Source: Sedimentibacter sp. zth1 (lineage in GTDB: Bacteria; Bacillota; Clostridia; Tissierellales; Sedimentibacteraceae). From it: a DNA stretch of 64,000 bases. The notes under the pieces were generated by a model, which searched no databases, was not told where the DNA came from, and was given only the letters and a program-made list of their open reading frames with translations. Below are positions 1 to 64,000 of the stretch, one piece after another. The number at the start of each line of letters is the position of its first letter. Positions within the stretch are counted from its first letter, which is position 1. Both the position numbers and the translations under genes were made by a program. The stretch covers positions 1,984,001 through 2,048,000 of the forward strand of contig NZ_CP071445.1 of assembly GCF_017352195.1 (NCBI RefSeq), written 5' to 3'.

Positions 1-351
1 CCAGTAGTCTGAGTTTTCATCTCTTTTTGCATTTAAAAAATTATTTCTCATTTCTGCCGAAATTTTATGAAGTTTTATAAAATCATTGGCTTGATGAGCT
101 TTTAGACCTTCATCTAAAAGTTCGTAAGAATTTGTTAAGTCATATCCCCTATTTTCTAATGCTTGTATTGAAGCTACCATGATTTTTTCTGGAGCTCCTG
201 AACCAGGTACGTTGCTTCCCCAGTCCAATGAAATATTATCATCATAAAACTTAGATACTTTTTTTATCGCTTTCCATGTTTGATCTTCTTCGTCAAGTAT
301 TCTAGGTTGTGCATTTGAAAATATATTGTAAGCAATCTCCCAAGCCTTCAT
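1..351 (-). CDS. Unrecognised protein, N-terminal 117 residues (runs off window)
   Basis: An uninterrupted reading frame starts with ATG at 351 and runs off the left edge of the window. It begins with MKAWEIAYNIF and includes a Gly/Pro-containing segment (WGSNVPGSGAPEK) near residues 44-56. The rest looks helical, soluble and charged, with no signal peptide. The start lies one base after the deoD stop codon, so the two are almost certainly co-transcribed. I do not recognise the family from this fragment. The pairing with a nucleoside phosphorylase suggests, without proving, a nucleoside or sugar-phosphate salvage role. Confidence 0.6.
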   Translation of the reverse strand, partial: MKAWEIAYNIFSNAQPRILDEEDQTWKAIKKVSKFYDDNISLDWGSNVPGSGAPEKIMVASIQALENRGYDLTNSYELLDEGLKAHQANDFIKLHKISAEMRNNFLNAKRDENSDYW

Positions 352-352
352 A

Positions 353-1054
353 TTATGCCAACCCCAATGCTACTTTCATCATATTTGTAAATCCTTTTTC
401 TCTCTCTTCTGGAGTCGTTTCAGTTTGATTTACAATTGAATCTGAAACTGTTAATATAGTTAATGCATTTACGCCAGCTCTTGCTGCATTGCAGTATAAA
501 GCATAACTCTCCATTTCAGCTGCTAAAACTCCCATTTTAGCCCACTTTTTCCACGAGTCTGGTTGATCTCCATAGAATACATCTGAAGTTAATATATTAC
601 CTACAACTGTATTAATATTATTCTCATCAGCAATATTTTTTGCTTTTGAAAGCAATTCATAAGAAGCTGTCGCTGAATAAGTTCCAGGCAAATCGTATTG
701 TTGAGCAAAATTGCTATCTGTACTTGCTCCAATTCCTAATACAATGTCATAAAGATTTAAGTTTGGAGCAAAGGCTCCACATGAACCTATTCTAATTAAA
801 TTTTTCACTCCATAAAAATGTATTAATTCGTATGAATAGATTCCTATAGAAGGGCAACCCATTCCAGTTCCCATTACAGACACTCTTTTACCATTATATG
901 TACCTGTATATCCATACATATTTCTTACATTATTAAATTGTGTTACATCTTCTAAAAAATTTTCAGCTATAAACTTAGCTCTTAGAGGATCACCAGGTAA
1001 TAATACAGTTTCAGCAATGTCACCATTTTTTGCACTATTGTGAGCAGTTGTCAT
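353..1054 (-). CDS. deoD: Purine nucleoside phosphorylase, DeoD type
   Basis: This cytoplasmic enzyme cleaves purine (deoxy)ribonucleosides with phosphate, giving the free base and (deoxy)ribose-1-phosphate for salvage. The 233-residue length matches the hexameric DeoD class. Visible motifs are the phosphate-binding GDPLRAK at 21-27, MGTGMGCPSIGIYSYE at 61-76, RIGSCG at 88-93, the ribose-binding EMES at 180-183, and the catalytic Ser204-Asp205 with Arg218 further on. The ATG is preceded by AAGGAG and by a consensus promoter. It leads a small leftward unit with the unrecognised gene ending at the window edge. Purine salvage fits the purine permease and purine operon later in the window. Confidence 0.96.
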   Translation of the reverse strand: MTTAHNSAKNGDIAETVLLPGDPLRAKFIAENFLEDVTQFNNVRNMYGYTGTYNGKRVSVMGTGMGCPSIGIYSYELIHFYGVKNLIRIGSCGAFAPNLNLYDIVLGIGASTDSNFAQQYDLPGTYSATASYELLSKAKNIADENNINTVVGNILTSDVFYGDQPDSWKKWAKMGVLAAEMESYALYCNAARAGVNALTILTVSDSIVNQTETTPEEREKGFTNMMKVALGLA

Positions 1055-1107
1055 TTGTTTTCTCCTTATATACGTGATTTTTTTATCTATTTGTTTATCA
1101 AATATAA

Positions 1108-1136
1108 ATTATATTTGTATTATTACATTTTGTCAA
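1108..1136 (-). promoter_or_regulatory. Consensus vegetative promoter of deoD
   Basis: On the minus strand the sequence reads TTGACA (1136-1131), a 17-base spacer, then TATAAT (1113-1108). Both hexamers match the SigA consensus exactly. It lies about 55 bases upstream of the deoD start and nothing else is near it to serve. Confidence 0.8.
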
Positions 1137-1209
1137 TATAAAATACATAGTATAATTAAAATTTTTATTAATTTTTCAATACATTTATTATGTAAATAAT
1201 ACACTTTTA

Positions 1210-2466
1210 CTAAATATTAAAGTATCCTATATTTGCACCAACTTTTTTAAGTTTTTCCACAATATTAGAATATCCTCTTTTTATGTGATATACATCTGAT
1301 ATTATAGTTTCACCTTCTGATACCAATCCAGCCAAAATTAGAGATGCACCCGCCCTTAAATCAGTTGCCTTAACATGTGCTCCACTAAGAGTTATAGGAC
1401 CATCTATTATTGCACTATTAGCCTCAATTTTTATTTTAGCACCTAATCGTCTAAGTTCATTAACATGCATAAATCTATTTTCAAAAATAGTTTCATTTAT
1501 TATACTTACCCCTTCAGACATAGACAATAACGTCATAAATTGCGCTTGCATGTCTGTAGGAAATCCAGGATAAGGTAAAGTTTTTATATCACACGCTTTT
1601 AATTGTCCTTTTGATGTTACTGTTATGCTATTTCCTTTTTCCGTAATGTCAGCCCCTACTTCTTTAAGTTTCGCTATTACAGATTGTACATGATTTACAT
1701 TTAAATTTTCAATACTTAACTTTCCACCAGTAACAAGTGCTGCTATCATATATGTTCCAGCTTCAATTCTATCTGGTATAACAGTGTACTCTGTCGCATG
1801 AAGCTTCTTAACTCCTGTTATAATTATTGTTCCAGTTCCGGCTCCTTCTATTTTACCACCCATAGAGTTTATAAAATTAGCTAAATCAACTATTTCCGGT
1901 TCTTCTGCAGAATTTTCAAGTATAGTAATTCCGTCAGCTAAACAAGCCGCCATCATTATGTTTTCCGTTGCCCCTACGCTAGGAAAATCTAAATATATCG
2001 TATTTCCTTTTAATTCTTCTGTACTAGCTTCTATAAATCCATTATTTGATTTAATGTTTACATTTAAACTTGAGAATCCTTTTAAATGTAAATCAATAGG
2101 TCTAGACCCTATTGCACACCCACCTGGCATTGATATCATAGCATTTTTAGTTCTAGATAATAAAGAACCCATTACCAAAAATGAAGCTCTCATTTTTGTG
2201 ATTAAATCATATGGTGCTGTACAACTAACTATTTTCTTCGTTTGTATTTTTACTGAATTTTCATCTATTTTTTCAATTTTAGCGCCAAAATTTTCTAGCA
2301 ACTCATACATTACAAAAACATCTTCTAGCTGTGGTATTTCATGTATTATGCATTCATCTTCTGTTAAAAGTGTAGCCGCTAATATTGGTAGTATGGCATT
2401 TTTAGCTCCACTAACTCTAATACTCCCATGTAATGGCCCACTTTTCTTAATTTTTATTGTTTCCAA
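1210..2466 (-). CDS. murA: UDP-N-acetylglucosamine 1-carboxyvinyltransferase
   Basis: MurA transfers enolpyruvate from PEP to UDP-GlcNAc, the first committed step of peptidoglycan synthesis in the cytoplasm. The inside-out alpha/beta-barrel family length (about 418 residues) fits. The KN motif is at 22-23 (GAKNAILP). The catalytic loop MPGGCAIGSRP is present with Cys117, the fosfomycin target, which corresponds to E. coli Cys115. I place the start at TTG 2466 because GGAG at 2477-2474 sits six bases ahead of it. A longer in-frame TTG at 2478 would place that ribosome site inside the gene. It is expressed leftward, downstream of the structured element and terminator at 2587-2805. Confidence 0.95.
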   Translation of the reverse strand: METIKIKKSGPLHGSIRVSGAKNAILPILAATLLTEDECIIHEIPQLEDVFVMYELLENFGAKIEKIDENSVKIQTKKIVSCTAPYDLITKMRASFLVMGSLLSRTKNAMISMPGGCAIGSRPIDLHLKGFSSLNVNIKSNNGFIEASTEELKGNTIYLDFPSVGATENIMMAACLADGITILENSAEEPEIVDLANFINSMGGKIEGAGTGTIIITGVKKLHATEYTVIPDRIEAGTYMIAALVTGGKLSIENLNVNHVQSVIAKLKEVGADITEKGNSITVTSKGQLKACDIKTLPYPGFPTDMQAQFMTLLSMSEGVSIINETIFENRFMHVNELRRLGAKIKIEANSAIIDGPITLSGAHVKATDLRAGASLILAGLVSEGETIISDVYHIKRGYSNIVEKLKKVGANIGYFNI

Positions 2467-2580
2467 GATTATCTCCAATCTAAATCATCTTCATTAACTA
2501 TATTTATTAAAACATAGAGCATTTAATAGTTTATCAAACTTCTTAATAATTTACAATTGATAATTTTTGTAATTTTAGCT

Positions 2581-2620
2581 AAAAAAAAAACACATATTAC
2601 AACAATATAATATGTGTTTT
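2581..2620 (-). terminator. Intrinsic terminator between structured element and murA
   Basis: A perfect 13-bp stem (2587-2599 with 2608-2620, AAAACACATATTA and its complement) closes an 8-base loop. On the minus strand it is followed by a run of ten T (2590-2581). This is a strong leftward terminator. It lies between the element at 2633-2782 and murA, so it either ends a free-standing small RNA or attenuates murA. Confidence 0.8.
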
Positions 2621-2632
2621 TAGGTTTCAAAA

Positions 2633-2782
2633 AGGAAAAGCTAAAATTCTAAGATTAAAGAATGTTAATCTATAATGTAGCTATAAAGCTAAAAAGTTTA
2701 CCTTAGGATGCGTCTAGGATAAACTCTTAAAGACAAAAGTTTATAAAGGGGGACGTTATATAAAAGTTTGTTCGCTTTTCCT
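2633..2782 (-). ncRNA. Candidate structured RNA (unassigned family)
   Basis: A 9-bp outer stem (2633-2641 with 2774-2782, AGGAAAAGC/GCTTTTCCT) encloses about 130 bases holding three further stems. These are AGATTAA/TTAATCT (7 bp, around 2660-2680), TAGCT/AGCTA (5 bp, around 2688-2701), and a 12-bp stem with one mismatch around 2705-2735 whose loop reads GATGCGT on the plus strand. Unpaired linkers include a run of five G (plus strand). A minus-strand TATAAT at 2818-2813 and the terminator at 2587-2620 favour a leftward transcript of about 220 nt. I cannot assign it to a known class. A 6S-like RNA, a murA leader, or on the opposite strand a large clostridial RNA are all possible. Confidence 0.5.
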
Positions 2783-2827
2783 CATAAAAATATTATTTGC
2801 GTTTTTTAAAATATTATACAAATTATT

Positions 2828-3721
2828 TTATGGAATTATTATATTTAGTCCTTTATTATCAGATGTTACATAAATAGGCATTTTACCAGCTAATTCTCCA
2901 TCCGAATCAACAACTAAACTATCATCCTCAGATTCAATTATAATGTTTTTAGCTTGAAAATAGTGTACCTTATTATGTTTTATATGTTGTCCGTTAAATA
3001 ATTTTGTAAATATTTGTATTAATTCTGCATGGGTTGCTTTTTCAAAAATTACTAAATCCAACAATCCATCATCTACTTTTGCATCAGGACACAAATATTT
3101 GAATCCTCCTGCTCCAAGCGTATTATTTATAATAAACAAGTGGCTATTCATTTCAAAAACTTTTTCATCTACTGTATATTTTATTTTATATGTTTTGTTT
3201 AATTGCTCAGGTAACTCGAAGAGTGCATGAAAATAATATGCATATCTTCCAAATAGTGTTTTCTCCTCTATTGTGACTGTATGAGGTATGTTAGTAAAAC
3301 TTCCACCACAAACAACATTTACAAAATATTCATCATTTATTTTACCTATATCCACTTTTTTAGACTTTGCATTTTTAACCATAGCAGCAAATTTGTCATA
3401 AGTTCTAGGTATTTTTAATTGTTCAGCAAAATCATTAACAGTTCCTGAAGCCATAATCGCTAGCTTAGTTTTGTTTTCGCTTTGCATTATACCATTGACT
3501 ACCTCATGTACAGTTCCATCTCCACCGCAAGAAATTATCATATCGTAACCTTCATTACATGCTTCTTTTGCTTTTGTCATTGCATCATTTTTGCATTTGG
3601 TAGCATAAAAAGTAAACTCAATATCTTCGCTTTCCATGATGACTCTAGACATTTGAAAGGCCTTTATGGCTGCCTCTTCTTTACCAGAAGTTGGATTATA
3701 AATAACCTTATATCTTTTCAC
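2828..3721 (-). CDS. Diacylglycerol kinase-family lipid kinase (YegS/DgkB type)
   Basis: This soluble lipid kinase probably phosphorylates diacylglycerol or a related lipid at the membrane. In Gram-positives DgkB recycles diacylglycerol left by lipoteichoic acid synthesis. At 297 residues it has the family length. The N-terminal NPTSGK at 9-14 and the nucleotide-binding SCGGDGTVHEVVNG at about 64-77 are diagnostic of the DAGK catalytic domain. The C-terminal beta-sandwich includes the family segment with DDGLLDLVI. The ATG at 3721 follows a GAGG-type ribosome site. The gene stands alone, 61 bases from the EAL-HDOD gene in the same direction. The precise lipid substrate is not visible from sequence. 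Confidence 0.88.
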   Translation of the reverse strand: MKRYKVIYNPTSGKEEAAIKAFQMSRVIMESEDIEFTFYATKCKNDAMTKAKEACNEGYDMIISCGGDGTVHEVVNGIMQSENKTKLAIMASGTVNDFAEQLKIPRTYDKFAAMVKNAKSKKVDIGKINDEYFVNVVCGGSFTNIPHTVTIEEKTLFGRYAYYFHALFELPEQLNKTYKIKYTVDEKVFEMNSHLFIINNTLGAGGFKYLCPDAKVDDGLLDLVIFEKATHAELIQIFTKLFNGQHIKHNKVHYFQAKNIIIESEDDSLVVDSDGELAGKMPIYVTSDNKGLNIIIP

Positions 3722-3782
3722 AACTACACCTCAATTAATAAATCAATATATATTTTTAGTACCAAACCAATAATTTTTAATA

Positions 3783-5021
3783 CTATCTTTTTTCATTATT
3801 ATTTGCACTAGTTAACTCTTTCCAAATGTTATTAACATATTCTACACACTCAAAATATTTTTGTGTGATAATATTCATAGGAATATTAAGTTGCTCAGCG
3901 CATTCATTCATAACTTTCCATTCAGCCTTTTCATAAGCCAAAACTAGTTTATATAAAGTACCACATTTACCTTCATAGCTTAATAATGCACTTTTAATTA
4001 ATTCAGATACATTAACTTCATCCAATGCATTTTCTAATGATACCTCCATCAGTATACCCAAAGTTGAAAACATACCAATTAAATATGCTTCAGATTTCGA
4101 TATCTCTATACCATTTGCGAAGTTACATAACTCTGAGCAAAAATTTGCTCTTAAAAATGATATCCTAATAAGTTCACTAGGCATTGTTCCATCGTCTTGT
4201 TTAAAGCTCAATAAATAAATCCATTGCTTTAACTGTCCTACTCCTAAAACTATAAGTGCTTGCTTAACAGATTTAGCTTGATGCCTTAATGCAAAGTATG
4301 CTGAATTTACAAGTTTAAGCAATGAATATGTAAGTGTTACATCCCTTGATATAATTTCTTCAATTTCCTCTACATTAGGCTCTTCTTTTGTTATCGCAAC
4401 CATTAACTGAAAAAAGTTACTTTGCATATGATTCATCTTATGTAATGCTGTAGGTAGTTTTTCAGCAACATATGAACCTTGCATATATGTACACCCGATT
4501 TTTTTAGCATAATTATACGCTTCATCATTGTTAACATTATAAGCTATAACTTTTTTATTGAAATTTTTTCCAATGTTAACAATGTTGGCTAAAGAATCGT
4601 TAACCTTTGAAAAATCAATTTTTATTATATCAACTACATCCAGTATTGAAAAATACCTTAATGCAAATTCAAAACCATTAATAGCAACACTGTACCCTTT
4701 TTTCCTATATTCATACACTACTTTTTGCGCAGCAGGATGAATAATTGTGTCATCATCAATTTGAATAACTAGTTTTTGAGGTGAAAATATTCTAGGAATG
4801 TTCTTTAATAACAAATTTGGTGTAAATGTAAGAAAAGCCATTTTACCATCTAAAAATTTATTACTATCAAACTCAACTAAAAAATTTTCAATAGCATTTG
4901 CAGCCGCAACATCTGATCTTTTTTCTTCGATGTTTTCACTCTCTTCACGATACAATATTTCATATCCTAATACTTCTTGATTCTCATCCAGTATTGGCTG
5001 ACGCACAATATAAGTTCGCAT
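3783..5021 (-). CDS. EAL-HDOD signalling protein (YuxH-like, catalytically degenerate)
   Basis: The 412-residue protein has an N-terminal EAL-type domain (about 1-200) and a C-terminal HDOD domain (about 205-395, starting near PNVEEIEEIISRD and including SYSLL-like and LVNSAYFAL segments). The hallmark EAL tripeptide is replaced by YEILYR at about 24-29, as in YuxH and CdgJ-type proteins. Cyclic-di-GMP hydrolysis is therefore unlikely, and a binding or protein-scaffold role is more plausible. No membrane segments are seen. It is divergent from bioY and has its own upstream AT-rich region. Family members are linked to motility and surface behaviour, but nothing here shows which process it controls. 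Confidence 0.85.
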   Translation of the reverse strand: MRTYIVRQPILDENQEVLGYEILYREESENIEEKRSDVAAANAIENFLVEFDSNKFLDGKMAFLTFTPNLLLKNIPRIFSPQKLVIQIDDDTIIHPAAQKVVYEYRKKGYSVAINGFEFALRYFSILDVVDIIKIDFSKVNDSLANIVNIGKNFNKKVIAYNVNNDEAYNYAKKIGCTYMQGSYVAEKLPTALHKMNHMQSNFFQLMVAITKEEPNVEEIEEIISRDVTLTYSLLKLVNSAYFALRHQAKSVKQALIVLGVGQLKQWIYLLSFKQDDGTMPSELIRISFLRANFCSELCNFANGIEISKSEAYLIGMFSTLGILMEVSLENALDEVNVSELIKSALLSYEGKCGTLYKLVLAYEKAEWKVMNECAEQLNIPMNIITQKYFECVEYVNNIWKELTSANNNEKR

Positions 5022-5147
5022 TGGAAAACCTCTTTTCTTTTATATATAATATCACGTTTTTTAAAAATTTTATTATAAATAATTATATATCAAATATATT
5101 TAAGTGTCAATTTTTTAAACAATTTAATGAATTTGAATTTATTACGC

Positions 5148-5177
5148 TTGACATATGTTGTAGCTTTTTAGTATAAT
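5148..5177 (+). promoter_or_regulatory. Promoter of bioY
   Basis: TTGACA at 5148-5153, an 18-base spacer and TATAAT at 5172-5177 form a consensus SigA promoter. The predicted start of transcription near 5184 falls inside the BirA-like operator that follows, which is ideal for repression. Confidence 0.8.
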
Positions 5178-5178
5178 A

Positions 5179-5210
5179 TTGTAAACTTATATATAATGTT
5201 TGGTTTACAA
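5179..5210 (+). promoter_or_regulatory. BirA (biotin repressor) operator
   Basis: A perfect inverted repeat, TTGTAAAC (5179-5186) and GTTTACAA (5203-5210), is separated by 16 bases. This matches the layout of Firmicutes BirA operators (TTGTTAAC, N15-16, GTTAACAA). It covers the predicted transcription start and ends just before the bioY ribosome site. Biotin-loaded BirA would block bioY transcription. The assignment rests on pattern and on the biotin transporter directly downstream. Confidence 0.75.
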
Positions 5211-5220
5211 AGGAGAAACT

Positions 5221-5751
5221 ATGAAATTATCAACTAAAAAAATCGTAATCTGTTCATTTTTTGCTGCATTAACTGCTGTACTAGCACAAATTTCTATTCC
5301 ACTACCTTTCACACCTGTACCTATTAATATGGGACCTATGTCCGTTTTAATGTGTGGTATCATCTTAGGTAAAAACTATGGCGCATTAAGCCAAATAGTC
5401 TATGTATTACTAGGTTTAATCGGAATACCCGTATTTTCTGGTTTTACAGGTGGAGTAGGAAAAATTTTAGGTCCAACAGGTGGTTACATTATAGGTTATA
5501 TTTTTACAGCATATGTTGTTGGATTGATAGCTACTAAAAAAACAAATAAAAAATTGTTTTATCCATTAGCTATGACTATAGGAATCATTGTGTGTTATAT
5601 TTTGGGAACAGCTTGGTTTATGTACACTACTAAAAATCCCTTGATTGCTTCATTAACAATGTGCGTATTTCCTTTCCTAATTGGTGATGCACTAAAAATA
5701 TTTGTTGGAACAATTTTATGCTTGAAAATAAAAAAAATAAAAGGAATTTAG
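5221..5751 (+). CDS. bioY: Biotin transporter substrate-binding subunit BioY
   Basis: BioY is the integral membrane S component that binds biotin with high affinity, alone or with the shared ECF energy-coupling module. The 176-residue, six-helix protein shows the family segments with PLPFTPVPINMG at about 25-36, GIILG and GPTGGYIIGY near 79-88. The start ATG at 5221 follows AGGAG at 5211-5215; a longer frame from a TTG at 5200 would overlap that site. No ECF ATPases are adjacent, so it must use a module encoded elsewhere. Biotin-dependent repression is indicated by the operator at 5179-5210. Confidence 0.93.
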   Translation: MKLSTKKIVICSFFAALTAVLAQISIPLPFTPVPINMGPMSVLMCGIILGKNYGALSQIVYVLLGLIGIPVFSGFTGGVGKILGPTGGYIIGYIFTAYVVGLIATKKTNKKLFYPLAMTIGIIVCYILGTAWFMYTTKNPLIASLTMCVFPFLIGDALKIFVGTILCLKIKKIKGI

Positions 5752-5769
5752 ATAATCTAAATTCCTTTT
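5739..5769. terminator. Bidirectional terminator between bioY and the GH18 gene
   Basis: A 14-bp perfect stem (AAAAGGAATTTAGA and its complement) with a 3-base loop and T-rich flanks on both strands. It overlaps the ends of both convergent genes and would stop transcription from both directions. Confidence 0.85.
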
Positions 5770-7328
5770 ATTTTTGCTATTAATGCTGCTATCTCTGCCC
5801 TAGTTATATTATCCTTTGGTCTAAAAGAGCCATCAGGATAGCCTTGTAATATAGAAGTAGAAACACAAAATTCTATATATTTACTCGACCACATATCACT
5901 TGTTACATCGTTAAACTTACTCTGATACGCTGTTTCATTTCCTTTTAAAACTCTATATATAGTAGCGGCTACCTCTTCTCTTGTTATATATTTTTTTGGA
6001 TAAAAATAATTCCTATTACCCTGCATTATTCCATATGAGTACAATGTATTTATATAATTATATGACCATCTATTTTCTTTTACATCCTTATATATACCGT
6101 TCACTATGATATCGCTATATCCTTGAATTCTATATATAACTGTTGCAAATTCTTCTCTTGTCATATAGTTATCTGGCTTAAAGCTATATATATCACTACC
6201 ATTCAAATATCCACTTACTGTAACTTTTTTAATATATTCTTCTGCCCAAGAACCATTTGTATCATTATAATATCTTGCATTTAGCCAATTTTTATAATTG
6301 TTCCATATACTAGTATCTTCCTGTGACAATGCCCAGCTCGCACTACCTTTAAGATTGTATTTTTCAACTAATATCAACTTTTCTTTCAATGATTTATCAT
6401 TTTCATAATACATTAAGTAACTACCTGCGGTAAATTTTTTCCCGCTTACATTATATGTTGCCTGTATTTTATTAACATTAAACTTTAAGTATGGTGTTCT
6501 ATTGTATTCATCATAATATTTTTTTGCGTGAAAAGCATTTGCTACATTTTTAACTGAAGCATTGATTATTGCTGAGCCACCTACTTTTTCATCAATATTC
6601 CAATACCTTCCGTAAAATGGAACGCCTAATATAACTTTGTCTGGTGTACTATATTTTAATATTGTTTTTATGCTGTTCTCAACAAAATGATATCCTGCAA
6701 CTGGTCCTGGTTTTGAACCATAGTAGCTTTGGTCATATGTCATTACAATAAAAGTGTCTACATATTTGTCTAATTCTTTATAGTCATATGAACCTACCCA
6801 TCCAATTTTCGAATCACTTGGATTAGCTGCTATTGCAACTGACAATGTTTTCCCAGATGACAATGACTCTCTTAAATGTTTAGTAAATCTAACAAAATTA
6901 TCTTTATCCTCAACAATTAGATTTTCAATGTCAATATTAACACCATCCAAGTTATAATCACTAACTATTTTTACTAACTCTTTAATGTATACCTCATAAT
7001 TTAGCAAAGCTTTTCTAGCAAGCTCTCTGTCCCAATGATTGCTAATATAAGGAATAACCTTAATACCTTTTTTATGCATATCGTCAACAAATTGTTTATC
7101 TATTACATAGGTCAAATCAACAGTTCCGGTACTTGATATATTAAACAAATTTGGCAATATTACATTTACAGAATCTTTTGTTTTTTCTATATAAGTTTTA
7201 TAATCGTTCATTGTTCCCTTATACAGATATGTCATATTTACTCTCTCTTCTGCACTGACAAAACTAACATTCGTTATTAATAAAGCAAATACAAATAAAT
7301 AAAAATAAATTTTATATTTTTTTATCAT
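5757..7328 (-). CDS. Secreted GH18 glycosyl hydrolase with three SLH domains
   Basis: An extracellular, cell-wall-attached glycosidase. A signal peptide (about 1-26, ending VSA) precedes a GH18 TIM-barrel (about 30-345). The catalytic strand reads DGVNIDIEN at 128-136, so the acid Glu135 is present in the DxxxDxE pattern. Further family signatures are SYDYKELDKYVDTFIVMTYD and a GVPFYGRYW segment. Three S-layer homology repeats follow (about 350-523), anchoring it non-covalently to wall polysaccharide. GH18 proteins of this layout in spore-formers act on peptidoglycan or chitin-like N-acetylglucosamine polymers; the actual substrate is unknown. It has its own GGGGAGGAAAT ribosome site and no co-directed neighbour close by. 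Confidence 0.9.
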   Translation of the reverse strand: MIKKYKIYFYLFVFALLITNVSFVSAEERVNMTYLYKGTMNDYKTYIEKTKDSVNVILPNLFNISSTGTVDLTYVIDKQFVDDMHKKGIKVIPYISNHWDRELARKALLNYEVYIKELVKIVSDYNLDGVNIDIENLIVEDKDNFVRFTKHLRESLSSGKTLSVAIAANPSDSKIGWVGSYDYKELDKYVDTFIVMTYDQSYYGSKPGPVAGYHFVENSIKTILKYSTPDKVILGVPFYGRYWNIDEKVGGSAIINASVKNVANAFHAKKYYDEYNRTPYLKFNVNKIQATYNVSGKKFTAGSYLMYYENDKSLKEKLILVEKYNLKGSASWALSQEDTSIWNNYKNWLNARYYNDTNGSWAEEYIKKVTVSGYLNGSDIYSFKPDNYMTREEFATVIYRIQGYSDIIVNGIYKDVKENRWSYNYINTLYSYGIMQGNRNYFYPKKYITREEVAATIYRVLKGNETAYQSKFNDVTSDMWSSKYIEFCVSTSILQGYPDGSFRPKDNITRAEIAALIAKIKGI

Positions 7329-7440
7329 ATTTCCTCCCCATTATGTATTTTCCTATACATAACTTTATGATAAAATTTATCTATATTCAACACACGCTTT
7401 ATGGTAACAATGTATTATATTTATTGTATATGCTAATTAA

Positions 7441-8895
7441 TTAAAGAAGTGGAGATAATAGTCTAGATATTGATTCTTTAAATTTTATTGCTATACCTCG
7501 TTGTAAATATAATTCTCTAGTTAGTTTCAATGATACTTTTACATCATCATAAAATACTTTTTCTAATTTTTCTGCTGTTTCCGTATCATAAATTATAGCT
7601 ATAACTTCAAAATTCAATTTGAAGCTTCTTACGTCAAAGTTAGCTGTTCCAACTGATGCTACTGTACCATCTATAACTACTGTCTTTGCATGTAAAAATC
7701 CATTTTCATATGTGTAAATTTTAACACCATATTTTAGTAGCTCTCCAGCATAATAATAAGTTGCCCAATGAACAAATAAATGATCAGGTTTGTTAGGTAT
7801 CATTATATTTACATCTACTCCTGAAAGAGCTGCTATTCTAAGCGCTTCCATAACACTTTCATCGGGCGCAAAGTATGGTGTTTGGATCAATACGCTCTTC
7901 CTTGCTGAGCTTATTAACTTAACGTAATTTTGCTTTATTGTTTCATCTCGTTCATCTGGTCCACTTGAAACAATCTGAATTCCAGCTCCTGATTCTTCCT
8001 CTTTCACATTTAACTCAGGAAAATATTTAGGCTGATAACTTAAATCCTCTTTCGTTGCATTTCCCCAATCAAGGAAAAATCTTCTTTGCAAGTCAATTAC
8101 AGCAGAACCTATTATTTTAACGTGTGTATCCCTCCAATAACCAAATCTCTTATTTAGTCCAAGATACTCGTTTCCTACATTGAATCCTCCAACAAAGCCT
8201 ATTTTCCCATCTATAACTACTATTTTTCTGTGATTTCTATAGTTTATTTTGAAATTTATAAGTGGTATCAAACTTGAAAAAAATTTACCTACTTTTCCTC
8301 CAGCATTAAGCAATCCCTCTAAAGATTTTTTATTAAGAGATCTACCTCCTATTGAATCGTAAAGGAATCTAACTTCTACTCCCTCTTGTGCTTTTTTCTC
8401 AAGTAATGCTATCAGTTTTTTTCCTAAATCATCATTTTTAACAATATAATACATTACATGAATACTTTCTTTAGCACCCTCTATACACTTAAAAAACTCC
8501 TCAAACTTCTCTCTACCATCGGTAAATATTTGAACCTTGTTATCTTGAGTAAAAAACGATTGATTTCTAAACAAATTCATTTTTATTATATCTTTATGTA
8601 TTTCATTGTTTTTATCTATAAAAATTAGTTTATTTGAATTAACACTATCTTGTTGCTTTTTTAAAAAATCCCCAAATGTTTTTCTAGCATTAATTTTCAT
8701 AGTAAACAGTTTTTTTCTGCTGAAATTTTGTGATAATAACAAATATAATACAAAACCTACTCCAGGCAAAACAAGCAAAACTAAAACCCATGCAAGCGTT
8801 GCCGTTGGGTCTTTTCTCTCCAAAAAAACGATAAAAATCGCAAGTATTATATTTAATAAATAAGCAACTGAAATTGAACTAAATACACTAAACAT
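7441..8895 (-). CDS. cls: Cardiolipin synthase
   Basis: This membrane phospholipase-D-superfamily enzyme condenses two phosphatidylglycerol molecules into cardiolipin and glycerol. Two N-terminal transmembrane helices (about 4-27 and 31-55) precede two PLD domains with intact HKD motifs: HRKIVVIDG near residue 222 and HAKTVVIDG near residue 400. The family length (about 480) fits. I place the start at ATG 8895 because TAAGGTGA at 8908-8901 precedes it. An earlier in-frame ATG at 8916 lacks a comparable site. It is monocistronic and leftward. Confidence 0.93.
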   Translation of the reverse strand: MFSVFSSISVAYLLNIILAIFIVFLERKDPTATLAWVLVLLVLPGVGFVLYLLLSQNFSRKKLFTMKINARKTFGDFLKKQQDSVNSNKLIFIDKNNEIHKDIIKMNLFRNQSFFTQDNKVQIFTDGREKFEEFFKCIEGAKESIHVMYYIVKNDDLGKKLIALLEKKAQEGVEVRFLYDSIGGRSLNKKSLEGLLNAGGKVGKFFSSLIPLINFKINYRNHRKIVVIDGKIGFVGGFNVGNEYLGLNKRFGYWRDTHVKIIGSAVIDLQRRFFLDWGNATKEDLSYQPKYFPELNVKEEESGAGIQIVSSGPDERDETIKQNYVKLISSARKSVLIQTPYFAPDESVMEALRIAALSGVDVNIMIPNKPDHLFVHWATYYYAGELLKYGVKIYTYENGFLHAKTVVIDGTVASVGTANFDVRSFKLNFEVIAIIYDTETAEKLEKVFYDDVKVSLKLTRELYLQRGIAIKFKESISRLLSPLL

Positions 8896-9119
8896 ATTAA
8901 TCACCTTACAAAACATTATTTTTAAAAATATATTAATTATATTTTAATTTTATCTATACATTAGTATTATATCTATAATCTACTCTATGTAAACCATATT
9001 TGAATATTTTATCATTATTAATATATACCTATTATTAAGTAATTGTATTGTAATTAATATTTTTTGTCAAATAAATACTTTTTTGGTATCTTTCTATTTA
9101 AAACAGATAAAAATAAACA

Positions 9120-9145
9120 CCCATAAAAATATAAGTTTTTATGGG
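9120..9145 (-). terminator. Terminator of the small membrane-peptide gene
   Basis: A perfect 10-bp stem (CCCATAAAAA with TTTTTATGGG, 6-base loop) is followed on the minus strand by TGTTTATTTTT. It lies 38 bases after the 30-codon frame at 9184-9276 and closes that unit. Confidence 0.7.
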
Positions 9146-9183
9146 CGCATAACTAGTCCTTGTAAAATAAAAATTATATTAAA

Positions 9184-9276
9184 TTAATTATAAATAAAAT
9201 AGATAATTATTAAGAAAATTAATAAACTAAATATTAAAACAAAATCATCCCTGTATTTTTTAAAATAATCTAACAT
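9184..9276 (-). CDS. 30-residue single-span membrane peptide
   Basis: A 30-codon frame starts at ATG 9276. It has a charged N-terminus (MLDYFKKYRDDF), then about 17 strongly hydrophobic residues (VLIFSLLIFLIIIYFIY) and a final Asn. AAAAGGA at 9290-9284 is a good ribosome site. A near-perfect promoter (9323-9296) lies directly upstream and a terminator directly downstream, so this is a complete short transcription unit. Tiny hydrophobic peptides with this layout include type I toxins and small regulatory membrane proteins. I do not recognise the family and did not find an obvious antisense RNA. Confidence 0.6.
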   Translation of the reverse strand: MLDYFKKYRDDFVLIFSLLIFLIIIYFIYN

Positions 9277-9295
9277 AAATAAATCCTTTTGATTT

Positions 9296-9323
9296 ATTAT
9301 ATCATTAGACTTTATTTTGTCAA
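9296..9323 (-). promoter_or_regulatory. Consensus promoter of the 30-residue peptide gene
   Basis: On the minus strand TTGACA (9323-9318), a 16-base spacer and TATAAT (9301-9296). Transcription would begin near 9289, giving a very short leader that starts at the ribosome site itself. Confidence 0.7.
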
Positions 9324-9401
9324 TAAAATATGATAATTTATATATGATTAATATTCCTTTTTTAAATTATATATACATTTTATAACATAAGTTCTATTTA
9401 A

Positions 9402-10730
9402 CTAAAATAGCAACTTAAGCTTTGCTATAAAATTATCTACATCTTTTTTTAACTCATTATCAGATATATTTCCATTCATTAGTTTATTAGATTCTTCTTT
9501 CATAAAATAGTACAGTAGATTATTTGGTGAATTAAATGGAATATCATAAGCAAAAAGCTTAATATATTCTTCTGATAGATTACCATTTTTAACATTATTA
9601 TTTATTATTTTCTCTATTCTTTCTATATCTTTGTTGTCGTTTCCTTCAAATTTAGTTTGCGTCATTTTAATAGACTCATATAACTTTTCTTGATTATCAT
9701 TTTTAAACGTAAAATTGCTACCCATAAATCCATCTTCAATATTTCCAAATTCATTTTTATAAAAATCTGGTGATATCATGTAGTTAACTAAATCGTATAT
9801 ATTATCATTATCTACATTTTCTCCTATATATATAGCACTAGATATTTTAATAGGAGAATAAACAACTATAGTATCATTTATTGTTTCTGCCTCTTTTCCT
9901 ACCCTAAACTCACCATTTTCACTATCATAAGGAATATACCAATTATATATATTACGGCTATCTGCGACTACTAAATATAAATTAGTTTTTTGGTCTATCA
10001 AACGTTTATACGAACTTTGATTTGCGCATTCATAATTAAATACTTTTTCTTGTGCCACTTCCTTTATTGCTTTTATTACATTTATTTTATATTCGTCATC
10101 TATATTTTTGCCTAGTTCCACAATATTTAAAGGTAACATATATTTTGCTGCCTTTTCTTCTATGTACATTCTATTTATAACATACTCGTTATTAAACTCT
10201 GCTCCCTTTTCTATCATCTCAAATACTATGCTTCTGTATTCAGGATATGATAACATATCTTTTTCAATTGTTATATCATAATAATTTAAAAGATTTATAT
10301 CTAATAAATCAAGTTTTGCCTCATACGAGCATGGTATATATGGTAAACATTTGAAGCTGTCACCAATATTTTCGTAGTTATCAATTTTAGTATAATCAGC
10401 ATGTTTTTGTGATACATTTTTCATTTCATTAGGCCCACCCCAAACAATACTATTTGCATTGTATAAGCTTGCATTTCTTTTCAATACATAGTCATCATAT
10501 GTCATTTCGTCATCTGTATAGTAGTGTATCTCCAGTGGTATTTCATTTTTTGAGCAATAATTTCTGACTTTTGGCAATAAATCATGCATTGACGATGTAT
10601 ATTCTCCATCGTACATCCATATATGAACTGTATTATTGCTAGTATCGATGTTTTTGTCAGCTTTGCATGATGTTAGGGACAAAACTAGTAGACTAATTAT
10701 TATAAACCATATATATTTTCTTTTCATCAT
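9402..10730 (-). CDS. Binding-protein-like lipoprotein, copy 1 of 3
   Basis: A 442-residue lipoprotein. The N-terminal hydrophobic helix ends in the lipobox LTSC (Cys22), so it should be lipid-anchored outside the membrane. The mature part begins with a VHIWMYDGE strand and ends with a KKDVDNFIAKLKLLF helix. This is the architecture of family 1 extracellular solute-binding proteins, but very diverged. It is the last gene of the ten-gene leftward operon. Residues about 130-250 and the last 35 residues are almost identical to copy 3 (12607-13908), while the rest differs strongly. Probable role is ligand capture for the ABC importer upstream in the operon; the ligand is unknown. Confidence 0.7.
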   Translation of the reverse strand: MMKRKYIWFIIISLLVLSLTSCKADKNIDTSNNTVHIWMYDGEYTSSMHDLLPKVRNYCSKNEIPLEIHYYTDDEMTYDDYVLKRNASLYNANSIVWGGPNEMKNVSQKHADYTKIDNYENIGDSFKCLPYIPCSYEAKLDLLDINLLNYYDITIEKDMLSYPEYRSIVFEMIEKGAEFNNEYVINRMYIEEKAAKYMLPLNIVELGKNIDDEYKINVIKAIKEVAQEKVFNYECANQSSYKRLIDQKTNLYLVVADSRNIYNWYIPYDSENGEFRVGKEAETINDTIVVYSPIKISSAIYIGENVDNDNIYDLVNYMISPDFYKNEFGNIEDGFMGSNFTFKNDNQEKLYESIKMTQTKFEGNDNKDIERIEKIINNNVKNGNLSEEYIKLFAYDIPFNSPNNLLYYFMKEESNKLMNGNISDNELKKDVDNFIAKLKLLF

Positions 10731-10788
10731 AACCTCCAGTAAAATTGTACTATTAAAGTAACACTTATTTATATTAAATAGTATATTA

Positions 10789-11085
10789 TTATTCTATTTT
10801 ATAACGTGTTCTTTTATATGAATACCAACCACATTTGCAAATATAAATATCCTCATATTCAAGCCTTACATAATGATATGGCTCTTCCTCATATTTTCCT
10901 GTGACTGGATTAAATATAGTATCTACACCATCAAAGACTTTCTTACCAATATAGATTGATGTCTCTAATTTTGGTCTATGATGTCCATCTGGATAATAGT
11001 CACAAAGTTCAACAGCATAAACTGTTGCAGTCAATGCTATAACAAGCAATAATGTTAAACATAAAATTTTACTTCCTTTTTTCAT
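10789..11085 (-). CDS. Small secreted Cys/His protein, copy 1 of 2
   Basis: A 98-residue protein with a signal peptide (about 1-23, ending VYA). The mature N-terminus contains CDYYPDGHHR and the C-terminal part CKCGWYSY. Both blocks are shared with the paralogue at 13958-14275, while the middle differs. Three Cys plus a His pair suggest a metal site or a disulfide. I take ATG 11085 as the start because GGAGG (11094-11090) precedes it; the frame extends to a TTG at 11097 that would overlap that site. I do not recognise the family. Its place among binding-protein-like lipoproteins suggests it is either cargo or an accessory of this transporter. Confidence 0.65.
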   Translation of the reverse strand: MKKGSKILCLTLLLVIALTATVYAVELCDYYPDGHHRPKLETSIYIGKKVFDGVDTIFNPVTGKYEEEPYHYVRLEYEDIYICKCGWYSYKRTRYKIE

Positions 11086-11206
11086 TTTTTCCTCCAAAAT
11101 TATTTATTTAATATTAATTTTTATATATAAATTAGATACTCTAATAGTACATACAATAATATAAATTGTAATAACAATTTTTCTCATTATCCCCCTCCTG
11201 CTTTCG

Positions 11207-12505
11207 TTAAAATTTTAATTTCAACTTATTTATCATATCATCTACATCATCTTCCAAATTTACATTATCTAAATTATTGTTTAATAACTTATTAACTTCA
11301 TCGGTAATAAATATAGATAAACCAAAGTTAGGTGATAAAAAATAATCATAACTTAACATTTCAACATATTTTTGTTCTAAATTGCCACCTTTTATATTGT
11401 CATTTATTACTTTGTCTAGTTTTTTAATTACTTTTTCATTTTTCTCATAATATTTGTCATAACCTGTATATTTACCTTCCATATCATATAAATAATACTT
11501 TAAATCATTATTAAATGTATAATAATATTCAACCATACTCATATTTAACAATTTTATATATTCTGGCGATAATATATAATTTACAATATCATATACGTGT
11601 TCATTTGTTACCTTATCACTAATGTATATACCATTGTTTATTACTCCAGGCCTAAATACTACAACACCATCCTTTAAATTTTCTACCAGTTTTAAACTTT
11701 CACCGTTTGAATACATAGGAGAAAACCAATATTGAACAGGAAAATTTGTAAAAGATATCCACAATGGCAAGTTTGTATGTTGGTCTATCAATTGATTACT
11801 TAATGCATTTGTATAGCTATAATCATCATAAAAATTATCACTTGCAATTTTTTTTATAGCGTTTATTAAATTTAATTTATAATTATCATCTAAGTCCTTT
11901 TCCGTTGCTGTAGTACTTAACCTTAAACTATAATTATTAACTATATTATCTATATATAATTTTTTTAATAATTCTTCATTTGTAAACCTAGCACCTTTAT
12001 CTATTAGCTCAAATACTAAATTTATATATTGACTGTAGGAAATCATATCTTCTTCAATATTTATATCATAATAATCAAGCAATTCTTCGTTTAATAGCAA
12101 GCAATAAGAATTATGAGAACACGCAATAAAAGGAAATTTTTTAAAATTATCGCCAACATTTTTGTAATTCTTAATTTTATTATAATCTGCATGTTGAGTA
12201 GGTAAACTTTGCATTTCTCTATATCTTCCCCAAACAATACTGTTGCTTTGAGCTAAGCTTACATTTCTTTTTAAAATGTAGTCTTCGTACGTCATTTCCT
12301 TACTTGTAAAATAGTGAACTTCTAAAGGTATATTATTCTCTAAGCAATACATACGAATACTTGGAAGTGCATTATAAAATGAACCTTCTATTTTATCCCC
12401 ATACATCCATATATGAACTGTATCATTATTTTTGCCAGCTTTACAAGCTGTTAGTACTACTAAAATCAATAGAATAAAAATTAATAATTTATATTTTTTT
12501 TTCAT
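11207..12505 (-). CDS. Binding-protein-like lipoprotein, copy 2 of 3
   Basis: A 432-residue lipoprotein with signal helix and lipobox LTAC (Cys21). It aligns end to end with copies 1 and 3: it shares VHIWMYG at the mature start, a Y-EDYILKRN-SL segment near residue 75, SNSIVWG and a final DDVDDMINKLKLKF helix. It is clearly older in divergence than the copy 1/copy 3 pair. As an extracytoplasmic, membrane-tethered protein it would present a ligand to the MalF/MalG-like permeases encoded upstream in the same operon. The binding specificity cannot be read from sequence. Confidence 0.7.
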   Translation of the reverse strand: MKKKYKLLIFILLILVVLTACKAGKNNDTVHIWMYGDKIEGSFYNALPSIRMYCLENNIPLEVHYFTSKEMTYEDYILKRNVSLAQSNSIVWGRYREMQSLPTQHADYNKIKNYKNVGDNFKKFPFIACSHNSYCLLLNEELLDYYDINIEEDMISYSQYINLVFELIDKGARFTNEELLKKLYIDNIVNNYSLRLSTTATEKDLDDNYKLNLINAIKKIASDNFYDDYSYTNALSNQLIDQHTNLPLWISFTNFPVQYWFSPMYSNGESLKLVENLKDGVVVFRPGVINNGIYISDKVTNEHVYDIVNYILSPEYIKLLNMSMVEYYYTFNNDLKYYLYDMEGKYTGYDKYYEKNEKVIKKLDKVINDNIKGGNLEQKYVEMLSYDYFLSPNFGLSIFITDEVNKLLNNNLDNVNLEDDVDDMINKLKLKF

Positions 12506-12606
12506 TTTATACTCCCTTTGTTATGTCCTCTAATCTTGCTATGATTTTTAGAATTATAGAGTCTTGAAAATAAATGCTGTTTTATATTATATATATTATT
12601 ATTTAA

Positions 12607-13908
12607 CTAAAATCGCAACTTAAGCTTTGCTATAAAATTATCTACATCTTTTTTTAACTCATCATCAGATATATTTCCATTCATTAGTTTATTAGATTCA
12701 TTACTTATAAACTCATATAGCGATGAATTTGGAGTATTAAATAACACATCAAATTGTAAAAGTTCAACATATTCTTGTGAAAGATTTCCGTTTTTTATAT
12801 TACTATTTATTATTTTTTCTATTCTGTCTAAGTCTTCTTTATTGTTTTCTTTAAACTCTAACAAAGATTCACCATTCAAAATTACATATAATTCATCACT
12901 TACATCGTTTTTTAACGTGTATATTTGAACACTGTCTTCTGCCTCATAACACCTATTCTTTATACACTCAGTTGATAGTATATAATTTACTACATCATAT
13001 ACTTTTTCATTTTTTACATTTTCTGCTACAAACACAGAATTAGTTATATATAACGGCTTAAAAATCATAATTGTGTCAGATATTGAATCTACTGTTTTCA
13101 TAATACCAGGCTCTCCATTATAAGGAACATTCCACAAGTCCATATCTATACTCTCAGCTACTGTCAAGTAAAGATTAGTCTTTAGGTCTATCAAACGTTT
13201 AGACGAACGTTGATTTACGCATTCATAATTAAATACTTTTTCTTGTGCCACTTCCTTTATTGCATTTATTAAATTCTCTTCATATTCATCATTTATATTT
13301 TTGCCTAGTTCCACAATATTTAAAGGTAACATATATTTTGCTGCCTTTTCTTCTATGTACATTTTATTTATAACATACTCGTTATTAAACTCTGCTCCCT
13401 TTTCTATCATCTCAAACACTATACTTCTGTATTCAGGATATGATAGCATATCTTTTTCAATTGTTATATCATAATAATTCAAAAGATTTATGTCTACTAA
13501 ATCTATTTTACCAATATATGAGCATGGTATATACGACAAACATCTAAATCCTTCTCCAACATTTTTATAGTTATCAATTTTAATATAATTGGCATGTTCG
13601 CTTGGGAGACTGCACATTTCATTAGCACCACCCCAAACAATATTATTTGGATTATTTAAGCTTGCATTTCTTTTCAATACATAATCATCATCTGTCATTT
13701 CATCATCTGTATAGTAATGTATCTCTAGTGGTATTTCATTATCTGAGCAATAATTTTCGACTTTTGACAATGAATTATGCATTGATGATATATACTCTCC
13801 ATCGTACATCCATATATGAACTGTATCATTATTTTTGTCAGCTTTACATGATGTTAATATAAAGATAAATAATACAAGCAATGCTATAAAAAATATATTT
13901 TTTCTCAT
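12607..13908 (-). CDS. Binding-protein-like lipoprotein, copy 3 of 3
   Basis: A 433-residue lipoprotein with lipobox LTSC (Cys21) and the same fold outline as copies 1 and 2. Its first 110 residues, a block around 130-250 and the last 35 residues closely match copy 1, including at the DNA level. The segment from about 255 to 395 differs almost completely. The 3' end and the bases after the stop (TTTAACTAAAAT) also match copy 1. This patchwork points to gene conversion or selection for diversity in one lobe. It follows a small Cys/His protein, repeating the pattern seen around copy 1. Confidence 0.7.
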   Translation of the reverse strand: MRKNIFFIALLVLFIFILTSCKADKNNDTVHIWMYDGEYISSMHNSLSKVENYCSDNEIPLEIHYYTDDEMTDDDYVLKRNASLNNPNNIVWGGANEMCSLPSEHANYIKIDNYKNVGEGFRCLSYIPCSYIGKIDLVDINLLNYYDITIEKDMLSYPEYRSIVFEMIEKGAEFNNEYVINKMYIEEKAAKYMLPLNIVELGKNINDEYEENLINAIKEVAQEKVFNYECVNQRSSKRLIDLKTNLYLTVAESIDMDLWNVPYNGEPGIMKTVDSISDTIMIFKPLYITNSVFVAENVKNEKVYDVVNYILSTECIKNRCYEAEDSVQIYTLKNDVSDELYVILNGESLLEFKENNKEDLDRIEKIINSNIKNGNLSQEYVELLQFDVLFNTPNSSLYEFISNESNKLMNGNISDDELKKDVDNFIAKLKLRF

Positions 13909-13957
13909 TTTATTTCTCCTATTAAATTAATACTATTAGCAATAACTCACTATTTAT

Positions 13958-14275
13958 TTAATTTAAATACGTTTTACTTGAATATATTTCATAAGTTCTC
14001 TCACTATAACCATACCACCCGCATTTACAACATGTTATATCTCTATAGTGGTAAATATAAAAATAGAAATCTTTTTCTTCGTAACACCCTTTCTCTATAT
14101 TATAAATTGTATCTGTACCAGCTACTCTTTCTTTATCTAAAAAGTAACTATTTGTTTCGACTCTATGGTGTCCATCTGAATAATAGTCACAAGGCTCAAC
14201 TGCAAAAACTGTTGCAGTCAACATCATAATAAACACTAAAGAAAAGCACATTATTTTATTACTTGTTTTTCTCAT
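13958..14275 (-). CDS. Small secreted Cys/His protein, copy 2 of 2
   Basis: A 105-residue paralogue of 10789-11085 with a signal peptide (about 1-25). It has CDYYSDGHHR after the cleavage region and TCCKCGWYGY towards the C-terminus, so it carries one more Cys than copy 1. The conserved outer blocks and variable middle suggest a structural frame with a changeable face. It sits between the FtsX-like gene and lipoprotein copy 3. Function unknown; a secreted ligand, toxin-like or metal-binding role are all open. Confidence 0.65.
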   Translation of the reverse strand: MRKTSNKIMCFSLVFIMMLTATVFAVEPCDYYSDGHHRVETNSYFLDKERVAGTDTIYNIEKGCYEEKDFYFYIYHYRDITCCKCGWYGYSERTYEIYSSKTYLN

Positions 14276-14383
14276 TTTATTCCTTCCAAATATTTTAATA
14301 GTATTAATTGTACACCCTTAATTATTTATAAATTAGCTTTTGCTAATAGTATTCATACTAATTCTTATTAATGCTAGCTTTAG

Positions 14384-15421
14384 TTACTTCTTGTATAGTT
14401 GTTTTATATTGGTTATTATGTTTACAAGTAAAATTGTAATTATAATCAAATATATAAATCCTATTTTTAACACAATTATTTCATAGCAATTAAATCCATA
14501 CTTAAAATTATGCATTAAAAATTCTTTGATTAATAAATACAGAGTATCTAAATTTTTAATAGAAGTAATATTTATGCTAAAAGGTAATCTTGTAGTAAAT
14601 AAATTTTTCATAGCATATACACATATTAAAAATACAAATATAATTACTACTGCTAAGCATATAATCGTTAGTAACGATAAAACGTTATTTTTTTGCTTTA
14701 TGTACTGATAAGCTGTTATAATTCTATTTAGTTTGCAATATCTTTTTTTATACTCTTGAATTACTATTTTTAGTTTTTTTATTAGTAACAAAATTGTTAA
14801 AATACAAACCATCGCAATCAAAAAACACAATATAACTTTCAAAACACTATATAAATCATTATAGTCTTTTATACTGTTATAATTTATGTGTCGATATTCT
14901 AGAGCTGTCTGAATTATATCTTTATCAACATATTCGTATTTGCTACTTTTTTCTACGTATAGGGTTTGATTTACTATATTATTTTGTTCAAGTGAATCTA
15001 AATTTTTAAGAATTATATCATTGGTATCTAAAAGTATACCATTTATAAAATAGTTTTCGCCTTGGAACTTAAGTGTATTACTTATCGCATAGTCTTTAAA
15101 TAACTTTTCTAAAAATTTTTCTCCAACTATAGCCTCATGTTTTTCTAAGGATATAGATTTGTTATCTAACCTATATTGATTTAAAATTATATTTATATTT
15201 CCTTCATATACCTTGATCGTCTTTCCATCAATTAGTACATCATATACATTTGCATAGTCATATGCATACATTTTATCTACAAGCTGCTGTACACTTTCAG
15301 GAATATAAAATGATTCAAATGTTATTTCTACTAAATTTGTGTCTATATGATTGTTAACATAACCCAACATAATTATTGTAACTAATATTAGTACGAGTAA
15401 ACATATTATACTTTTCTTCAT
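14384..15421 (-). CDS. FtsX/MacB-like membrane protein
   Basis: A 345-residue protein with the FtsX topology: one N-terminal helix (about 4-22), a large extracytoplasmic domain (about 23-190), then three helices (about 193-216, 247-275 and 312-338). The outer domain has segments such as VGEKFLEKLFKDY and NYFINGILL that resemble the MacB periplasmic core. Overlap of four bases (ATGA) with the adaptor gene upstream shows translational coupling. No dedicated MacB-type ATPase is encoded nearby. It may act with the adaptor as a mechanotransmission or export unit, possibly borrowing the operon's ATPase. Assignment rests on topology and weak motif likeness. Confidence 0.55.
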   Translation of the reverse strand: MKKSIICLLVLILVTIIMLGYVNNHIDTNLVEITFESFYIPESVQQLVDKMYAYDYANVYDVLIDGKTIKVYEGNINIILNQYRLDNKSISLEKHEAIVGEKFLEKLFKDYAISNTLKFQGENYFINGILLDTNDIILKNLDSLEQNNIVNQTLYVEKSSKYEYVDKDIIQTALEYRHINYNSIKDYNDLYSVLKVILCFLIAMVCILTILLLIKKLKIVIQEYKKRYCKLNRIITAYQYIKQKNNVLSLLTIICLAVVIIFVFLICVYAMKNLFTTRLPFSINITSIKNLDTLYLLIKEFLMHNFKYGFNCYEIIVLKIGFIYLIIITILLVNIITNIKQLYKK

Positions 15422-16395
15422 TTTACTCTAACCCTCATATTCATCTTTAACTTAGATGTTGGATATTTTACAACATTTTTAATATCATTAGGAGATACAC
15501 GCCAATTATCAATTGATATACCCAATTCGTTTTTTCCTACAGTACTAATCTCACACGACTGTTCATATAACACATTCTGTTTACCCAATATAGTTTTTTC
15601 TTCAACTATAATATAAATTACACCACTTGCACCTTCTTTTATCCCCTCATATGATAAAAATGCTGTTTTAGGTACAATAGTATCACATTGTGTGTCTTTT
15701 ACTATTTCTAATTCTACATTAGAATAAAGTTTCATTGTACTTTGACTTAATCCTTCTACATCAAAATACACTTGTCCATAATCTTGAAATTCATTATAAT
15801 CTACCATCTTAAGCTGTAGTATGTTGTTATTTTTAAATTGAATTTTAGGTCGTTGATTTACTACCTTATTCAACACATCACTACTTACATTTGCTTCTAC
15901 ATACACATTGGTATCATAATAGCAATATCTACAAATTAGTTCTCCTTTTTTTAGTTGTACATTTTCTGAAATATAATCTATATAAACTTTATTGGAAACA
16001 CTAAATTCTCCACTTTGATTTATTTGAATATTTTCAATATCATCTTTTATATTTTCATTATTATTTTCTGATTTTACCGTAATAGAGTTTTTATCAACGA
16101 TGTTGTTAGCTGTTACTAGTTTAAAAAGTGATTTATCCTCAACTATTTGAGCGCTTTTTATATATACATTTTCTAAAGATAATTCATCATTTGCATAAAT
16201 ATCTATATAGTATTTAGGTCCTATTACACCTGTGAATTCATTGACTTCTTTTATAATGTCATTTGTTTTAACCCTTGATGCTTCAACAACATACAGCCTA
16301 TTGTTATTTATTATCATAATAAAAACGCCTAGTGAAAAAATAATTAATATAAATATAGAAAATAATTTTATAACTTTTTTTAATATATTGCTCAT
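15418..16395 (-). CDS. HlyD/MacA-like adaptor protein
   Basis: A 325-residue protein with one N-terminal membrane anchor (about 10-30) and an extracytoplasmic remainder rich in beta-strands. The C-terminal region (IVPKTAFLSYEG, VIYIIVEEKT, ISTVGKNELGISI) matches the membrane-proximal domain pattern of HlyD/MacA membrane-fusion proteins. A central KVYIDYISENVQLKKGELI stretch resembles a lipoyl-like hairpin (with KKGELI). It overlaps both neighbours by four bases, so it is made together with the FtsX-like protein and the MalG-like permease. Adaptors of this kind normally work in export; finding one in a sugar-importer operon is odd. Confidence 0.6.
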   Translation of the reverse strand: MSNILKKVIKLFSIFILIIFSLGVFIMIINNNRLYVVEASRVKTNDIIKEVNEFTGVIGPKYYIDIYANDELSLENVYIKSAQIVEDKSLFKLVTANNIVDKNSITVKSENNNENIKDDIENIQINQSGEFSVSNKVYIDYISENVQLKKGELICRYCYYDTNVYVEANVSSDVLNKVVNQRPKIQFKNNNILQLKMVDYNEFQDYGQVYFDVEGLSQSTMKLYSNVELEIVKDTQCDTIVPKTAFLSYEGIKEGASGVIYIIVEEKTILGKQNVLYEQSCEISTVGKNELGISIDNWRVSPNDIKNVVKYPTSKLKMNMRVRVK

Positions 16396-17213
16396 ATTTT
16401 TTTACCTCCACTTATAGAAATCAAAGATTTTAACTTGTCTATGTTATTAATAACAAGTGTTAATACTGGGAACATAAATATAATACTCGATGCATAAAAC
16501 ACTTCTTTATTTGCTTTATAGAGTGTGTTTAAAAATATAGATGCAGGCATTTTAGACATAGAATTTAAAAAAATTAACGGTTGCTCTATCATATTCCAAT
16601 TCTCTACAAATATAAGAAGCGCCAATGCCATAATAGCATTTTTAGAATACGGGATAATAACCTTATATAAAATTTGAAAATTGCTTGCTCCATCTATTTT
16701 TGCTATATTTATAAGGTTTTGAGGAATATTTTGATAAAACTGTTTTAGAAAAAATACCCCTAATGTACTAAATATACCGGGTAGAATAATTGGCATATAG
16801 GTATCAAACATTTTTAAGCCCATGCTATTTTCTACAGAATTAAAGAAAATTACATTTGGTATCAATGTTATTTGCAGTGGCAAAAGCATAACAAATATAT
16901 ATATAATAAATATAATATTTGAAAGTTTATTTTTTCTAAAAGCAAAGTAGTATGCTGTCAAAGCTGATAAAACAATTTGTCCAACAATTATGAGAGCTAC
17001 AATAAAAACTGAATTGATTAACATTTTAAACAACTCAGGCTGTTCAAATACTAATTTTATATATTGCTGAATATTAAAAGCAAACGGTATGAATGATTTA
17101 CTTTTTGATACTTCTACTGAATCCATAAATGAGTGTGATATAGTATACAACACTGGTGTAAAAAATGTTATCACAATAATTATTGATAAAATAAATTTTA
17201 TTATTCTTTTCAT
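16392..17213 (-). CDS. Carbohydrate-type ABC permease, MalG/UgpE family
   Basis: A 273-residue inner-membrane permease with about six transmembrane helices. The cytoplasmic EAA loop reads IAKIDGASNFQILYKVIIPYSKN at roughly 174-196 (split here only by my selection), with the conserved Gly that docks onto the ATPase. It pairs with the MalF-like permease ending 16 bases upstream. In family 1 (CUT1) systems such a pair moves oligosaccharides or glycerol phosphates. Here the partner binding proteins are so diverged that the substrate cannot be inferred. Confidence 0.85.
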   Translation of the reverse strand: MKRIIKFILSIIIVITFFTPVLYTISHSFMDSVEVSKSKSFIPFAFNIQQYIKLVFEQPELFKMLINSVFIVALIIVGQIVLSALTAYYFAFRKNKLSNIIFIIYIFVMLLPLQITLIPNVIFFNSVENSMGLKMFDTYMPIILPGIFSTLGVFFLKQFYQNIPQNLINIAKIDGASNFQILYKVIIPYSKNAIMALALLIFVENWNMIEQPLIFLNSMSKMPASIFLNTLYKANKEVFYASSIIFMFPVLTLVINNIDKLKSLISISGGKKI

Positions 17214-17228
17214 TTTTCCTCCACCTAA

Positions 17229-18002
17229 CTATTTAACTAATTTTTTGTTTCTGTAGTTTCCCCAAGTGACAACAGCAAGCAACATAACTAAAATAATAAT
17301 TAGAAATATGTCCGCCGAAACTACAAGTACATCTGGATGAAATTTTTTTAACTTTATGTATAAATAATTTTGTATGGTAAACATGCTAAGCTCAGGAATT
17401 TCACCGAATATAGCAAATGTATATTTAAATATTCTCAGAGAGTTGTAAATACTAAGTATTATGGATAAAACTAATGCATTTGAGTGAAGTGGTAGTATGA
17501 TTTTGAACAATACCTGAAAATGATTTGCTCCATCAATCCTAGCTGCCTGCTCTATGGATTTGTCTCTGCTTTTTAGCGATATAAGCATAATGAGATACGA
17601 ATAACCTGTGCTTGCCCACAAAAAAACTACTCCTAAAAAGCCTATGCTACCTAATTGCTCATGAAAGCCGTCATACATTATTTCTTTAAAAAAACCCGAA
17701 ACTGATAATGCAGGCAATACAATTGGAAGTATGATAACCATTTGAATTACTACGGAAAAATCAAAATATTCAGTCAAATACGCAAGTATAAATCCAAGTA
17801 TAACAACTATAGGTATATATATAATCATAAATAGAAGTGTGTTTTTTACTGCTATAATAAATGCTTCATCACCTAGAACACCTTGACTGCTTAACATGTC
17901 AAAATCAAAGTCAAACTGCAGCAATATAAAAGGAATAATAAATAAAACAAACACTCCAATTATACTTAGAAAGGAATATTTAACTAACCCTCTTGTATTC
18001 AT
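17229..18002 (-). CDS. Carbohydrate-type ABC permease, MalF/UgpA family
   Basis: A 257-residue six-helix permease. The EAA loop is EQAARIDGANHFQVLFKIIL at about 150-169. It is shorter than E. coli MalF and matches the UgpA-like size. The ATG overlaps the stop of the ATPase gene (ATGA), so ATPase and permease are translationally coupled. It forms the transmembrane heterodimer with the MalG-like protein. No periplasm-type extra loop is present, in line with a Gram-positive importer. Confidence 0.85.
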   Translation of the reverse strand: MNTRGLVKYSFLSIIGVFVLFIIPFILLQFDFDFDMLSSQGVLGDEAFIIAVKNTLLFMIIYIPIVVILGFILAYLTEYFDFSVVIQMVIILPIVLPALSVSGFFKEIMYDGFHEQLGSIGFLGVVFLWASTGYSYLIMLISLKSRDKSIEQAARIDGANHFQVLFKIILPLHSNALVLSIILSIYNSLRIFKYTFAIFGEIPELSMFTIQNYLYIKLKKFHPDVLVVSADIFLIIILVMLLAVVTWGNYRNKKLVK

Positions 18003-19117
18003 AATACAATCTTCCTTTCAGTAGCTTTATCAAATATATGCATATCTGATTTACTAAAGCATATGTTATATTTTTGGGATTTAACTATGCTTGTACTTGC
18101 ATCTACTTTAACAATAATATTAGTATCAGCATAGTTTAGGTATATTAGTTTTTCTGAACCCAACAATTCTATTGCTTCTATACTGCAATTTTTTAAAACT
18201 ATATCATCTTTTTTTAATTCATCACTTGGTATTTGAATAATATGTAGGTGTTCTGGTCTTACACCAACTACAATATCTAAGTTTGTTTTAGGTATGTTGG
18301 TATTTTTTTGAGGGAAGTTTATTGCTAGTGATGTATCTATATTAAATTTTAATTGTAACTCACTATTGTTTTTGTATAGCTTTGCATCTATAAAGTTCAT
18401 TTGTGGTGTTCCTATAAAACCTGCTGTGAATAAGTTGTTTGGATTATTGTAGAGATTTTCGGGAGTATCTATTTGCTGTATAATTCCATCTTTTATAACC
18501 ACTATTCTATCTGCCATAGTCATTGCTTCTGTTTGGTCATGTGTGACATATATAAAAGTTGTTTCTAACTGCTTATGTAGTTTTATTAGCTCTATCCTTG
18601 TTTGCATTCTAAGTTTTGCATCTATATTTGACAATGGCTCATCAAATAAAAATACTTCTGGTTGTCTTATGATAGCTCGTCCAAGTGCTACTCTTTGTTT
18701 TTGTCCTCCTGACAATGTTGCAGGTTTTTTATCAAGGATGTCATCTATTTTTAAAGTTTTAGATATATTTATAACTTTATCATATATTTCTTTCTTTTTT
18801 AGTTTTTTTAGTTTTAGGGAAAACGCCATGTTGTCATATACAGTTAGGTGAGGATATAAGGCATAGTCTTGAAAAACCATCGATATGTTTCTTTCTTTTG
18901 GTGATACATTATTTACAACATCATCACCTATTCTAATTTCTCCTTTTGTAATGCCCTCTAATCCTGCTATAATTTTTAAAATTGTTGATTTTCCACATCC
19001 TGATGAACCAACAAGTACTAAAAATTCTTTATCTTTAACTTCCAAAGTCAAATCCTTTAAGGCTGTAAATCCATTTGGATATGTCTTTGTAATCTTTGAC
19101 AATAATATACTGGACAT
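17999..19117 (-). CDS. ABC importer ATPase, MsmX/UgpC (MalK) family
   Basis: A 372-residue ATPase. Walker A GSSGCGKST lies at about 37-45, the signature LSGGQKQRVALGRA at about 134-147, Walker B VFLFDEPLSNID after it, and the H-loop in YVTHDQTEAM. A C-terminal OB-fold regulatory domain (about 235-372, with GVRPEHLHI) is typical of the MalK branch. It is the first gene of the ten-gene leftward operon and has its own promoter and an AGGAG ribosome site. ATPases of this family can serve several sugar importers. It is the only ATPase available in the operon for the FtsX-like protein. Confidence 0.92.
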   Translation of the reverse strand: MSSILLSKITKTYPNGFTALKDLTLEVKDKEFLVLVGSSGCGKSTILKIIAGLEGITKGEIRIGDDVVNNVSPKERNISMVFQDYALYPHLTVYDNMAFSLKLKKLKKKEIYDKVINISKTLKIDDILDKKPATLSGGQKQRVALGRAIIRQPEVFLFDEPLSNIDAKLRMQTRIELIKLHKQLETTFIYVTHDQTEAMTMADRIVVIKDGIIQQIDTPENLYNNPNNLFTAGFIGTPQMNFIDAKLYKNNSELQLKFNIDTSLAINFPQKNTNIPKTNLDIVVGVRPEHLHIIQIPSDELKKDDIVLKNCSIEAIELLGSEKLIYLNYADTNIIVKVDASTSIVKSQKYNICFSKSDMHIFDKATERKIVL

Positions 19118-19169
19118 TTAGCATCTCCTATTTTTATAAAATATGGTTATTTTATCTGAAATTATTTAC

Positions 19170-19198
19170 ATTATAGTATCTTTTACATATTTATACAA
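19170..19198 (-). promoter_or_regulatory. Promoter of the ABC importer/adaptor operon
   Basis: On the minus strand TTGTAT (19198-19193), a 17-base spacer and TATAAT (19175-19170). It lies about 50 bases upstream of the ATPase gene. It should drive the whole run of ten genes down to about 9.4 kb, because genes there overlap or are spaced by short gaps. Confidence 0.65.
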
Positions 19199-19254
19199 TT
19201 ATTAATTTTCGACATTTTTTTTATATATTTTAAATAAAATTTTTTTTAGTATAT

Positions 19255-19323
19255 AAAAAAACCCTTTGTCTTAATGGTGCAAAGATTTTAATAAATCCTT
19301 ACTTCAACTATCGACAAAGAGCC
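19255..19323 (-). terminator. Long stem-loop terminator (possible MITE-like repeat) after pyrG
   Basis: On the minus strand an outer stem pairs CTTTGTC (19319-19313) with GACAAAG (19270-19264). Inside it, an 8-bp stem with one G-U pair joins AAGGATTT to AAATCTTT. A run of seven T follows, so it works as the pyrG terminator. The roughly 65-base two-tier hairpin is larger than needed for termination and resembles short repeat elements dispersed as terminators in clostridial genomes. Confidence 0.6.
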
Positions 19324-19361
19324 TAATTTTTTTGTTTTATTATGTTTATGCGTTTTTTATG

Positions 19362-20981
<1,620 letters not shown>

Positions 20982-21028
20982 CTAAATTTTAGTTAATATA
21001 TCATTTTTTATTGTTAGATTATCCATAT

Positions 21029-21085
21029 CCCCTGAAAATAAAAAAGCAGAGACAAAAAAAGGGGTTTTTTTTTTAGTCTCTCCGC
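21029..21085 (-). promoter_or_regulatory. Attenuator-like leader of pyrG
   Basis: In the pyrG leader (minus strand) AGAGAC (21081-21076) pairs with GTCTCT (21053-21048). Facing A-run and T-run arms extend the stem and the loop is CCCC (21064-21061). A GC pair lies outside the stem and a T-run follows, giving an intrinsic terminator inside the 5' untranslated region. A GGGG (21032-21029) just downstream can pair with the loop. B. subtilis pyrG is controlled by CTP-sensitive attenuation, but the GGGC start used there is not seen here. Confidence 0.6.
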
Positions 21086-21119
21086 TAACTTCAAAATCTA
21101 TAAAATTATTTACTAAATA

Positions 21120-21148
21120 ATTTTATATTAATTCAATCAAAACGTCAA
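21120..21148 (-). promoter_or_regulatory. Promoter of pyrG
   Basis: On the minus strand TTGACG (21148-21143), 17 bases, then TAAAAT (21125-21120). The predicted start near 21113 gives a leader of about 140 nt that contains the attenuator. Confidence 0.65.
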
Positions 21149-21276
21149 TGGCTTTTTAAAATAATTCTATTTTTTTATTAAAACGTATAATTGTAATATT
21201 TTTTTTATATGTACATATATATTAACAAATAATATTATCTTGGACTTTATTTTAATGTCTAAAAGGGGGATTTAAT

Positions 21277-22824
21277 TTGTTTAAACAAAACACCGATGTT
21301 TTTTTAGTAAATGATCTTATAGGAAACAATTTAACAGATTTAATTGTTGAGGGAGATGTGTACGTACCAGATAATACACTAGGTATCGAAAAAATAATAA
21401 ATACAACTGGAAAGGTAAAAATAGCTAATGTTTCTGCTCTTACAAACAAAGTAGCTGTATATGGGGATTTAAATTATACAATTATTTATCGTGGAAACAA
21501 CGAAAACTCAACTACATCTGCACTAAATGGAAAGATAGATTTCATGGAAGAAATTCCAATGCAGGGTGTAACTGAGGAGATGTCAGTTTCAATAACTCCT
21601 TCAATAGACTACATAGATTCAAAAATAGTTTCGGACTATAAAGGTTTGATAAAAGCAGTGGTTAATATTGAAACAGAAGTAATCAATAATCATAACGTAA
21701 ACTATATATCCAACATAGAATCAGATGGCTCCTTCCAAGCTAAAACTGATAATTTTACCTACACAGATGTAAGTGAATGCATAAGTTCCGAATTACCACT
21801 AAACGTTACTATGACATTAGAAGATAACATGAATGAGATTGAAGAAATATTAAAATTTGATGTTATGCCAATTATTACAGAAACTGATATTATGAATGAA
21901 AGAATGCTAATTGAAGGAATTTGCAAAGTTGGAATACTGTATAGCGAAAATGATGAAATGAAATCTCTAAATTATTTGGCTAAAGACTTTCCTTTTACAC
22001 ATTATGTAGAATTGAAAAATGCAAATGAGTTGATGAAAAACAGCGTAGCAGTATCAGTTACTGATATGAATTGCGAAATTGCAAAAGATGACAATGACGA
22101 AAATAAAATAACTAACTGTGAAATAAATATGGAATTTACAATTTGTTTGTACGAACCTGTTTACAATAATATGATTTCAGATGCATATTCAACAACTAAT
22201 GAAATAAGCATTGATAAATCAAACATTTCAGTTAATTCGCTAGTCGACTTTTGTTGTATAAAAGATGATTTCGAGAAAACTTTTGATGTTGATGATGTAA
22301 GTATTAAAGATATTTACTATTATGACGCAGTAGCAAAAATATCAGAAAAAACAATTTATGATGATAATATGGTTGTCGATGGCTTTATTGATGTAAATGT
22401 GATATTTTTAGATGGAGATATCAACAAGGTAGATAGCACATCCACTTCTATACCATTTTCATCAAATGTTGATTTATCTAGTTATACAGACGTATCAGAT
22501 GCTGAAAGTAAAATTACACTAACAGATGTAGGAGTATATAGAAAAGGTAGAAACACAATTGTATTTGAAGCAAAGATTGTTAATGATGTTAAAGTTAAAA
22601 ACAATAAAAATGTTAGTATTATAAGCAATATTGTTGAAGGAGATAAACTAAACAAAAAAAATACTCCAAGTATTGTTTTTAGAGTAGTTCAGCCAAACGA
22701 ATGCTTATGGGATATAGCTAAAAACTATAATATTTCAATGAATTATTTATGTCAATCTAATAACTTAGATATAGATAGTGAATTAACCGTAGGGGAAAAA
22801 ATAATAATAACTAAACAAATCTAA
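21277..22824 (+). CDS. sipL: Spore morphogenesis protein SipL (DUF3794 repeats plus LysM)
   Basis: A 515-residue protein with successive DUF3794/SPOCS-type regions over about 20-460 and a C-terminal LysM domain (about 468-514: VVQPNECLWDIAKNYNI onward). This layout is that of clostridial SipL, which works with SpoIVA at the forespore surface to tether and encase the coat. It is the functional counterpart of SpoVID. Start is TTG 21277, behind AGGGGG at 21263-21269. Upstream, ATATT at 21196-21200 and CATATATATT at 21214-21223 loosely resemble a mother-cell SigE promoter. This gene is the clearest evidence that the host forms endospores. Confidence 0.88.
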   Translation: MFKQNTDVFLVNDLIGNNLTDLIVEGDVYVPDNTLGIEKIINTTGKVKIANVSALTNKVAVYGDLNYTIIYRGNNENSTTSALNGKIDFMEEIPMQGVTEEMSVSITPSIDYIDSKIVSDYKGLIKAVVNIETEVINNHNVNYISNIESDGSFQAKTDNFTYTDVSECISSELPLNVTMTLEDNMNEIEEILKFDVMPIITETDIMNERMLIEGICKVGILYSENDEMKSLNYLAKDFPFTHYVELKNANELMKNSVAVSVTDMNCEIAKDDNDENKITNCEINMEFTICLYEPVYNNMISDAYSTTNEISIDKSNISVNSLVDFCCIKDDFEKTFDVDDVSIKDIYYYDAVAKISEKTIYDDNMVVDGFIDVNVIFLDGDINKVDSTSTSIPFSSNVDLSSYTDVSDAESKITLTDVGVYRKGRNTIVFEAKIVNDVKVKNNKNVSIISNIVEGDKLNKKNTPSIVFRVVQPNECLWDIAKNYNISMNYLCQSNNLDIDSELTVGEKIIITKQI

Positions 22825-22831
22825 TATAAAT

Positions 22832-22858
22832 AAGCACACATTATGTGTGCTTATTTTT
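22832..22858. terminator. Terminator between sipL and the ABC exporter genes
   Basis: A perfect 9-bp stem (AAGCACACA with TGTGTGCTT, 3-base loop) followed by TATTTTTTA. It ends sipL, and on the opposite strand it overlaps the end of the permease gene. Confidence 0.8.
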
Positions 22859-24132
22859 TAAAATTTTTGCTTCCTTATTTTCATATATTCTTTTATATTA
22901 ATTGTTTTTCCATATAAAAGTACACCCATTTTGTATATTCTAGCTGATATAAGTCCTATCAATATTGTTGAACCAATTAATATAACAATTGATAGAATTA
23001 CTCCATATACAGGTACATTACCCATCGTTATTCTTGCAAACATTGCCATAGGAGATGTAAATGGAATATATGAGCAAACTTTCATTACCATATTATCTAC
23101 ATTACCACTTACCATTGAATTCATAACCAATATAAACGCAACTACAAAAGTTAAAGTTATTGGCATAGTTGAAACATTTATATCTTCTGTTCTATTTGCT
23201 AAAGAGCCCAAAGCTCCAAATAGAAATGCGTAAATGAAAAATCCTAGTATAAAAAACAGTAATGAATACAGCAAATAATCTAAATTCATACTAAATATCA
23301 TGTTAATAATTTCATTCTGTTGCCAGTATAAATAATTGATTTTGTAAAACACAAAGCTTGTTACAAATATAATTGCTAATTGTGATAAACCAGCAAACCC
23401 AGAACCAAATACTTTTCCAAAAATAAGATTTGTCGGTTTTGCAGATGTTATAAGCATTTCCATAGCCCTTGAACTTTTTTCAGTTGCTACACTTGTTGCA
23501 ATCAAGTTACCATACATTATAATAGCAAAGTACAATATAAATATTATAATATAAGTATATAAAAAGCTTTGAGTTTGGTCCTTACCAACAGTTAAAACTT
23601 CACTACTAACATATGAAGAAAGTATACTCGATGCATCTTCCATTGATATTCCCTTTTGTTGCATAATATCAAGCTTTCTCTTCTGTTGAAGCGCACTATC
23701 TATCATCCCATAATTGGAATTACCCATCTTTTTGTCATTTACTATAAACGTATAGCTATTTACACCATCTATAATAATCGCACTTTTGTATATTTTATCT
23801 TTTACATCTTGTTTTATTTTCTCTACATCTTCTTTTATAGGAACTATATTATATCCCTGTAAATATTTCATAAGAAATATCACAGTAGTTTGTGGATCAT
23901 CACTTATTGTATCCATTAAAGCAATTGTTTCCTTTTCAGCTTCACTATCTTCTATATTTTCTCCTACATTTTCCTCAATACTGCTATCATTATTATCAAA
24001 CAATTCCATTATTCTAGGAAATGATAAAACAATAGCTATAAGCAAGGCTGCTACTATTGTAATACTAATAAAAATTTTATTTTTGTAAAAATTCATTAAT
24101 TCAAATTTAAAAACAGTTGACAATTGTCTCAT
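22858..24132 (-). CDS. ABC-2 type exporter permease (NatB-like)
   Basis: A 424-residue membrane protein with one N-terminal helix (about 20-42), an extracytoplasmic domain (about 43-185) and five or six C-terminal helices (about 187-400). It contains SRAMEMLITSAKPTNLIFGKVFGSG, the segment that marks the NatB/YhaP branch of ABC-2 exporters. It overlaps the ATPase gene by four bases. In B. subtilis NatAB extrudes sodium, but many relatives export peptides or drugs. The substrate here is open. Confidence 0.85.
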   Translation of the reverse strand: MRQLSTVFKFELMNFYKNKIFISITIVAALLIAIVLSFPRIMELFDNNDSSIEENVGENIEDSEAEKETIALMDTISDDPQTTVIFLMKYLQGYNIVPIKEDVEKIKQDVKDKIYKSAIIIDGVNSYTFIVNDKKMGNSNYGMIDSALQQKRKLDIMQQKGISMEDASSILSSYVSSEVLTVGKDQTQSFLYTYIIIFILYFAIIMYGNLIATSVATEKSSRAMEMLITSAKPTNLIFGKVFGSGFAGLSQLAIIFVTSFVFYKINYLYWQQNEIINMIFSMNLDYLLYSLLFFILGFFIYAFLFGALGSLANRTEDINVSTMPITLTFVVAFILVMNSMVSGNVDNMVMKVCSYIPFTSPMAMFARITMGNVPVYGVILSIVILIGSTILIGLISARIYKMGVLLYGKTINIKEYMKIRKQKF

Positions 24133-25040
24133 AGTCTATCCTCCGTATACTCAACAAATATATCATTTAGTGATGGCTCATAAACACTAAAGCTATCTAT
24201 ATCAAAGTTATTTTCGCCTAATACCGTCATTAGTTTATTTTTATCTACTGCATTTTTAAGCTCAATCCTAAGCATTTGTTTTTCAATTGTTGAATTAATA
24301 ACTATTTCTCTCAACTTTTCGTCAGTAAATAATTTAATTTTATCAACTTGAGAACTAGAGATTAAAATTTTATTTCTATCATATGATTTTTTTATATTCT
24401 TAATTAATCCATCTCTAACAATTTTACCACCGTTTAATATTGCTATATTATCACAAAACTCTTCAACATAACTCATTTGATGACTTGAAAAAATTAAAAC
24501 TTTTCCATCATTTATTAAATCCTTGACCATATCCTTTAGAAGCATCGCATTTACAGGATCTAAACCAGAAAACGGTTCATCCAATATTACTATATCAGGA
24601 TTACAAGCAAGAGTTGCTACAAGCTGTATTTTTTGCTGATTACCTTTTGATAAAGTATCTAGCTTTTTATTAGCATATTCAGTCATTTGAAGCTTCTCTA
24701 ACAATCTGGTAGCAGATTCTTTAGCTTCATTCTTACTTAACCCTCTTAATTGTGATAAATATAGTATTTGTTCCATAACTATTTTTTTGGGATATAATCC
24801 TCTTTCTTCAGGAAGATAACCAATTCTTACTTTTTGTCTATTTATCGGCTTACCATCTAAAAGAATTTTTCCACTATCAGAATTAAACACACCCATTATA
24901 ATTCTTATAGTAGTTGTTTTACCTGCTCCATTTCTTCCTAACAATCCTATAGCTTTACCACTTTCTGCTTCGAATGTTATACCATCTAGCACTTTTTTAT
25001 TAGTAAAACTTTTATAGATATTATCTATACGTACCCTCAT
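24129..25040 (-). CDS. ABC exporter ATPase (NatA-like)
   Basis: A 303-residue ATPase with Walker A GRNGAGKTTTIR at about 34-45, LSKGNQQKIQL as a variant signature, Walker B IVILDEPFSGLDP and H-loop FSSHQM. A C-terminal extension of about 90 residues ends with DIFVEYTEDRL, as in NatA/YhaQ proteins. It is coupled to the permease by an ATGA overlap. The gene lies downstream of dnaB on the same strand with a 63-base gap, so it may be partly transcribed from the dnaB cluster. Confidence 0.9.
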   Translation of the reverse strand: MRVRIDNIYKSFTNKKVLDGITFEAESGKAIGLLGRNGAGKTTTIRIIMGVFNSDSGKILLDGKPINRQKVRIGYLPEERGLYPKKIVMEQILYLSQLRGLSKNEAKESATRLLEKLQMTEYANKKLDTLSKGNQQKIQLVATLACNPDIVILDEPFSGLDPVNAMLLKDMVKDLINDGKVLIFSSHQMSYVEEFCDNIAILNGGKIVRDGLIKNIKKSYDRNKILISSSQVDKIKLFTDEKLREIVINSTIEKQMLRIELKNAVDKNKLMTVLGENNFDIDSFSVYEPSLNDIFVEYTEDRL

Positions 25041-25103
25041 ATTTTCTCCTTATAATTTCTATGATTTGACACAATTAAAGGCATACACATATATGCCTTT
25101 TAA

Positions 25104-26441
25104 CTACATACCACTTGGTACATCTGAAAACTTTGTAAATCTATCTATAAATACTAAATCTACAGTTCCGACTGGACCATTTCTATGTTTTGCGAGAATT
25201 ACTTCGGCTATACCCTTCTTTTCAGATTCATCTTTATAATAATACTCATCTCTATAAAGCATCATAACTATATCCGCATCCTGCTCTATTGCACCTGACT
25301 CTCTCAAATCAGAAAGAAGTGGCCTATGATCAGGTCTTTGCTCTGGAGCTCTTGACAACTGTGAAAGCGCAACAACAGGACAATTAAGCTCTCTTGCCAT
25401 TTGTTTTAATCCTCTAGAAATACTTGAAATTTCTTGTTGTCTACTTTCTGCTTTCCCTCCATAAGACATAAGTTGCAGGTAGTCTATGACAACCATATCA
25501 AGCCCTTTATCTATTTTAAGTCTCCTACACTTAGACATTAAGTCAAATAAAGTAATAGAAGCTGTATCATCAATATACATACTGACTTCTGCAATATCAT
25601 TCATGACATTTGCAAGTTTCATCCAGTCTTCATCATCTAATGTACCTGATCTAAGCTTATTGCTTTCAACTAGAGATTCCATACTTATAAGTCTTTGAAT
25701 ATACTGCTCCTTAGACATCTCCAAACTAAATAACGCTACCGAAGAACCACTTTTAGCAGCATTCATTGCAATATTTAAAGCAAGTGATGTTTTTCCCATT
25801 GCTGGACGTGCTGCAAGTAGGATTAAGTCCGAGCGTTGAAATCCTGCAGTCATCCTGTTCAATTCCTTGAAACCTGTATCTACACCAGTCAAGCTATCTT
25901 TCATTTTTGCTTTTTCTTCTAATTGATTAAATACAGTAATTAAAACATCTCTAACCATACTAAAATCATTTGAACTTCGATTTTGAGATAAGGAAAATAT
26001 CCTTGATTCTGCGAGGTCAATAAGATTTTGCACCTCATCACTTTCTTTATAACCCTTTTCAATAATTTCATTAGAAACACTTATCAATTTTCTTAATACA
26101 GATTTTTCTTTTATTATATTTATATAAGCTGTTACATTTTTTGATGTAATAATGTTTTCTGTTAAGCCTGCAAGATACTCTAAACCTCCAACTTGGTCAA
26201 TTTTGCCACGTTTTTTCAGTTCATCACTAACGGTAATCATATCTATTGGTACTTCTAATTGATATATAGTTCGTATTGCATCATATATTTCACTATTAGC
26301 TTCATAATAAAAATCTTCTGATGCTAATAAATTTAAAGTTTTTTCTACGGCCTTACCGTCTATCATCAAAGCCCCTAAAACTGTCTGTTCAGCTTCTAGA
26401 CTATGAGGCGGTACCTTGCCAAAGTTAAGAATATCAGACAA
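25104..26441 (-). CDS. dnaB: Replicative DNA helicase DnaB
   Basis: This hexameric 5'-3' helicase unwinds the chromosome at the replication fork (called DnaC in Bacillus). The N-terminal primase-binding domain (about 1-110, PPHSLEAEQTVLGALM) is followed by the RecA-like motor. Walker A AARPAMGKTSLALN lies at about 208-221, with VVIDYLQLM and the SRGLKQMARELN and RHRNGP-type arginine elements. Length 445 is standard and no intein is present. The start is TTG 26441 with AAGGAAGTG ahead of it. It sits in the conserved order yybS-gdpP-rplI-dnaB. Confidence 0.96.
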   Translation of the reverse strand: MSDILNFGKVPPHSLEAEQTVLGALMIDGKAVEKTLNLLASEDFYYEANSEIYDAIRTIYQLEVPIDMITVSDELKKRGKIDQVGGLEYLAGLTENIITSKNVTAYINIIKEKSVLRKLISVSNEIIEKGYKESDEVQNLIDLAESRIFSLSQNRSSNDFSMVRDVLITVFNQLEEKAKMKDSLTGVDTGFKELNRMTAGFQRSDLILLAARPAMGKTSLALNIAMNAAKSGSSVALFSLEMSKEQYIQRLISMESLVESNKLRSGTLDDEDWMKLANVMNDIAEVSMYIDDTASITLFDLMSKCRRLKIDKGLDMVVIDYLQLMSYGGKAESRQQEISSISRGLKQMARELNCPVVALSQLSRAPEQRPDHRPLLSDLRESGAIEQDADIVMMLYRDEYYYKDESEKKGIAEVILAKHRNGPVGTVDLVFIDRFTKFSDVPSGM

Positions 26442-26456
26442 CTTAGCACTTCCTTT

Positions 26457-26903
26457 TTATTTATCAGTTACTATAATGTTTATTTTTGCTGTTACTTTTG
26501 AATGCAATTTAGCACTTACAACATAATTTCCTAATGCTTTTATATTACCATTTAATTCTAATTTTCTTTTATCTATATCAACACCATGGTTTTCTTTTAA
26601 TATCTCAGCAATTTCTTTTGTTGTAATAGAACCAAACAATTTGCCATTTTCACCACATTTAGTTTTAACAACTATTGTTATTGCAGTTAATTTTTCTTCT
26701 ATTTTTTTTGCTTCATTTAATACTTCTAATTCTTTCTGTTCTTGTAATTTTTTTTGATTTTCTAACACTTTCATATTTCCAGCTGTAGCTTCAATTGCTA
26801 ATTTTTTAGGGAATAAATAATTTCTTGCATAGCCTTCCTTAGCATTGATAACATCACCTTTTTTACCTAAAGTTTTTTCATCTTTTAATAATATTACTTT
26901 CAT
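26457..26903 (-). CDS. rplI: 50S ribosomal protein L9
   Basis: The 148-residue protein begins [19 protein letters not shown], the classic L9 N-terminal rRNA-binding domain, followed by the long connecting helix and the C-terminal domain. It binds 23S rRNA near the L1 stalk and helps keep the reading frame. Its start overlaps the gdpP stop by four bases and dnaB starts 15 bases after it, so the three are co-transcribed. Confidence 0.97.
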
Positions 26904-28912
26904 TCTTCTTTACCGTCCTCTTTATATTGTTTTATTGCTTCATATAATTTTTCTTTAGCTTCATTTATACTACTTGTTTTAACTTGTGCTCCAGCCATTG
27001 TAAGGTGTCCACCGCCACCTAGCAATTCAAGTATAAGCTGTACGCTTATCTGTCCCATAGACCTACCACTTATATGGATATAATCTACATGTTTAACCAA
27101 AACAAAGCTTGCCTTTACATTCCTTACTGTTAATAATTCATCAGCAGCTTTTGCAGCCATAACATTATTCTCTTCTTCTTCATCATCAATATATGATATT
27201 GCAACATCGCCAAATTTCATTTCTGCTCTATCAACTATCTCAGTCTTTTTCTTCATTACATCTAAGCTTTCACTAAATAAATCCTTAACCTCAATAGTAT
27301 CCGCACCATTTCTACGTAAGAATGATGCTGCCTCAAAAGTTCTTACTCCAGTTTTAAAAATAAATGAATTTGTATCCACAACTATACCAGCAAGCAACGC
27401 ATCTGCTTCAAATTTTGTTATCTTAATATGGTCATCCATATATTGTATCAACTCTGAAACTAATTCACAAGTTGAAGATGCATATGGCTCAATATAGTCT
27501 AATACTGCATTTTCTATATATTCTTCACTACGTCTATGATGATCTATTAGCACAACTTTATCAACTTCCTCAAGAACTTCAGGAGCTTCTGTAAAGCTAC
27601 CCTTACTTGTATCTAAAACAACACAAACCGTTTCAGAATCAATAAGTTTAATTGCTTGCTCAGTAGTTACCAAAGCTTCTATATAGCTAGCATCTTCTTT
27701 TTCCATTCTTTCACAAAGATTTTTAAGCGCATAATTTACATTATTCAATACAATATAAGCTTTTTTACCTCTTGATTTTGCTATACTATATAAACCTATT
27801 GATGAACCTAAACTATCCATATCACCAATTTTATGTCCCATTATTATTACATTGGAACTTTGGTCTATTATTTGTCTCAAAGCAAATGATATAACTCTAG
27901 CCTTAACTTTTGTTCTTTTTTCAACTGCTTTGCTTTTACCACCATAAAATTTAACTGAATTAATTTTTTTGACTACAGCTTGATCTCCACCTCTACCTAA
28001 AGCAATGTCAAGTGCACCTTTTGAACATTCCAATAATTGTCCTATAGTTTTAGCATATGCACCAACACCTATACTCAGTGTATAATAAAACTCTCCAGAA
28101 CTTTTTATTTCTTTTACTTCCTCTAACAAAGAAAATTTCTTGTTTTCTAATGACTCTAAAAATTGATTTTCTATAACCATCAAGAATCTGTATGCATTAT
28201 ATTTCAATACAAATCCATTCATCTCAGTAGCATACTTATTGAGAATTTTTTCTATTTCTGCAACCATAGATGCTCTAATTAATTTATCCATTTTTTCAGA
28301 CATTTCATCAAAATTATCTATCTGAATTATCATGGCAATAGGTCTTTCGTCATTATACTTATTCTTTAAAGTTTTGAATGAAGTATTATCAACCCAGTAT
28401 AGTATGTACTCAGCATTGTCAGAAAACTGACCTTCTGATAATTTGCTGTATAAAACATTATAGCATTTTTGATCACTGTTAATAATTATTTCAAGATTAT
28501 TTAAAACACCTTGATTATTATCTTGCAAACTTTTTATTGAAAAACTAGGAGCTATATCTTCTAGCTTTTCAAAATTATCCATATCTAATATTACTTCTCT
28601 AAATTTTAAATTATACCAACATACCTTTCCTTCATCATCTATTATAAGAGCTGGCATCGGAAAATTAAAAATTGAACTTACAGATAGATTTTCTAAATTA
28701 TTTGTAAAATCAATAACATAATTTTTTAAATTCTTTTGTCTTCTATTATGCTTTCCTAACGTTGCTACAAGAATTATTATTATAGTTATAATCGAAAGCA
28801 AAGCTATAGTATATAGCTTATTAAGTACAAAAATTACTGAAAAAATAAAAAGAATAACTAAAAAAAGATAATTGTCGTCCTTTAAAAATTCAGGCAATTT
28901 AAATTCCTTCAT
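26900..28912 (-). CDS. gdpP: Cyclic-di-AMP phosphodiesterase GdpP
   Basis: This membrane-bound enzyme hydrolyses the second messenger c-di-AMP to pApA, which affects wall, potassium and beta-lactam responses. The 670-residue layout is two N-terminal helices (about 10-55), a PAS domain (about 70-150), a degenerate GGDEF domain (about 175-310, with [15 protein letters not shown]), a DHH domain ([12 protein letters not shown] near 350 and LIDHHRRSE near 425) and a DHHA1 domain ([13 protein letters not shown] near 640). The DHH metal ligands are all visible, so it should be active. It is coupled to rplI. Confidence 0.94.
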
Positions 28913-28930
28913 TATTTGACACCTCCGAAT

Positions 28931-29878
28931 TTATCTTAACTTTCTAAAATTTCTTAAATCTATAGCCATATCTAGCACTCCTAGTAATATTACTGCACTT
29001 GCTATAACAGGGTTAAAAACCACAAACAAGAATATTAATACTCTGAAAACTGGTTTTGTTTTATATTTTATAAATAAAAATTTTATTACACCTAAACCTT
29101 GCACTAAAAAAGCAAAGCATCCAACCATAAAAATGTTAAGTAATATAACATCACCGTTCGAGAATCCAAGCTGCGTAAACATCAATGATAATAATATCAT
29201 AACTACAAATCCTAAAATAAAACCCTTAGGCAATCTAAAAAATGCTAAGTCTTTTAAAGGTGTTAATTCAACTTTCAATTTTCTTCCTACTAGTTGTGCA
29301 ATCATATAATTAGCAACAGCCATCAAAACTGATGTTAATATTAGCATAACCGGAACTAACCTTGTTAATAGATGAATGGCATTATCCATCATTGTATTAA
29401 TATTTTGTAAATTTGAATTAAAAGCTTCACTCTTTCCAAATAAATCTTTGCTCAAGTCAAAAGATTCTCTTATTAATGATGTTATCTCATCAGTAAATTC
29501 TACTCCCATAAACATCTCTAGTCCCTGTACTATAAATATTAATGATATTAACATTACTATAGCTCCAACAATGATAACACTTGTTGGCTTTTTCTCTTTA
29601 CATATCATATAACTCATTGCTATTGCTATAGGAGTATACATAAACAAATATATAAATCCCATTTGAATACCTATAAGCATAGATATAATTATTGATGCAG
29701 ATATCAACGATAATGCTGAATATTTAAAACCTCTTCTTTTTGCTAGCAATATACCTGGTACTGGAAACAAAAAATCTATCAATGGAAATATATAAAATGA
29801 AATCATTGATAGTATAACTAAAAGTCCACTTACCATTGCCGCTTCTGTCAATCCAGAAGTGTTTACTTTTTTGCTCAT
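28931..29878 (-). CDS. YybS-family membrane protein (DUF2232)
   Basis: A 315-residue protein with about eight hydrophobic helices, beginning SGLTEAAMVSGLLVILSMISF, the pattern of DUF2232/YybS proteins. It precedes gdpP by 18 bases, as in many Firmicutes. The function is not established. The conserved neighbourhood suggests a link with cell envelope or membrane homeostasis. It is the first gene of the leftward yybS-gdpP-rplI-dnaB run. Confidence 0.85.
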   Translation of the reverse strand: MSKKVNTSGLTEAAMVSGLLVILSMISFYIFPLIDFLFPVPGILLAKRRGFKYSALSLISASIIISMLIGIQMGFIYLFMYTPIAIAMSYMICKEKKPTSVIIVGAIVMLISLIFIVQGLEMFMGVEFTDEITSLIRESFDLSKDLFGKSEAFNSNLQNINTMMDNAIHLLTRLVPVMLILTSVLMAVANYMIAQLVGRKLKVELTPLKDLAFFRLPKGFILGFVVMILLSLMFTQLGFSNGDVILLNIFMVGCFAFLVQGLGVIKFLFIKYKTKPVFRVLIFLFVVFNPVIASAVILLGVLDMAIDLRNFRKLR

Positions 29879-29959
29879 TATTTTACCTCGCGTCTATATC
29901 AAATTTTACATTGATATTATATTTTACCCCATTTTTATACTAAAGTCAAAACAAAAACT

Positions 29960-30090
29960 TATAGTTCCAGTGGTAAAGAATAAATTTCATTAAACTAAAC
30001 TATTTTCAAATAATAATTTTTTAGTCTATCCACAATTACTGTAATTTTATTAAAGTTATCCGCATCTATATGGCATAAAAAAACATCAAC
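29960..30090 (+). repeat. Left copy of a diverged direct repeat bounding an accessory island
   Basis: About 130 bases aligning with 32355-32492 in the same orientation. Shared stretches include AAAGAATAAATTTCA, AAACTATTT and TCCACAATTACTG, and a TTATCCRCATCT block. The copy carries two DnaA-box-like nonamers (CTATCCACA at 30026-30034 and TTATCCGCA at 30056-30064). It joins directly onto the IS30 remnant. The repeats may be ends of an element or leftovers of a duplication at the insertion site. Confidence 0.6.
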
Positions 30091-30312
30091 ACTGGAATCT
30101 GAAACTAAAACAAATGTATACTTTACTCACCCGTATTTTTCCTTCAAAAAAAGGACTAATGAACGTCATAACAGACTGATACGTAGATTTCAAAAGGGAA
30201 ACGAATGACCGATTACAGTACCCATGACATCGCTTTTATCAAGGAATGGATAAATACACTTCCTAGAAAAATACTTGGGTACAAAACACCAGAGGAGCTA
30301 AAGATTTTATAG
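30089..30312 (+). pseudogene. IS30-family transposase remnant (C-terminal part, frameshifted)
   Basis: Translation gives VYFTHPYFSFKKRTNERHN and RLIRRFQKGNE in one frame. After a frame change near 30205 it continues with IAFIKEWINTLPRKILGYK and TPEEL to a TAG at 30310. These are the diagnostic C-terminal blocks of IS30 transposases (HPY..S..RGTNE.HNGLIRRF.PKG and INTLPRKILGYKTPEE). The catalytic N-terminal two-thirds is missing and the frame is broken, so it is inactive. No intact terminal repeats were recognised. Confidence 0.8.
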
Positions 30313-31098
30313 ATCAATGTCTGTTTTATCACTGGGTAAGCGATTGATCTTACAAAAATATTGATAAAATTTTTCTGCAACTTCCTTATTTTTTGATTTG
30401 CACATTGATTCCTTTATATCGAAAAGTATTCGTTGTATGATTTTATTAGAAAAGTATTTGAACACAATATTGCCCCAGCGCTGTGTTTGATTATCTTCCT
30501 TTATATAAGGCCAGAATAACAAACTTTCTTCATTGCTCAGTGCAATTCTATAATACTGATGGCTTTCAATTATTTAGTTTTTGCATAATTCACCAAAGAA
30601 ATCATCTTTAACCATAAAAGCACCTATAATGCGTCGGTTTTTCTCCAACGTTTCTTTTGTGCATTCAGTAAGTAAACATAAAGAGTTTGGTTTTAATCGT
30701 TTGGGTAGGCGAGGTTTTCCTTTTGAATATCCACTGAAATAATGACCAATGGATAATTTCCAAGAAGAAAACACACTATTTTTTTGATCTGTTTCTATAT
30801 TAAAGACTGCTTGTGAATTTGGTATAACTTTCAAATTATGTATTCGCTGTATACGTTCGCGTTCCTCTTTAATCACCCGTTTCTTAGCATCTTCAGTTTT
30901 CTTTTTTATAATTAGCATATTATGAATTTCACGTTGTATTGTACCATCTTTTAATGTCAAATAGTCTGAAAATGCATCTGGAAATAAAAATCTCTTTTCT
31001 CCTTGGGGAAAGCAGATTGTAATTATGTTAGTGGACATGTTTGTAACAATACCATTACCGAATGATTTATGTCGGATTGCTTTTCCAATCAATTGCAT
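30307..31098 (-). pseudogene. Unrecognised 263-residue protein gene split by an in-frame TAA
   Basis: From ATG 31098 a frame of 174 codons ends at a TAA at 30576-30574. The same frame then continues without another stop to 30307, reading IIESHQYYRIALSNEESLLF and WPYIKEDNQTQRWGN after it. The continuation is coding-like and follows the first part smoothly, so this looks like one 263-codon gene with a single nonsense mutation. The N-terminus (IRHKSFGNGIV, ICFPQGEKRFLFP) looks like a small SH3- or KOW-like barrel. A Lys/Arg-rich helix follows (about 65-90). The cellular role is not known to me. A functional 174-residue form cannot be excluded. Confidence 0.6.
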
Positions 31099-31191
31099 TT
31101 TGATGCTCCTTTCAAAATTAGTAAAGAGCTCATCAAGTCTTTACATACAAAAATACGACAATCTAAGCTCTTTAATCTAACAATATGAAAT

Positions 31192-31773
31192 TTATTGTAA
31201 TTCTTCTGTGGTTTCTGGGCTTTCCACGACAGCCTGTTTGGTTTCGCTAACTCTTAAAACTATGCTATCTGTATCTACTTGCAAATCTACATTTTCGTTT
31301 TTAAATTCAGGAATATCCCCTACTGTTATGATACTTCCAACCAATAAGCCGTCTAAATCTACAGATACAGTATCTATCATGTCATTTGGAAGAGCTGCAT
31401 AAGGTATTTCTAATAACATTTTTTCCAAAATTCCTTTTACTTTATCTGTGTTTTTTAAAATAATATGAGTGATACTGTTAACTTTTTGATCGGCTTTTAG
31501 GGCTTGAAAGCTAATGTGTATAATTTCTTCACGTAATAAATCATCTGTTTTATCTTTGATTTGAACAGGAATTATCTGTTCATCAAGCTTGAGTTTAATT
31601 TTGCTTCCCTCTCGGTTATTACGGAAAAGTTTATTTGCCGTAATCTGATCCATTTGAATAGAAATCGCCTCTGGCAGTGATCCTCCATAGACACAACATG
31701 GTAAAATGCCAGAACGTCTTAGTTGTTTTGCTTTTGCTTTTTCATTTCGTTTTTCCACTGTAATAATATCCAT
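31192..31773 (-). CDS. rplY: Ribosomal protein L25/general stress protein CTC
   Basis: The 193-residue protein starts MDIITVEKRNEKAKAKQLRR and contains LRRSGILPCCVYGG at about 18-31, the signature of the 5S-rRNA-binding L25 N-terminal domain. A C-terminal TL5/CTC beta-domain follows (about 95-185, VSVDLDGLLVGSIITVGDIP). It is the long, two-domain CTC form. It binds 5S rRNA in the 50S subunit and in Bacillus is induced by general stress. The start has a GGAGG site. Its placement between an IS30 remnant and a broken gene, inside direct repeats, suggests acquisition or relocation; a second chromosomal copy is possible. Confidence 0.88.
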   Translation of the reverse strand: MDIITVEKRNEKAKAKQLRRSGILPCCVYGGSLPEAISIQMDQITANKLFRNNREGSKIKLKLDEQIIPVQIKDKTDDLLREEIIHISFQALKADQKVNSITHIILKNTDKVKGILEKMLLEIPYAALPNDMIDTVSVDLDGLLVGSIITVGDIPEFKNENVDLQVDTDSIVLRVSETKQAVVESPETTEELQ

Positions 31774-32354
31774 TTTTATCCTCCAAGATTTTTATATTTA
31801 TATTCTATAATGCAGACAATTGCTCAATATAGCTTAGTTATGTATTATGTAACTGTTGTTAGTATTTGATTGTTGACACAGAAAGTTGAATATGAATCAA
31901 TAATAAAAAACAAGTTGAATATCAAACAATGTTTTAAAATATTGAAAAAATAAACTTTTAGTGTCTACTATATTGACATAAGCCCAAACTCAAACTTCGT
32001 AGAAAAAGATCTGCATATATTGTTATTGCATCGTATAACGTGTGTGATAACCATAACCAATTTCAAATATAATTTGTAAATTTTATTGTGCGAAATTTAA
32101 GTTATATAAAAAAAGTTATATAAAAAAAGAAGCGACTTTTCATGCTCTTACTTTGAAGTAAAATACCAAAAGCCCTTCTTTGCAGACGGTTCTTTTATAT
32201 TAATTTTTATATAATGTTTTAAACTTGAAAATTGATTCTGCATTGTATAAAAATTTTAAAAACAGAATCTAATAATGTAATATTAATATTTTTTGACACA
32301 CGTATATTTCATACGTTATTAAATATAATATCACAAAGGCAGGGATAAATCAAG

Positions 32355-32492
32355 TATAGTTTCCTTTTGGTAGCGGCAAAGAATAAATTTCACAAAATTA
32401 AACTATTTCCAAATAAAAATCTTTTTTATTTTGTCCACAATTACTGATTTTAAGAAAATTATCCACATCTGTATGACATGAAAACCCATCCG
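32355..32492 (+). repeat. Right copy of the diverged direct repeat
   Basis: It aligns with 29960-30090 in the same orientation at roughly three-quarters identity by eye, including AAAGAATAAATTTCA, AAACTATTT and TCCACAATTACTG. This copy holds a perfect DnaA-box TTATCCACA (32459-32467). The 2.3 kb between the copies contains the IS30 remnant, the broken gene and the L25 gene. Confidence 0.6.
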
Positions 32493-32510
32493 TTCAAATT
32501 TTGTGGATAT
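32431..32510 (+). promoter_or_regulatory. Cluster of DnaA-box-like nonamers
   Basis: Three sites lie within 80 bases: TTGTCCACA (32431-32439), the exact consensus TTATCCACA (32459-32467), and TGTGGATAT (32502-32510), which is the reverse orientation with one mismatch. They are followed by about 140 bases of very AT-rich DNA. Main gene direction changes here from leftward to rightward. It could be a DnaA titration or control site, or chance in AT-rich DNA. Confidence 0.4.
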
Positions 32511-32661
32511 TAATATTCATATATGATAAATATTTATTCTTTAAAGCTGTTATAGTTATACTTCATATTGAGTAAAAATATGTTTAATTATATTTTTATT
32601 TACATATTACCTTATATATCTTATACTTTACCTATATAATATAAAGGAAGGGAAATTTCAA

Positions 32662-34206
32662 ATGAAAAATATTTTTAAAAATTTAACATGTCTAATATTG
32701 ATATTTACAATTATTTTATGTCCAATTTCACATATATACGCTGATGAAGTAAACTATGATAATTTAGATACAAACATTGAGTTCTTTAAAGCTGTTTCCG
32801 AATTCGTTAATACATATTATCAATATGATATTCCACAAGAAGAAGTAATTCACGCTTTGTACCAAGGTTTTTTTGATTTATTATATGATAAATCTGATAA
32901 AGAAGCCAATTTAGATATTGATAACTTTAATTTACAAGTAGAAATTTTAAAAAGAACAATTAAAAACTCACTAGTAGACGCTAATATATCTATAAATGAA
33001 GAAGAAATTACAAAATGCTTATATAAAAGTTTATTTAATGTATTAGATAAATATAGTGAATATTTTACAAAAGATGAGTATGAACAGTTTTCAAGCACTA
33101 TTGCTGGAGAATTTGGTGGAATAGGTGTTTCCATATCATATAAAAACAGTAATGTTGTAGTTAACTATGCTTTGCCAAATTCACCTTCATTAAAAGCTGG
33201 TATTTTACCAAACGATATTATAATTTCAGTTGATGAAAAAAATGTTGAAGGATTAGGTCTAAACGATGTAACAAATCTCATAAAAGGTAATATAGGTACC
33301 TCTGTCAATATAGGTATACTTAGAAATGGTCAAAAACTAAATTTTGATTTAACAAGAGAGCTCGTTGAAGTAAGCTCTGTTGAAGCAAAAATAGTAAACG
33401 ATAATCTTGGTTACATACATATATTAGAATTTAATGAAAATACAACTGAGCAATTAAAAGCACAACTTGAAACTTTCGACAAAAGTGATATCAAAAAAAT
33501 CATTTTAGATGTAAGGAATAACCCTGGTGGAAGCTTACAAACAGTCCTAGATATATTAAACTTATTTGTTGCCAAAGGACCATTATTGTATGTGGACTAT
33601 TCAACAGAAGGGGAAATTTGCTATAGTAGTAACCTGGAAACACCTAAATATGAAGTATGTGTTTTAGTTAATCAAAATAGTGCTAGTGCTTCCGAAATAT
33701 TTGCTGGTGCAATTCAAGATAGAAACGTTGGAAAAATAATAGGAACAACAACTTATGGAAAAGGTGTTGTTCAATCATTGTTTGCTCTTAAAAACGAAGC
33801 TGCTATTAAGCTTACAACCGCAGAATATTTTACGCCTAATAAAAACAAGGTACAGGGTATAGGCATAACACCTGATATATATGTAGAGCTAAAAAGTAAT
33901 ATAGATTTTTCAAACTATCCTAAACTAAAAAAAGAAAGAAAAGCTAAATTAGATGATATTGGGTTAGATGTATTAGGTTCAGAAATGATTTTAGAAACTT
34001 TAGGTTATAATGTTAATAAGCCTGATGGTGTTTTTGACAAAACAACCTTTGATGCCATAAAAGAATTTCAAAAAAATAATAATCTGTATGCCTATGGTGT
34101 TTTAGATTATTCAACTCAAGATTGTTTAACTAATTCACTTATAGCATTTTCTCAAAATAATGAAATAGATACTCAGCTTGCAAAAGCAATAGAAATAATG
34201 AAATAG
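32662..34206 (+). CDS. C-terminal processing protease (S41 family, CtpA/CtpB type)
   Basis: A secreted or membrane-anchored serine protease of 514 residues. A signal peptide (about 1-27) precedes a helical segment, a PDZ domain (about 148-225, IAGEFGGIGVSI onward), the S41 core (about 235-415) and a peptidoglycan-binding domain (about 425-505, LGYNVNKPDGVFDKTT). The catalytic dyad is visible: Ser342 in NSASASEIF and Lys367 in TYGKG. In spore-formers CtpB cleaves SpoIVFA to release SigK; other Ctp proteases trim wall enzymes. It is monocistronic and ends in a strong terminator. Confidence 0.93.
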   Translation: MKNIFKNLTCLILIFTIILCPISHIYADEVNYDNLDTNIEFFKAVSEFVNTYYQYDIPQEEVIHALYQGFFDLLYDKSDKEANLDIDNFNLQVEILKRTIKNSLVDANISINEEEITKCLYKSLFNVLDKYSEYFTKDEYEQFSSTIAGEFGGIGVSISYKNSNVVVNYALPNSPSLKAGILPNDIIISVDEKNVEGLGLNDVTNLIKGNIGTSVNIGILRNGQKLNFDLTRELVEVSSVEAKIVNDNLGYIHILEFNENTTEQLKAQLETFDKSDIKKIILDVRNNPGGSLQTVLDILNLFVAKGPLLYVDYSTEGEICYSSNLETPKYEVCVLVNQNSASASEIFAGAIQDRNVGKIIGTTTYGKGVVQSLFALKNEAAIKLTTAEYFTPNKNKVQGIGITPDIYVELKSNIDFSNYPKLKKERKAKLDDIGLDVLGSEMILETLGYNVNKPDGVFDKTTFDAIKEFQKNNNLYAYGVLDYSTQDCLTNSLIAFSQNNEIDTQLAKAIEIMK

Positions 34207-34238
34207 GGTTTTTAACGAAGTAGTTTGCTGTATTTACA

Positions 34239-34280
34239 AGATATTGTTCGTATATATACGAACAATATCTTTTGTTTTTT
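34239..34280 (+). terminator. Terminator of the Ctp protease gene
   Basis: A perfect 14-bp stem (AGATATTGTTCGTA and its complement, loop TATA) followed by TTTGTTTTTT. Confidence 0.9.
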
Positions 34281-34301
34281 AAATATTTATAATAAAAACT
34301 A

Positions 34302-34330
34302 TTGACAATGTTTTTCTCTTTTGTTATGAT
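34302..34330 (+). promoter_or_regulatory. Promoter of the purine permease gene
   Basis: TTGACA at 34302-34307, a 17-base spacer and TATGAT at 34325-34330. The predicted start near 34337 is just ahead of the riboswitch P1 stem. Confidence 0.75.
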
Positions 34331-34347
34331 AAAAGCATAAAATAAAT

Positions 34348-34415
34348 GTTTAAATATAATCTCTTGTATATGGTGAGAGAGTTTCTACCGAGCACCTTAA
34401 ATCGACTATTTAAAC
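34348..34415 (+). ncRNA. Guanine-class purine riboswitch with shortened P3
   Basis: The core matches the purine aptamer: P1 GTTTAAATA/TATTTAAAC (34348-34356 with 34407-34415), then TATAATC, ATATGG in L2, GTTTCTACC in J2/3, CC in L3, TAAA and GACTA. The specificity base after GA is C (GACTA, equivalent to C74 of xpt), so guanine or hypoxanthine is expected. The 3' side of P3 is three bases shorter than in xpt, leaving a P3 of only about three pairs. Downstream CTCGGTAAAC (34465-34474) can pair with GTTTCTACCGAG of the aptamer, giving a likely ligand-free alternative structure. Confidence 0.85.
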
Positions 34416-34516
34416 GAAATTATACTTAATTATTTTTGTTCCCATTATATAATAGTTGATTTCCCTCGGTAAACGAACATTTATCAAAAAATAATAGTTT
34501 TATGGAGGATTTTTTT

Positions 34517-35911
34517 ATGTCTAAAATTGAAGAAACATCAACTCTTGACAGAATATTTAAGCTTAAAGAAAATAACACTACTGTTAAAACTGAGATTTTA
34601 GCTGGTATAACTACTTTTATGACAATGGCTTACATATTGGCAGTTAACCCAAATATTTTAGCAGCAGCACACATGGATAAAGGAGCTGTTTTGATAGCAA
34701 CTGCTTTAGCTTCATTTATTGGTACAATATTAATGGCAGTTTTGTCAAACTACCCTTTTGCTTTAGCTCCAGGTATGGGACTTAATGCTTACTTTGCATT
34801 TACTGTTTGCGGTACTATGGGTTACTCTTGGCAAATAGCATTGCTTGCAGTATTTGTAGAAGGTATAATATTTATTATATTATCTCTAACAAATGTTCGC
34901 GAAGCTATATTTAATGCTATCCCACTTACTCTTAAATCAGCAGTTAGTGTTGGTATTGGTCTATTTATAGCATTTATAGGATTACAAAACGCAAAAATAG
35001 TTGTAAATCATAATGAAACATTAGTAACAATTCAAACATTTAGTGGCGAATTATTCAACTCAGTAGGCGTTGGTGCAATACTTGCATTGGTTGGAGTTAT
35101 TATAACTGCAATTTTAATAATTAAAAATGTAAAGGGCGGAATTTTATTAGGAATTCTATCAACTTGGGTATTAGGTATTATTTGTGAATTATTAGGTTTT
35201 TATATACCAAATGTTGATGCTGGAATGTTCTCTGTTATACCTAGTAAAATAATTAGTTTCGACTTTTCTGCATTAGGCAATACATTTGGTCAATTTTTCA
35301 AAGCAGATTTTTCTGCAATTAAGGTTATAGATTTTATCGTTATAATGTTCGCATTCTTATTTGTTGACTTATTTGATACATTAGGTACACTTATAGGTGT
35401 TTCTTCAAAAGCAAATATGTTGGACAAAGATGGTAAATTACCTAGAATTAAAGGCGCATTACTTGCTGACTCAATAGCAACAAGTGCAGGTGCTATTCTT
35501 GGTACATCAACAACAACTACATATGTCGAGAGTGCTTCAGGTGTTACAGCTGGTGGTAGAACTGGCTTAACAGGTATTGTTACAGCAATATTATTCTTAC
35601 TAGCAACAATATTTTCGCCATTATTCTTGACTATACCTTCATTTGCAACAGCTCCTGCATTGATAATCGTAGGATTCTATATGTTAGGTAATGTTTCTAA
35701 AATTGATTTCAATGATATGACTGATGCTATACCAGCATTCTTATGTATCATTGCAATGCCTTTAACATACAGTATTTCAGAAGGTATCTCAATTGGAGTT
35801 ATCTCTTGGACATTAATTAACTTAATAACAGGAAAAGCAAAAGAGAAGAAAATAAGTATATTAATGTATGTTTTATCAATATTGTTCGTATTGAAATACA
35901 TATTCTTATAA
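34517..35911 (+). CDS. pbuG: NCS2-family guanine/hypoxanthine permease
   Basis: A purine base importer with about 12-14 transmembrane helices. The family blocks are visible: ITTFMTMAYILAVNPNIL near residues 30-47, APGMGLNAYFAF, FLFVDLFDTLGTLIGV, and GTSTTTTYVESASGVTAGGRTG (split motif, catalytic-like loop). It belongs to the AzgA/PbuG branch. The start is ATG 34517 behind GGAGG (34504-34508); an upstream in-frame ATG at 34502 overlaps that site. Control by the guanine riboswitch fits the substrate. It precedes the purine synthesis operon but has its own terminator. Confidence 0.9.
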   Translation: MSKIEETSTLDRIFKLKENNTTVKTEILAGITTFMTMAYILAVNPNILAAAHMDKGAVLIATALASFIGTILMAVLSNYPFALAPGMGLNAYFAFTVCGTMGYSWQIALLAVFVEGIIFIILSLTNVREAIFNAIPLTLKSAVSVGIGLFIAFIGLQNAKIVVNHNETLVTIQTFSGELFNSVGVGAILALVGVIITAILIIKNVKGGILLGILSTWVLGIICELLGFYIPNVDAGMFSVIPSKIISFDFSALGNTFGQFFKADFSAIKVIDFIVIMFAFLFVDLFDTLGTLIGVSSKANMLDKDGKLPRIKGALLADSIATSAGAILGTSTTTTYVESASGVTAGGRTGLTGIVTAILFLLATIFSPLFLTIPSFATAPALIIVGFYMLGNVSKIDFNDMTDAIPAFLCIIAMPLTYSISEGISIGVISWTLINLITGKAKEKKISILMYVLSILFVLKYIFL

Positions 35912-35920
35912 AATTAGGTG

Positions 35921-35960
35921 ATAGTAAAAGTCTGAGAAATCAGACTTTTACTATTTTTAA
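35921..35960 (+). terminator. Terminator after the purine permease gene
   Basis: A 15-bp stem (35921-35935, ATAGTAAAAGTCTGA with its complement), a GAAA loop and a T5 run. It isolates the permease from purL. Confidence 0.9.
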
Positions 35961-36053
35961 TATTTTCGAAAACTTTAAAAAAATAATTAAGCATAGAATT
36001 TAAAATTTTATTTTTAATTATTTTTTTAAAACTAAATAAGAAAGGATTAAAAA

Positions 36054-39000
36054 ATGAGCTTAACTGTAAAAAGAGTTTTTGTAGAAAAGAAAATAGGCTT
36101 TGACGTAGAAGCAAAAAATTTACTAATTAATTTAACACAAAATCTAAACCTAAACAATATAGAAAATTTGAGGATCCTTAATAGATATGATGTTGCTGAT
36201 ATTTCAGAATATGATTTCAATAAATCAATAGTTTCAGTTTTATCTGAACCTAATCAAGATATTGTTTATATACAAGACGAAATTTGTTTGAACAAAGATG
36301 AAAAAATGTTTGCTGTAGAATTTTTGCCAGGTCAATATGATCAACGTGCTGACTCTGCTGCTGAATGTATAAAGATTTTAACTAGCAAAGAAACAATAGT
36401 TAAATGTGCTAAAGTTTTAATTTTTAAAGGCAATATGACACAAGCCGATTTAGACAGAATAAAAAAATATTATATAAACCCTGTGGATTCTAGAGAAGCA
36501 AGTACAATTAAACCAAACACATTAAATACTAATTACAATGATGCACAAGATGTTATGCGTGTAGATGGTTTTACTAATTTTTCAGATTTACAACTTGATG
36601 AATATATAAAATCACAAGGATTTGCAATGAGTTTAGAAGATATTAAACTTTGCAGAGAATATTTTAAAACCGATGAAAAGAGAAATCCAAGTATCACAGA
36701 ACTTAAAGTTATAGATACATATTGGTCTGATCATTGTAGACACACTACTTTTTCTACAAAACTTGAAAATATTGAGTTTGAGAATAATAATATTACTAAA
36801 GAAATACAAAATACTTTTGAAATTTATAAATCTAGTAGAAAATTTGTTTATGAAAACAGAGATAAAGATATTTGTCTTATGGATTTAGCTACTATTGCTG
36901 CAAAGGAACTTAGAAAATCAGGACTTTTAAATGACTTAGAGGTTTCAGATGAAATAAACGCTTGTAGCATAATAGTAGATGCAAAGATTGATGGAAAATC
37001 AGAAGAATGGCTAGTAATGTTTAAAAATGAAACTCACAACCATCCTACTGAAATCGAACCATTTGGTGGAGCTGCAACATGTCTTGGTGGAGCAATTAGA
37101 GATCCATTATCAGGTAGGTCTTATGTTTACCAAGCTATGAGAATTACTGGATGTGCTGATCCTAGACAAAAATTTGAAGATACATTAAAAGGAAAACTTC
37201 CTCAAAGAAAAATTTCTACTGAAGCGGCAAATGGCTATAGTTCATATGGAAATCAAATAGGTCTTGCTACTGGAAAAGTTGTAGAAATATATGATAACGA
37301 TTATGTAGCAAAAAGAATGGAGATTGGTGCTGTTATAGCAGCTACTCCACGTCATAACGTAAAAAGAGAAGAACCTATCACAGGAGATGTTATAATACTT
37401 CTTGGTGGAAGAACAGGCCGTGACGGCTGTGGTGGCGCAACTGGTTCATCAAAAGAACATACAGAAGAATCAATATTACTTTGTGGTTCTGAAGTACAAA
37501 AAGGAAATGCCCCTACTGAAAGAAAAATACAAAGATTATTTAGAAATGCAGAAGTAAGCAAGTTAATCAAAAGATGCAACGACTTTGGAGCTGGTGGTGT
37601 TTCTGTTGCTATTGGTGAGTTGGCAGATGGATTGGAAATAAATTTAGATAAAGTAACAAAAAAATATAATGGTCTTGATGGAACTGAACTTGCAATTTCA
37701 GAATCTCAGGAAAGAATGGCTGTTGTAATAGACAAAAATGACGCTGATAGATTTATAAATTATGCACACAAAGAAAATCTTGAAGCAAATATAGTTGCTG
37801 TTGTTACAGAAGACAGAAGACTAAAAATGTCTTGGAGAGACGATATAATACTTGATATTAGTAGAGATTTCTTAGACACAAATGGTGCTAAGCAAAAAAC
37901 TAACGTATTAGTCAAAGCAGTAGATGTATCAAATTTCGAATCAAATAAAATTAAATCATTAAAGGCTGATAATTTAAGAGATGCATGGATTGAAAATCTA
38001 CACGATTTAAATGTTTGTTGTCAAAAAGGTTTATCTGAAAAATTCGACTCTACTATTGGAGCAGCTACTATAATAATGCCTTTTGGAGGTAGAACTCAAA
38101 TGTCGCCTGCAGAAGGTATGGTTGCTAAGCTACCAGTTTTGAGTGGAAATACAGATACTTGTACAATTATGACACATGGTTTTGATCCAAAATTATCAAA
38201 ATTAAGCCCTTACCATGGTGCCTTATATGCTGTTTTACACTCTGTTGCAAAAATAGTTGCAATAGGTGGTGATTATACTAAGATACGATTAACTTTACAA
38301 GAATACTTTGAAAAATTACACAATGATGCTGAAAAATGGGGTAAACCATTTGCTGCACTTCTAGGAGCATTTAAAACACAGCATGAACTTCAAATACCTG
38401 CAATTGGTGGAAAAGATAGTATGTCAGGAACATTTAATGACAAAAATGTACCACCTACACTTGTAAGTTTTGCAGTTTGTACATCTACAATTGACCATAT
38501 TGTTTCTTCAGAGTTTAAAAAAACAAACAGTAAAGTTATTTTAATAAAAATTAAAAAGGATGAAAACTACATACCTGATTTTGAGGATGTGAAAAATAAA
38601 TATACAAAAATTCATGAATTAATAAAAGACAACAAAGTTTTAAGTTCTCATACTGTTGGATATGGCGGAGTAGCAGAAGCAATAAGTAAAATGTCCTTTG
38701 GTAACAAAATTGGATTTACTACGATTAAAAATACAATTTTTGATTCTAATTTATACTTTGCACCTAAATATGGGGATATAATTCTTGAAGTTGAAAACAT
38801 AAATGATATTGATATACCTTTTATATTATTAGGTGAAACAATTTCTCAAAAGAAAATATCTATTAACAATTCTTATAACATTAGAATTGATGAAATGTTA
38901 AATGAATGGATAAAACCACTTAATAAAATTTATCCAGTGAAAATTGATGTTGAAGGAAAAATTAAAGATTATCAATATACCGCTGGAAACAAGGTTAAAA

Positions 39001-39815
39001 GCAATTTAAATATTACAAAACCTAGAGTATTTATACCTGTCTTTCCGGGAACAAACTGTGAATATGATACTAAAAAAGCATTTGAAAGAGCTGGAGCTAT
39101 TGCAAATACATTTGTATTTAACAATTTAACTCCTAATGATGTTGAGTATTCTATAAAAGAAATGGCAAAATTAATAAATGAATCACAAATAGTTGCTTTC
39201 CCAGGTGGATTTAGCGCTGGTGATGAACCTGATGGTTCTGGTAAATTTATAGCTACAACATTTAGAAATCCATACCTTAGTGATGCCATAATGAATTTGC
39301 TTAAAAATAGAGATGGATTAATGATTGGTATTTGTAATGGTTTTCAAGCATTAATTAAGCTTGGCTTAGTGCCATATGGAGAAATAAAAGAAACTGAAGA
39401 AAATGATCCTACTCTTACTTATAATACAATTGGAAGACACGTTTCAACTTTTGCAATGACTAAAGTTGTTTCAAATTTATCTCCTTGGTTCAACGGCTGT
39501 AGTGTTTCAGATGTACACAACCTACCGCTATCACATGGAGAAGGTCGATTTGTAGCTAACAAAGAGTGGATTGAAAAGCTTAAAGCAAATGGTCAAATTG
39601 CTACACAATATGTTGATAAGGATTACAATCCAACATATGACGGTTTATTTAACCCAAATGGCTCTGTTGAAGCAGTAGAAGGAATTACAAGTCCAGAAGG
39701 CAGAGTTCTTGGAAAAATGGGTCACTCTGAAAGAAGAGATGTAGACACTTATATAAATATACCAGGTAACAAAGACCAAAAACTTTTTGAATCAGGTGTA
39801 AAATATTTTAAATAA
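36054..39815 (+). CDS. purL: Phosphoribosylformylglycinamidine synthase, single-chain (PurL with PurQ domain)
   Basis: This 1253-residue enzyme converts FGAR to FGAM with ATP and glutamine. It is the long, fused form: an N-terminal PurS-like part and linker (1 to about 200, with KVIDTYWSDHCRHTTF near 218-234), two synthetase halves with FKNETHNHPTEIEPFGGAAT near 325, and a class I amidotransferase domain (about 980-1253). That domain shows FPGTNCEYDT, GICNGFQAL with the nucleophile Cys, and a C-terminal GKMGHSERR. Hence no separate purQ or purS is needed. It opens the rightward purine operon, with purE 14 bases downstream. The start follows AGAAAGG. No purine riboswitch was recognised directly upstream. 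Confidence 0.96.
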   Translation: MSLTVKRVFVEKKIGFDVEAKNLLINLTQNLNLNNIENLRILNRYDVADISEYDFNKSIVSVLSEPNQDIVYIQDEICLNKDEKMFAVEFLPGQYDQRADSAAECIKILTSKETIVKCAKVLIFKGNMTQADLDRIKKYYINPVDSREASTIKPNTLNTNYNDAQDVMRVDGFTNFSDLQLDEYIKSQGFAMSLEDIKLCREYFKTDEKRNPSITELKVIDTYWSDHCRHTTFSTKLENIEFENNNITKEIQNTFEIYKSSRKFVYENRDKDICLMDLATIAAKELRKSGLLNDLEVSDEINACSIIVDAKIDGKSEEWLVMFKNETHNHPTEIEPFGGAATCLGGAIRDPLSGRSYVYQAMRITGCADPRQKFEDTLKGKLPQRKISTEAANGYSSYGNQIGLATGKVVEIYDNDYVAKRMEIGAVIAATPRHNVKREEPITGDVIILLGGRTGRDGCGGATGSSKEHTEESILLCGSEVQKGNAPTERKIQRLFRNAEVSKLIKRCNDFGAGGVSVAIGELADGLEINLDKVTKKYNGLDGTELAISESQERMAVVIDKNDADRFINYAHKENLEANIVAVVTEDRRLKMSWRDDIILDISRDFLDTNGAKQKTNVLVKAVDVSNFESNKIKSLKADNLRDAWIENLHDLNVCCQKGLSEKFDSTIGAATIIMPFGGRTQMSPAEGMVAKLPVLSGNTDTCTIMTHGFDPKLSKLSPYHGALYAVLHSVAKIVAIGGDYTKIRLTLQEYFEKLHNDAEKWGKPFAALLGAFKTQHELQIPAIGGKDSMSGTFNDKNVPPTLVSFAVCTSTIDHIVSSEFKKTNSKVILIKIKKDENYIPDFEDVKNKYTKIHELIKDNKVLSSHTVGYGGVAEAISKMSFGNKIGFTTIKNTIFDSNLYFAPKYGDIILEVENINDIDIPFILLGETISQKKISINNSYNIRIDEMLNEWIKPLNKIYPVKIDVEGKIKDYQYTAGNKVKSNLNITKPRVFIPVFPGTNCEYDTKKAFERAGAIANTFVFNNLTPNDVEYSIKEMAKLINESQIVAFPGGFSAGDEPDGSGKFIATTFRNPYLSDAIMNLLKNRDGLMIGICNGFQALIKLGLVPYGEIKETEENDPTLTYNTIGRHVSTFAMTKVVSNLSPWFNGCSVSDVHNLPLSHGEGRFVANKEWIEKLKANGQIATQYVDKDYNPTYDGLFNPNGSVEAVEGITSPEGRVLGKMGHSERRDVDTYINIPGNKDQKLFESGVKYFK

Positions 39816-39829
39816 TGGAGGTATAATCA

Positions 39830-40318
39830 ATGAAAGTTGCAATTGTTATGGGTAGTGATTCTGATTTTCCTGTTATAGAAAAAGGAATCGAAATACTTAA
39901 AAGATTTAATGTAGACTATGAAGTTAGAGTAATATCTGCTCACAGAACACCAGATATTGCAGTTGATTTTGCAAAAAAGGCAGCGAAAAATGGATTTGAA
40001 GTAATTATTGCAGTAGCAGGAAAAGCAGCACATTTAGGTGGAGTAATTGCAGGATGTAGTTGCTTACCAGTTATAGGAGTTCCTGTTAAAGCCTCGGCAC
40101 TTGAAGGTATGGATGCTCTATTATCAATAGTTCAAATGCCTCCAGGAGTTCCGGTAGCTACTGTAGCTATAAATGCTGGAGACAATGCAGCAATACTTGC
40201 TATCCAAATACTAAGTGTTAAATATGAAGAATTAAGAAAACAATTTTATATATACAAAGAAGAAATGGCACAAAAAGTTATCACCGCAGATAAAAATTTA
40301 CAAGAGAAATTAAAATAA
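39830..40318 (+). CDS. purE: N5-carboxyaminoimidazole ribonucleotide mutase
   Basis: The 162-residue class I PurE shows [17 protein letters not shown] at about 7-23 and the active-site SAHRTPD at about 41-47, plus [14 protein letters not shown]. Class I PurE rearranges N5-CAIR to CAIR and normally needs PurK. No purK lies in this window, so it is either elsewhere or CAIR is formed in another way. RBS GGAGG precedes the ATG. Confidence 0.95.
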
Positions 40319-40337
40319 TTTATTGGAGGACTTTAAA

Positions 40338-41042
40338 ATGCAAAAATTAGAACAATTATATGAAGGAAAAGCAAAAAAGGTATTTAAAACAGATAATGAA
40401 AAAGAATACATTGTAGAATATAAGGATGACGCTACTGCATTTAACGGTGTAAAAAAAGGAACTATTGTTGGAAAAGGTGTTGTAAATAACAAAATGACAG
40501 CAGCAATTTTTACTATGTTAGAAAAACAAGGTATACCAACACATCAAGTTAAGTTATTAAATGATAGAGAATGTTTAGTTAAGGCAGTTAAAATACTTCC
40601 TCTTGAAGTTATTGTAAGAAATATAGCTGCTGGTTCTTTAGCAACAAGACTTGGTCTTGAAGAAGGTGTTGTTTTAAAATCTACAGTATTAGAATTTTCA
40701 TATAAAAACGATGATTTAGGCGATCCAATGGTAAATGATTATCATATAGCAGCAATGGAACTAGCTACACCTGAGCAATTAGATACTGTTAAAGAATATG
40801 CCTTAAAAATAAACACTATACTTCAAAAATTCTTTATTGAAAGAAATATTAAGCTTGTAGATTTCAAACTAGAGTTTGGTTTATATGATGGCAAAGTAAT
40901 TTTAGCAGATGAAATTTCACCAGATACTTGTAGATTATGGGATAAAGATACTGACAAAAAATTAGATAAAGACAGATTTAGAAGAGATTTAGGTGGTGTA
41001 GAAGAAGTTTATAAAGAAGTATTAGAAAGAATAAATAAATAA
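40338..41042 (+). CDS. purC: SAICAR synthetase
   Basis: This ATP-dependent ligase adds aspartate to CAIR. The 234-residue protein begins [16 protein letters not shown], and contains [14 protein letters not shown] and the LVDFKLEFG and [12 protein letters not shown] signatures. The ATG at 40338 follows GGAGG at 40325-40329; a longer frame from a TTG at 40323 overlaps that site. It lies 19 bases after purE. Confidence 0.95.
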
Positions 41043-41057
41043 ATAGTGAGGGCTTAA

Positions 41058-42449
41058 ATGTACGAATTATTAATGGACGACAAAATGCATGAAGAATGTG
41101 GTGTTATTGGTGTTTATACAAGCAAACCTGAGCTAACAACACAATTGGTTTATTATGGATTATTTGCTTTACAACATAGAGGTCAAGAAAGTGCTGGTAT
41201 CGCAATTAGTACAGAGGAAAACCATATTGAACAGCATAAGGGAATGGGACTTGTATCTGAAATTTTTACCAATGATGTAGTTCACAGATTAAGTGGCAAT
41301 GTAGCAATAGGCCATGTTAGATATTCAACAACTGGAACAAGCAAAATTGAAAATGCTCAACCACTTGTTGTAAATTATAAAAAAGGCTCATTTGCTCTTG
41401 CACACAATGGTAATTTAGTTAATGCAGATTCTTTAAAAGAAATACTGGAAGATGAAGGTGTTATATTCCAAACTACTACAGATACTGAAGTAGTAGCCAA
41501 TATGATGGCTAGAAACTATAAAGGAAACATTGTTAAATCAATAAAAAATGTAATGGAAATTATTAAAGGCGCTTTTGCATTTACAATAATGGATGATAAA
41601 TCTCTTATAGGTGTTAGAGACCATTTTGGTCTTAGACCTCTTTGTATAGGAAAAAGAGATGATGGCTATTTATTAGCATCTGAGAGTTGTGCAATTAGTG
41701 CAATGGGTGGCGAGTTTATCAGAGATGTAGAGCCTGGTGAAATTGTCGTTATAAATGAAAATGGTATTGAAAGCATAAAAAGCACTAAGTATGCTCAAAA
41801 AAAATCATGTATTTTTGAGTTTGTATACTTTGCAAGACCTGATAGTACAATTGATGGAATTAATGTATATCAAGCTCGTTTTAATGCTGGTAAACAACTT
41901 GCAAAAGAAGCCCCAGTAAAAGCAGATTTGGTTTTCTCTGTTCCTGATTCTGGTACTCCAGCAGCAATTGGATATGCTCAAGAATTAGGTATTCCATATG
42001 GTCTTGGACTTATAAAAAACAGATATGCTAAAAGAACCTTTATAGAGCCAAATCAGGAATTAAGAGAAGAAGGGGTTAAACTTAAACTCAGCGTGCTTAA
42101 AGAGTTAGTTAAAGATAAAGTTGTTGTAATAATTGATGATAGTATAGTTAGAGGTACTACAAGCAAGCAATTAGCTAAAATGGTCAGAGATGCGGGTGCC
42201 AAAGAAGTACATATGAGAATTGCATCTCCGCCTGTAACTCATTCATGCTTCTTTGGTATTAATACTCCTTTTAGAAATTATCTAATTGGAGCTACAAAAT
42301 CATTAGAAGAAATGACTGAATTTATTCAAGCAGATAGTTTACAATTTTTAAGTATTGATGGATTAATCAAAGCAACTGGCAAGGAAAATGGTTTTTGCCT
42401 TGCATGCCTTAATGGTGATTATCCTATGGAAGTACCAAATTTCAAATAG
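41058..42449 (+). CDS. purF: Amidophosphoribosyltransferase
   Basis: PurF makes 5-phosphoribosylamine from PRPP and glutamine, the first step of the pathway and its main feedback point. The 463-residue protein has a 13-residue propeptide before the nucleophile Cys14 (EECGVIGVY), which must be removed for activity. The PRPP loop is [13 protein letters not shown] near residue 355. Cysteines at SCIFEF, SCFFG and CLACLNGD mark the 4Fe-4S cluster of the Bacillus-type enzyme, which makes it oxygen-labile. Confidence 0.95.
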
Positions 42450-42463
42450 CAGAGGTGCAAATA

Positions 42464-43504
42464 ATGAACAATAAATTAACATATAAAGAAGCAGGTGTAG
42501 ATGTACATAAAGGTTATAAAACAGTAAAACTTATAAAAGAAAGCGTTAAAAAAACTTTTACTAAAGGTGTATTATCAGATATAGGCGGATTTGGTGGAAT
42601 GTTTGCAATTGATAAGGATTCATATGAAGAACCAATTCTTGTTTCAGGTACTGACGGAGTTGGAACAAAACTTATGATTGCATTTATGACTGATAAACAT
42701 GATACTATTGGTGAAGATGCAGTAGCAATGTGTGTAAATGATGTTATATGCCAAGGTGCTAAGCCTTTATTCTTCTTAGACTATATAGCTACTGGTAAAT
42801 TGGACCCTTCAAAAGCAGCAACAATTGTAAAAGGCATCTCAAATGGATGTATAAAATCCGGTTGTGCATTAATTGGTGGAGAAACTGCCGAAATGCCTGG
42901 ACTTTATAGTGATGGTGAATATGATGTTGCTGGATTTTGTGTTGGTATAGTTGATAAGAAAAAAATTATAAACGGAAGCACTATAAAAGAAGGAGATATA
43001 TTAATTGGTATCCCTTCAAGTGGTATTCATAGCAATGGTTATTCACTTGTTAGAAAAATATTCTTTGACCATAAGCATTATAATGTCAATGATTATGTTG
43101 AAGAACTTGGTTCAACTTTAGGTGAAGCACTTATAACACCTACAAGACTTTATCCTGAATTAATTATGGATCTTATAAGCAAATTTAAAATAAAAGGAAT
43201 GAGCAATGTAACAGGTGGTGGATTCTATGAAAATATTCCAAGAATGTTTCCAGAAGGATTAACTGCTGATATAGAAACTAAAAATATCAATGTACTTCCA
43301 ATATTTAAATTAATGCAAAAAGAAGGTAACATTGATATTGATGAAATGTATGGAACATTTAACATGGGAATTGGAATGGTTTTAGCAGTAGACAAAAATG
43401 ATGCTGATAAAGTTGTAGAGTACCTTAAATCAAAGAATGAAAACCCTGTTAAAATTGGTGTCATGGTAAAAAGAGAAGGCGGTTTAGACATATGCCACAA
43501 TTAA
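42464..43504 (+). CDS. purM: Phosphoribosylformylglycinamidine cyclo-ligase
   Basis: AIR synthetase, 346 residues, with the family segments [24 protein letters not shown] (about 62-72), [12 protein letters not shown] and [13 protein letters not shown]. It closes FGAM to AIR using ATP. Start ATG 42464 is preceded by AGAGGTG; a GTG at 42455 in the same frame overlaps that site. Its end overlaps purN by 13 bases, so the two are translationally coupled. Confidence 0.95.
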
Positions 43505-44118
43505 AAATTGGTGTATTGATTTCTGGTGGAGGCACCAACCTTCAATCCATTATTGATAATATTAATAATGGATTTATAGATGCTAAAATTGATGTTGTAA
43601 TTTCTAACAAGAAATCTGCTTATGGCTTAGAACGTGCTAAGTCAAATGGTATAGACGCTATATATGTAAATCCTAATAATTACAAAGGCTCTGAAGAATA
43701 TAATCAAATAATCATAAGTGAGCTTCAAGATAGAAATATTGATTTAATAGTATTAGCTGGATATTTAAAAATATTAAGTATGGATTTTGTTAGAACATTT
43801 GAAAATAAAATTATAAACATACATCCTTCACTTATTCCATCTTTTTGTGGTAGAGGCTACTATGGAATAAAAGTACATGAAGAGGTTATAAAATATGGTG
43901 TAAAGGTTACTGGTGCTACTGTTCACTTTGTAGATGATGGAGCAGATACGGGCCCAATAATCTTACAAGATATTGTATTTGTAGATAACAACGATACTCC
44001 TCTTTCTTTACAGCTGAAGGTACTTAATATTGAGCATAAAATATTACCACTTGCAATAAAGCTGTTTTGCGAAAACAAACTTGTACTAGAAGATAGACGA
44101 GTAATTATAAAAAATTAA
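43492..44118 (+). CDS. purN: Phosphoribosylglycinamide formyltransferase
   Basis: Folate-dependent GAR transformylase of 208 residues. [16 protein letters not shown] near the start is the phosphate loop. The formyl-transfer triad lies in [11 protein letters not shown] (His) and [13 protein letters not shown] (Asp), with the Asn before the IHPS box. It overlaps purM. The operon has no purH after it, unlike most Firmicutes. Confidence 0.94.
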
Positions 44119-44183
44119 TTAATTCTGCCAAATTATATGAATTTTTATTGATAGCAAGTGTCATTTTGGCATAAACCCATATA

Positions 44184-44209
44184 AGGTGCAGTAATAATTT
44201 ACTGCACCT
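44184..44209 (+). promoter_or_regulatory. Stem-loop between purN and purD
   Basis: AGGTGCAGTAA pairs with its complement ending at 44209 around a short loop. A second, longer-range pair (TGCCAAA near 44126 and TTTGGCA near 44166) encloses the region before it. There is no clear T-run, so this is more an mRNA processing or attenuation element than a terminator. Confidence 0.4.
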
Positions 44210-44236
44210 ATTAACATTAATATTAAGGAGATTATT

Positions 44237-45493
44237 ATGAGAGTTTTAGTAGTTGGAAGCGGTGCTAGAGAACATGCTATATGTGTAAAAATATCTAAAA
44301 GTTCCTTACTTACAAAATTATACTGTGCGCCTGGTAATGCAGGAATTAGTAAATTAGCTGAATGTGTAAGTATTAAGGCTGAAGATATAGAAAAAATAAC
44401 TGAGTTTAGTGTACAAAATAAAATCGAGTTTGTTATTGTTGGCCCTGAAGTACCGTTAGTAGCAGGTTTAGTAGATATTCTTGAAGATAAGGGAATAAAA
44501 TGCTTTGGACCTAGAAAAAACGGAGCAAAATTTGAAGGTAGTAAATCATATTCAAAAGCGTTTATGGAAAAATATAATGTACCAACAGCTAAATACAAAC
44601 TATTTAACAATTATGAAACTGCATTAAAGGAAATTACAAACTTCAACCTACCTGTTGTTCTAAAAGCTGATGGTTTGGCTGCAGGTAAAGGTGTTTTGAT
44701 TTGCAACACACTTGATGAAGCAATTGAAGGTATAAATTCTATACTAAAAGATAAACAATTTGGAGATGCTGGGAATACATTATTAGTAGAAGAATTCTTG
44801 ACTGGTACAGAAACTTCTTTATTGTGCTTTGTAAATGGGAAAGATATAATACCTATGGAAAGTGCAAGAGATTACAAACGTGCATATGACAACGACTTAG
44901 GATTAAATACTGGTGGTATGGGATGCTTCTCCCCTAACCCAATTTACACTGATAAACTTAAAAAATATATAAAAGATAATATATTAGATAACACAATTAG
45001 AGGATTTATAAAAGATAACATTGATTTTAGAGGAGTTTTGTTCATAGGATTGATGATTACTGGAAATACTGCTAAAGTATTAGAATATAATACTCGTTTT
45101 GGGGATCCTGAAACTGAGGTTATTCTACCACGTTTGAAATCTGATTTACTAGAAATTATGATTAAAACAAGAAACGGAACTCTAAAACAAAGCGACCTAG
45201 TATGGTCAAATAAAAAATGTGTAACTGTTATTCTTGCAAGCGGTGGATATCCACAAAACTATGAAAAGGGAAAAATAATAACTGGGATTGATACTGTAGA
45301 TAATGATATAACTGTTTTTCATGCTGGTACCGCTATACAAAATAATGATATTTTAACTAATGGTGGAAGAATTTTAGCTGTTACATGTTTATCGGATTCT
45401 TTAGAAGAAGCAAGAAACCATATCTACAAAAACATTAAAAACATCAATTTTGACAAAATGGAATATAGAACAGATATAGCTTTGACTAAATAA
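44237..45493 (+). CDS. purD: Phosphoribosylamine-glycine ligase
   Basis: GAR synthetase of 418 residues. It begins MRVLVVGSGAREHAI, with the ATP-grasp region VLKADGLAAGKGVLIC near residue 140, GTETSLLCFV and the metal-binding EYNTRFGDPETE near 285. It joins glycine to phosphoribosylamine. It follows purN after a 118-base gap with stem-loops, where purH is often found in relatives. It is the last purine gene here. Confidence 0.95.
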   Translation: MRVLVVGSGAREHAICVKISKSSLLTKLYCAPGNAGISKLAECVSIKAEDIEKITEFSVQNKIEFVIVGPEVPLVAGLVDILEDKGIKCFGPRKNGAKFEGSKSYSKAFMEKYNVPTAKYKLFNNYETALKEITNFNLPVVLKADGLAAGKGVLICNTLDEAIEGINSILKDKQFGDAGNTLLVEEFLTGTETSLLCFVNGKDIIPMESARDYKRAYDNDLGLNTGGMGCFSPNPIYTDKLKKYIKDNILDNTIRGFIKDNIDFRGVLFIGLMITGNTAKVLEYNTRFGDPETEVILPRLKSDLLEIMIKTRNGTLKQSDLVWSNKKCVTVILASGGYPQNYEKGKIITGIDTVDNDITVFHAGTAIQNNDILTNGGRILAVTCLSDSLEEARNHIYKNIKNINFDKMEYRTDIALTK

Positions 45494-45563
45494 CAAAATA
45501 TAAAACTTGTATTTTGAAAATTTTCTGATAAAATAGTACTGTTAATAAATAATGGAGGTAATT

Positions 45564-46067
45564 ATGAGTTTATATACAGAATGGAATAATGATTTAGAAG
45601 GAATTCAAACTCAAGAAGACTATAAAGAATTTTGGGATAAATATATGGTAAAGGAAACTGAAATATATAAGCAAATTCTTAATAGTAAAACACAGATATT
45701 AAACGGAAGTGTTAAGGAATTAGCTGAAAAATACAATTCTACTTCAAAACAATTTGTAGGCTTTTTAGATGGAGCTAACACTAGCTTTAAAGAAAAAGTT
45801 GAAGTTGAAAACATAACTGAAGATACAGTTATAAATGCTGAATTTGATTTTGAAAAGTTACTTTGGAATATGCACGAAGCAAAAGCTGAATGGCTATTTG
45901 GATTAAAAGAATGGGATAATATCATCGATGAAGAACAAAGAAAAAAAATAAGGAAAGAATTCAACCGTTCAAAACAAGCTGTTAAAGAAGTGAAAGTTGG
46001 AAGAAACGATCCTTGCCCATGTGGTTCAGGTAAAAAATACAAAAAATGCTGTGGAAAAAATATTTAA
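45564..46067 (+). CDS. SEC-C motif protein
   Basis: A 167-residue soluble protein with a helical, acidic body and a C-terminal SEC-C zinc motif, [19 protein letters not shown]. This motif is also the zinc tail of SecA, where it contacts SecB and ribosomes. Stand-alone SEC-C proteins are of unknown function. Start ATG 45564 follows GGAGG (45554-45558); an earlier ATG at 45552 would contain that site. A terminator follows directly. Confidence 0.8.
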
Positions 46068-46092
46068 TAGTGCTTTAAGCACTATTTTTTTA
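46066..46092 (+). terminator. Terminator of the SEC-C protein gene
   Basis: AATAGTGC pairs with GCACTATT around a 5-base loop, followed by a T-run. It overlaps the stop codon. Confidence 0.85.
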
Positions 46093-46105
46093 TAGAATTA
46101 TATCT

Positions 46106-46133
46106 TATTGTATATATAATAAGATATATAATA
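46106..46133 (+). promoter_or_regulatory. Inverted repeat upstream of the acyltransferase gene
   Basis: ATATCTTATT and AATAAGATAT, 10-bp arms, are separated by 8 bases, about 25 bases before the acyltransferase start. It has operator-like symmetry and overlaps the likely promoter. The binding protein is unknown. Confidence 0.4.
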
Positions 46134-46156
46134 GTATATACCCCGAGGAAAATAGT

Positions 46157-47251
46157 ATGAATAATAATTGTGGAATAGAAATAGTTAAACAAAAATCCAA
46201 CATATTATATCTAGATATGTTAAGGATATTTACAATATTTACAGTAATAATATTACATCTATCAGCACAAAATTGGCTGGGTGTATCAACAAAAAGCTTT
46301 TCATTTCAAGTATTTAATATTTATAATACTTTTGTACATTGCAATGTTCCCGTTTTTATAATGTTGAGTGGTGCTCTATTATTAGACCATTCTTATAATA
46401 TAAATATAAAAAAACTATATACTAAAAATATATTAAGACTTCTAATAGCATATATATTTTGGTCATTTTTATATGCAATTATAACATATATTTATAATGG
46501 TCAATTCAATGGAGCATATGGCTTGCTGATTTCTATAATTAAAGGTACATTGAACAGTCACTATCATTTATGGTTTTTGCCGTTGATAATAGGTATATAT
46601 ATGCTACTACCCATTATAAAACCTTTAACTGAAAGCACACATTCAAAAAAGCTATGCTTGTATTTCTTAATTTTATTCTTTTTATTAGGAATATTAAGAC
46701 CAAGTATATTTGTTTTTAGTTTTCCGTATAAAAAACAAATATCTACAATAATTAATAAGTTTTATTTTTCACCCGTAGTTAGCTGGCTTGGGTATTTAAT
46801 ACTTGGTCACTATATAAAAGCCTATGATTTAAAAAGAAAGCATAGAATATTAATATACGTTTTAGGGATTATTACATATTTATTTGCTCTAATTTATAAT
46901 GCATATATTTCATATACAACCGGTATTCCAAATCAATTTTATTATTTTGCCTTCTCAGTGACTAGCTTTTTTTTGGCATCCACTTGGTTTGTATTTTTCA
47001 AATACCAAATACCCAAATTTAAATTTAGTAAAAAGACTGAAAGTATAATAAATAAAATATCAAAAAATGCATTTGGAGTTTATTTAGTACATGCAGCAAT
47101 AATAAAGTTATTGTATACTTTAGGGCTAAATACACTATCATTTAATCCAATATTATCTATTCCATTGATTGCTCTACTTGTATACTTTATTTCCTATTTA
47201 ATAGTATTAGGTATTAGAAAAATTCCTTTTATAAATAAATATATCATATAA
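46157..47251 (+). CDS. Acyltransferase 3 family membrane protein
   Basis: A 364-residue protein with about ten transmembrane helices. The N-terminal YLDMLRIFTIFTVIILHLSA carries the Arg and His of acyltransferase 3 (OafA/WecH/OatA) proteins. Family members O-acetylate or succinylate sugars of the envelope across the membrane. No extra SGNH domain is present, so it is the short form. It is monocistronic between two hairpins, and the substrate is unknown. Confidence 0.8.
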   Translation: MNNNCGIEIVKQKSNILYLDMLRIFTIFTVIILHLSAQNWLGVSTKSFSFQVFNIYNTFVHCNVPVFIMLSGALLLDHSYNINIKKLYTKNILRLLIAYIFWSFLYAIITYIYNGQFNGAYGLLISIIKGTLNSHYHLWFLPLIIGIYMLLPIIKPLTESTHSKKLCLYFLILFFLLGILRPSIFVFSFPYKKQISTIINKFYFSPVVSWLGYLILGHYIKAYDLKRKHRILIYVLGIITYLFALIYNAYISYTTGIPNQFYYFAFSVTSFFLASTWFVFFKYQIPKFKFSKKTESIINKISKNAFGVYLVHAAIIKLLYTLGLNTLSFNPILSIPLIALLVYFISYLIVLGIRKIPFINKYII

Positions 47252-47253
47252 TA

Positions 47254-47281
47254 AAAACAGTGTATAATACACTGTTTTTAA
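47254..47281 (+). terminator. Terminator of the acyltransferase gene
   Basis: An 11-bp stem (AAAACAGTGTA with TACACTGTTTT, loop TAA) ending in TTTTTA. Confidence 0.85.
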
Positions 47282-47288
47282 CAAATAA

Positions 47289-47347
47289 TTATTGACATAT
47301 GTCATTAAAGATGATACTATAAAAATATAAATGACATATGTCAATAA
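47289..47347 (+). promoter_or_regulatory. Promoter with two palindromic operators for the DUF134 cluster
   Basis: TTGACA (47292-47297), 17 bases, TACTAT (47315-47320) form the promoter. Two exact copies of the palindrome TGACATATGTCA (47293-47304 and 47332-47343) flank the -10 region. Together they form an 18-bp-arm inverted repeat. One covers the -35 and the other lies just after the predicted start, which suits a looping or double-blocking repressor. The DUF134 protein encoded next is the natural candidate. Confidence 0.7.
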
Positions 47348-47362
47348 CAAAGGAGATTTAAA

Positions 47363-47725
47363 ATGGCTAGACCTAGGAAATGGCGAAAAGTCTGTAGTTT
47401 ACCTGAAAACAATTTTTTTGGACCAATGAACTGTGAACAATTTGATGATATGATAATTATGACTGTTGATGAGTATGAAACAATTAGATTAATTGACTAT
47501 CAAGATTTTACACAAGAGGAATGCAGTCAATACATGAAAATTGCCCGTACTACTGTTCAACAAATATATACCAATGCTAGGAAAAAAATAGCTCAAAGTA
47601 TCGTTGATGGTAAGGTATTGAAAATATTTGGCGGTGATTACCAATTATGTGATGGTAACGAGGACTTTTGTGGATGCAGAGGTTGTCATAAACGTCAACG
47701 CTATAAGAATTTAGACACTAAATAA
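47363..47725 (+). CDS. DUF134 helix-turn-helix protein
   Basis: A 120-residue predicted DNA-binding protein. It begins MARPRKWRKVCSLPENNFFG and has a sigma-70 region-4-like helix-turn-helix (about 45-85, LIDYQDFTQEECSQYMKIA followed by RTTVQQIY). A Cys-rich tail (CDGNEDFCGCRGC) probably binds metal or an Fe-S cluster. It leads the cluster that codes for NifX-like proteins and ferredoxin-ATPases. The double operator ahead of it suggests self-control, perhaps responsive to iron-sulfur status. Confidence 0.82.
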   Translation: MARPRKWRKVCSLPENNFFGPMNCEQFDDMIIMTVDEYETIRLIDYQDFTQEECSQYMKIARTTVQQIYTNARKKIAQSIVDGKVLKIFGGDYQLCDGNEDFCGCRGCHKRQRYKNLDTK

Positions 47726-47773
47726 CCACCTTTATTATTAACTACATATGCTATATTCGAGAGGAGATTAATT

Positions 47774-48139
47774 ATGATTATTGCTATTCCAACTGACGAA
47801 AAAAATTTAGATTCTACAGTTTGTATTTCATTTGGACGTACACCTTATTTTGCATTTTATGATACTGAAACAAAAGAGGCAACTTACTTCGATAACAGTG
47901 CCATAAGCGCACAAGGTGGTGCAGGAATTAAAGCATCACAAGTTATTGTAGATAAAAAAAGTGCTGCTGTTTTAACTGTTAGATGTGGAGAAAACGCTGC
48001 TGCTGTGCTAAATGGTGCAAATGTAAAAATTTACAAAACCATCTATCCAACAGTAAAAGAAAACATTAATGCTTTTGAGCACAATGAATTACAAATACTT
48101 TCTAATATACATCCAGGATTTCATAACCATGAAAAATAA
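47774..48139 (+). CDS. NifX/NifB-like (dinitrogenase Fe-Mo cofactor) domain protein
   Basis: A 121-residue single-domain protein of the NifX/VnfX/NifB C-terminal family: MIIAIPTDEKNLDST, FGRTPYFAFYD and a GGAGIKASQVI block. In nitrogen fixers this fold carries metal cofactor precursors. No nitrogenase genes are present here, so it likely handles an Fe-S or metal cluster for another enzyme. It overlaps the following ATPase gene by 11 bases. Confidence 0.85.
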   Translation: MIIAIPTDEKNLDSTVCISFGRTPYFAFYDTETKEATYFDNSAISAQGGAGIKASQVIVDKKSAAVLTVRCGENAAAVLNGANVKIYKTIYPTVKENINAFEHNELQILSNIHPGFHNHEK

Positions 48140-48977
48140 GCTTACAATTGCAGTGCTGAGTGGAAAAGGCGGTACTGGCAAAACATTTGTATCAGTTAAC
48201 CTAGCAGCAAGTGCTAAAAATGCAACTTATTTAGATTGCGATGTAGAAGAACCTAATGGACATATATTTTTAAAACCAGTAAACATAAAAACAAAGGAAG
48301 TATTTAAAACATTACCTACATTCGATAAAGAAAAATGCATTGGTTGTAGAAAGTGTATTGATTTTTGTAGATTCAATGCTATCGCATTTATAAAAGAAAC
48401 TCCACAAGTTTTTAATGAAATTTGTCACTCATGTGGTGGATGTAAATTTGTATGTCCAGTTGGTGCAATTGGTGAAACTACCAAATGCGTCGGAACTATA
48501 CAATCAGGTACAACGAACGATATAAATGTTGTAACAGGAATGCTTAACCTCGGTGAAGCTTCAGGTGTTAAGGTTATAAGCGAGGTCTTAAAAAACTCAA
48601 GTGATAATAATATCAATATTATAGATTGTCCACCGGGAAGTGCATGTACTGTAATGGAAAGTGTACAAACAGCAGATTATTGTGTTTTAGTAGTTGAACC
48701 AACCATATTTGGTATTCATAATTTTAAAATGGTATACGAACTTGTCACACTTCTTGGTAAACCTTGTGGCGTTGTAATAAACAAATATACTGAGGAAGTA
48801 AATGAGCTAACTAGCTTTTGCAGTGAAAACAATATAGAGATTTTAACAAAAATTCCTTACAACAAAGAAATTGGTCAAATAAATGCTCAAGGAAGCTTGG
48901 CATATGAAAAAGACAAAAATACTAAAAATACTTTTGACAATTTACTTAATAAGGTTATAATGGAGATAAGCAAATGA
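48129..48977 (+). CDS. MinD/Mrp-like ATPase with ferredoxin insert, copy 1
   Basis: A 282-residue P-loop protein of the CbiA/MinD group. The deviant Walker A is LSGKGGTGKTF at about 9-19. Two 4Fe-4S motifs are inserted at about 60-105 (CIGCRKCIDFC and CHSCGGCKFVCP). The switch IIDCPPGSACTV follows. Such COG1149 proteins occur as adjacent pairs and are thought to bind and pass on Fe-S clusters. I place the start at ATG 48129, overlapping the NifX-like gene; longer in-frame starts would lie inside that gene. Confidence 0.88.
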   Translation: MKNKLTIAVLSGKGGTGKTFVSVNLAASAKNATYLDCDVEEPNGHIFLKPVNIKTKEVFKTLPTFDKEKCIGCRKCIDFCRFNAIAFIKETPQVFNEICHSCGGCKFVCPVGAIGETTKCVGTIQSGTTNDINVVTGMLNLGEASGVKVISEVLKNSSDNNINIIDCPPGSACTVMESVQTADYCVLVVEPTIFGIHNFKMVYELVTLLGKPCGVVINKYTEEVNELTSFCSENNIEILTKIPYNKEIGQINAQGSLAYEKDKNTKNTFDNLLNKVIMEISK

Positions 48978-49843
48978 AAAAATTGTTAATTTTAAGTGGA
49001 AAGGGCGGAACTGGTAAAACTACTACCGCTTCAGCATTTATAGAGTTTTCTAAAGCAACAGCATTTGCAGATTGTGATGTTGATGCTCCAAATTTGCATT
49101 TGATATCTAAAATTTCTTCTGATGCTCAATTTTCAGACTTTTATGGAAGTCAAAAAGCTATAATTGACAACGATAAATGTACAAAATGTGGTTTATGTAA
49201 AAGCAATTGTCAATTTGGTGCAATTGAATATGATAACTCGCAATACAAAATAAACGAATTTGCCTGTGAGGGTTGTGGCACTTGTGAATACAATTGTCCA
49301 AGCAAAGCTATAACTATGGTTGATGATGTTGCTGGTAAATTAGCTTTATATAAAGATGATAAAGTATTTTCAACTGCAACTTTAAAAATGGGTAGAGGTA
49401 ATTCTGGATTGCTTGTTACTGACGTGAAATCAGCTTTGTACAACAATACTGATGAAAATGATGAACTTGCAATTATTGATGGCTCTCCAGGTATTGGATG
49501 TCCTGTTATAGCTTCTATAACTGGCGTTAATATGGTTTTAATTATAACTGAGCCCAGTTTATCTGGTATGAGCGATATGAAGCGTATACTTAAGACTATA
49601 CAGATATTTAATATAAAAGCATGTGTATGTATCAACAAATGTGATATTTGTACTGAAATTTCAGATCAAATCGAAAGTTTTTGCAAAGAAAATGATATTT
49701 TTTTAGCTGGAAAAATTCCATATGATGAAAGTGTATCAAAAGCAATCAACAACGGTGATAGTATTGCTAAATACAATTGCCCTGCAAAAGATGCTTTACA
49801 AAACATATATAATAAAATAATAACTATTTTAGAGAAGGAGTAA
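48974..49843 (+). CDS. MinD/Mrp-like ATPase with ferredoxin insert, copy 2
   Basis: A 289-residue paralogue of the preceding protein. Walker A LSGKGGTGKTTT is at about 7-18, the ferredoxin motifs CTKCGLCKSNC and CEGCGTCEYNCP at about 60-110, and the switch IIDGSPGIGCPV near 171. It overlaps copy 1 by four bases, consistent with a heterodimer made in equal amounts. It is followed after four bases by a second NifX-like gene. Confidence 0.88.
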   Translation: MKKLLILSGKGGTGKTTTASAFIEFSKATAFADCDVDAPNLHLISKISSDAQFSDFYGSQKAIIDNDKCTKCGLCKSNCQFGAIEYDNSQYKINEFACEGCGTCEYNCPSKAITMVDDVAGKLALYKDDKVFSTATLKMGRGNSGLLVTDVKSALYNNTDENDELAIIDGSPGIGCPVIASITGVNMVLIITEPSLSGMSDMKRILKTIQIFNIKACVCINKCDICTEISDQIESFCKENDIFLAGKIPYDESVSKAINNGDSIAKYNCPAKDALQNIYNKIITILEKE

Positions 49844-49847
49844 TATT

Positions 49848-50198
49848 ATGACTAACAAATTAAAAATAGCCGTTGCTTGTATGGGAAATACAACAGCACA
49901 ACACTTTGGACACTGTGAAAATTTTAATCTTTATGATGCAGAAGGTGGAAAAATTATATCAGAAAAAAGTGTACCAAACCCAGGACACAAACCAGGATTT
50001 TTACCTAACTACTTACATGATTTAGGAGTTGAGGTTATTATTGCTGGCGGCATGGGTGGTGGCGCTGTAGAAATATTTAACGAACACAATATTGAAGTTA
50101 TAGTTGGAGCTAATGGCAATGCTAAGAGCTGTGTAGAATCATACTTAAGCGGCGACTTGAAATCAACAGGTTCAGTTTGTCATGAACATAACCAATAA
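49848..50198 (+). CDS. NifX/NifB-like domain protein, copy 2
   Basis: A 116-residue protein with LKIAVACMGNTTAQHFGHCENF and IIAGGMGGGAVEIF, typical of the same NifX-like fold as 47774-48139. It has an extra His-rich FGHCENF segment and a C-terminal CHEHN. It closes the five-gene cluster. The His and Cys residues suggest metal or cluster binding. Confidence 0.85.
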   Translation: MTNKLKIAVACMGNTTAQHFGHCENFNLYDAEGGKIISEKSVPNPGHKPGFLPNYLHDLGVEVIIAGGMGGGAVEIFNEHNIEVIVGANGNAKSCVESYLSGDLKSTGSVCHEHNQ

Positions 50199-50231
50199 TT
50201 AATTTATTAAAACTATGAAGAACAATCGAGT

Positions 50232-50263
50232 AGGAGCTAAATAATTAATTTATTTAGCATCCT
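50232..50263 (+). terminator. Stem-loop after the NifX/ATPase cluster
   Basis: A 9-bp stem GCTAAATAA/TTATTTAGC extended by four pairs across one bulge (AGGA with TCCT). It lacks a clear T-run but is the only structure that could end the operon. The rest of the 50199-50470 gap holds two weaker inverted repeats and no gene I can see. Confidence 0.4.
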
Positions 50264-50470
50264 CTCACATTACTGCAAAACTAACAAAAAAAACACCGAA
50301 AATGCCTGCATTAATTAACATTCAAATCTACTATATATTTTCTGAAAATACTTCTAATAACGAAGGATAGTAGTTTTCAGTTGAAATTTAGCGCTTTTTT
50401 TCAGAGCATCTTATATACTCTGATAACTTACCAACCAAGACTAAATATGATTTTTAATTCTAAATAACTA

Positions 50471-51025
50471 TTACTTAATACATTCCTGTTTGAGAATTGA
50501 ATAAATAAGTTGGTCATACATATTTTCATTAATCCAATAATGTTCTCTTAATCTTCCATCTAACTTAAAACCATATTTCTCCAAAAGCCTAATTGAAAAA
50601 TAATTATTTGAAGATGTAGTTGCATACATTTTATTCAAATTCAGTTCATCATCTTTGAAGGATGTTTGAATGAATTTTGATAACATAATACTACCCAACC
50701 CCTGACCTCTATTATTATTGGGTAAATAATAACCAAATTCAGCACTATGATTTCTTATATTTAAATCAAATAACGTTATTTTACCTAATGGTTTATTGCA
50801 ATCTTCTTTTTTTACCAGTACATAGATTATAGATTTTTTTTCAGAAATAGACTTTAATGTTTTACTGGCATACTCTTTAAAAGATTTACACAATTTCAAG
50901 GGACGACAAGTATAGTATTCAAAGTGTTTTTCTTCAAGATTCCAATGAAATATTGTCTTAATATGTTGTTCATTTAATAAAAGCAATTGATAATTATCTT
51001 CAAACTGTTTCAGGTTATTTTCCAC
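50471..51025 (-). CDS. GNAT-family N-acetyltransferase (RimJ/RimL type)
   Basis: A 184-residue acetyltransferase. The acetyl-CoA loop reads NNNRGQGLGSIMLSKF at about 112-127, followed by ATTSSNNYFSIRLLEKYGFK, the motif found at the end of the GNAT fold. The start is GTG 51025 behind GGAGG (51036-51032); the upstream frame to 51115 has no ribosome site. The substrate may be a ribosomal protein N-terminus or a small molecule. It is alone on this strand. Confidence 0.82.
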   Translation of the reverse strand: MENNLKQFEDNYQLLLLNEQHIKTIFHWNLEEKHFEYYTCRPLKLCKSFKEYASKTLKSISEKKSIIYVLVKKEDCNKPLGKITLFDLNIRNHSAEFGYYLPNNNRGQGLGSIMLSKFIQTSFKDDELNLNKMYATTSSNNYFSIRLLEKYGFKLDGRLREHYWINENMYDQLIYSILKQECIK

Positions 51026-51210
51026 AATATGCCTCCATAAAATTTTATAGTTTTCATGATTATTATAATTGTTAATTACACAACAAGAATATATAGTATA
51101 CCACAATAATATCAAAATATATGTACACTATGTTTGTTTATATTTTATTTCCTCTATAACATAGGTGGTAGCGTCAAGTAGGCACTATACTTTTATATAT
51201 GTATCTTAGT

Positions 51211-52143
51211 TTACACTACTAACAATTTATCAAAACCTCTTAAATATAAAATATTTAAAATAGCACCGTTTGATTTCCACCAATTCTTAGTAATTGCCCA
51301 TTCTTGAGGATAGTCTTCCCATTGCCAATTAATATTCCAAGAACCATCATCAAGCTGTGTACTCACTATAAACTCACATTCATATTTCGCAATTTCTTTA
51401 TTATCAGTATAAAAAATACTATTTTTATTATTAAAAAATTGAGATGGTTTACATATATAGCTAGTTCTCCACTCATCCAAATTTCGGGTTATACTTCCTT
51501 TAACTTGTTTTAATAATTGTTTTTTCAAAAGCGAAACATCAAATAAATTGTTTATATTTGCTTCTTCACAATATTCCATTAAGCGAATATAGCATAAAGC
51601 TGTATGCATGCTTTCTAAAACTCCTTGAGATAAATAACTTTCAAATGCTCCTTTAGCAACAGTTGAAGCGACACTGTAAAGTTTACTACTTTCATCTGCA
51701 TATTTAAGTGCAAATCCAGCTAAACACGCTGTTGGATTATAATTAGTCTTGTTACTAGTATCAGCAGAATCATAGTACCACCATGGAGCATGAGGAAACA
51801 TATTATTTGTTGGAACAGTATTTATCCACTTACCATTTTCAAAATCTGCACCACTTCCTAAATAGCGTAATATACCCTGAATTATTGGATGAGATTTATC
51901 ACTAAATCCTATTTCTTTCAATATTTCAGTTGCAACCCAAGTATCAATTGGAGAAGAATTAGGATTCCAAGCATCTGGTTCAATTGCATGACCAAAGCCA
52001 CCATCTTTATTCTGATACACTGACAAAGCGGTTAATATTTCTTCTATACTTCCATTTTCAAAATGATATTTCCATCTTGCTATATCTAGTGGTCTTGCAT
52101 TTTGATAAACAAAAAGTCTTGCTTTATTAAATACATTATTCAT
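51211..52143 (-). CDS. Terpenoid-cyclase/prenyltransferase toroid-like protein
   Basis: A 310-residue soluble protein with alpha-toroid repeats. SVYQNKDGGFGHAIEPDAW near 42-60 and STQLDDGSWNINWQW near 263-277 resemble QW repeats of squalene cyclases and their relatives. No DxDD cyclase motif or CaaX-type zinc site is evident, and the length is half that of squalene-hopene cyclases. Stand-alone proteins of this kind are common in Firmicutes and have no known activity. It is monocistronic. Confidence 0.65.
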   Translation of the reverse strand: MNNVFNKARLFVYQNARPLDIARWKYHFENGSIEEILTALSVYQNKDGGFGHAIEPDAWNPNSSPIDTWVATEILKEIGFSDKSHPIIQGILRYLGSGADFENGKWINTVPTNNMFPHAPWWYYDSADTSNKTNYNPTACLAGFALKYADESSKLYSVASTVAKGAFESYLSQGVLESMHTALCYIRLMEYCEEANINNLFDVSLLKKQLLKQVKGSITRNLDEWRTSYICKPSQFFNNKNSIFYTDNKEIAKYECEFIVSTQLDDGSWNINWQWEDYPQEWAITKNWWKSNGAILNILYLRGFDKLLVV

Positions 52144-52309
52144 ATATTCCTCCTATTAATGTTTAATTATAATTATATATTCAAGTTCTTTACTTTATAC
52201 AAATTCTGCTATAAGCTAAACTTAAATTCATTTTCATTATACTACATCCATATGTTACCACAAAGTAAATTTTTATAAATATATTTTTTTCATTTATATT
52301 GTAATAATA

Positions 52310-52339
52310 AAAAAGCAAAGTCAAATAACCTTGCTTTTT
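52310..52339 (-). terminator. Terminator of the ABC exporter gene
   Basis: AAAAAGCAA and TTGCTTTTT form a 9-bp stem around a 12-base loop, with a T-rich tail on the minus strand. It lies about 80 bases after the ABC gene stop. Confidence 0.75.
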
Positions 52340-52416
52340 CTAAGCTATTTAAATTCATTCTTAGTTATAATTCATTAAGCTTTCAACCATAACAAAAAAT
52401 TTTCACTATGCACTCC

Positions 52417-54162
52417 TTACATAGCACTTTGTTCTAACATATATTTCTCCCAAAGATATGTAAAATACCCTTTATTGTTTATTAAATTATCAAGCTCTCC
52501 ATGCTCTACAATATCACCATTATGAAACACATATATATAGTCAAACAATTTTAATAAATGCAATCTATGAAGAACACTTATAACACATCTATCACTTAAG
52601 CTTTCAAAAACTCTTGTGTAGACTTTTAGCTCTGTTGCGGCATCTAAACTACCTGTTGGTTCATCAAATAAAACTATACTACTATCTTTTACAGAAAAAA
52701 GACCTCTTGCTAATGCTAATCTCTGCTTTTCACCACCAGATAAATTTACTCCATTTTCATTAATTAATGAATTAACACCCTTAGGTAACTTTTCTATAAC
52801 TTCATCAAAAGCTGATTGCCATAAAACCCTTTGTATATCAGCATCAGTTGATTTAATACCCATATTTATATTGTACAATACAGTATTATCAAATATCTCT
52901 GGTTCCTGTGGAATTAAAGTTGTTATATTTGTTAATGATTTTAATTCATATTTGTAATTATCATCAACTATAACATTACAATTTGGAACGTCATATATAC
53001 CTCTTATAATTTTAAGCATTGTACTTTTACCAGAACCACTATCACCAACAAAAGCAATCTTTTTGCCCTTTTCTAAACATATTTGTAAATTATGCAAAAC
53101 AATTTCACTGTTATCATATGAAAAATCAACCGTTCTTATGAGCAATTTATTCCATTTTAGTGGTATTTGTCTAGTTTCCATGTATGCAATATTATTACTA
53201 AGATCAATAATTGATAAAACAGAATCAAAATCATTTCTCCAATGTATAACCTTCTCATAATCTCCAACATAAAATCCAAATGCTTCCATCAACTGAGAAA
53301 GATATTGAAAAATTGCTGTAACTAAACCAAGCATAACAATATTACCATTTTTAGTTTTATCATAAATATAATAAAAAATTAAGCCCACATTTAAAAGCAT
53401 AACTAGCAAAGAATAAACATGACATTTTATCTGTGTAAATTTATTCTCATTTACTAAATGAATAAAATTATCTTTAAATTTGGTTTCTAGGTCATATCCA
53501 ATACATTTACCAAGTCTTAATAAAATAATAGTTGTTATATTGCCAATTCCATCCTGCAAAGTCGCTGAAATTTTATGAAAACCCTCATTAAGCATTCTAT
53601 ATTCTGGTACTGATAAGTTATATATTCGTTTTGTTGAAAAAACTAGTATTAATCCAACAAACACTGCTATAATAGCTACAACTGGTGAAATAAACCACAA
53701 AACAATAATAGAGCCAACAAAATTAACAATAGTCATAATATAATTATACATAGATTGTCCAAAACAATACAAAGCATCAGAAGCTTTGTTAACACGACTT
53801 ACTATATTGCCGGAATGATGTTCATTGTGCCAGCCAAGAGGTAAAGATTGTAATAAATTATAAGTCTTTAATACATATCTTTTTTTTACATCATAAGCAA
53901 CATATAATTCAATAAAACGTGCGCTACGATGAAAAATTTCAAAAACATAAAAACAAGCAACATAAATAAATAACCAAAATACAACTTTTTCCATCATATT
54001 ATTATTTTGATATTGCAATGTATTTATAATCATAGCAAAAACCATAGGTTGTGCTACTGTAGCAACTATTGAAATAATGTGCATAATTGAATACACAAAT
54101 ATCTTCCATTTCTCTTTACCTGAATAGGCAATAAGTTTTTTTAACATATAAATAAAATCCAT
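52417..54162 (-). CDS. ABC exporter, fused membrane and ATPase domains
   Basis: A 581-residue half-transporter that would work as a dimer. Six transmembrane helices (about 15-300) precede a nucleotide-binding domain (about 335-575). That domain has Walker A GDSGSGKST, signature LSGGEKQRLALARGLF, Walker B SIVLFDEPTGSLD and the H-loop VLHRLHLL. Such exporters extrude lipids, peptides or drugs. The start ATG 54162 follows GGAGG; an earlier ATG at 54177 overlaps that site. The gene follows the GyrI-like gene at a distance of about 170 bases and may be independent. Confidence 0.9.
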   Translation of the reverse strand: MDFIYMLKKLIAYSGKEKWKIFVYSIMHIISIVATVAQPMVFAMIINTLQYQNNNMMEKVVFWLFIYVACFYVFEIFHRSARFIELYVAYDVKKRYVLKTYNLLQSLPLGWHNEHHSGNIVSRVNKASDALYCFGQSMYNYIMTIVNFVGSIIVLWFISPVVAIIAVFVGLILVFSTKRIYNLSVPEYRMLNEGFHKISATLQDGIGNITTIILLRLGKCIGYDLETKFKDNFIHLVNENKFTQIKCHVYSLLVMLLNVGLIFYYIYDKTKNGNIVMLGLVTAIFQYLSQLMEAFGFYVGDYEKVIHWRNDFDSVLSIIDLSNNIAYMETRQIPLKWNKLLIRTVDFSYDNSEIVLHNLQICLEKGKKIAFVGDSGSGKSTMLKIIRGIYDVPNCNVIVDDNYKYELKSLTNITTLIPQEPEIFDNTVLYNINMGIKSTDADIQRVLWQSAFDEVIEKLPKGVNSLINENGVNLSGGEKQRLALARGLFSVKDSSIVLFDEPTGSLDAATELKVYTRVFESLSDRCVISVLHRLHLLKLFDYIYVFHNGDIVEHGELDNLINNKGYFTYLWEKYMLEQSAM

Positions 54163-54335
54163 ATTTTTCTCCTCCATATAATGTTATTGTATTTTTTTAT
54201 TATATGAAGGATGGTGACGCTCGAATTCTATTTAAGTATCAATCACGTCATAATTTATTTAACATTTTCATTTAATTTTCTCCTTGTAGTTATTTTCAGT
54301 AATACACATTAAAACACATTTTTAGTTTCATTAAT

Positions 54336-54809
54336 TTATAAACATTTAATTGGAAAGAACAAATATAACTGACCATTTTCCTCTGGACAGTTAAAATCAA
54401 ATACAGCACCCGCTAAATTCAATTTGTTTTCATTCATATATTGCAAAACTCCATTAAATGTTTTATTATAATCCTCTTCAACTTTAGCATACAAATATTC
54501 AAAAGATGGAACAGTCCATTTTACCCAATTTTCAGGAGGTGTTGCGTTATTGTCAGTCTGTACTCCTGCTAAATACAATCCTTCACTAAAATTATTATCC
54601 CACGGTTTAAAAGTTCTTGAAAAATCGCTCATTAATCCCCATATTCCAACAATGTTTCCATTAGCATCTTTCTTTGCTAACGCTTTAACTTCATCGAAAT
54701 GCGAGTTTGCATCAACCCACAAGTTTTCAACAAAATTGTTACCATCATTTGTTGAGCCTTCTTTTCCAATTACCGAAAATGATTGCATAATACATTTTTT
54801 TATTTCCAT
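54336..54809 (-). CDS. GyrI-like/AraC effector-binding domain protein
   Basis: A 157-residue stand-alone effector-binding domain. It contains VIGKEG, GIWGLMSDF, YLAGVQTD and FEYLYAKVE, and ends with LYLFFPIKC, a pattern typical of the SHS2-derived GyrI/Rob C-terminal fold. Such proteins bind hydrophobic compounds and in some cases hydrolyse them. There is no DNA-binding domain. It may buffer or sense drugs exported by the neighbouring ABC transporter, but that is inference. Confidence 0.75.
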   Translation of the reverse strand: MEIKKCIMQSFSVIGKEGSTNDGNNFVENLWVDANSHFDEVKALAKKDANGNIVGIWGLMSDFSRTFKPWDNNFSEGLYLAGVQTDNNATPPENWVKWTVPSFEYLYAKVEEDYNKTFNGVLQYMNENKLNLAGAVFDFNCPEENGQLYLFFPIKCL

Positions 54810-55037
54810 AATTATATCTCCTTAATACATTAATGTAATTCACACGCAAAATACTATTGGTACTATGCTTATAACACAAAATTTTTATTATTAATAACTG
54901 GAATAAATATTGTATCACATCAACGTTTCATAGCACTTGCATACCAATCTTCTAAACACGCTCTGTCATGCTGACAGCCAATATATAATAAAACACTTAA
55001 AGCGAAAAATGGTTCAATATATAAAATGTAAATTAAC

Positions 55038-55574
55038 TTATATATCAAATATTAAATTATTAATATTTGATTTTTCTATGATGATATTTACTGTTTCTTT
55101 TAAATTAAATTTATTTGTATCAATTTTTTCACCGCTAATTTTGCTATCAAACGCTTGAAAACATCTATCGATTTGCTGTTCAGCCCAAGAATTTTCTTCT
55201 TCTCCTCTATTTAGTAACCGTTTTTTTATTATCTCTTTATCAGCATCTAAAATATAGTGATGAATATCTACACCATCATTGATAAGCTTACCTATTATTT
55301 GATTGTAACAGTCTATATTTACAATGGTCATTGGTATAATTATAACTCCATTATAATTGTCGTTCATGTGTTTGATTATTTGATAATTTATATTACGCCA
55401 TATTTCAATGTTTTGAAAATCACCCTTGCGTTTCATTTTGCCAGGGAAATTATCCCATAAAAAATAACCAACTTGTTCAGGGTCATATATATGTGAAAAC
55501 TCAATTTTTTGATGTAATAAATCAGCTATTGTACTTTTCCCACTACCAAAAGCACCATTTAACCATATAATCAT
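55038..55574 (-). CDS. P-loop AAA/TmrB-like kinase-fold protein
   Basis: A 178-residue ATP-binding protein. Walker A is LNGAFGSGKST at about 5-15, followed by HIYDPEQVGYFLWDN, and a C-terminal LID-like KKRLLNRGEEEN segment. This resembles TmrB (tunicamycin resistance) and small phosphotransferases of the shikimate/gluconate kinase fold. A kinase of a small molecule or an antibiotic-binding ATPase are both possible. Downstream (54920-55037) a different frame still reads IGCQHDRACLEDWYASAMKR to a stop, perhaps a relic of another gene. Confidence 0.75.
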   Translation of the reverse strand: MIIWLNGAFGSGKSTIADLLHQKIEFSHIYDPEQVGYFLWDNFPGKMKRKGDFQNIEIWRNINYQIIKHMNDNYNGVIIIPMTIVNIDCYNQIIGKLINDGVDIHHYILDADKEIIKKRLLNRGEEENSWAEQQIDRCFQAFDSKISGEKIDTNKFNLKETVNIIIEKSNINNLIFDI

Positions 55575-55603
55575 TTTGTCACCTCATAAAGAATTAAGAA
55601 TAT

Positions 55604-56464
55604 TTATTTTATGCTTGGGTAAAATGCTTTTTCTGACGTTGTGAAAATATCTATTGAAAGCGGATATTTTATTTGAAAAATAGTTGGTTTATCTGCTCCA
55701 ACTGGAACAAGCATAACCCTTGTACAAACTCTATTACCATTACTATCGCTTTTATAAAATCCAACATCAAAATAATAAAGATATTGATATACCCATTTAT
55801 AATAAGCTTCATCTGTCATGTCACTGTAACTCTTACCTACTCTGATTAAATTTAGATTCTTATCTAAATTTCCTAGTGATAATGCAAACTCAACTCCATT
55901 TAATGGCAAATCACCTTTCATAGGTATAATGCCAAACTGTCCATCAATAAATACCCATTTATCATAATCTTTCAAATATGCTTCTACTACAATATGTCCA
56001 GCGCCATATTCACGAGTTTCAACATCAAAAGTTTTCAATCCAACATTTCTTGTAGGTATACCAAGTGCATTAAGGCAACCATAAACAACAACACTATATT
56101 CAACACATCTATATCGTTTACCTTTTTCAATTACTTGATCTAATATATAAATTGGATCAGATTTTTCTGGCTGATTATTACCATCATGTTCCCATAATTC
56201 TGAAACCCATTTTGTTATAGCCTGAACTTTTTCAAAATCTGTATTACAACCTAAAATAATAGAATCAAGTTTATATTTTGAACGTAACATTACAAGGTAC
56301 TCATCTGAATACGGACACCATTGTACATTTTCCATAATGTTATATTCATCTTGAGTATATCTCATTTCTGTAGAACTTGTACCATTACTACACGAACAGC
56401 AAGTAAAACAAATAGTAATTATCAAAAATATACATAACTTTATAGTTCTTTGCTTATTATTCAT
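55604..56464 (-). CDS. Transglutaminase-like lipoprotein
   Basis: A 286-residue exported protein. The N-terminal hydrophobic stretch ends in CSCS-type cysteines (ITICFTCCSC), so lipid attachment is likely, although several Cys are candidates. The transglutaminase-like core has Cys in KGKRYRCVEYSVVVYG, His in YGAGHIVVEAYL and Asp in KWVFIDGQFG, the full papain-like triad. These proteins are peptidases or crosslinkers of the cell surface. I choose ATG 56464 behind AAGGGG; an in-frame ATG at 56485 overlaps the end of the upstream gene. Unknown substrate. Confidence 0.75.
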   Translation of the reverse strand: MNNKQRTIKLCIFLIITICFTCCSCSNGTSSTEMRYTQDEYNIMENVQWCPYSDEYLVMLRSKYKLDSIILGCNTDFEKVQAITKWVSELWEHDGNNQPEKSDPIYILDQVIEKGKRYRCVEYSVVVYGCLNALGIPTRNVGLKTFDVETREYGAGHIVVEAYLKDYDKWVFIDGQFGIIPMKGDLPLNGVEFALSLGNLDKNLNLIRVGKSYSDMTDEAYYKWVYQYLYYFDVGFYKSDSNGNRVCTRVMLVPVGADKPTIFQIKYPLSIDIFTTSEKAFYPSIK

Positions 56465-56481
56465 ACTCTTTCCCCTTCTAA

Positions 56482-57135
56482 TCATTTTATTAACTCCTTA
56501 TACACTTTTGCCCATGCTATTTGTGTGCTAATTTCTTTGTTAAGGGGTGGCTTTTTTTCAATATTATTCGCTTTAATAAATTTAGATACTTTGTCTATAA
56601 ACTCTTTTGGCTCTTGAATTGCAATATTTTTCATTGATATAAAACCACAGTCATAATATAGACTTGCACGAATATCCTTTATACCCGGTAAACGTGAAAT
56701 GTCAGACAAGCAAACTGCTCTCTCAATTACACATTCTGATACTTCAGTAGCATGTGCAACTAACTTACGCTTTTTAGAAGTATCGCACCTATATATTATA
56801 TCTTTTGTTGATATAATACCATAATCCATTAATTTTGTTATATTATCTACCCCAATTGAAGTATATTCTTTGATTTTCCTAGTCTTATATTTATAGAAAG
56901 ATAAAAATGATGCCAGTAAATCTACAATTGATTTGTCTAGCATTGTATTGCTTACAAGAAGTTCCGAATTGTTAGCATACTGTTCAAAAAAGTTTTCAGA
57001 AGTCAAAATATTAGCCATAATTAAGGCTCTTATTATTTTTTCTTTGTTTTCTATTAATTTAGAAAATCTACTTAACGTTGTATTTTTATTTAATACAATA
57101 GCCAAATTTTCAATATCAATATTATCTAGTTCCAT
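56482..57135 (-). CDS. DUF4332-like helix-hairpin-helix protein
   Basis: A 217-residue soluble, mostly helical protein. The C-terminal part, CLSDISRLPGIKDIRASLYY followed by DCGFISMKNIA, matches the DUF4332 pattern of a helix-hairpin-helix 'L..IpGI....a..L...G' repeat that can bind nucleic acid or mediate protein contacts. The rest is not recognised. Its stop overlaps the extended frame of the transglutaminase-like gene, so the two are co-transcribed. Confidence 0.55.
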   Translation of the reverse strand: MELDNIDIENLAIVLNKNTTLSRFSKLIENKEKIIRALIMANILTSENFFEQYANNSELLVSNTMLDKSIVDLLASFLSFYKYKTRKIKEYTSIGVDNITKLMDYGIISTKDIIYRCDTSKKRKLVAHATEVSECVIERAVCLSDISRLPGIKDIRASLYYDCGFISMKNIAIQEPKEFIDKVSKFIKANNIEKKPPLNKEISTQIAWAKVYKELIK

Positions 57136-57179
57136 ATTCTCCTCTTTTCAAAAGTTAATCACATACTACTTTATTACAC

Positions 57180-57968
57180 CTATAATCCATATTCATTCAA
57201 AAAATGCAAAATTGAATTTATTTCATTCGTTTGGTCATCTCTTAGTTCATAAAGTCTTGCTGCTGAAATAACAATCATCCATTCTTCTATATCTGATTCC
57301 GTTATTCTCATATGACTAAGATATTCGACAGATGCTTGTCTTTTTATTTGAAGTAATGCTTTTGCATCAGGAACTCCATCTGGTACGGGTGTTTTTTCTA
57401 TCAAATAAACAGTTCTTGCTATATCATATAACCTATTGCCTTTACAAATATCCATAAAATCAATAACATAATTTTTATTATCACCGACAAGAATATTTCC
57501 ATAGTGAAAATCACCATGACAAAATCCATCGTCATCTGGAAGTTTACTTAATATAGTAAGAAGCTTTGCTTTAATATCTGGTGAAATAAAACATGTATTT
57601 GTTATATTATAATGCAATACTGATTTCGCACTAACAGCATTTGGTAGTTTCTTTTTCAGTAGTTCCTTATGTATTTTAGCTAAAATAGCAGTATTCTTTT
57701 CAATATTTAATGTTTCTAACAAAATTTTATCTAATGGTATTCCAACTATTTTGTCATAAATAATGCCATATCTTTCATCAATGTCAACGAGCTCATAACT
57801 TTTAGGAGTGCAAATATCTAGTGTATTTATGAGTTTTGAATTGTTATATTCCTTAACAACAGAATCATAAAAATATCCCCTATTAAATAATTTAACTACT
57901 TTATTATCACCAATATCATACACTTCTGCAGTGTTCCCCGTTCCTATTAAACAATCAAGTGAATACAT
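57180..57968 (-). CDS. Aminoglycoside phosphotransferase-like kinase
   Basis: A 262-residue protein kinase-like phosphotransferase. The glycine loop is IGTGNTAEVYDIG, the catalytic loop FCHGDFHYGNILVG near residue 168, and the metal site VIDFMDICKG. It belongs to the APH/choline-kinase branch. Resistance to an aminoglycoside is possible but small-metabolite or homoserine-type substrates are just as likely. The start ATG 57968 follows AGGAGG; the frame extends to 58034 without a good ribosome site. It heads the leftward accessory run. Confidence 0.78.
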   Translation of the reverse strand: MYSLDCLIGTGNTAEVYDIGDNKVVKLFNRGYFYDSVVKEYNNSKLINTLDICTPKSYELVDIDERYGIIYDKIVGIPLDKILLETLNIEKNTAILAKIHKELLKKKLPNAVSAKSVLHYNITNTCFISPDIKAKLLTILSKLPDDDGFCHGDFHYGNILVGDNKNYVIDFMDICKGNRLYDIARTVYLIEKTPVPDGVPDAKALLQIKRQASVEYLSHMRITESDIEEWMIVISAARLYELRDDQTNEINSILHFLNEYGL

Positions 57969-58146
57969 ATGTACAGTCCTCCTATCTCTAAATAAAACTA
58001 CTCTATTGCATATGTTTACTATTACTTTCATCAATTAAAATATATATCATGTAATTAAATACATGATATATATTTATATTCTTAATATTATCAGAATTGC
58101 TAATTTAATACAATGAATAATATATATATATTTTCCAAAAACGTCA

Positions 58147-58175
58147 TGGCAAAAAACTAAAATATGTATTATAAT
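58147..58175 (+). promoter_or_regulatory. Probable promoter of the radical SAM/peptide operon
   Basis: TATAAT at 58170-58175 with a weak -35 (ATGGCA, 18 bases upstream). It lies about 50 bases before the radical SAM start. The intergenic region is shared with the divergent APH-like gene. Confidence 0.45.
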
Positions 58176-58225
58176 GAATTTAAAGTTATATTTGTTAATT
58201 ATGTTAACTTAAGGAGATTATTGTT

Positions 58226-59194
58226 GTGTCTTTAGAAGATGATATGTTAAGTGTAAAAAGTGGTAAAGCGATAAATCCACTACAAGTTGAGGTCCATTTG
58301 ACGAGCGCTTGTAATCATGATTGTAAATGGTGTATCTACAAAGGCATTAGAAATACTAAAAATACATCTATGACATATGATAGTGCAATTACACTAATGG
58401 ACAGTTTAAAGAAATCTAGTTGTGATACTGTATTGTTTAGTGGAGGTGGAGAACCTCTAATGCATAAAAACGCTGAACAAATAATATGCTATGCTCATAG
58501 TTTAAAAATGAATTGTGTGCTAATAACAAATGGTGCATTACTTAAAAATGTTAATTTAGCAAGGCTAACTAAAGCACTAACTGTCATAAGAATAAGTTTT
58601 GATTCATATGATGAGAATTCTTTTCATTTAGTTCATCGTCCTAAAAACAAAACAGATTCTTTTGAAGAATTGTGTACAAGTGTAAAAAAAATAGTAGAAC
58701 TAAAAAGCGAAAATACACTGGTTATTTTATCTTATATATTGGATGAAGAAAGTATATCTGGTGTTAATAAATTTGTTGAACTGTCAATAAATTTAGGTGT
58801 TGATGAAGTTGATATAAAAACAGATCATAATCTCTCATATACTAAACGAAAAGTACTTTCGGATCAAGCTAGGGATGTTTTAAAATGCTTTCAAGATAAT
58901 ATAATAATTAGTTTTGATCCAGTTAAGCATAGAACAAATTACATTAAAAAGCCTTGGCTTAATTTATGCTATCAATGCATGATCGAATTTGATGGACTGA
59001 TTTATCCATGTTGCCATAAAATAGAGAAAGAATTTATAATTGGAGATATTAATAAAGAAGATTTTGTAAATATATGGTATAGCGATAAACATCAGTACAT
59101 GATCAATAAATATTACAGTGAAAAATTATCATGCCCAACATGTTCAGATTCAAGTATTACTAAAATGATTAGACGTATTATTAATAAAATGTAA
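58226..59194 (+). CDS. Radical SAM/SPASM-type enzyme
   Basis: A 322-residue enzyme. The radical SAM cluster motif is CNHDCKWC (Cys29, 33 and 36), followed by VLFSGGGEPLMH as the GGE motif and RISFDSYDE. The C-terminal SPASM-like region has Cys in LCYQCMIEF, IYPCCHK and SCPTCSDS, giving auxiliary Fe-S sites. Enzymes of this class modify ribosomal peptides (thioether or C-C crosslinks, epimerisation) or mature enzymes. Start is GTG 58226 behind AAGGAG. It opens the operon that includes a 38-residue peptide 90 bases downstream, which makes peptide modification the leading idea. Confidence 0.85.
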   Translation: MSLEDDMLSVKSGKAINPLQVEVHLTSACNHDCKWCIYKGIRNTKNTSMTYDSAITLMDSLKKSSCDTVLFSGGGEPLMHKNAEQIICYAHSLKMNCVLITNGALLKNVNLARLTKALTVIRISFDSYDENSFHLVHRPKNKTDSFEELCTSVKKIVELKSENTLVILSYILDEESISGVNKFVELSINLGVDEVDIKTDHNLSYTKRKVLSDQARDVLKCFQDNIIISFDPVKHRTNYIKKPWLNLCYQCMIEFDGLIYPCCHKIEKEFIIGDINKEDFVNIWYSDKHQYMINKYYSEKLSCPTCSDSSITKMIRRIINKM

Positions 59195-59284
59195 GCCAAT
59201 AATTTACCATGCAGTTAAATCTATATTATTTATGTGTTTTTAGGTTTTGCTCATGGCTTATTAATAAATTTAAGGAGGATAATT

Positions 59285-59401
59285 ATGGGTAATCATTGTG
59301 TTGTAAAACAAAAAACTCTAGCTGAATTTGAAAAAAAATTAAATGAGTCTAAAAGAGCTACAAAAAAAGCAACTAAAATTATAGCTAAAAAAGAAAAATA
59401 G
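59285..59401 (+). CDS. 38-residue Lys-rich peptide, candidate RiPP precursor
   Basis: A 38-codon frame with ATG 59285 and a very strong AAGGAGG site (59272-59278). It begins MGNHCVVKQKTLAEFEKKLN and ends with an Ala/Lys-rich stretch (ATKKATKIIAKKEK). There is a single Cys (residue 5) and no Ser/Thr/Cys-rich classic core. The position between a radical SAM enzyme and a phosphotransferase-like enzyme, with a peptidase and an ABC transporter further on, is that of a RiPP precursor. It could also be a helical regulatory or RNA-binding peptide. A large stem-loop follows it. Confidence 0.6.
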   Translation: MGNHCVVKQKTLAEFEKKLNESKRATKKATKIIAKKEK

Positions 59402-59438
59402 TAAAGACATCTATAATTACTATCAATTAAGCATAATT

Positions 59439-59477
59439 GCATAAACGATTATTATAACAAACAATAATCGTTTATGC
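59439..59477 (+). promoter_or_regulatory. 15-bp perfect stem-loop after the peptide gene
   Basis: GCATAAACGATTATT (59439-59453) pairs perfectly with AATAATCGTTTATGC (59463-59477) around a 9-base loop. No T-run follows. It would stabilise or partly end the peptide message, raising peptide output over the enzymes. It also buries the ATG at 59474, which argues for a later start of the next gene. Confidence 0.75.
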
Positions 59478-59515
59478 TTAATGCTAATAAAAAATATCTT
59501 ATTAAGAGGTATACA

Positions 59516-60334
59516 GTGTTTTTAGAATATAAAAAAAACAAGTCATTTGTATGTGATTTTCAATTAATTTATGATACGGATAATAAATTGCATTTAGATT
59601 TTTATGCATATGGTCTTTTAAAAGAACCATGTGTTTTAAATTTAAAAGCAAAGTATAAGTTATTAGATTATGGTTTAATTGAAATATCTAAGAAAAAATA
59701 TAAGCTAATCAGTAAGAAAATGAATAAAATAACAAAAAATTTAAATTATATGAAAAATATCACTACAAAAATGAAAAATTCAATATATAGATTGATAGAG
59801 TCAAACATCGAGTTTGAAAGATTAATTGAAAGTGGTATTTATGATTACAATGTTTGCAAAAAATGCTTTGATTGTGTTACTGATGTCATGGCATATAGGC
59901 GAATAGCAGATTTATCGGGAGAATATTATTCAAAATCTGTTTGCAAAGAACGTTATTCTAAAATTGGAATACCATCATACTTAATTACGCTAAATGAAAA
60001 CAAACAAAAAATAAATGATTTAAATGATATCAAAATCTTTATAAAAGAATATTCATATTTAAGTACATTCAATATAGACAATAAAAAGTATGAGGATATA
60101 AATAATTATACACTAAATGTCAATGCACAAGGAAACCTTAAACCAATCAATATACCATTTGATAAAAGTAAATGTAAAAATAATATTGAAGAAATAGTAT
60201 ATAGCTTGTCATGGTATAGTGAAATGAGACATATATATCAGCTTAGAACTTTGAGAAATTTCAAGTTATTTATGGAAGCTAAAAACATGGATATTTATAA
60301 TACTGATATAAGGATGATTTTAAATTATGTTTAA
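59516..60334 (+). CDS. Unrecognised Cys-containing protein of the peptide operon
   Basis: A soluble, Lys-rich protein of 272 residues if it starts at GTG 59516, which has AAGAGG six bases ahead. The alternative ATG 59474 (286 residues) lies inside the stem-loop and lacks a ribosome site. A distinctive block reads VCKKCFDCVTDVMAYRRIAD and is followed by YSKSVCKERYSKIGIPSYL near the middle, with clustered Cys that could bind metal. I recognise no family. It overlaps the PEP-synthase-like gene by eight bases. One option is that it supplies the substrate-binding part missing from that enzyme. Confidence 0.65.
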   Translation: MFLEYKKNKSFVCDFQLIYDTDNKLHLDFYAYGLLKEPCVLNLKAKYKLLDYGLIEISKKKYKLISKKMNKITKNLNYMKNITTKMKNSIYRLIESNIEFERLIESGIYDYNVCKKCFDCVTDVMAYRRIADLSGEYYSKSVCKERYSKIGIPSYLITLNENKQKINDLNDIKIFIKEYSYLSTFNIDNKKYEDINNYTLNVNAQGNLKPINIPFDKSKCKNNIEEIVYSLSWYSEMRHIYQLRTLRNFKLFMEAKNMDIYNTDIRMILNYV

Positions 60335-61487
60335 ATTTTTAAAAGATGTAGAATTTAATGATATAAAAGCAGTAGGAAAAAAGGCTTATAATTGTAGCAT
60401 AATGATAAAAAACAATATAAATACACCTGATGGATTTGTTATTTATGGAAAACTAAATGTGAGTGACTTTAAGGTAGTTAAACGGTTTACGAATAATGAT
60501 GTGTTATATGCCGTTAGATCATCTATGGGAAATGAAGACAATACTGATGTAAGCTGTGCTGGGAAATATTTATCATTTTTAGGATTAAAGAAAAACGAAA
60601 TTAAGTATGCAGTAAAGGAAATATATAAACATGCTTATGATAGTAAAGATAAATGTGTATTGGTACAACCACTTATTTGTTCAGAAGTTTCAGGAGTTGT
60701 TTTCACTAAGAATCCTATAACCAATAATGGGTTCCTAATAAATTCAGTTTTAGGTATAGGAGAAAATGTTGTTTCAGGTTGTATTACGCCTGATGAATAT
60801 GAAGTAATAGATAATAACATTAATTTAAAAAATACTCAAAAAAACGTGATATTTACATATGAACAAAAAGAAGAAATTGGTCGTACCAAACGCTTTAATG
60901 GCATAAGGGCACGGGTAGTTATAGAAAATAAGAATAAGCTTATTTTAAGTGTTAACTATCTTGACAGATATAAACCTACATTAAATGATATGCAAATAGA
61001 AAAATTAATAGAAGATTGTGAGAAAATTAAACGTATATTTAAATGTGAGCAGGATATAGAATTTGCAATAAAGGATAATACTATATATTATTTGCAAGCA
61101 AGACCTATAACTTCAATCTCAAAAAACATTACTAATGACACATTTAAGCAAAAGGGTATCCCATTAATTGGTCAAGGAGCTTCGATGGGTACATTTAAAG
61201 GCGAAGCCGTAAAAATTGATTACGGAGTACCAGTTAATAGAAACATTGATTTTAAAAATATGATTGTTGTGCTTGATGAGCTTTATCCAGAACTAATATA
61301 TAGCTTAAACAATATTGGAGCATTAGTTACTGCTAAGGGTGGCATATTATCACATGCGGCAATAGTTGCAAGAGAAAGGAATATACCCTGTGTTACAGGA
61401 TTGGATGACAAAATAGATAAAATAGAAAGTGGAATGCAACTTTACGTTGATGCTAATAATGGAGAGGTGTTTATTTGTGATGCTTAA
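60327..61487 (+). CDS. PEP-synthase-like phosphotransferase (ATP-grasp plus His swivel domain)
   Basis: A 386-residue protein. The N-terminal PEP/pyruvate-binding ATP-grasp region (about 1-265) shows YAVRSSMGNEDNTDVSCAGKY near 66-86 (read as separate conserved blocks RSS and AGKY), GVVFTKNP and a final IYYLQARPITS. The C-terminal swivel domain (about 280-386) has GGILSHAAIVARERNIP with the phospho-carrier His343. The large PEP-binding barrel of PEP synthase is absent, so it resembles rifampin phosphotransferase, which moves the beta-phosphate of ATP to a small molecule. Here the acceptor could be the peptide or another intermediate. Confidence 0.8.
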   Translation: MFKFLKDVEFNDIKAVGKKAYNCSIMIKNNINTPDGFVIYGKLNVSDFKVVKRFTNNDVLYAVRSSMGNEDNTDVSCAGKYLSFLGLKKNEIKYAVKEIYKHAYDSKDKCVLVQPLICSEVSGVVFTKNPITNNGFLINSVLGIGENVVSGCITPDEYEVIDNNINLKNTQKNVIFTYEQKEEIGRTKRFNGIRARVVIENKNKLILSVNYLDRYKPTLNDMQIEKLIEDCEKIKRIFKCEQDIEFAIKDNTIYYLQARPITSISKNITNDTFKQKGIPLIGQGASMGTFKGEAVKIDYGVPVNRNIDFKNMIVVLDELYPELIYSLNNIGALVTAKGGILSHAAIVARERNIPCVTGLDDKIDKIESGMQLYVDANNGEVFICDA

Positions 61488-62484
61488 TAACTATATTAAA
61501 AATGTTGATAATAGTTATATAGATAGTCGTTTAATATATTTAAACAACCAGCAAGATATAAAAAAAATAATTTTAAATTGCGATTTAGAACCTGACTATG
61601 AAAGCTTAACCCTAACAGGCACAATGATATGTAGCGATACCTTTGTTTATCCTTTTGCGGCTGGGTTTGATTTAGGATGTGGACTAGGCTTGTTTCTAAC
61701 TGATTTAAACAAGAATGACATAAAACAATTAAAGTTGGAAGAAACAAGCCCTTTTGGCATTAGAAAAAGCAAATATACAAATCATTCTAATTCTAATAAT
61801 CAAACTGTCATAGGTAAATCAATTATGAATGAGTATTTAGGACAAGTAGAAACAGGAAACCACTTTGTAGAAATAAGGTTGCTTAATAATAAAATTTGTA
61901 TTCTAGTACATAGCGGATTGCCTAAAAGAATAAAAAATTTGTTTGCTATGGAGCTTATAGATTTAGTAAAAAAATATAATCCGAATATTATGCAGTCTGA
62001 AAATTCTTATGAATTCAAATTAAATAAAAATAGCTTTGAAGCTATCAATTTAATTAAAGCAATTGAAGAGGCAAACAATTTTACTCGCATAAACAGACAA
62101 TATATAGCTAAAAAAATCGTTAAAAGCATGAATGGAAAAATTATAGATTATATAGATGCTTCTCATGAATATATAAAATTTAACAACGAAAATATTATTC
62201 ATTGCCACGGTACTCAAGAGTATGTAAAAAAGCTTAATAATTATATAGCTGTTGTGTTGAGTGGAAGTTCATCGCCTAATTATGTTGTAAAAAAGAATAA
62301 TGATATTGAATATATAAATCATGGTACAATATTAAAATCTATTAATTGTAATGGTGAAAGAAATTATTCATCATTTGAAGAATTATCAGATGATAATGCT
62401 ACAAATTTTAGGTCATTGTATAAGCTAATACCTCTATATTGCTGTAAAAGGAGAGCAAAAAAGTATGTATATGAAGTATATTGA
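61480..62484 (+). CDS. Divergent RtcB-like protein
   Basis: A 334-residue protein with the ordered motifs of the RtcB RNA ligase fold: GFDLGCGLG (cf. DIGCG), QVETGNHFVEIR (cf. GGGNHFIEI), ILVHSGLPKR (cf. HSGSRG), DASHEYI (cf. HNY) and YINHGTI (cf. HGAGR). The metal-binding Cys, Asn-His and three further His are kept. The guanylate-contacting Ser-Arg-Gly and the final Ala-Gly-Arg are lost, and it is shorter than canonical RtcB (about 400-480). RtcB joins RNA ends using GTP and manganese. This relative may act on another substrate. Start ATG 61480 has GGAGAGG upstream and overlaps the previous gene. Confidence 0.7.
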   Translation: MLNNYIKNVDNSYIDSRLIYLNNQQDIKKIILNCDLEPDYESLTLTGTMICSDTFVYPFAAGFDLGCGLGLFLTDLNKNDIKQLKLEETSPFGIRKSKYTNHSNSNNQTVIGKSIMNEYLGQVETGNHFVEIRLLNNKICILVHSGLPKRIKNLFAMELIDLVKKYNPNIMQSENSYEFKLNKNSFEAINLIKAIEEANNFTRINRQYIAKKIVKSMNGKIIDYIDASHEYIKFNNENIIHCHGTQEYVKKLNNYIAVVLSGSSSPNYVVKKNNDIEYINHGTILKSINCNGERNYSSFEELSDDNATNFRSLYKLIPLYCCKRRAKKYVYEVY

Positions 62485-63598
62485 AAATAAAAATTTAAAT
62501 TTATTAAGTATAAACTTTATAATACCAGTTGGTAATAAAACCATTTTTAATAATAAAATAAACAAATTTGCACACTTAATCGAACATCTTATTTTTCATG
62601 GCAGTTCAAAATACACACAATATGAACTGCTATTTAAAATTGAAGAACTTGGAGGAATTTTTAATGCTCAAACTAATGATTATTATACAGAATTATATTT
62701 AAGAATTACAGAAGATAATGTTATAGAAGCAATTGAACTTATTTTAGATGCCCTTATACACTTTGATATTAGTGAAGATGATTATAATAGCGAAGTAGAA
62801 ATAATAAAAATAGAAGACAAGCAAGCAAATTCAAATGTTGATTTTATTGTAGATACAATGTTAACAAAATGTCTTAATCATGTTAAAAATGATAATATTC
62901 CTTCATTTAATGATATCATAAAAATATATAAAAATATATATAACAATTGGTCATTAGTTATAATGGGAAAACTTGAAAAAACTAAAATAGAAAAGATTAG
63001 AAATCTCGTCAATGATGAAGGAGAACCAAAATACAGTTTTTCTGATAATTTGCTATATAAACATTTAGATTTTAAATACAAATTTATAAATAAAGCCTTA
63101 GACAAAAATGATAATCTATTTTTATATGTTTTTCGTTGCAGTGATAAAACAGATACACTGACAATGAAGCTAATTAAAAATATATATGTAAATGGTTTAT
63201 CTTCTATATTATATGATAAACTTGTTTCGGATTTTAATTATTGCTACAACATAAATTTTAGAGATTATAGCGTACATAATAACTTTTTTATTATATATTT
63301 TACACATGATAATAATTCAAATTTATTATTGAGTGATGCAAAAAAATTATTTGTTGATGTATTTAACATCAAATACATAAACTCATTAAAAAGCACAGAT
63401 ATAAAAAGAGCTGTTAATATGGTTATAACAGAAGCTTATTTGAAATTCGAACGAAGCAGTGCCCAAATTAATGATACAATAGACAATTATTTATTTGAGA
63501 GGGATGTTACAATAACAAATAATTATTTAGATAAATTAAAAAGTATGAGTGAAGAAGATATAAAATTATTATTGGCATTAGCTATAGGGAGAGAGTAA
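62465..63598 (+). CDS. M16-family zinc metallopeptidase
   Basis: A 377-residue peptidase with the inverted zinc motif HLIEH (His37, Glu40, His41) and a downstream acidic ligand in NSEVEIIKIEDKQ. The paired-repeat layout ends about residue 375, so it is one M16 half-barrel unit. M16 enzymes cut unstructured peptides of limited length and remove leader sequences in several peptide natural-product pathways (PqqF and relatives). It overlaps the RtcB-like gene by 20 bases. A GGAG site precedes; ATG 62465 or 62471 may serve as start. Confidence 0.85.
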   Translation: MYMKYIENKNLNLLSINFIIPVGNKTIFNNKINKFAHLIEHLIFHGSSKYTQYELLFKIEELGGIFNAQTNDYYTELYLRITEDNVIEAIELILDALIHFDISEDDYNSEVEIIKIEDKQANSNVDFIVDTMLTKCLNHVKNDNIPSFNDIIKIYKNIYNNWSLVIMGKLEKTKIEKIRNLVNDEGEPKYSFSDNLLYKHLDFKYKFINKALDKNDNLFLYVFRCSDKTDTLTMKLIKNIYVNGLSSILYDKLVSDFNYCYNINFRDYSVHNNFFIIYFTHDNNSNLLLSDAKKLFVDVFNIKYINSLKSTDIKRAVNMVITEAYLKFERSSAQINDTIDNYLFERDVTITNNYLDKLKSMSEEDIKLLLALAIGRE

Positions 63599-63600
63599 TC

Positions 63601-64000
63601 ATGATAAAAATTGAAGGAGTAAGTAAGTCTTACGGTAAAAAGGAAAAAAAATACGTACTTAATAATATTAATTTATCTATCCCAGACAATGAAGTTGTAG
63701 CTTTACTTGGACACAATGGTTCAGGTAAATCTACACTAATTAAGTGCTTAACAGGTATTTTAAAACCTACTAATGGAAAAATTAGCATTGACAATTTCGA
63801 TACTTTTAAGTATAGAAAAAAGCTAATAAGAAATATGGGAATAATTTTCAATCAAAAATCTTCATTTATTACAGATTTAAGTGTTTACGATAATTTGCTT
63901 TTTTTTAAAGCCATATACGAAATAAGCGATGAAAAATTTAAAAAAATGATAAATTTGATAGATAAGTATATTGAAATTAAAAAATTGTTTGAAAATCCTT
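63601..64000 (+). CDS. ABC transporter ATPase, N-terminal part (runs off window)
   Basis: At least 133 residues from ATG 63601, two bases after the peptidase stop and with GGGAGAG as ribosome site. Walker A is LLGHNGSGKSTLIK at about 35-48 and the Q-loop lies in NMGIIFNQKSSF. The style matches CcmA/DrrA-type exporter ATPases, which pair with an ABC-2 permease. It would export, or give immunity to, the product of this operon. The rest lies beyond the window. Confidence 0.88.
   Translation, partial: MIKIEGVSKSYGKKEKKYVLNNINLSIPDNEVVALLGHNGSGKSTLIKCLTGILKPTNGKISIDNFDTFKYRKKLIRNMGIIFNQKSSFITDLSVYDNLLFFKAIYEISDEKFKKMINLIDKYIEIKKLFENP

Follow-up and report, generated by a model that had tools for sequence, protein, structure and literature searches.

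In PQQ biosynthesis, a short peptide, a radical SAM (rSAM) enzyme, and an M16 peptidase make up the PqqA/PqqE/PqqF set. The gene set for subtilosin A is sboA-albABCDEFG. Microcin C7 is a peptide-nucleotide, and microcin C uses the ThiF-like protein MccB. Two further enzyme types are relevant to the locus described here. RtcB joins a phosphate monoester and a hydroxyl by way of His-GMP (mechanism summarized in PMC9223846), and the RtcB2-PrfH pair guards against a toxin that cleaves rRNA (PMC9223846). Dikinases can be divided into separate subunits, as in HpeHI, CreHI, and PpsAB; HpeHI consists of an ATP-grasp protein and a second protein that combines the swivel with the substrate domain (PMC12167813).

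Here, we describe an operon whose rSAM enzyme, short peptide, M16 peptidase, and ABC-2 exporter are likely best explained by a RiPP-type pathway. The operon also encodes a PPDK/PEP-synthase-like kinase, an RtcB-like protein, and a protein without a family. From this one genome, it is a plausible and partly supported candidate for a new RiPP class.

Organization of the operon

The window (the whole stretch of DNA analyzed, 64,000 nucleotides) spans positions 1984001–2048000 of a 3.13 Mb single-contig genome. The first-pass annotation had placed seven rightward frames at the end of the window and read them as a single operon. The list of open reading frames confirmed six of these genes and the start of the seventh, with the same positions and strand, and the operon call is supported by the close packing of the genes, with neighbors from gene C to the ABC ATPase either overlapping or lying 2 bases apart. 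The features are as follows, in window coordinates:

58146..58175, + strand: promoter-like site, ATGGCA-18-TATAAT, matching 10 of 12 consensus positions, 50 bases upstream of the first gene
58226..59194, + strand: radical SAM enzyme with a SPASM/twitch-type C-terminus, 322 aa (Pfam, NCBIfam)
59272..59401 (open reading frame 59285–59401), + strand: candidate precursor peptide, 38 aa, MGNHCVVKQKTLAEFEKKLNESKRATKKATKIIAKKEK (AGGAGG ribosome site, codon score)
59439..59477, + strand: hairpin with a 15-bp stem and a 9-base loop, between the peptide gene and gene C
59516..60334, + strand: gene C, 272 aa, without a family (coding-like codon score)
60327..61487, + strand: PPDK/PEP-synthase-like kinase, 386 aa, consisting of ATP-grasp and His swivel only (Pfam, PDB matches)
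61480..62484 (start approximate), + strand: divergent RtcB-like protein, 334 aa, nearest to RtcB2/PRK09588
62465..63598, + strand: M16 peptidase, 377 aa (Pfam Peptidase_M16, 1.9e-14; motifs)
63601..64000, continuing to window-equivalent position 64536, + strand: ABC exporter ATPase, 311 aa, its frame cut by the window end

Because the ABC frame is completed outside the window and is followed by two ABC2_membrane_6 permeases (Pfam), the operon extends beyond the window end and counts nine genes over about 7.8 kb (genome positions 2042226–2050062). Their order is rSAM enzyme, 38-residue peptide, gene C, kinase, RtcB-like protein, M16 peptidase, ABC ATPase, and the two permeases. The overlaps amount to 8 bases between gene C and the kinase, about 8–11 bases between the kinase and the RtcB-like protein, and about 14–20 bases between the latter and the M16 peptidase, with the 2-base spacing falling between the M16 peptidase and the ABC ATPase. 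Gaps of 90 bases and about 114 bases separate the peptide gene from the rSAM gene and from gene C, respectively, the second of these containing the hairpin.

The neighbor upstream of the operon is an APH-like gene on the opposite strand. The promoter-like site is only suggestive, since across this AT-rich region such sites are, overall, about as frequent as expected by chance. Rfam yielded no match within 57000–64000. The G+C content of gene C and the M16 gene is 22–23%, versus 28% for the window, and among the 27 family genomes searched, only this one has the RtcB-like gene; both observations are compatible with acquisition of the genes, without proving it.

A short peptide with strong translation signals

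The 38-residue frame is very probably translated, judging from its ribosome site and codon usage. It begins with AGGAGG-6-ATG. Sites of the form AGGAGG-N3-8-ATG occur four times in the 64 kb, counting both strands; two of them start long genes, and the peptide has another. Under a codon model trained on the other long genes of the window, the frame scored 0.57 bits per codon, which lies above 70% of true coding stretches and was matched by 0.1% of 2,057 non-coding 38-codon stretches. By these measures, the operon contains a short candidate precursor gene that is predicted to be translated, as a RiPP pathway would. The peptide sequence is present once in the source genome. A pattern built on the peptide start had one match in viral contigs.

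Downstream of the peptide gene, the segment 59395–59520 folds with −29 kcal/mol (z −5.8), and none of 200 shuffled sequences folded as well. Given that no T-run follows the stem on the + strand, the hairpin is not a standard terminator; it may set the ratio of precursor to enzymes.

In the peptide, Tyr is absent, Ser occurs once and Thr three times, and the single Cys is at residue 5. The peptide resembles a Lys/Glu-rich helix in which a typical core is absent. A helix of this kind would suit an operon whose product is a non-peptide metabolite or a cell-surface compound, with the 38-residue protein acting as an accessory or leader, and rSAM enzymes of equally low similarity are found in loci with sugar-nucleotide genes. 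Such a product is nevertheless unlikely in view of the M16 peptidase, the presence next to an rSAM/SPASM gene of a small frame with a strong ribosome site, and the hairpin between the peptide gene and the enzymes.

Comparison with PQQ and subtilosin pathways

The first-pass annotation had recognized the rSAM enzyme, short peptide, M16 peptidase, and ABC ATPase as classic parts of a ribosomal peptide pathway, and this holds: the parts are those of subtilosin- or PQQ-type pathways. The rSAM enzyme matches Radical_SAM (7.7e-19) and SPASM (6.7e-9) in Pfam, with CNHDCKWC at residue 29, GGGEP at residue 73, and C-terminal cysteines at C248, C251, C262, C263, C303, and C306. The M16 peptidase carries the HLIEH zinc motif at residues 37–41 and, about 75 residues further on, distal Glu candidates at 110, 112, and 117; its identity to housekeeping M16 peptidases of related genomes is 22–27%. 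No RiPP recognition element (RRE) was detected in the rSAM enzyme, which counts against the RiPP-type explanation.

With its short peptide, rSAM enzyme, and M16 peptidase, the locus resembles the PQQ system, and weak profile similarity extends to PqqE (1.5e-13) and PqqF (3e-7). The best profile of the ABC ATPase is PQQ_ABC_ATP (4.3e-47), marginally ahead of drrA. A PQQ- or mycofactocin-like pathway would carve a small molecule out of the peptide scaffold, the rSAM enzyme forming a cross-link and the M16 peptidase excising the product as PqqF does; the kinase and the RtcB-like protein would then phosphorylate or nucleotidylate the small molecule, which would be exported or serve as a cofactor or signal. 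These profile similarities, however, fall far under the equivalog cutoffs. The operon contains no pqqB, pqqC, or pqqD, the peptide lacks the Glu-x3-Tyr pair of PqqA, the kinase and RtcB-like genes are additional, and two dedicated export permeases are present. We consider a pathway of this kind improbable.

The resemblance to subtilosin A and other sactipeptides lies in an rSAM/SPASM enzyme, a short precursor, an M16-type peptidase, and an ABC transporter encoded in one operon; subtilosin uses the rSAM enzyme AlbA and the M16-type AlbE/F (PMC10885120 cites AlbA and AlbEF). In a subtilosin- or epipeptide-like RiPP, the rSAM enzyme would install thioethers or epimerize residues, the M16 peptidase would remove the leader, and the ABC transporter would provide export or immunity. 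The RtcB-like protein would be left to self-protection or RNA repair, a role in line with the protective function of RtcB2-PrfH and with the RtcB2 kind of its closest relatives. Subtilosin A clusters, in contrast, lack a PPDK-like kinase, an RtcB-like protein, and gene C, and the operon described here has a single M16 gene. Sactipeptides have several core cysteines as thioether donors, whereas this peptide has only Cys5. Considering also how far the RtcB-like protein has diverged from RNA ligases and that its frame overlaps those of the kinase before it and the peptidase after it, there is little probability that the product is of this type.

A PEP-synthase-like kinase without an acceptor domain

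The kinase (PPDK_N, 1.3e-34; PEP-utilizers, 3.1e-19) retains intact AVRSS, QARP, and TAKGGILSH motifs and belongs to the ATP-grasp/His-swivel dikinase superfamily. As a PEP synthase or PPDK it is incomplete: the PDB matches end after the swivel, reaching only about residue 482 of an 817-aa PEP synthase, and the C-terminal pyruvate/PEP-binding barrel is absent. The acceptor must therefore be held elsewhere.

Gene C is the only obvious candidate for the acceptor subunit, and its end overlaps the start of the kinase gene. Its start lies at 59474 or, preferably, at GTG 59516 with an upstream AAGAGG, which gives the 272 residues of the first reading. The protein had been assigned to no family in that reading, in agreement with the lack of any Pfam or NCBIfam match above cutoff, and no relatives were found in 391 sampled class genomes, plasmids, and phages. 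Matching gene C against the acceptor domain at the center of PEP-synthase-like proteins gave nothing significant, and comparison with known acceptor domains gave no detectable similarity (hhalign probability under 1%). For this reason, we infer a role as the substrate-binding subunit from genomic context only. The possibility that gene C is an RRE, raised by three strands followed by helices in an AF2 single-sequence model, was dropped because the model was unusable (pLDDT 34).

A two-component dikinase formed with gene C would resemble HpeHI, CreHI, and PpsAB, in which ATP-grasp/His-swivel phosphotransfer is likewise spread over two proteins. The division differs: those systems join the swivel to the acceptor domain, whereas here it is part of the ATP-grasp protein, and no likeness to known acceptor domains is detectable in gene C.

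A divergent RtcB-like protein

Alignment of the RtcB-like protein (Pfam RtcB, 1e-11) with 23 RtcB proteins spans its full length (hhalign E 1.1e-17; HMM score, 82 bits). Residues are kept at the metal and guanylation positions, namely D65 and C68 (GFDLGCG), H128 (GNHF), H145 (VHSG), H229 (SHEY), and H281 (NHG), the last aligning with the guanylated His. A three-row MAFFT alignment shifts the final region and puts a Cys at the nucleophile position; the H281 placement is preferred because the deeper alignment and hhalign concur. The RKGA and HGAGR motifs and the DVHxG motif of the N-terminus are lost, the C-terminal region is shortened, and scores of 64–76 bits compare with family cutoffs of 272–407, so that neither motifs nor scores identify the protein as an RNA ligase. 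With these three motifs gone, its nucleotide chemistry may be altered or lost.

Among named families, the protein is closest to RtcB2/PRK09588 and TIGR03073, the PrfH-linked RNA ligases, with which it shares a full-length alignment, the Asp, the Cys, and four His. In a related genome, RtcB2 is encoded directly before a PrfH-like gene with a GGQ-type release-factor motif. Unlike RtcB2, the RtcB-like gene here has no accompanying PrfH and lacks the motifs named above. By descent, then, the protein is an RtcB, possibly still nucleotidylating.

The first-pass annotation knew of no RiPP class with the PEP-synthase-like and RtcB-like pair. None emerged from the open literature searched, in which no paper linked RtcB or PEP-synthase-like enzymes to RiPPs.

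Distribution

Searches for an orthologous cluster with the RtcB-like protein returned none in the family (27 genomes), the order (249), or the sampled phylum (398, searched with gene C as well), and the rSAM enzyme gave none in the class sample (391) at E<1e-25. In the order (248), the M16 peptidase had only distant homologues, of YmxG type beside pnp and in no RiPP loci. Pattern scans of GTDB 220 and viral contigs for the RtcB-like protein, the rSAM enzyme, and the kinase, and a scan with a designed two-row rSAM alignment, methods that find close relatives only, also yielded none, and the cluster did not turn up in limited scans of plasmid, phage, and viral collections. Three of the plasmid matches to the rSAM enzyme (Streptomyces, Brachyspira, Paenibacillus) were discarded because their neighborhoods are unrelated.

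Scattered orthologues, which would have suggested independent genes, were not seen in relatives; the only homologues there are distant, RtcB2 beside a PrfH-like gene and a YmxG-type M16 peptidase after pnp. Because the class and phylum searches are samples and the GTDB scans reach close relatives only, these results do not prove that the cluster is absent elsewhere. A single instance also means that co-conservation of the peptide with the enzymes is lacking, which weighs against the RiPP-type explanation.

A proposed pathway

In the pathway that we propose, the 38-residue peptide would be the precursor, and the rSAM enzyme would perform the first modification. Gene C and the ATP-grasp/His protein would form a two-component dikinase: the swivel His, once phosphorylated by ATP, would hand its phosphate on to a hydroxyl or comparable group that gene C presents as the acceptor. 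The RtcB-like protein, descended from His-nucleotidylating metalloenzymes, would then use a nucleotide to activate this phosphate, as RtcB proper uses GTP. The peptide would end up nucleotidylated or, if a second nucleophile attacks, with a link of the phosphodiester or phosphoramidate kind. Trimming by the M16 peptidase and secretion by the ABC-2 exporter would complete the predicted sequence. The pairing of kinase and RtcB-like protein has a chemical logic, since RtcB acts on a phosphate monoester and a hydroxyl, and dikinases make phosphate monoesters. Provided that the RtcB-like step proceeds in this way, the product would resemble microcin C7 in carrying a nucleotide on a ribosomal peptide; the ThiF-like MccB of microcin C is absent here.

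What the data establish is the order of the genes, the translation signals of the peptide, and the enzyme families with their motifs; the peptide as substrate, gene C as acceptor subunit, the sequence of steps, and the product chemistry, including the phosphate or nucleotide that the first-pass annotation suggested might be installed, are inferred. The scheme is favored by the overlapping genes, the rare strong ribosome site, the coding-like codons, and the stable hairpin, together with the intact rSAM, M16, and ABC-2 motifs, the complete kinase motifs without an acceptor domain, and the retained RtcB metal residues. It is disfavored by the missing RRE, by a peptide with no Tyr, few Ser, Thr, and Cys residues, and no clear core, and by the lost RtcB motifs and the dissimilarity of gene C to known acceptor domains. 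On balance, the best reading is an orphan RiPP-like operon running the full scheme, with a two-component dikinase and RtcB-like phosphate activation or joining, a tentative proposal that we consider somewhat more doubtful than probable. The stronger version is rather unlikely: a split dikinase would phosphorylate the peptide, and a repurposed RtcB would nucleotidylate it or join it through phosphate, so that the phosphodiester- or nucleotide-bearing product would define a new RiPP class.

Implications

To our knowledge, neither RtcB chemistry on a peptide nor tailoring by a dikinase occurs in described RiPPs. Should the scheme be false, the locus would still be an orphan cluster of unusual makeup, one of whose genes belongs to no known family. 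If it is true, RtcB chemistry, in which a His-bound nucleotide activates a phosphate for subsequent joining to a hydroxyl, would have been transferred from RNA to a peptide substrate, with a dikinase serving as a peptide-tailoring enzyme, and this would open a route to phosphate-bridged or nucleotide-bearing peptides.

Surroundings of the candidate operon

Between the 38-residue candidate precursor peptide and the 272-residue gene C lies a perfectly paired 15-bp stem (59439-59477) that scores as terminator-like when read on the minus strand. Divergent from the operon is an APH-like phosphotransferase gene (57180-58034, minus strand), which may serve in resistance or self-protection or may have no relation to the operon. 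The operon is adjoined by a leftward gene run, in which the transglutaminase-like protein has a lipoprotein-like start:

52417-57135, minus strand, ABC exporter, AAA kinase, transglutaminase-like protein and DUF4332 protein

Related enzymes in other genomes

One genome from the source organism's order has RtcB2 followed by a PrfH-like gene with a GGQ motif (L010:1468-3200), a pair that probably constitutes a ribosome-rescue operon. Several family relatives encode multiple PEP-synthase/RPH-like dikinases (L035-L053), including six matching stretches within one genome; this expansion possibly represents antibiotic or small-molecule kinases.
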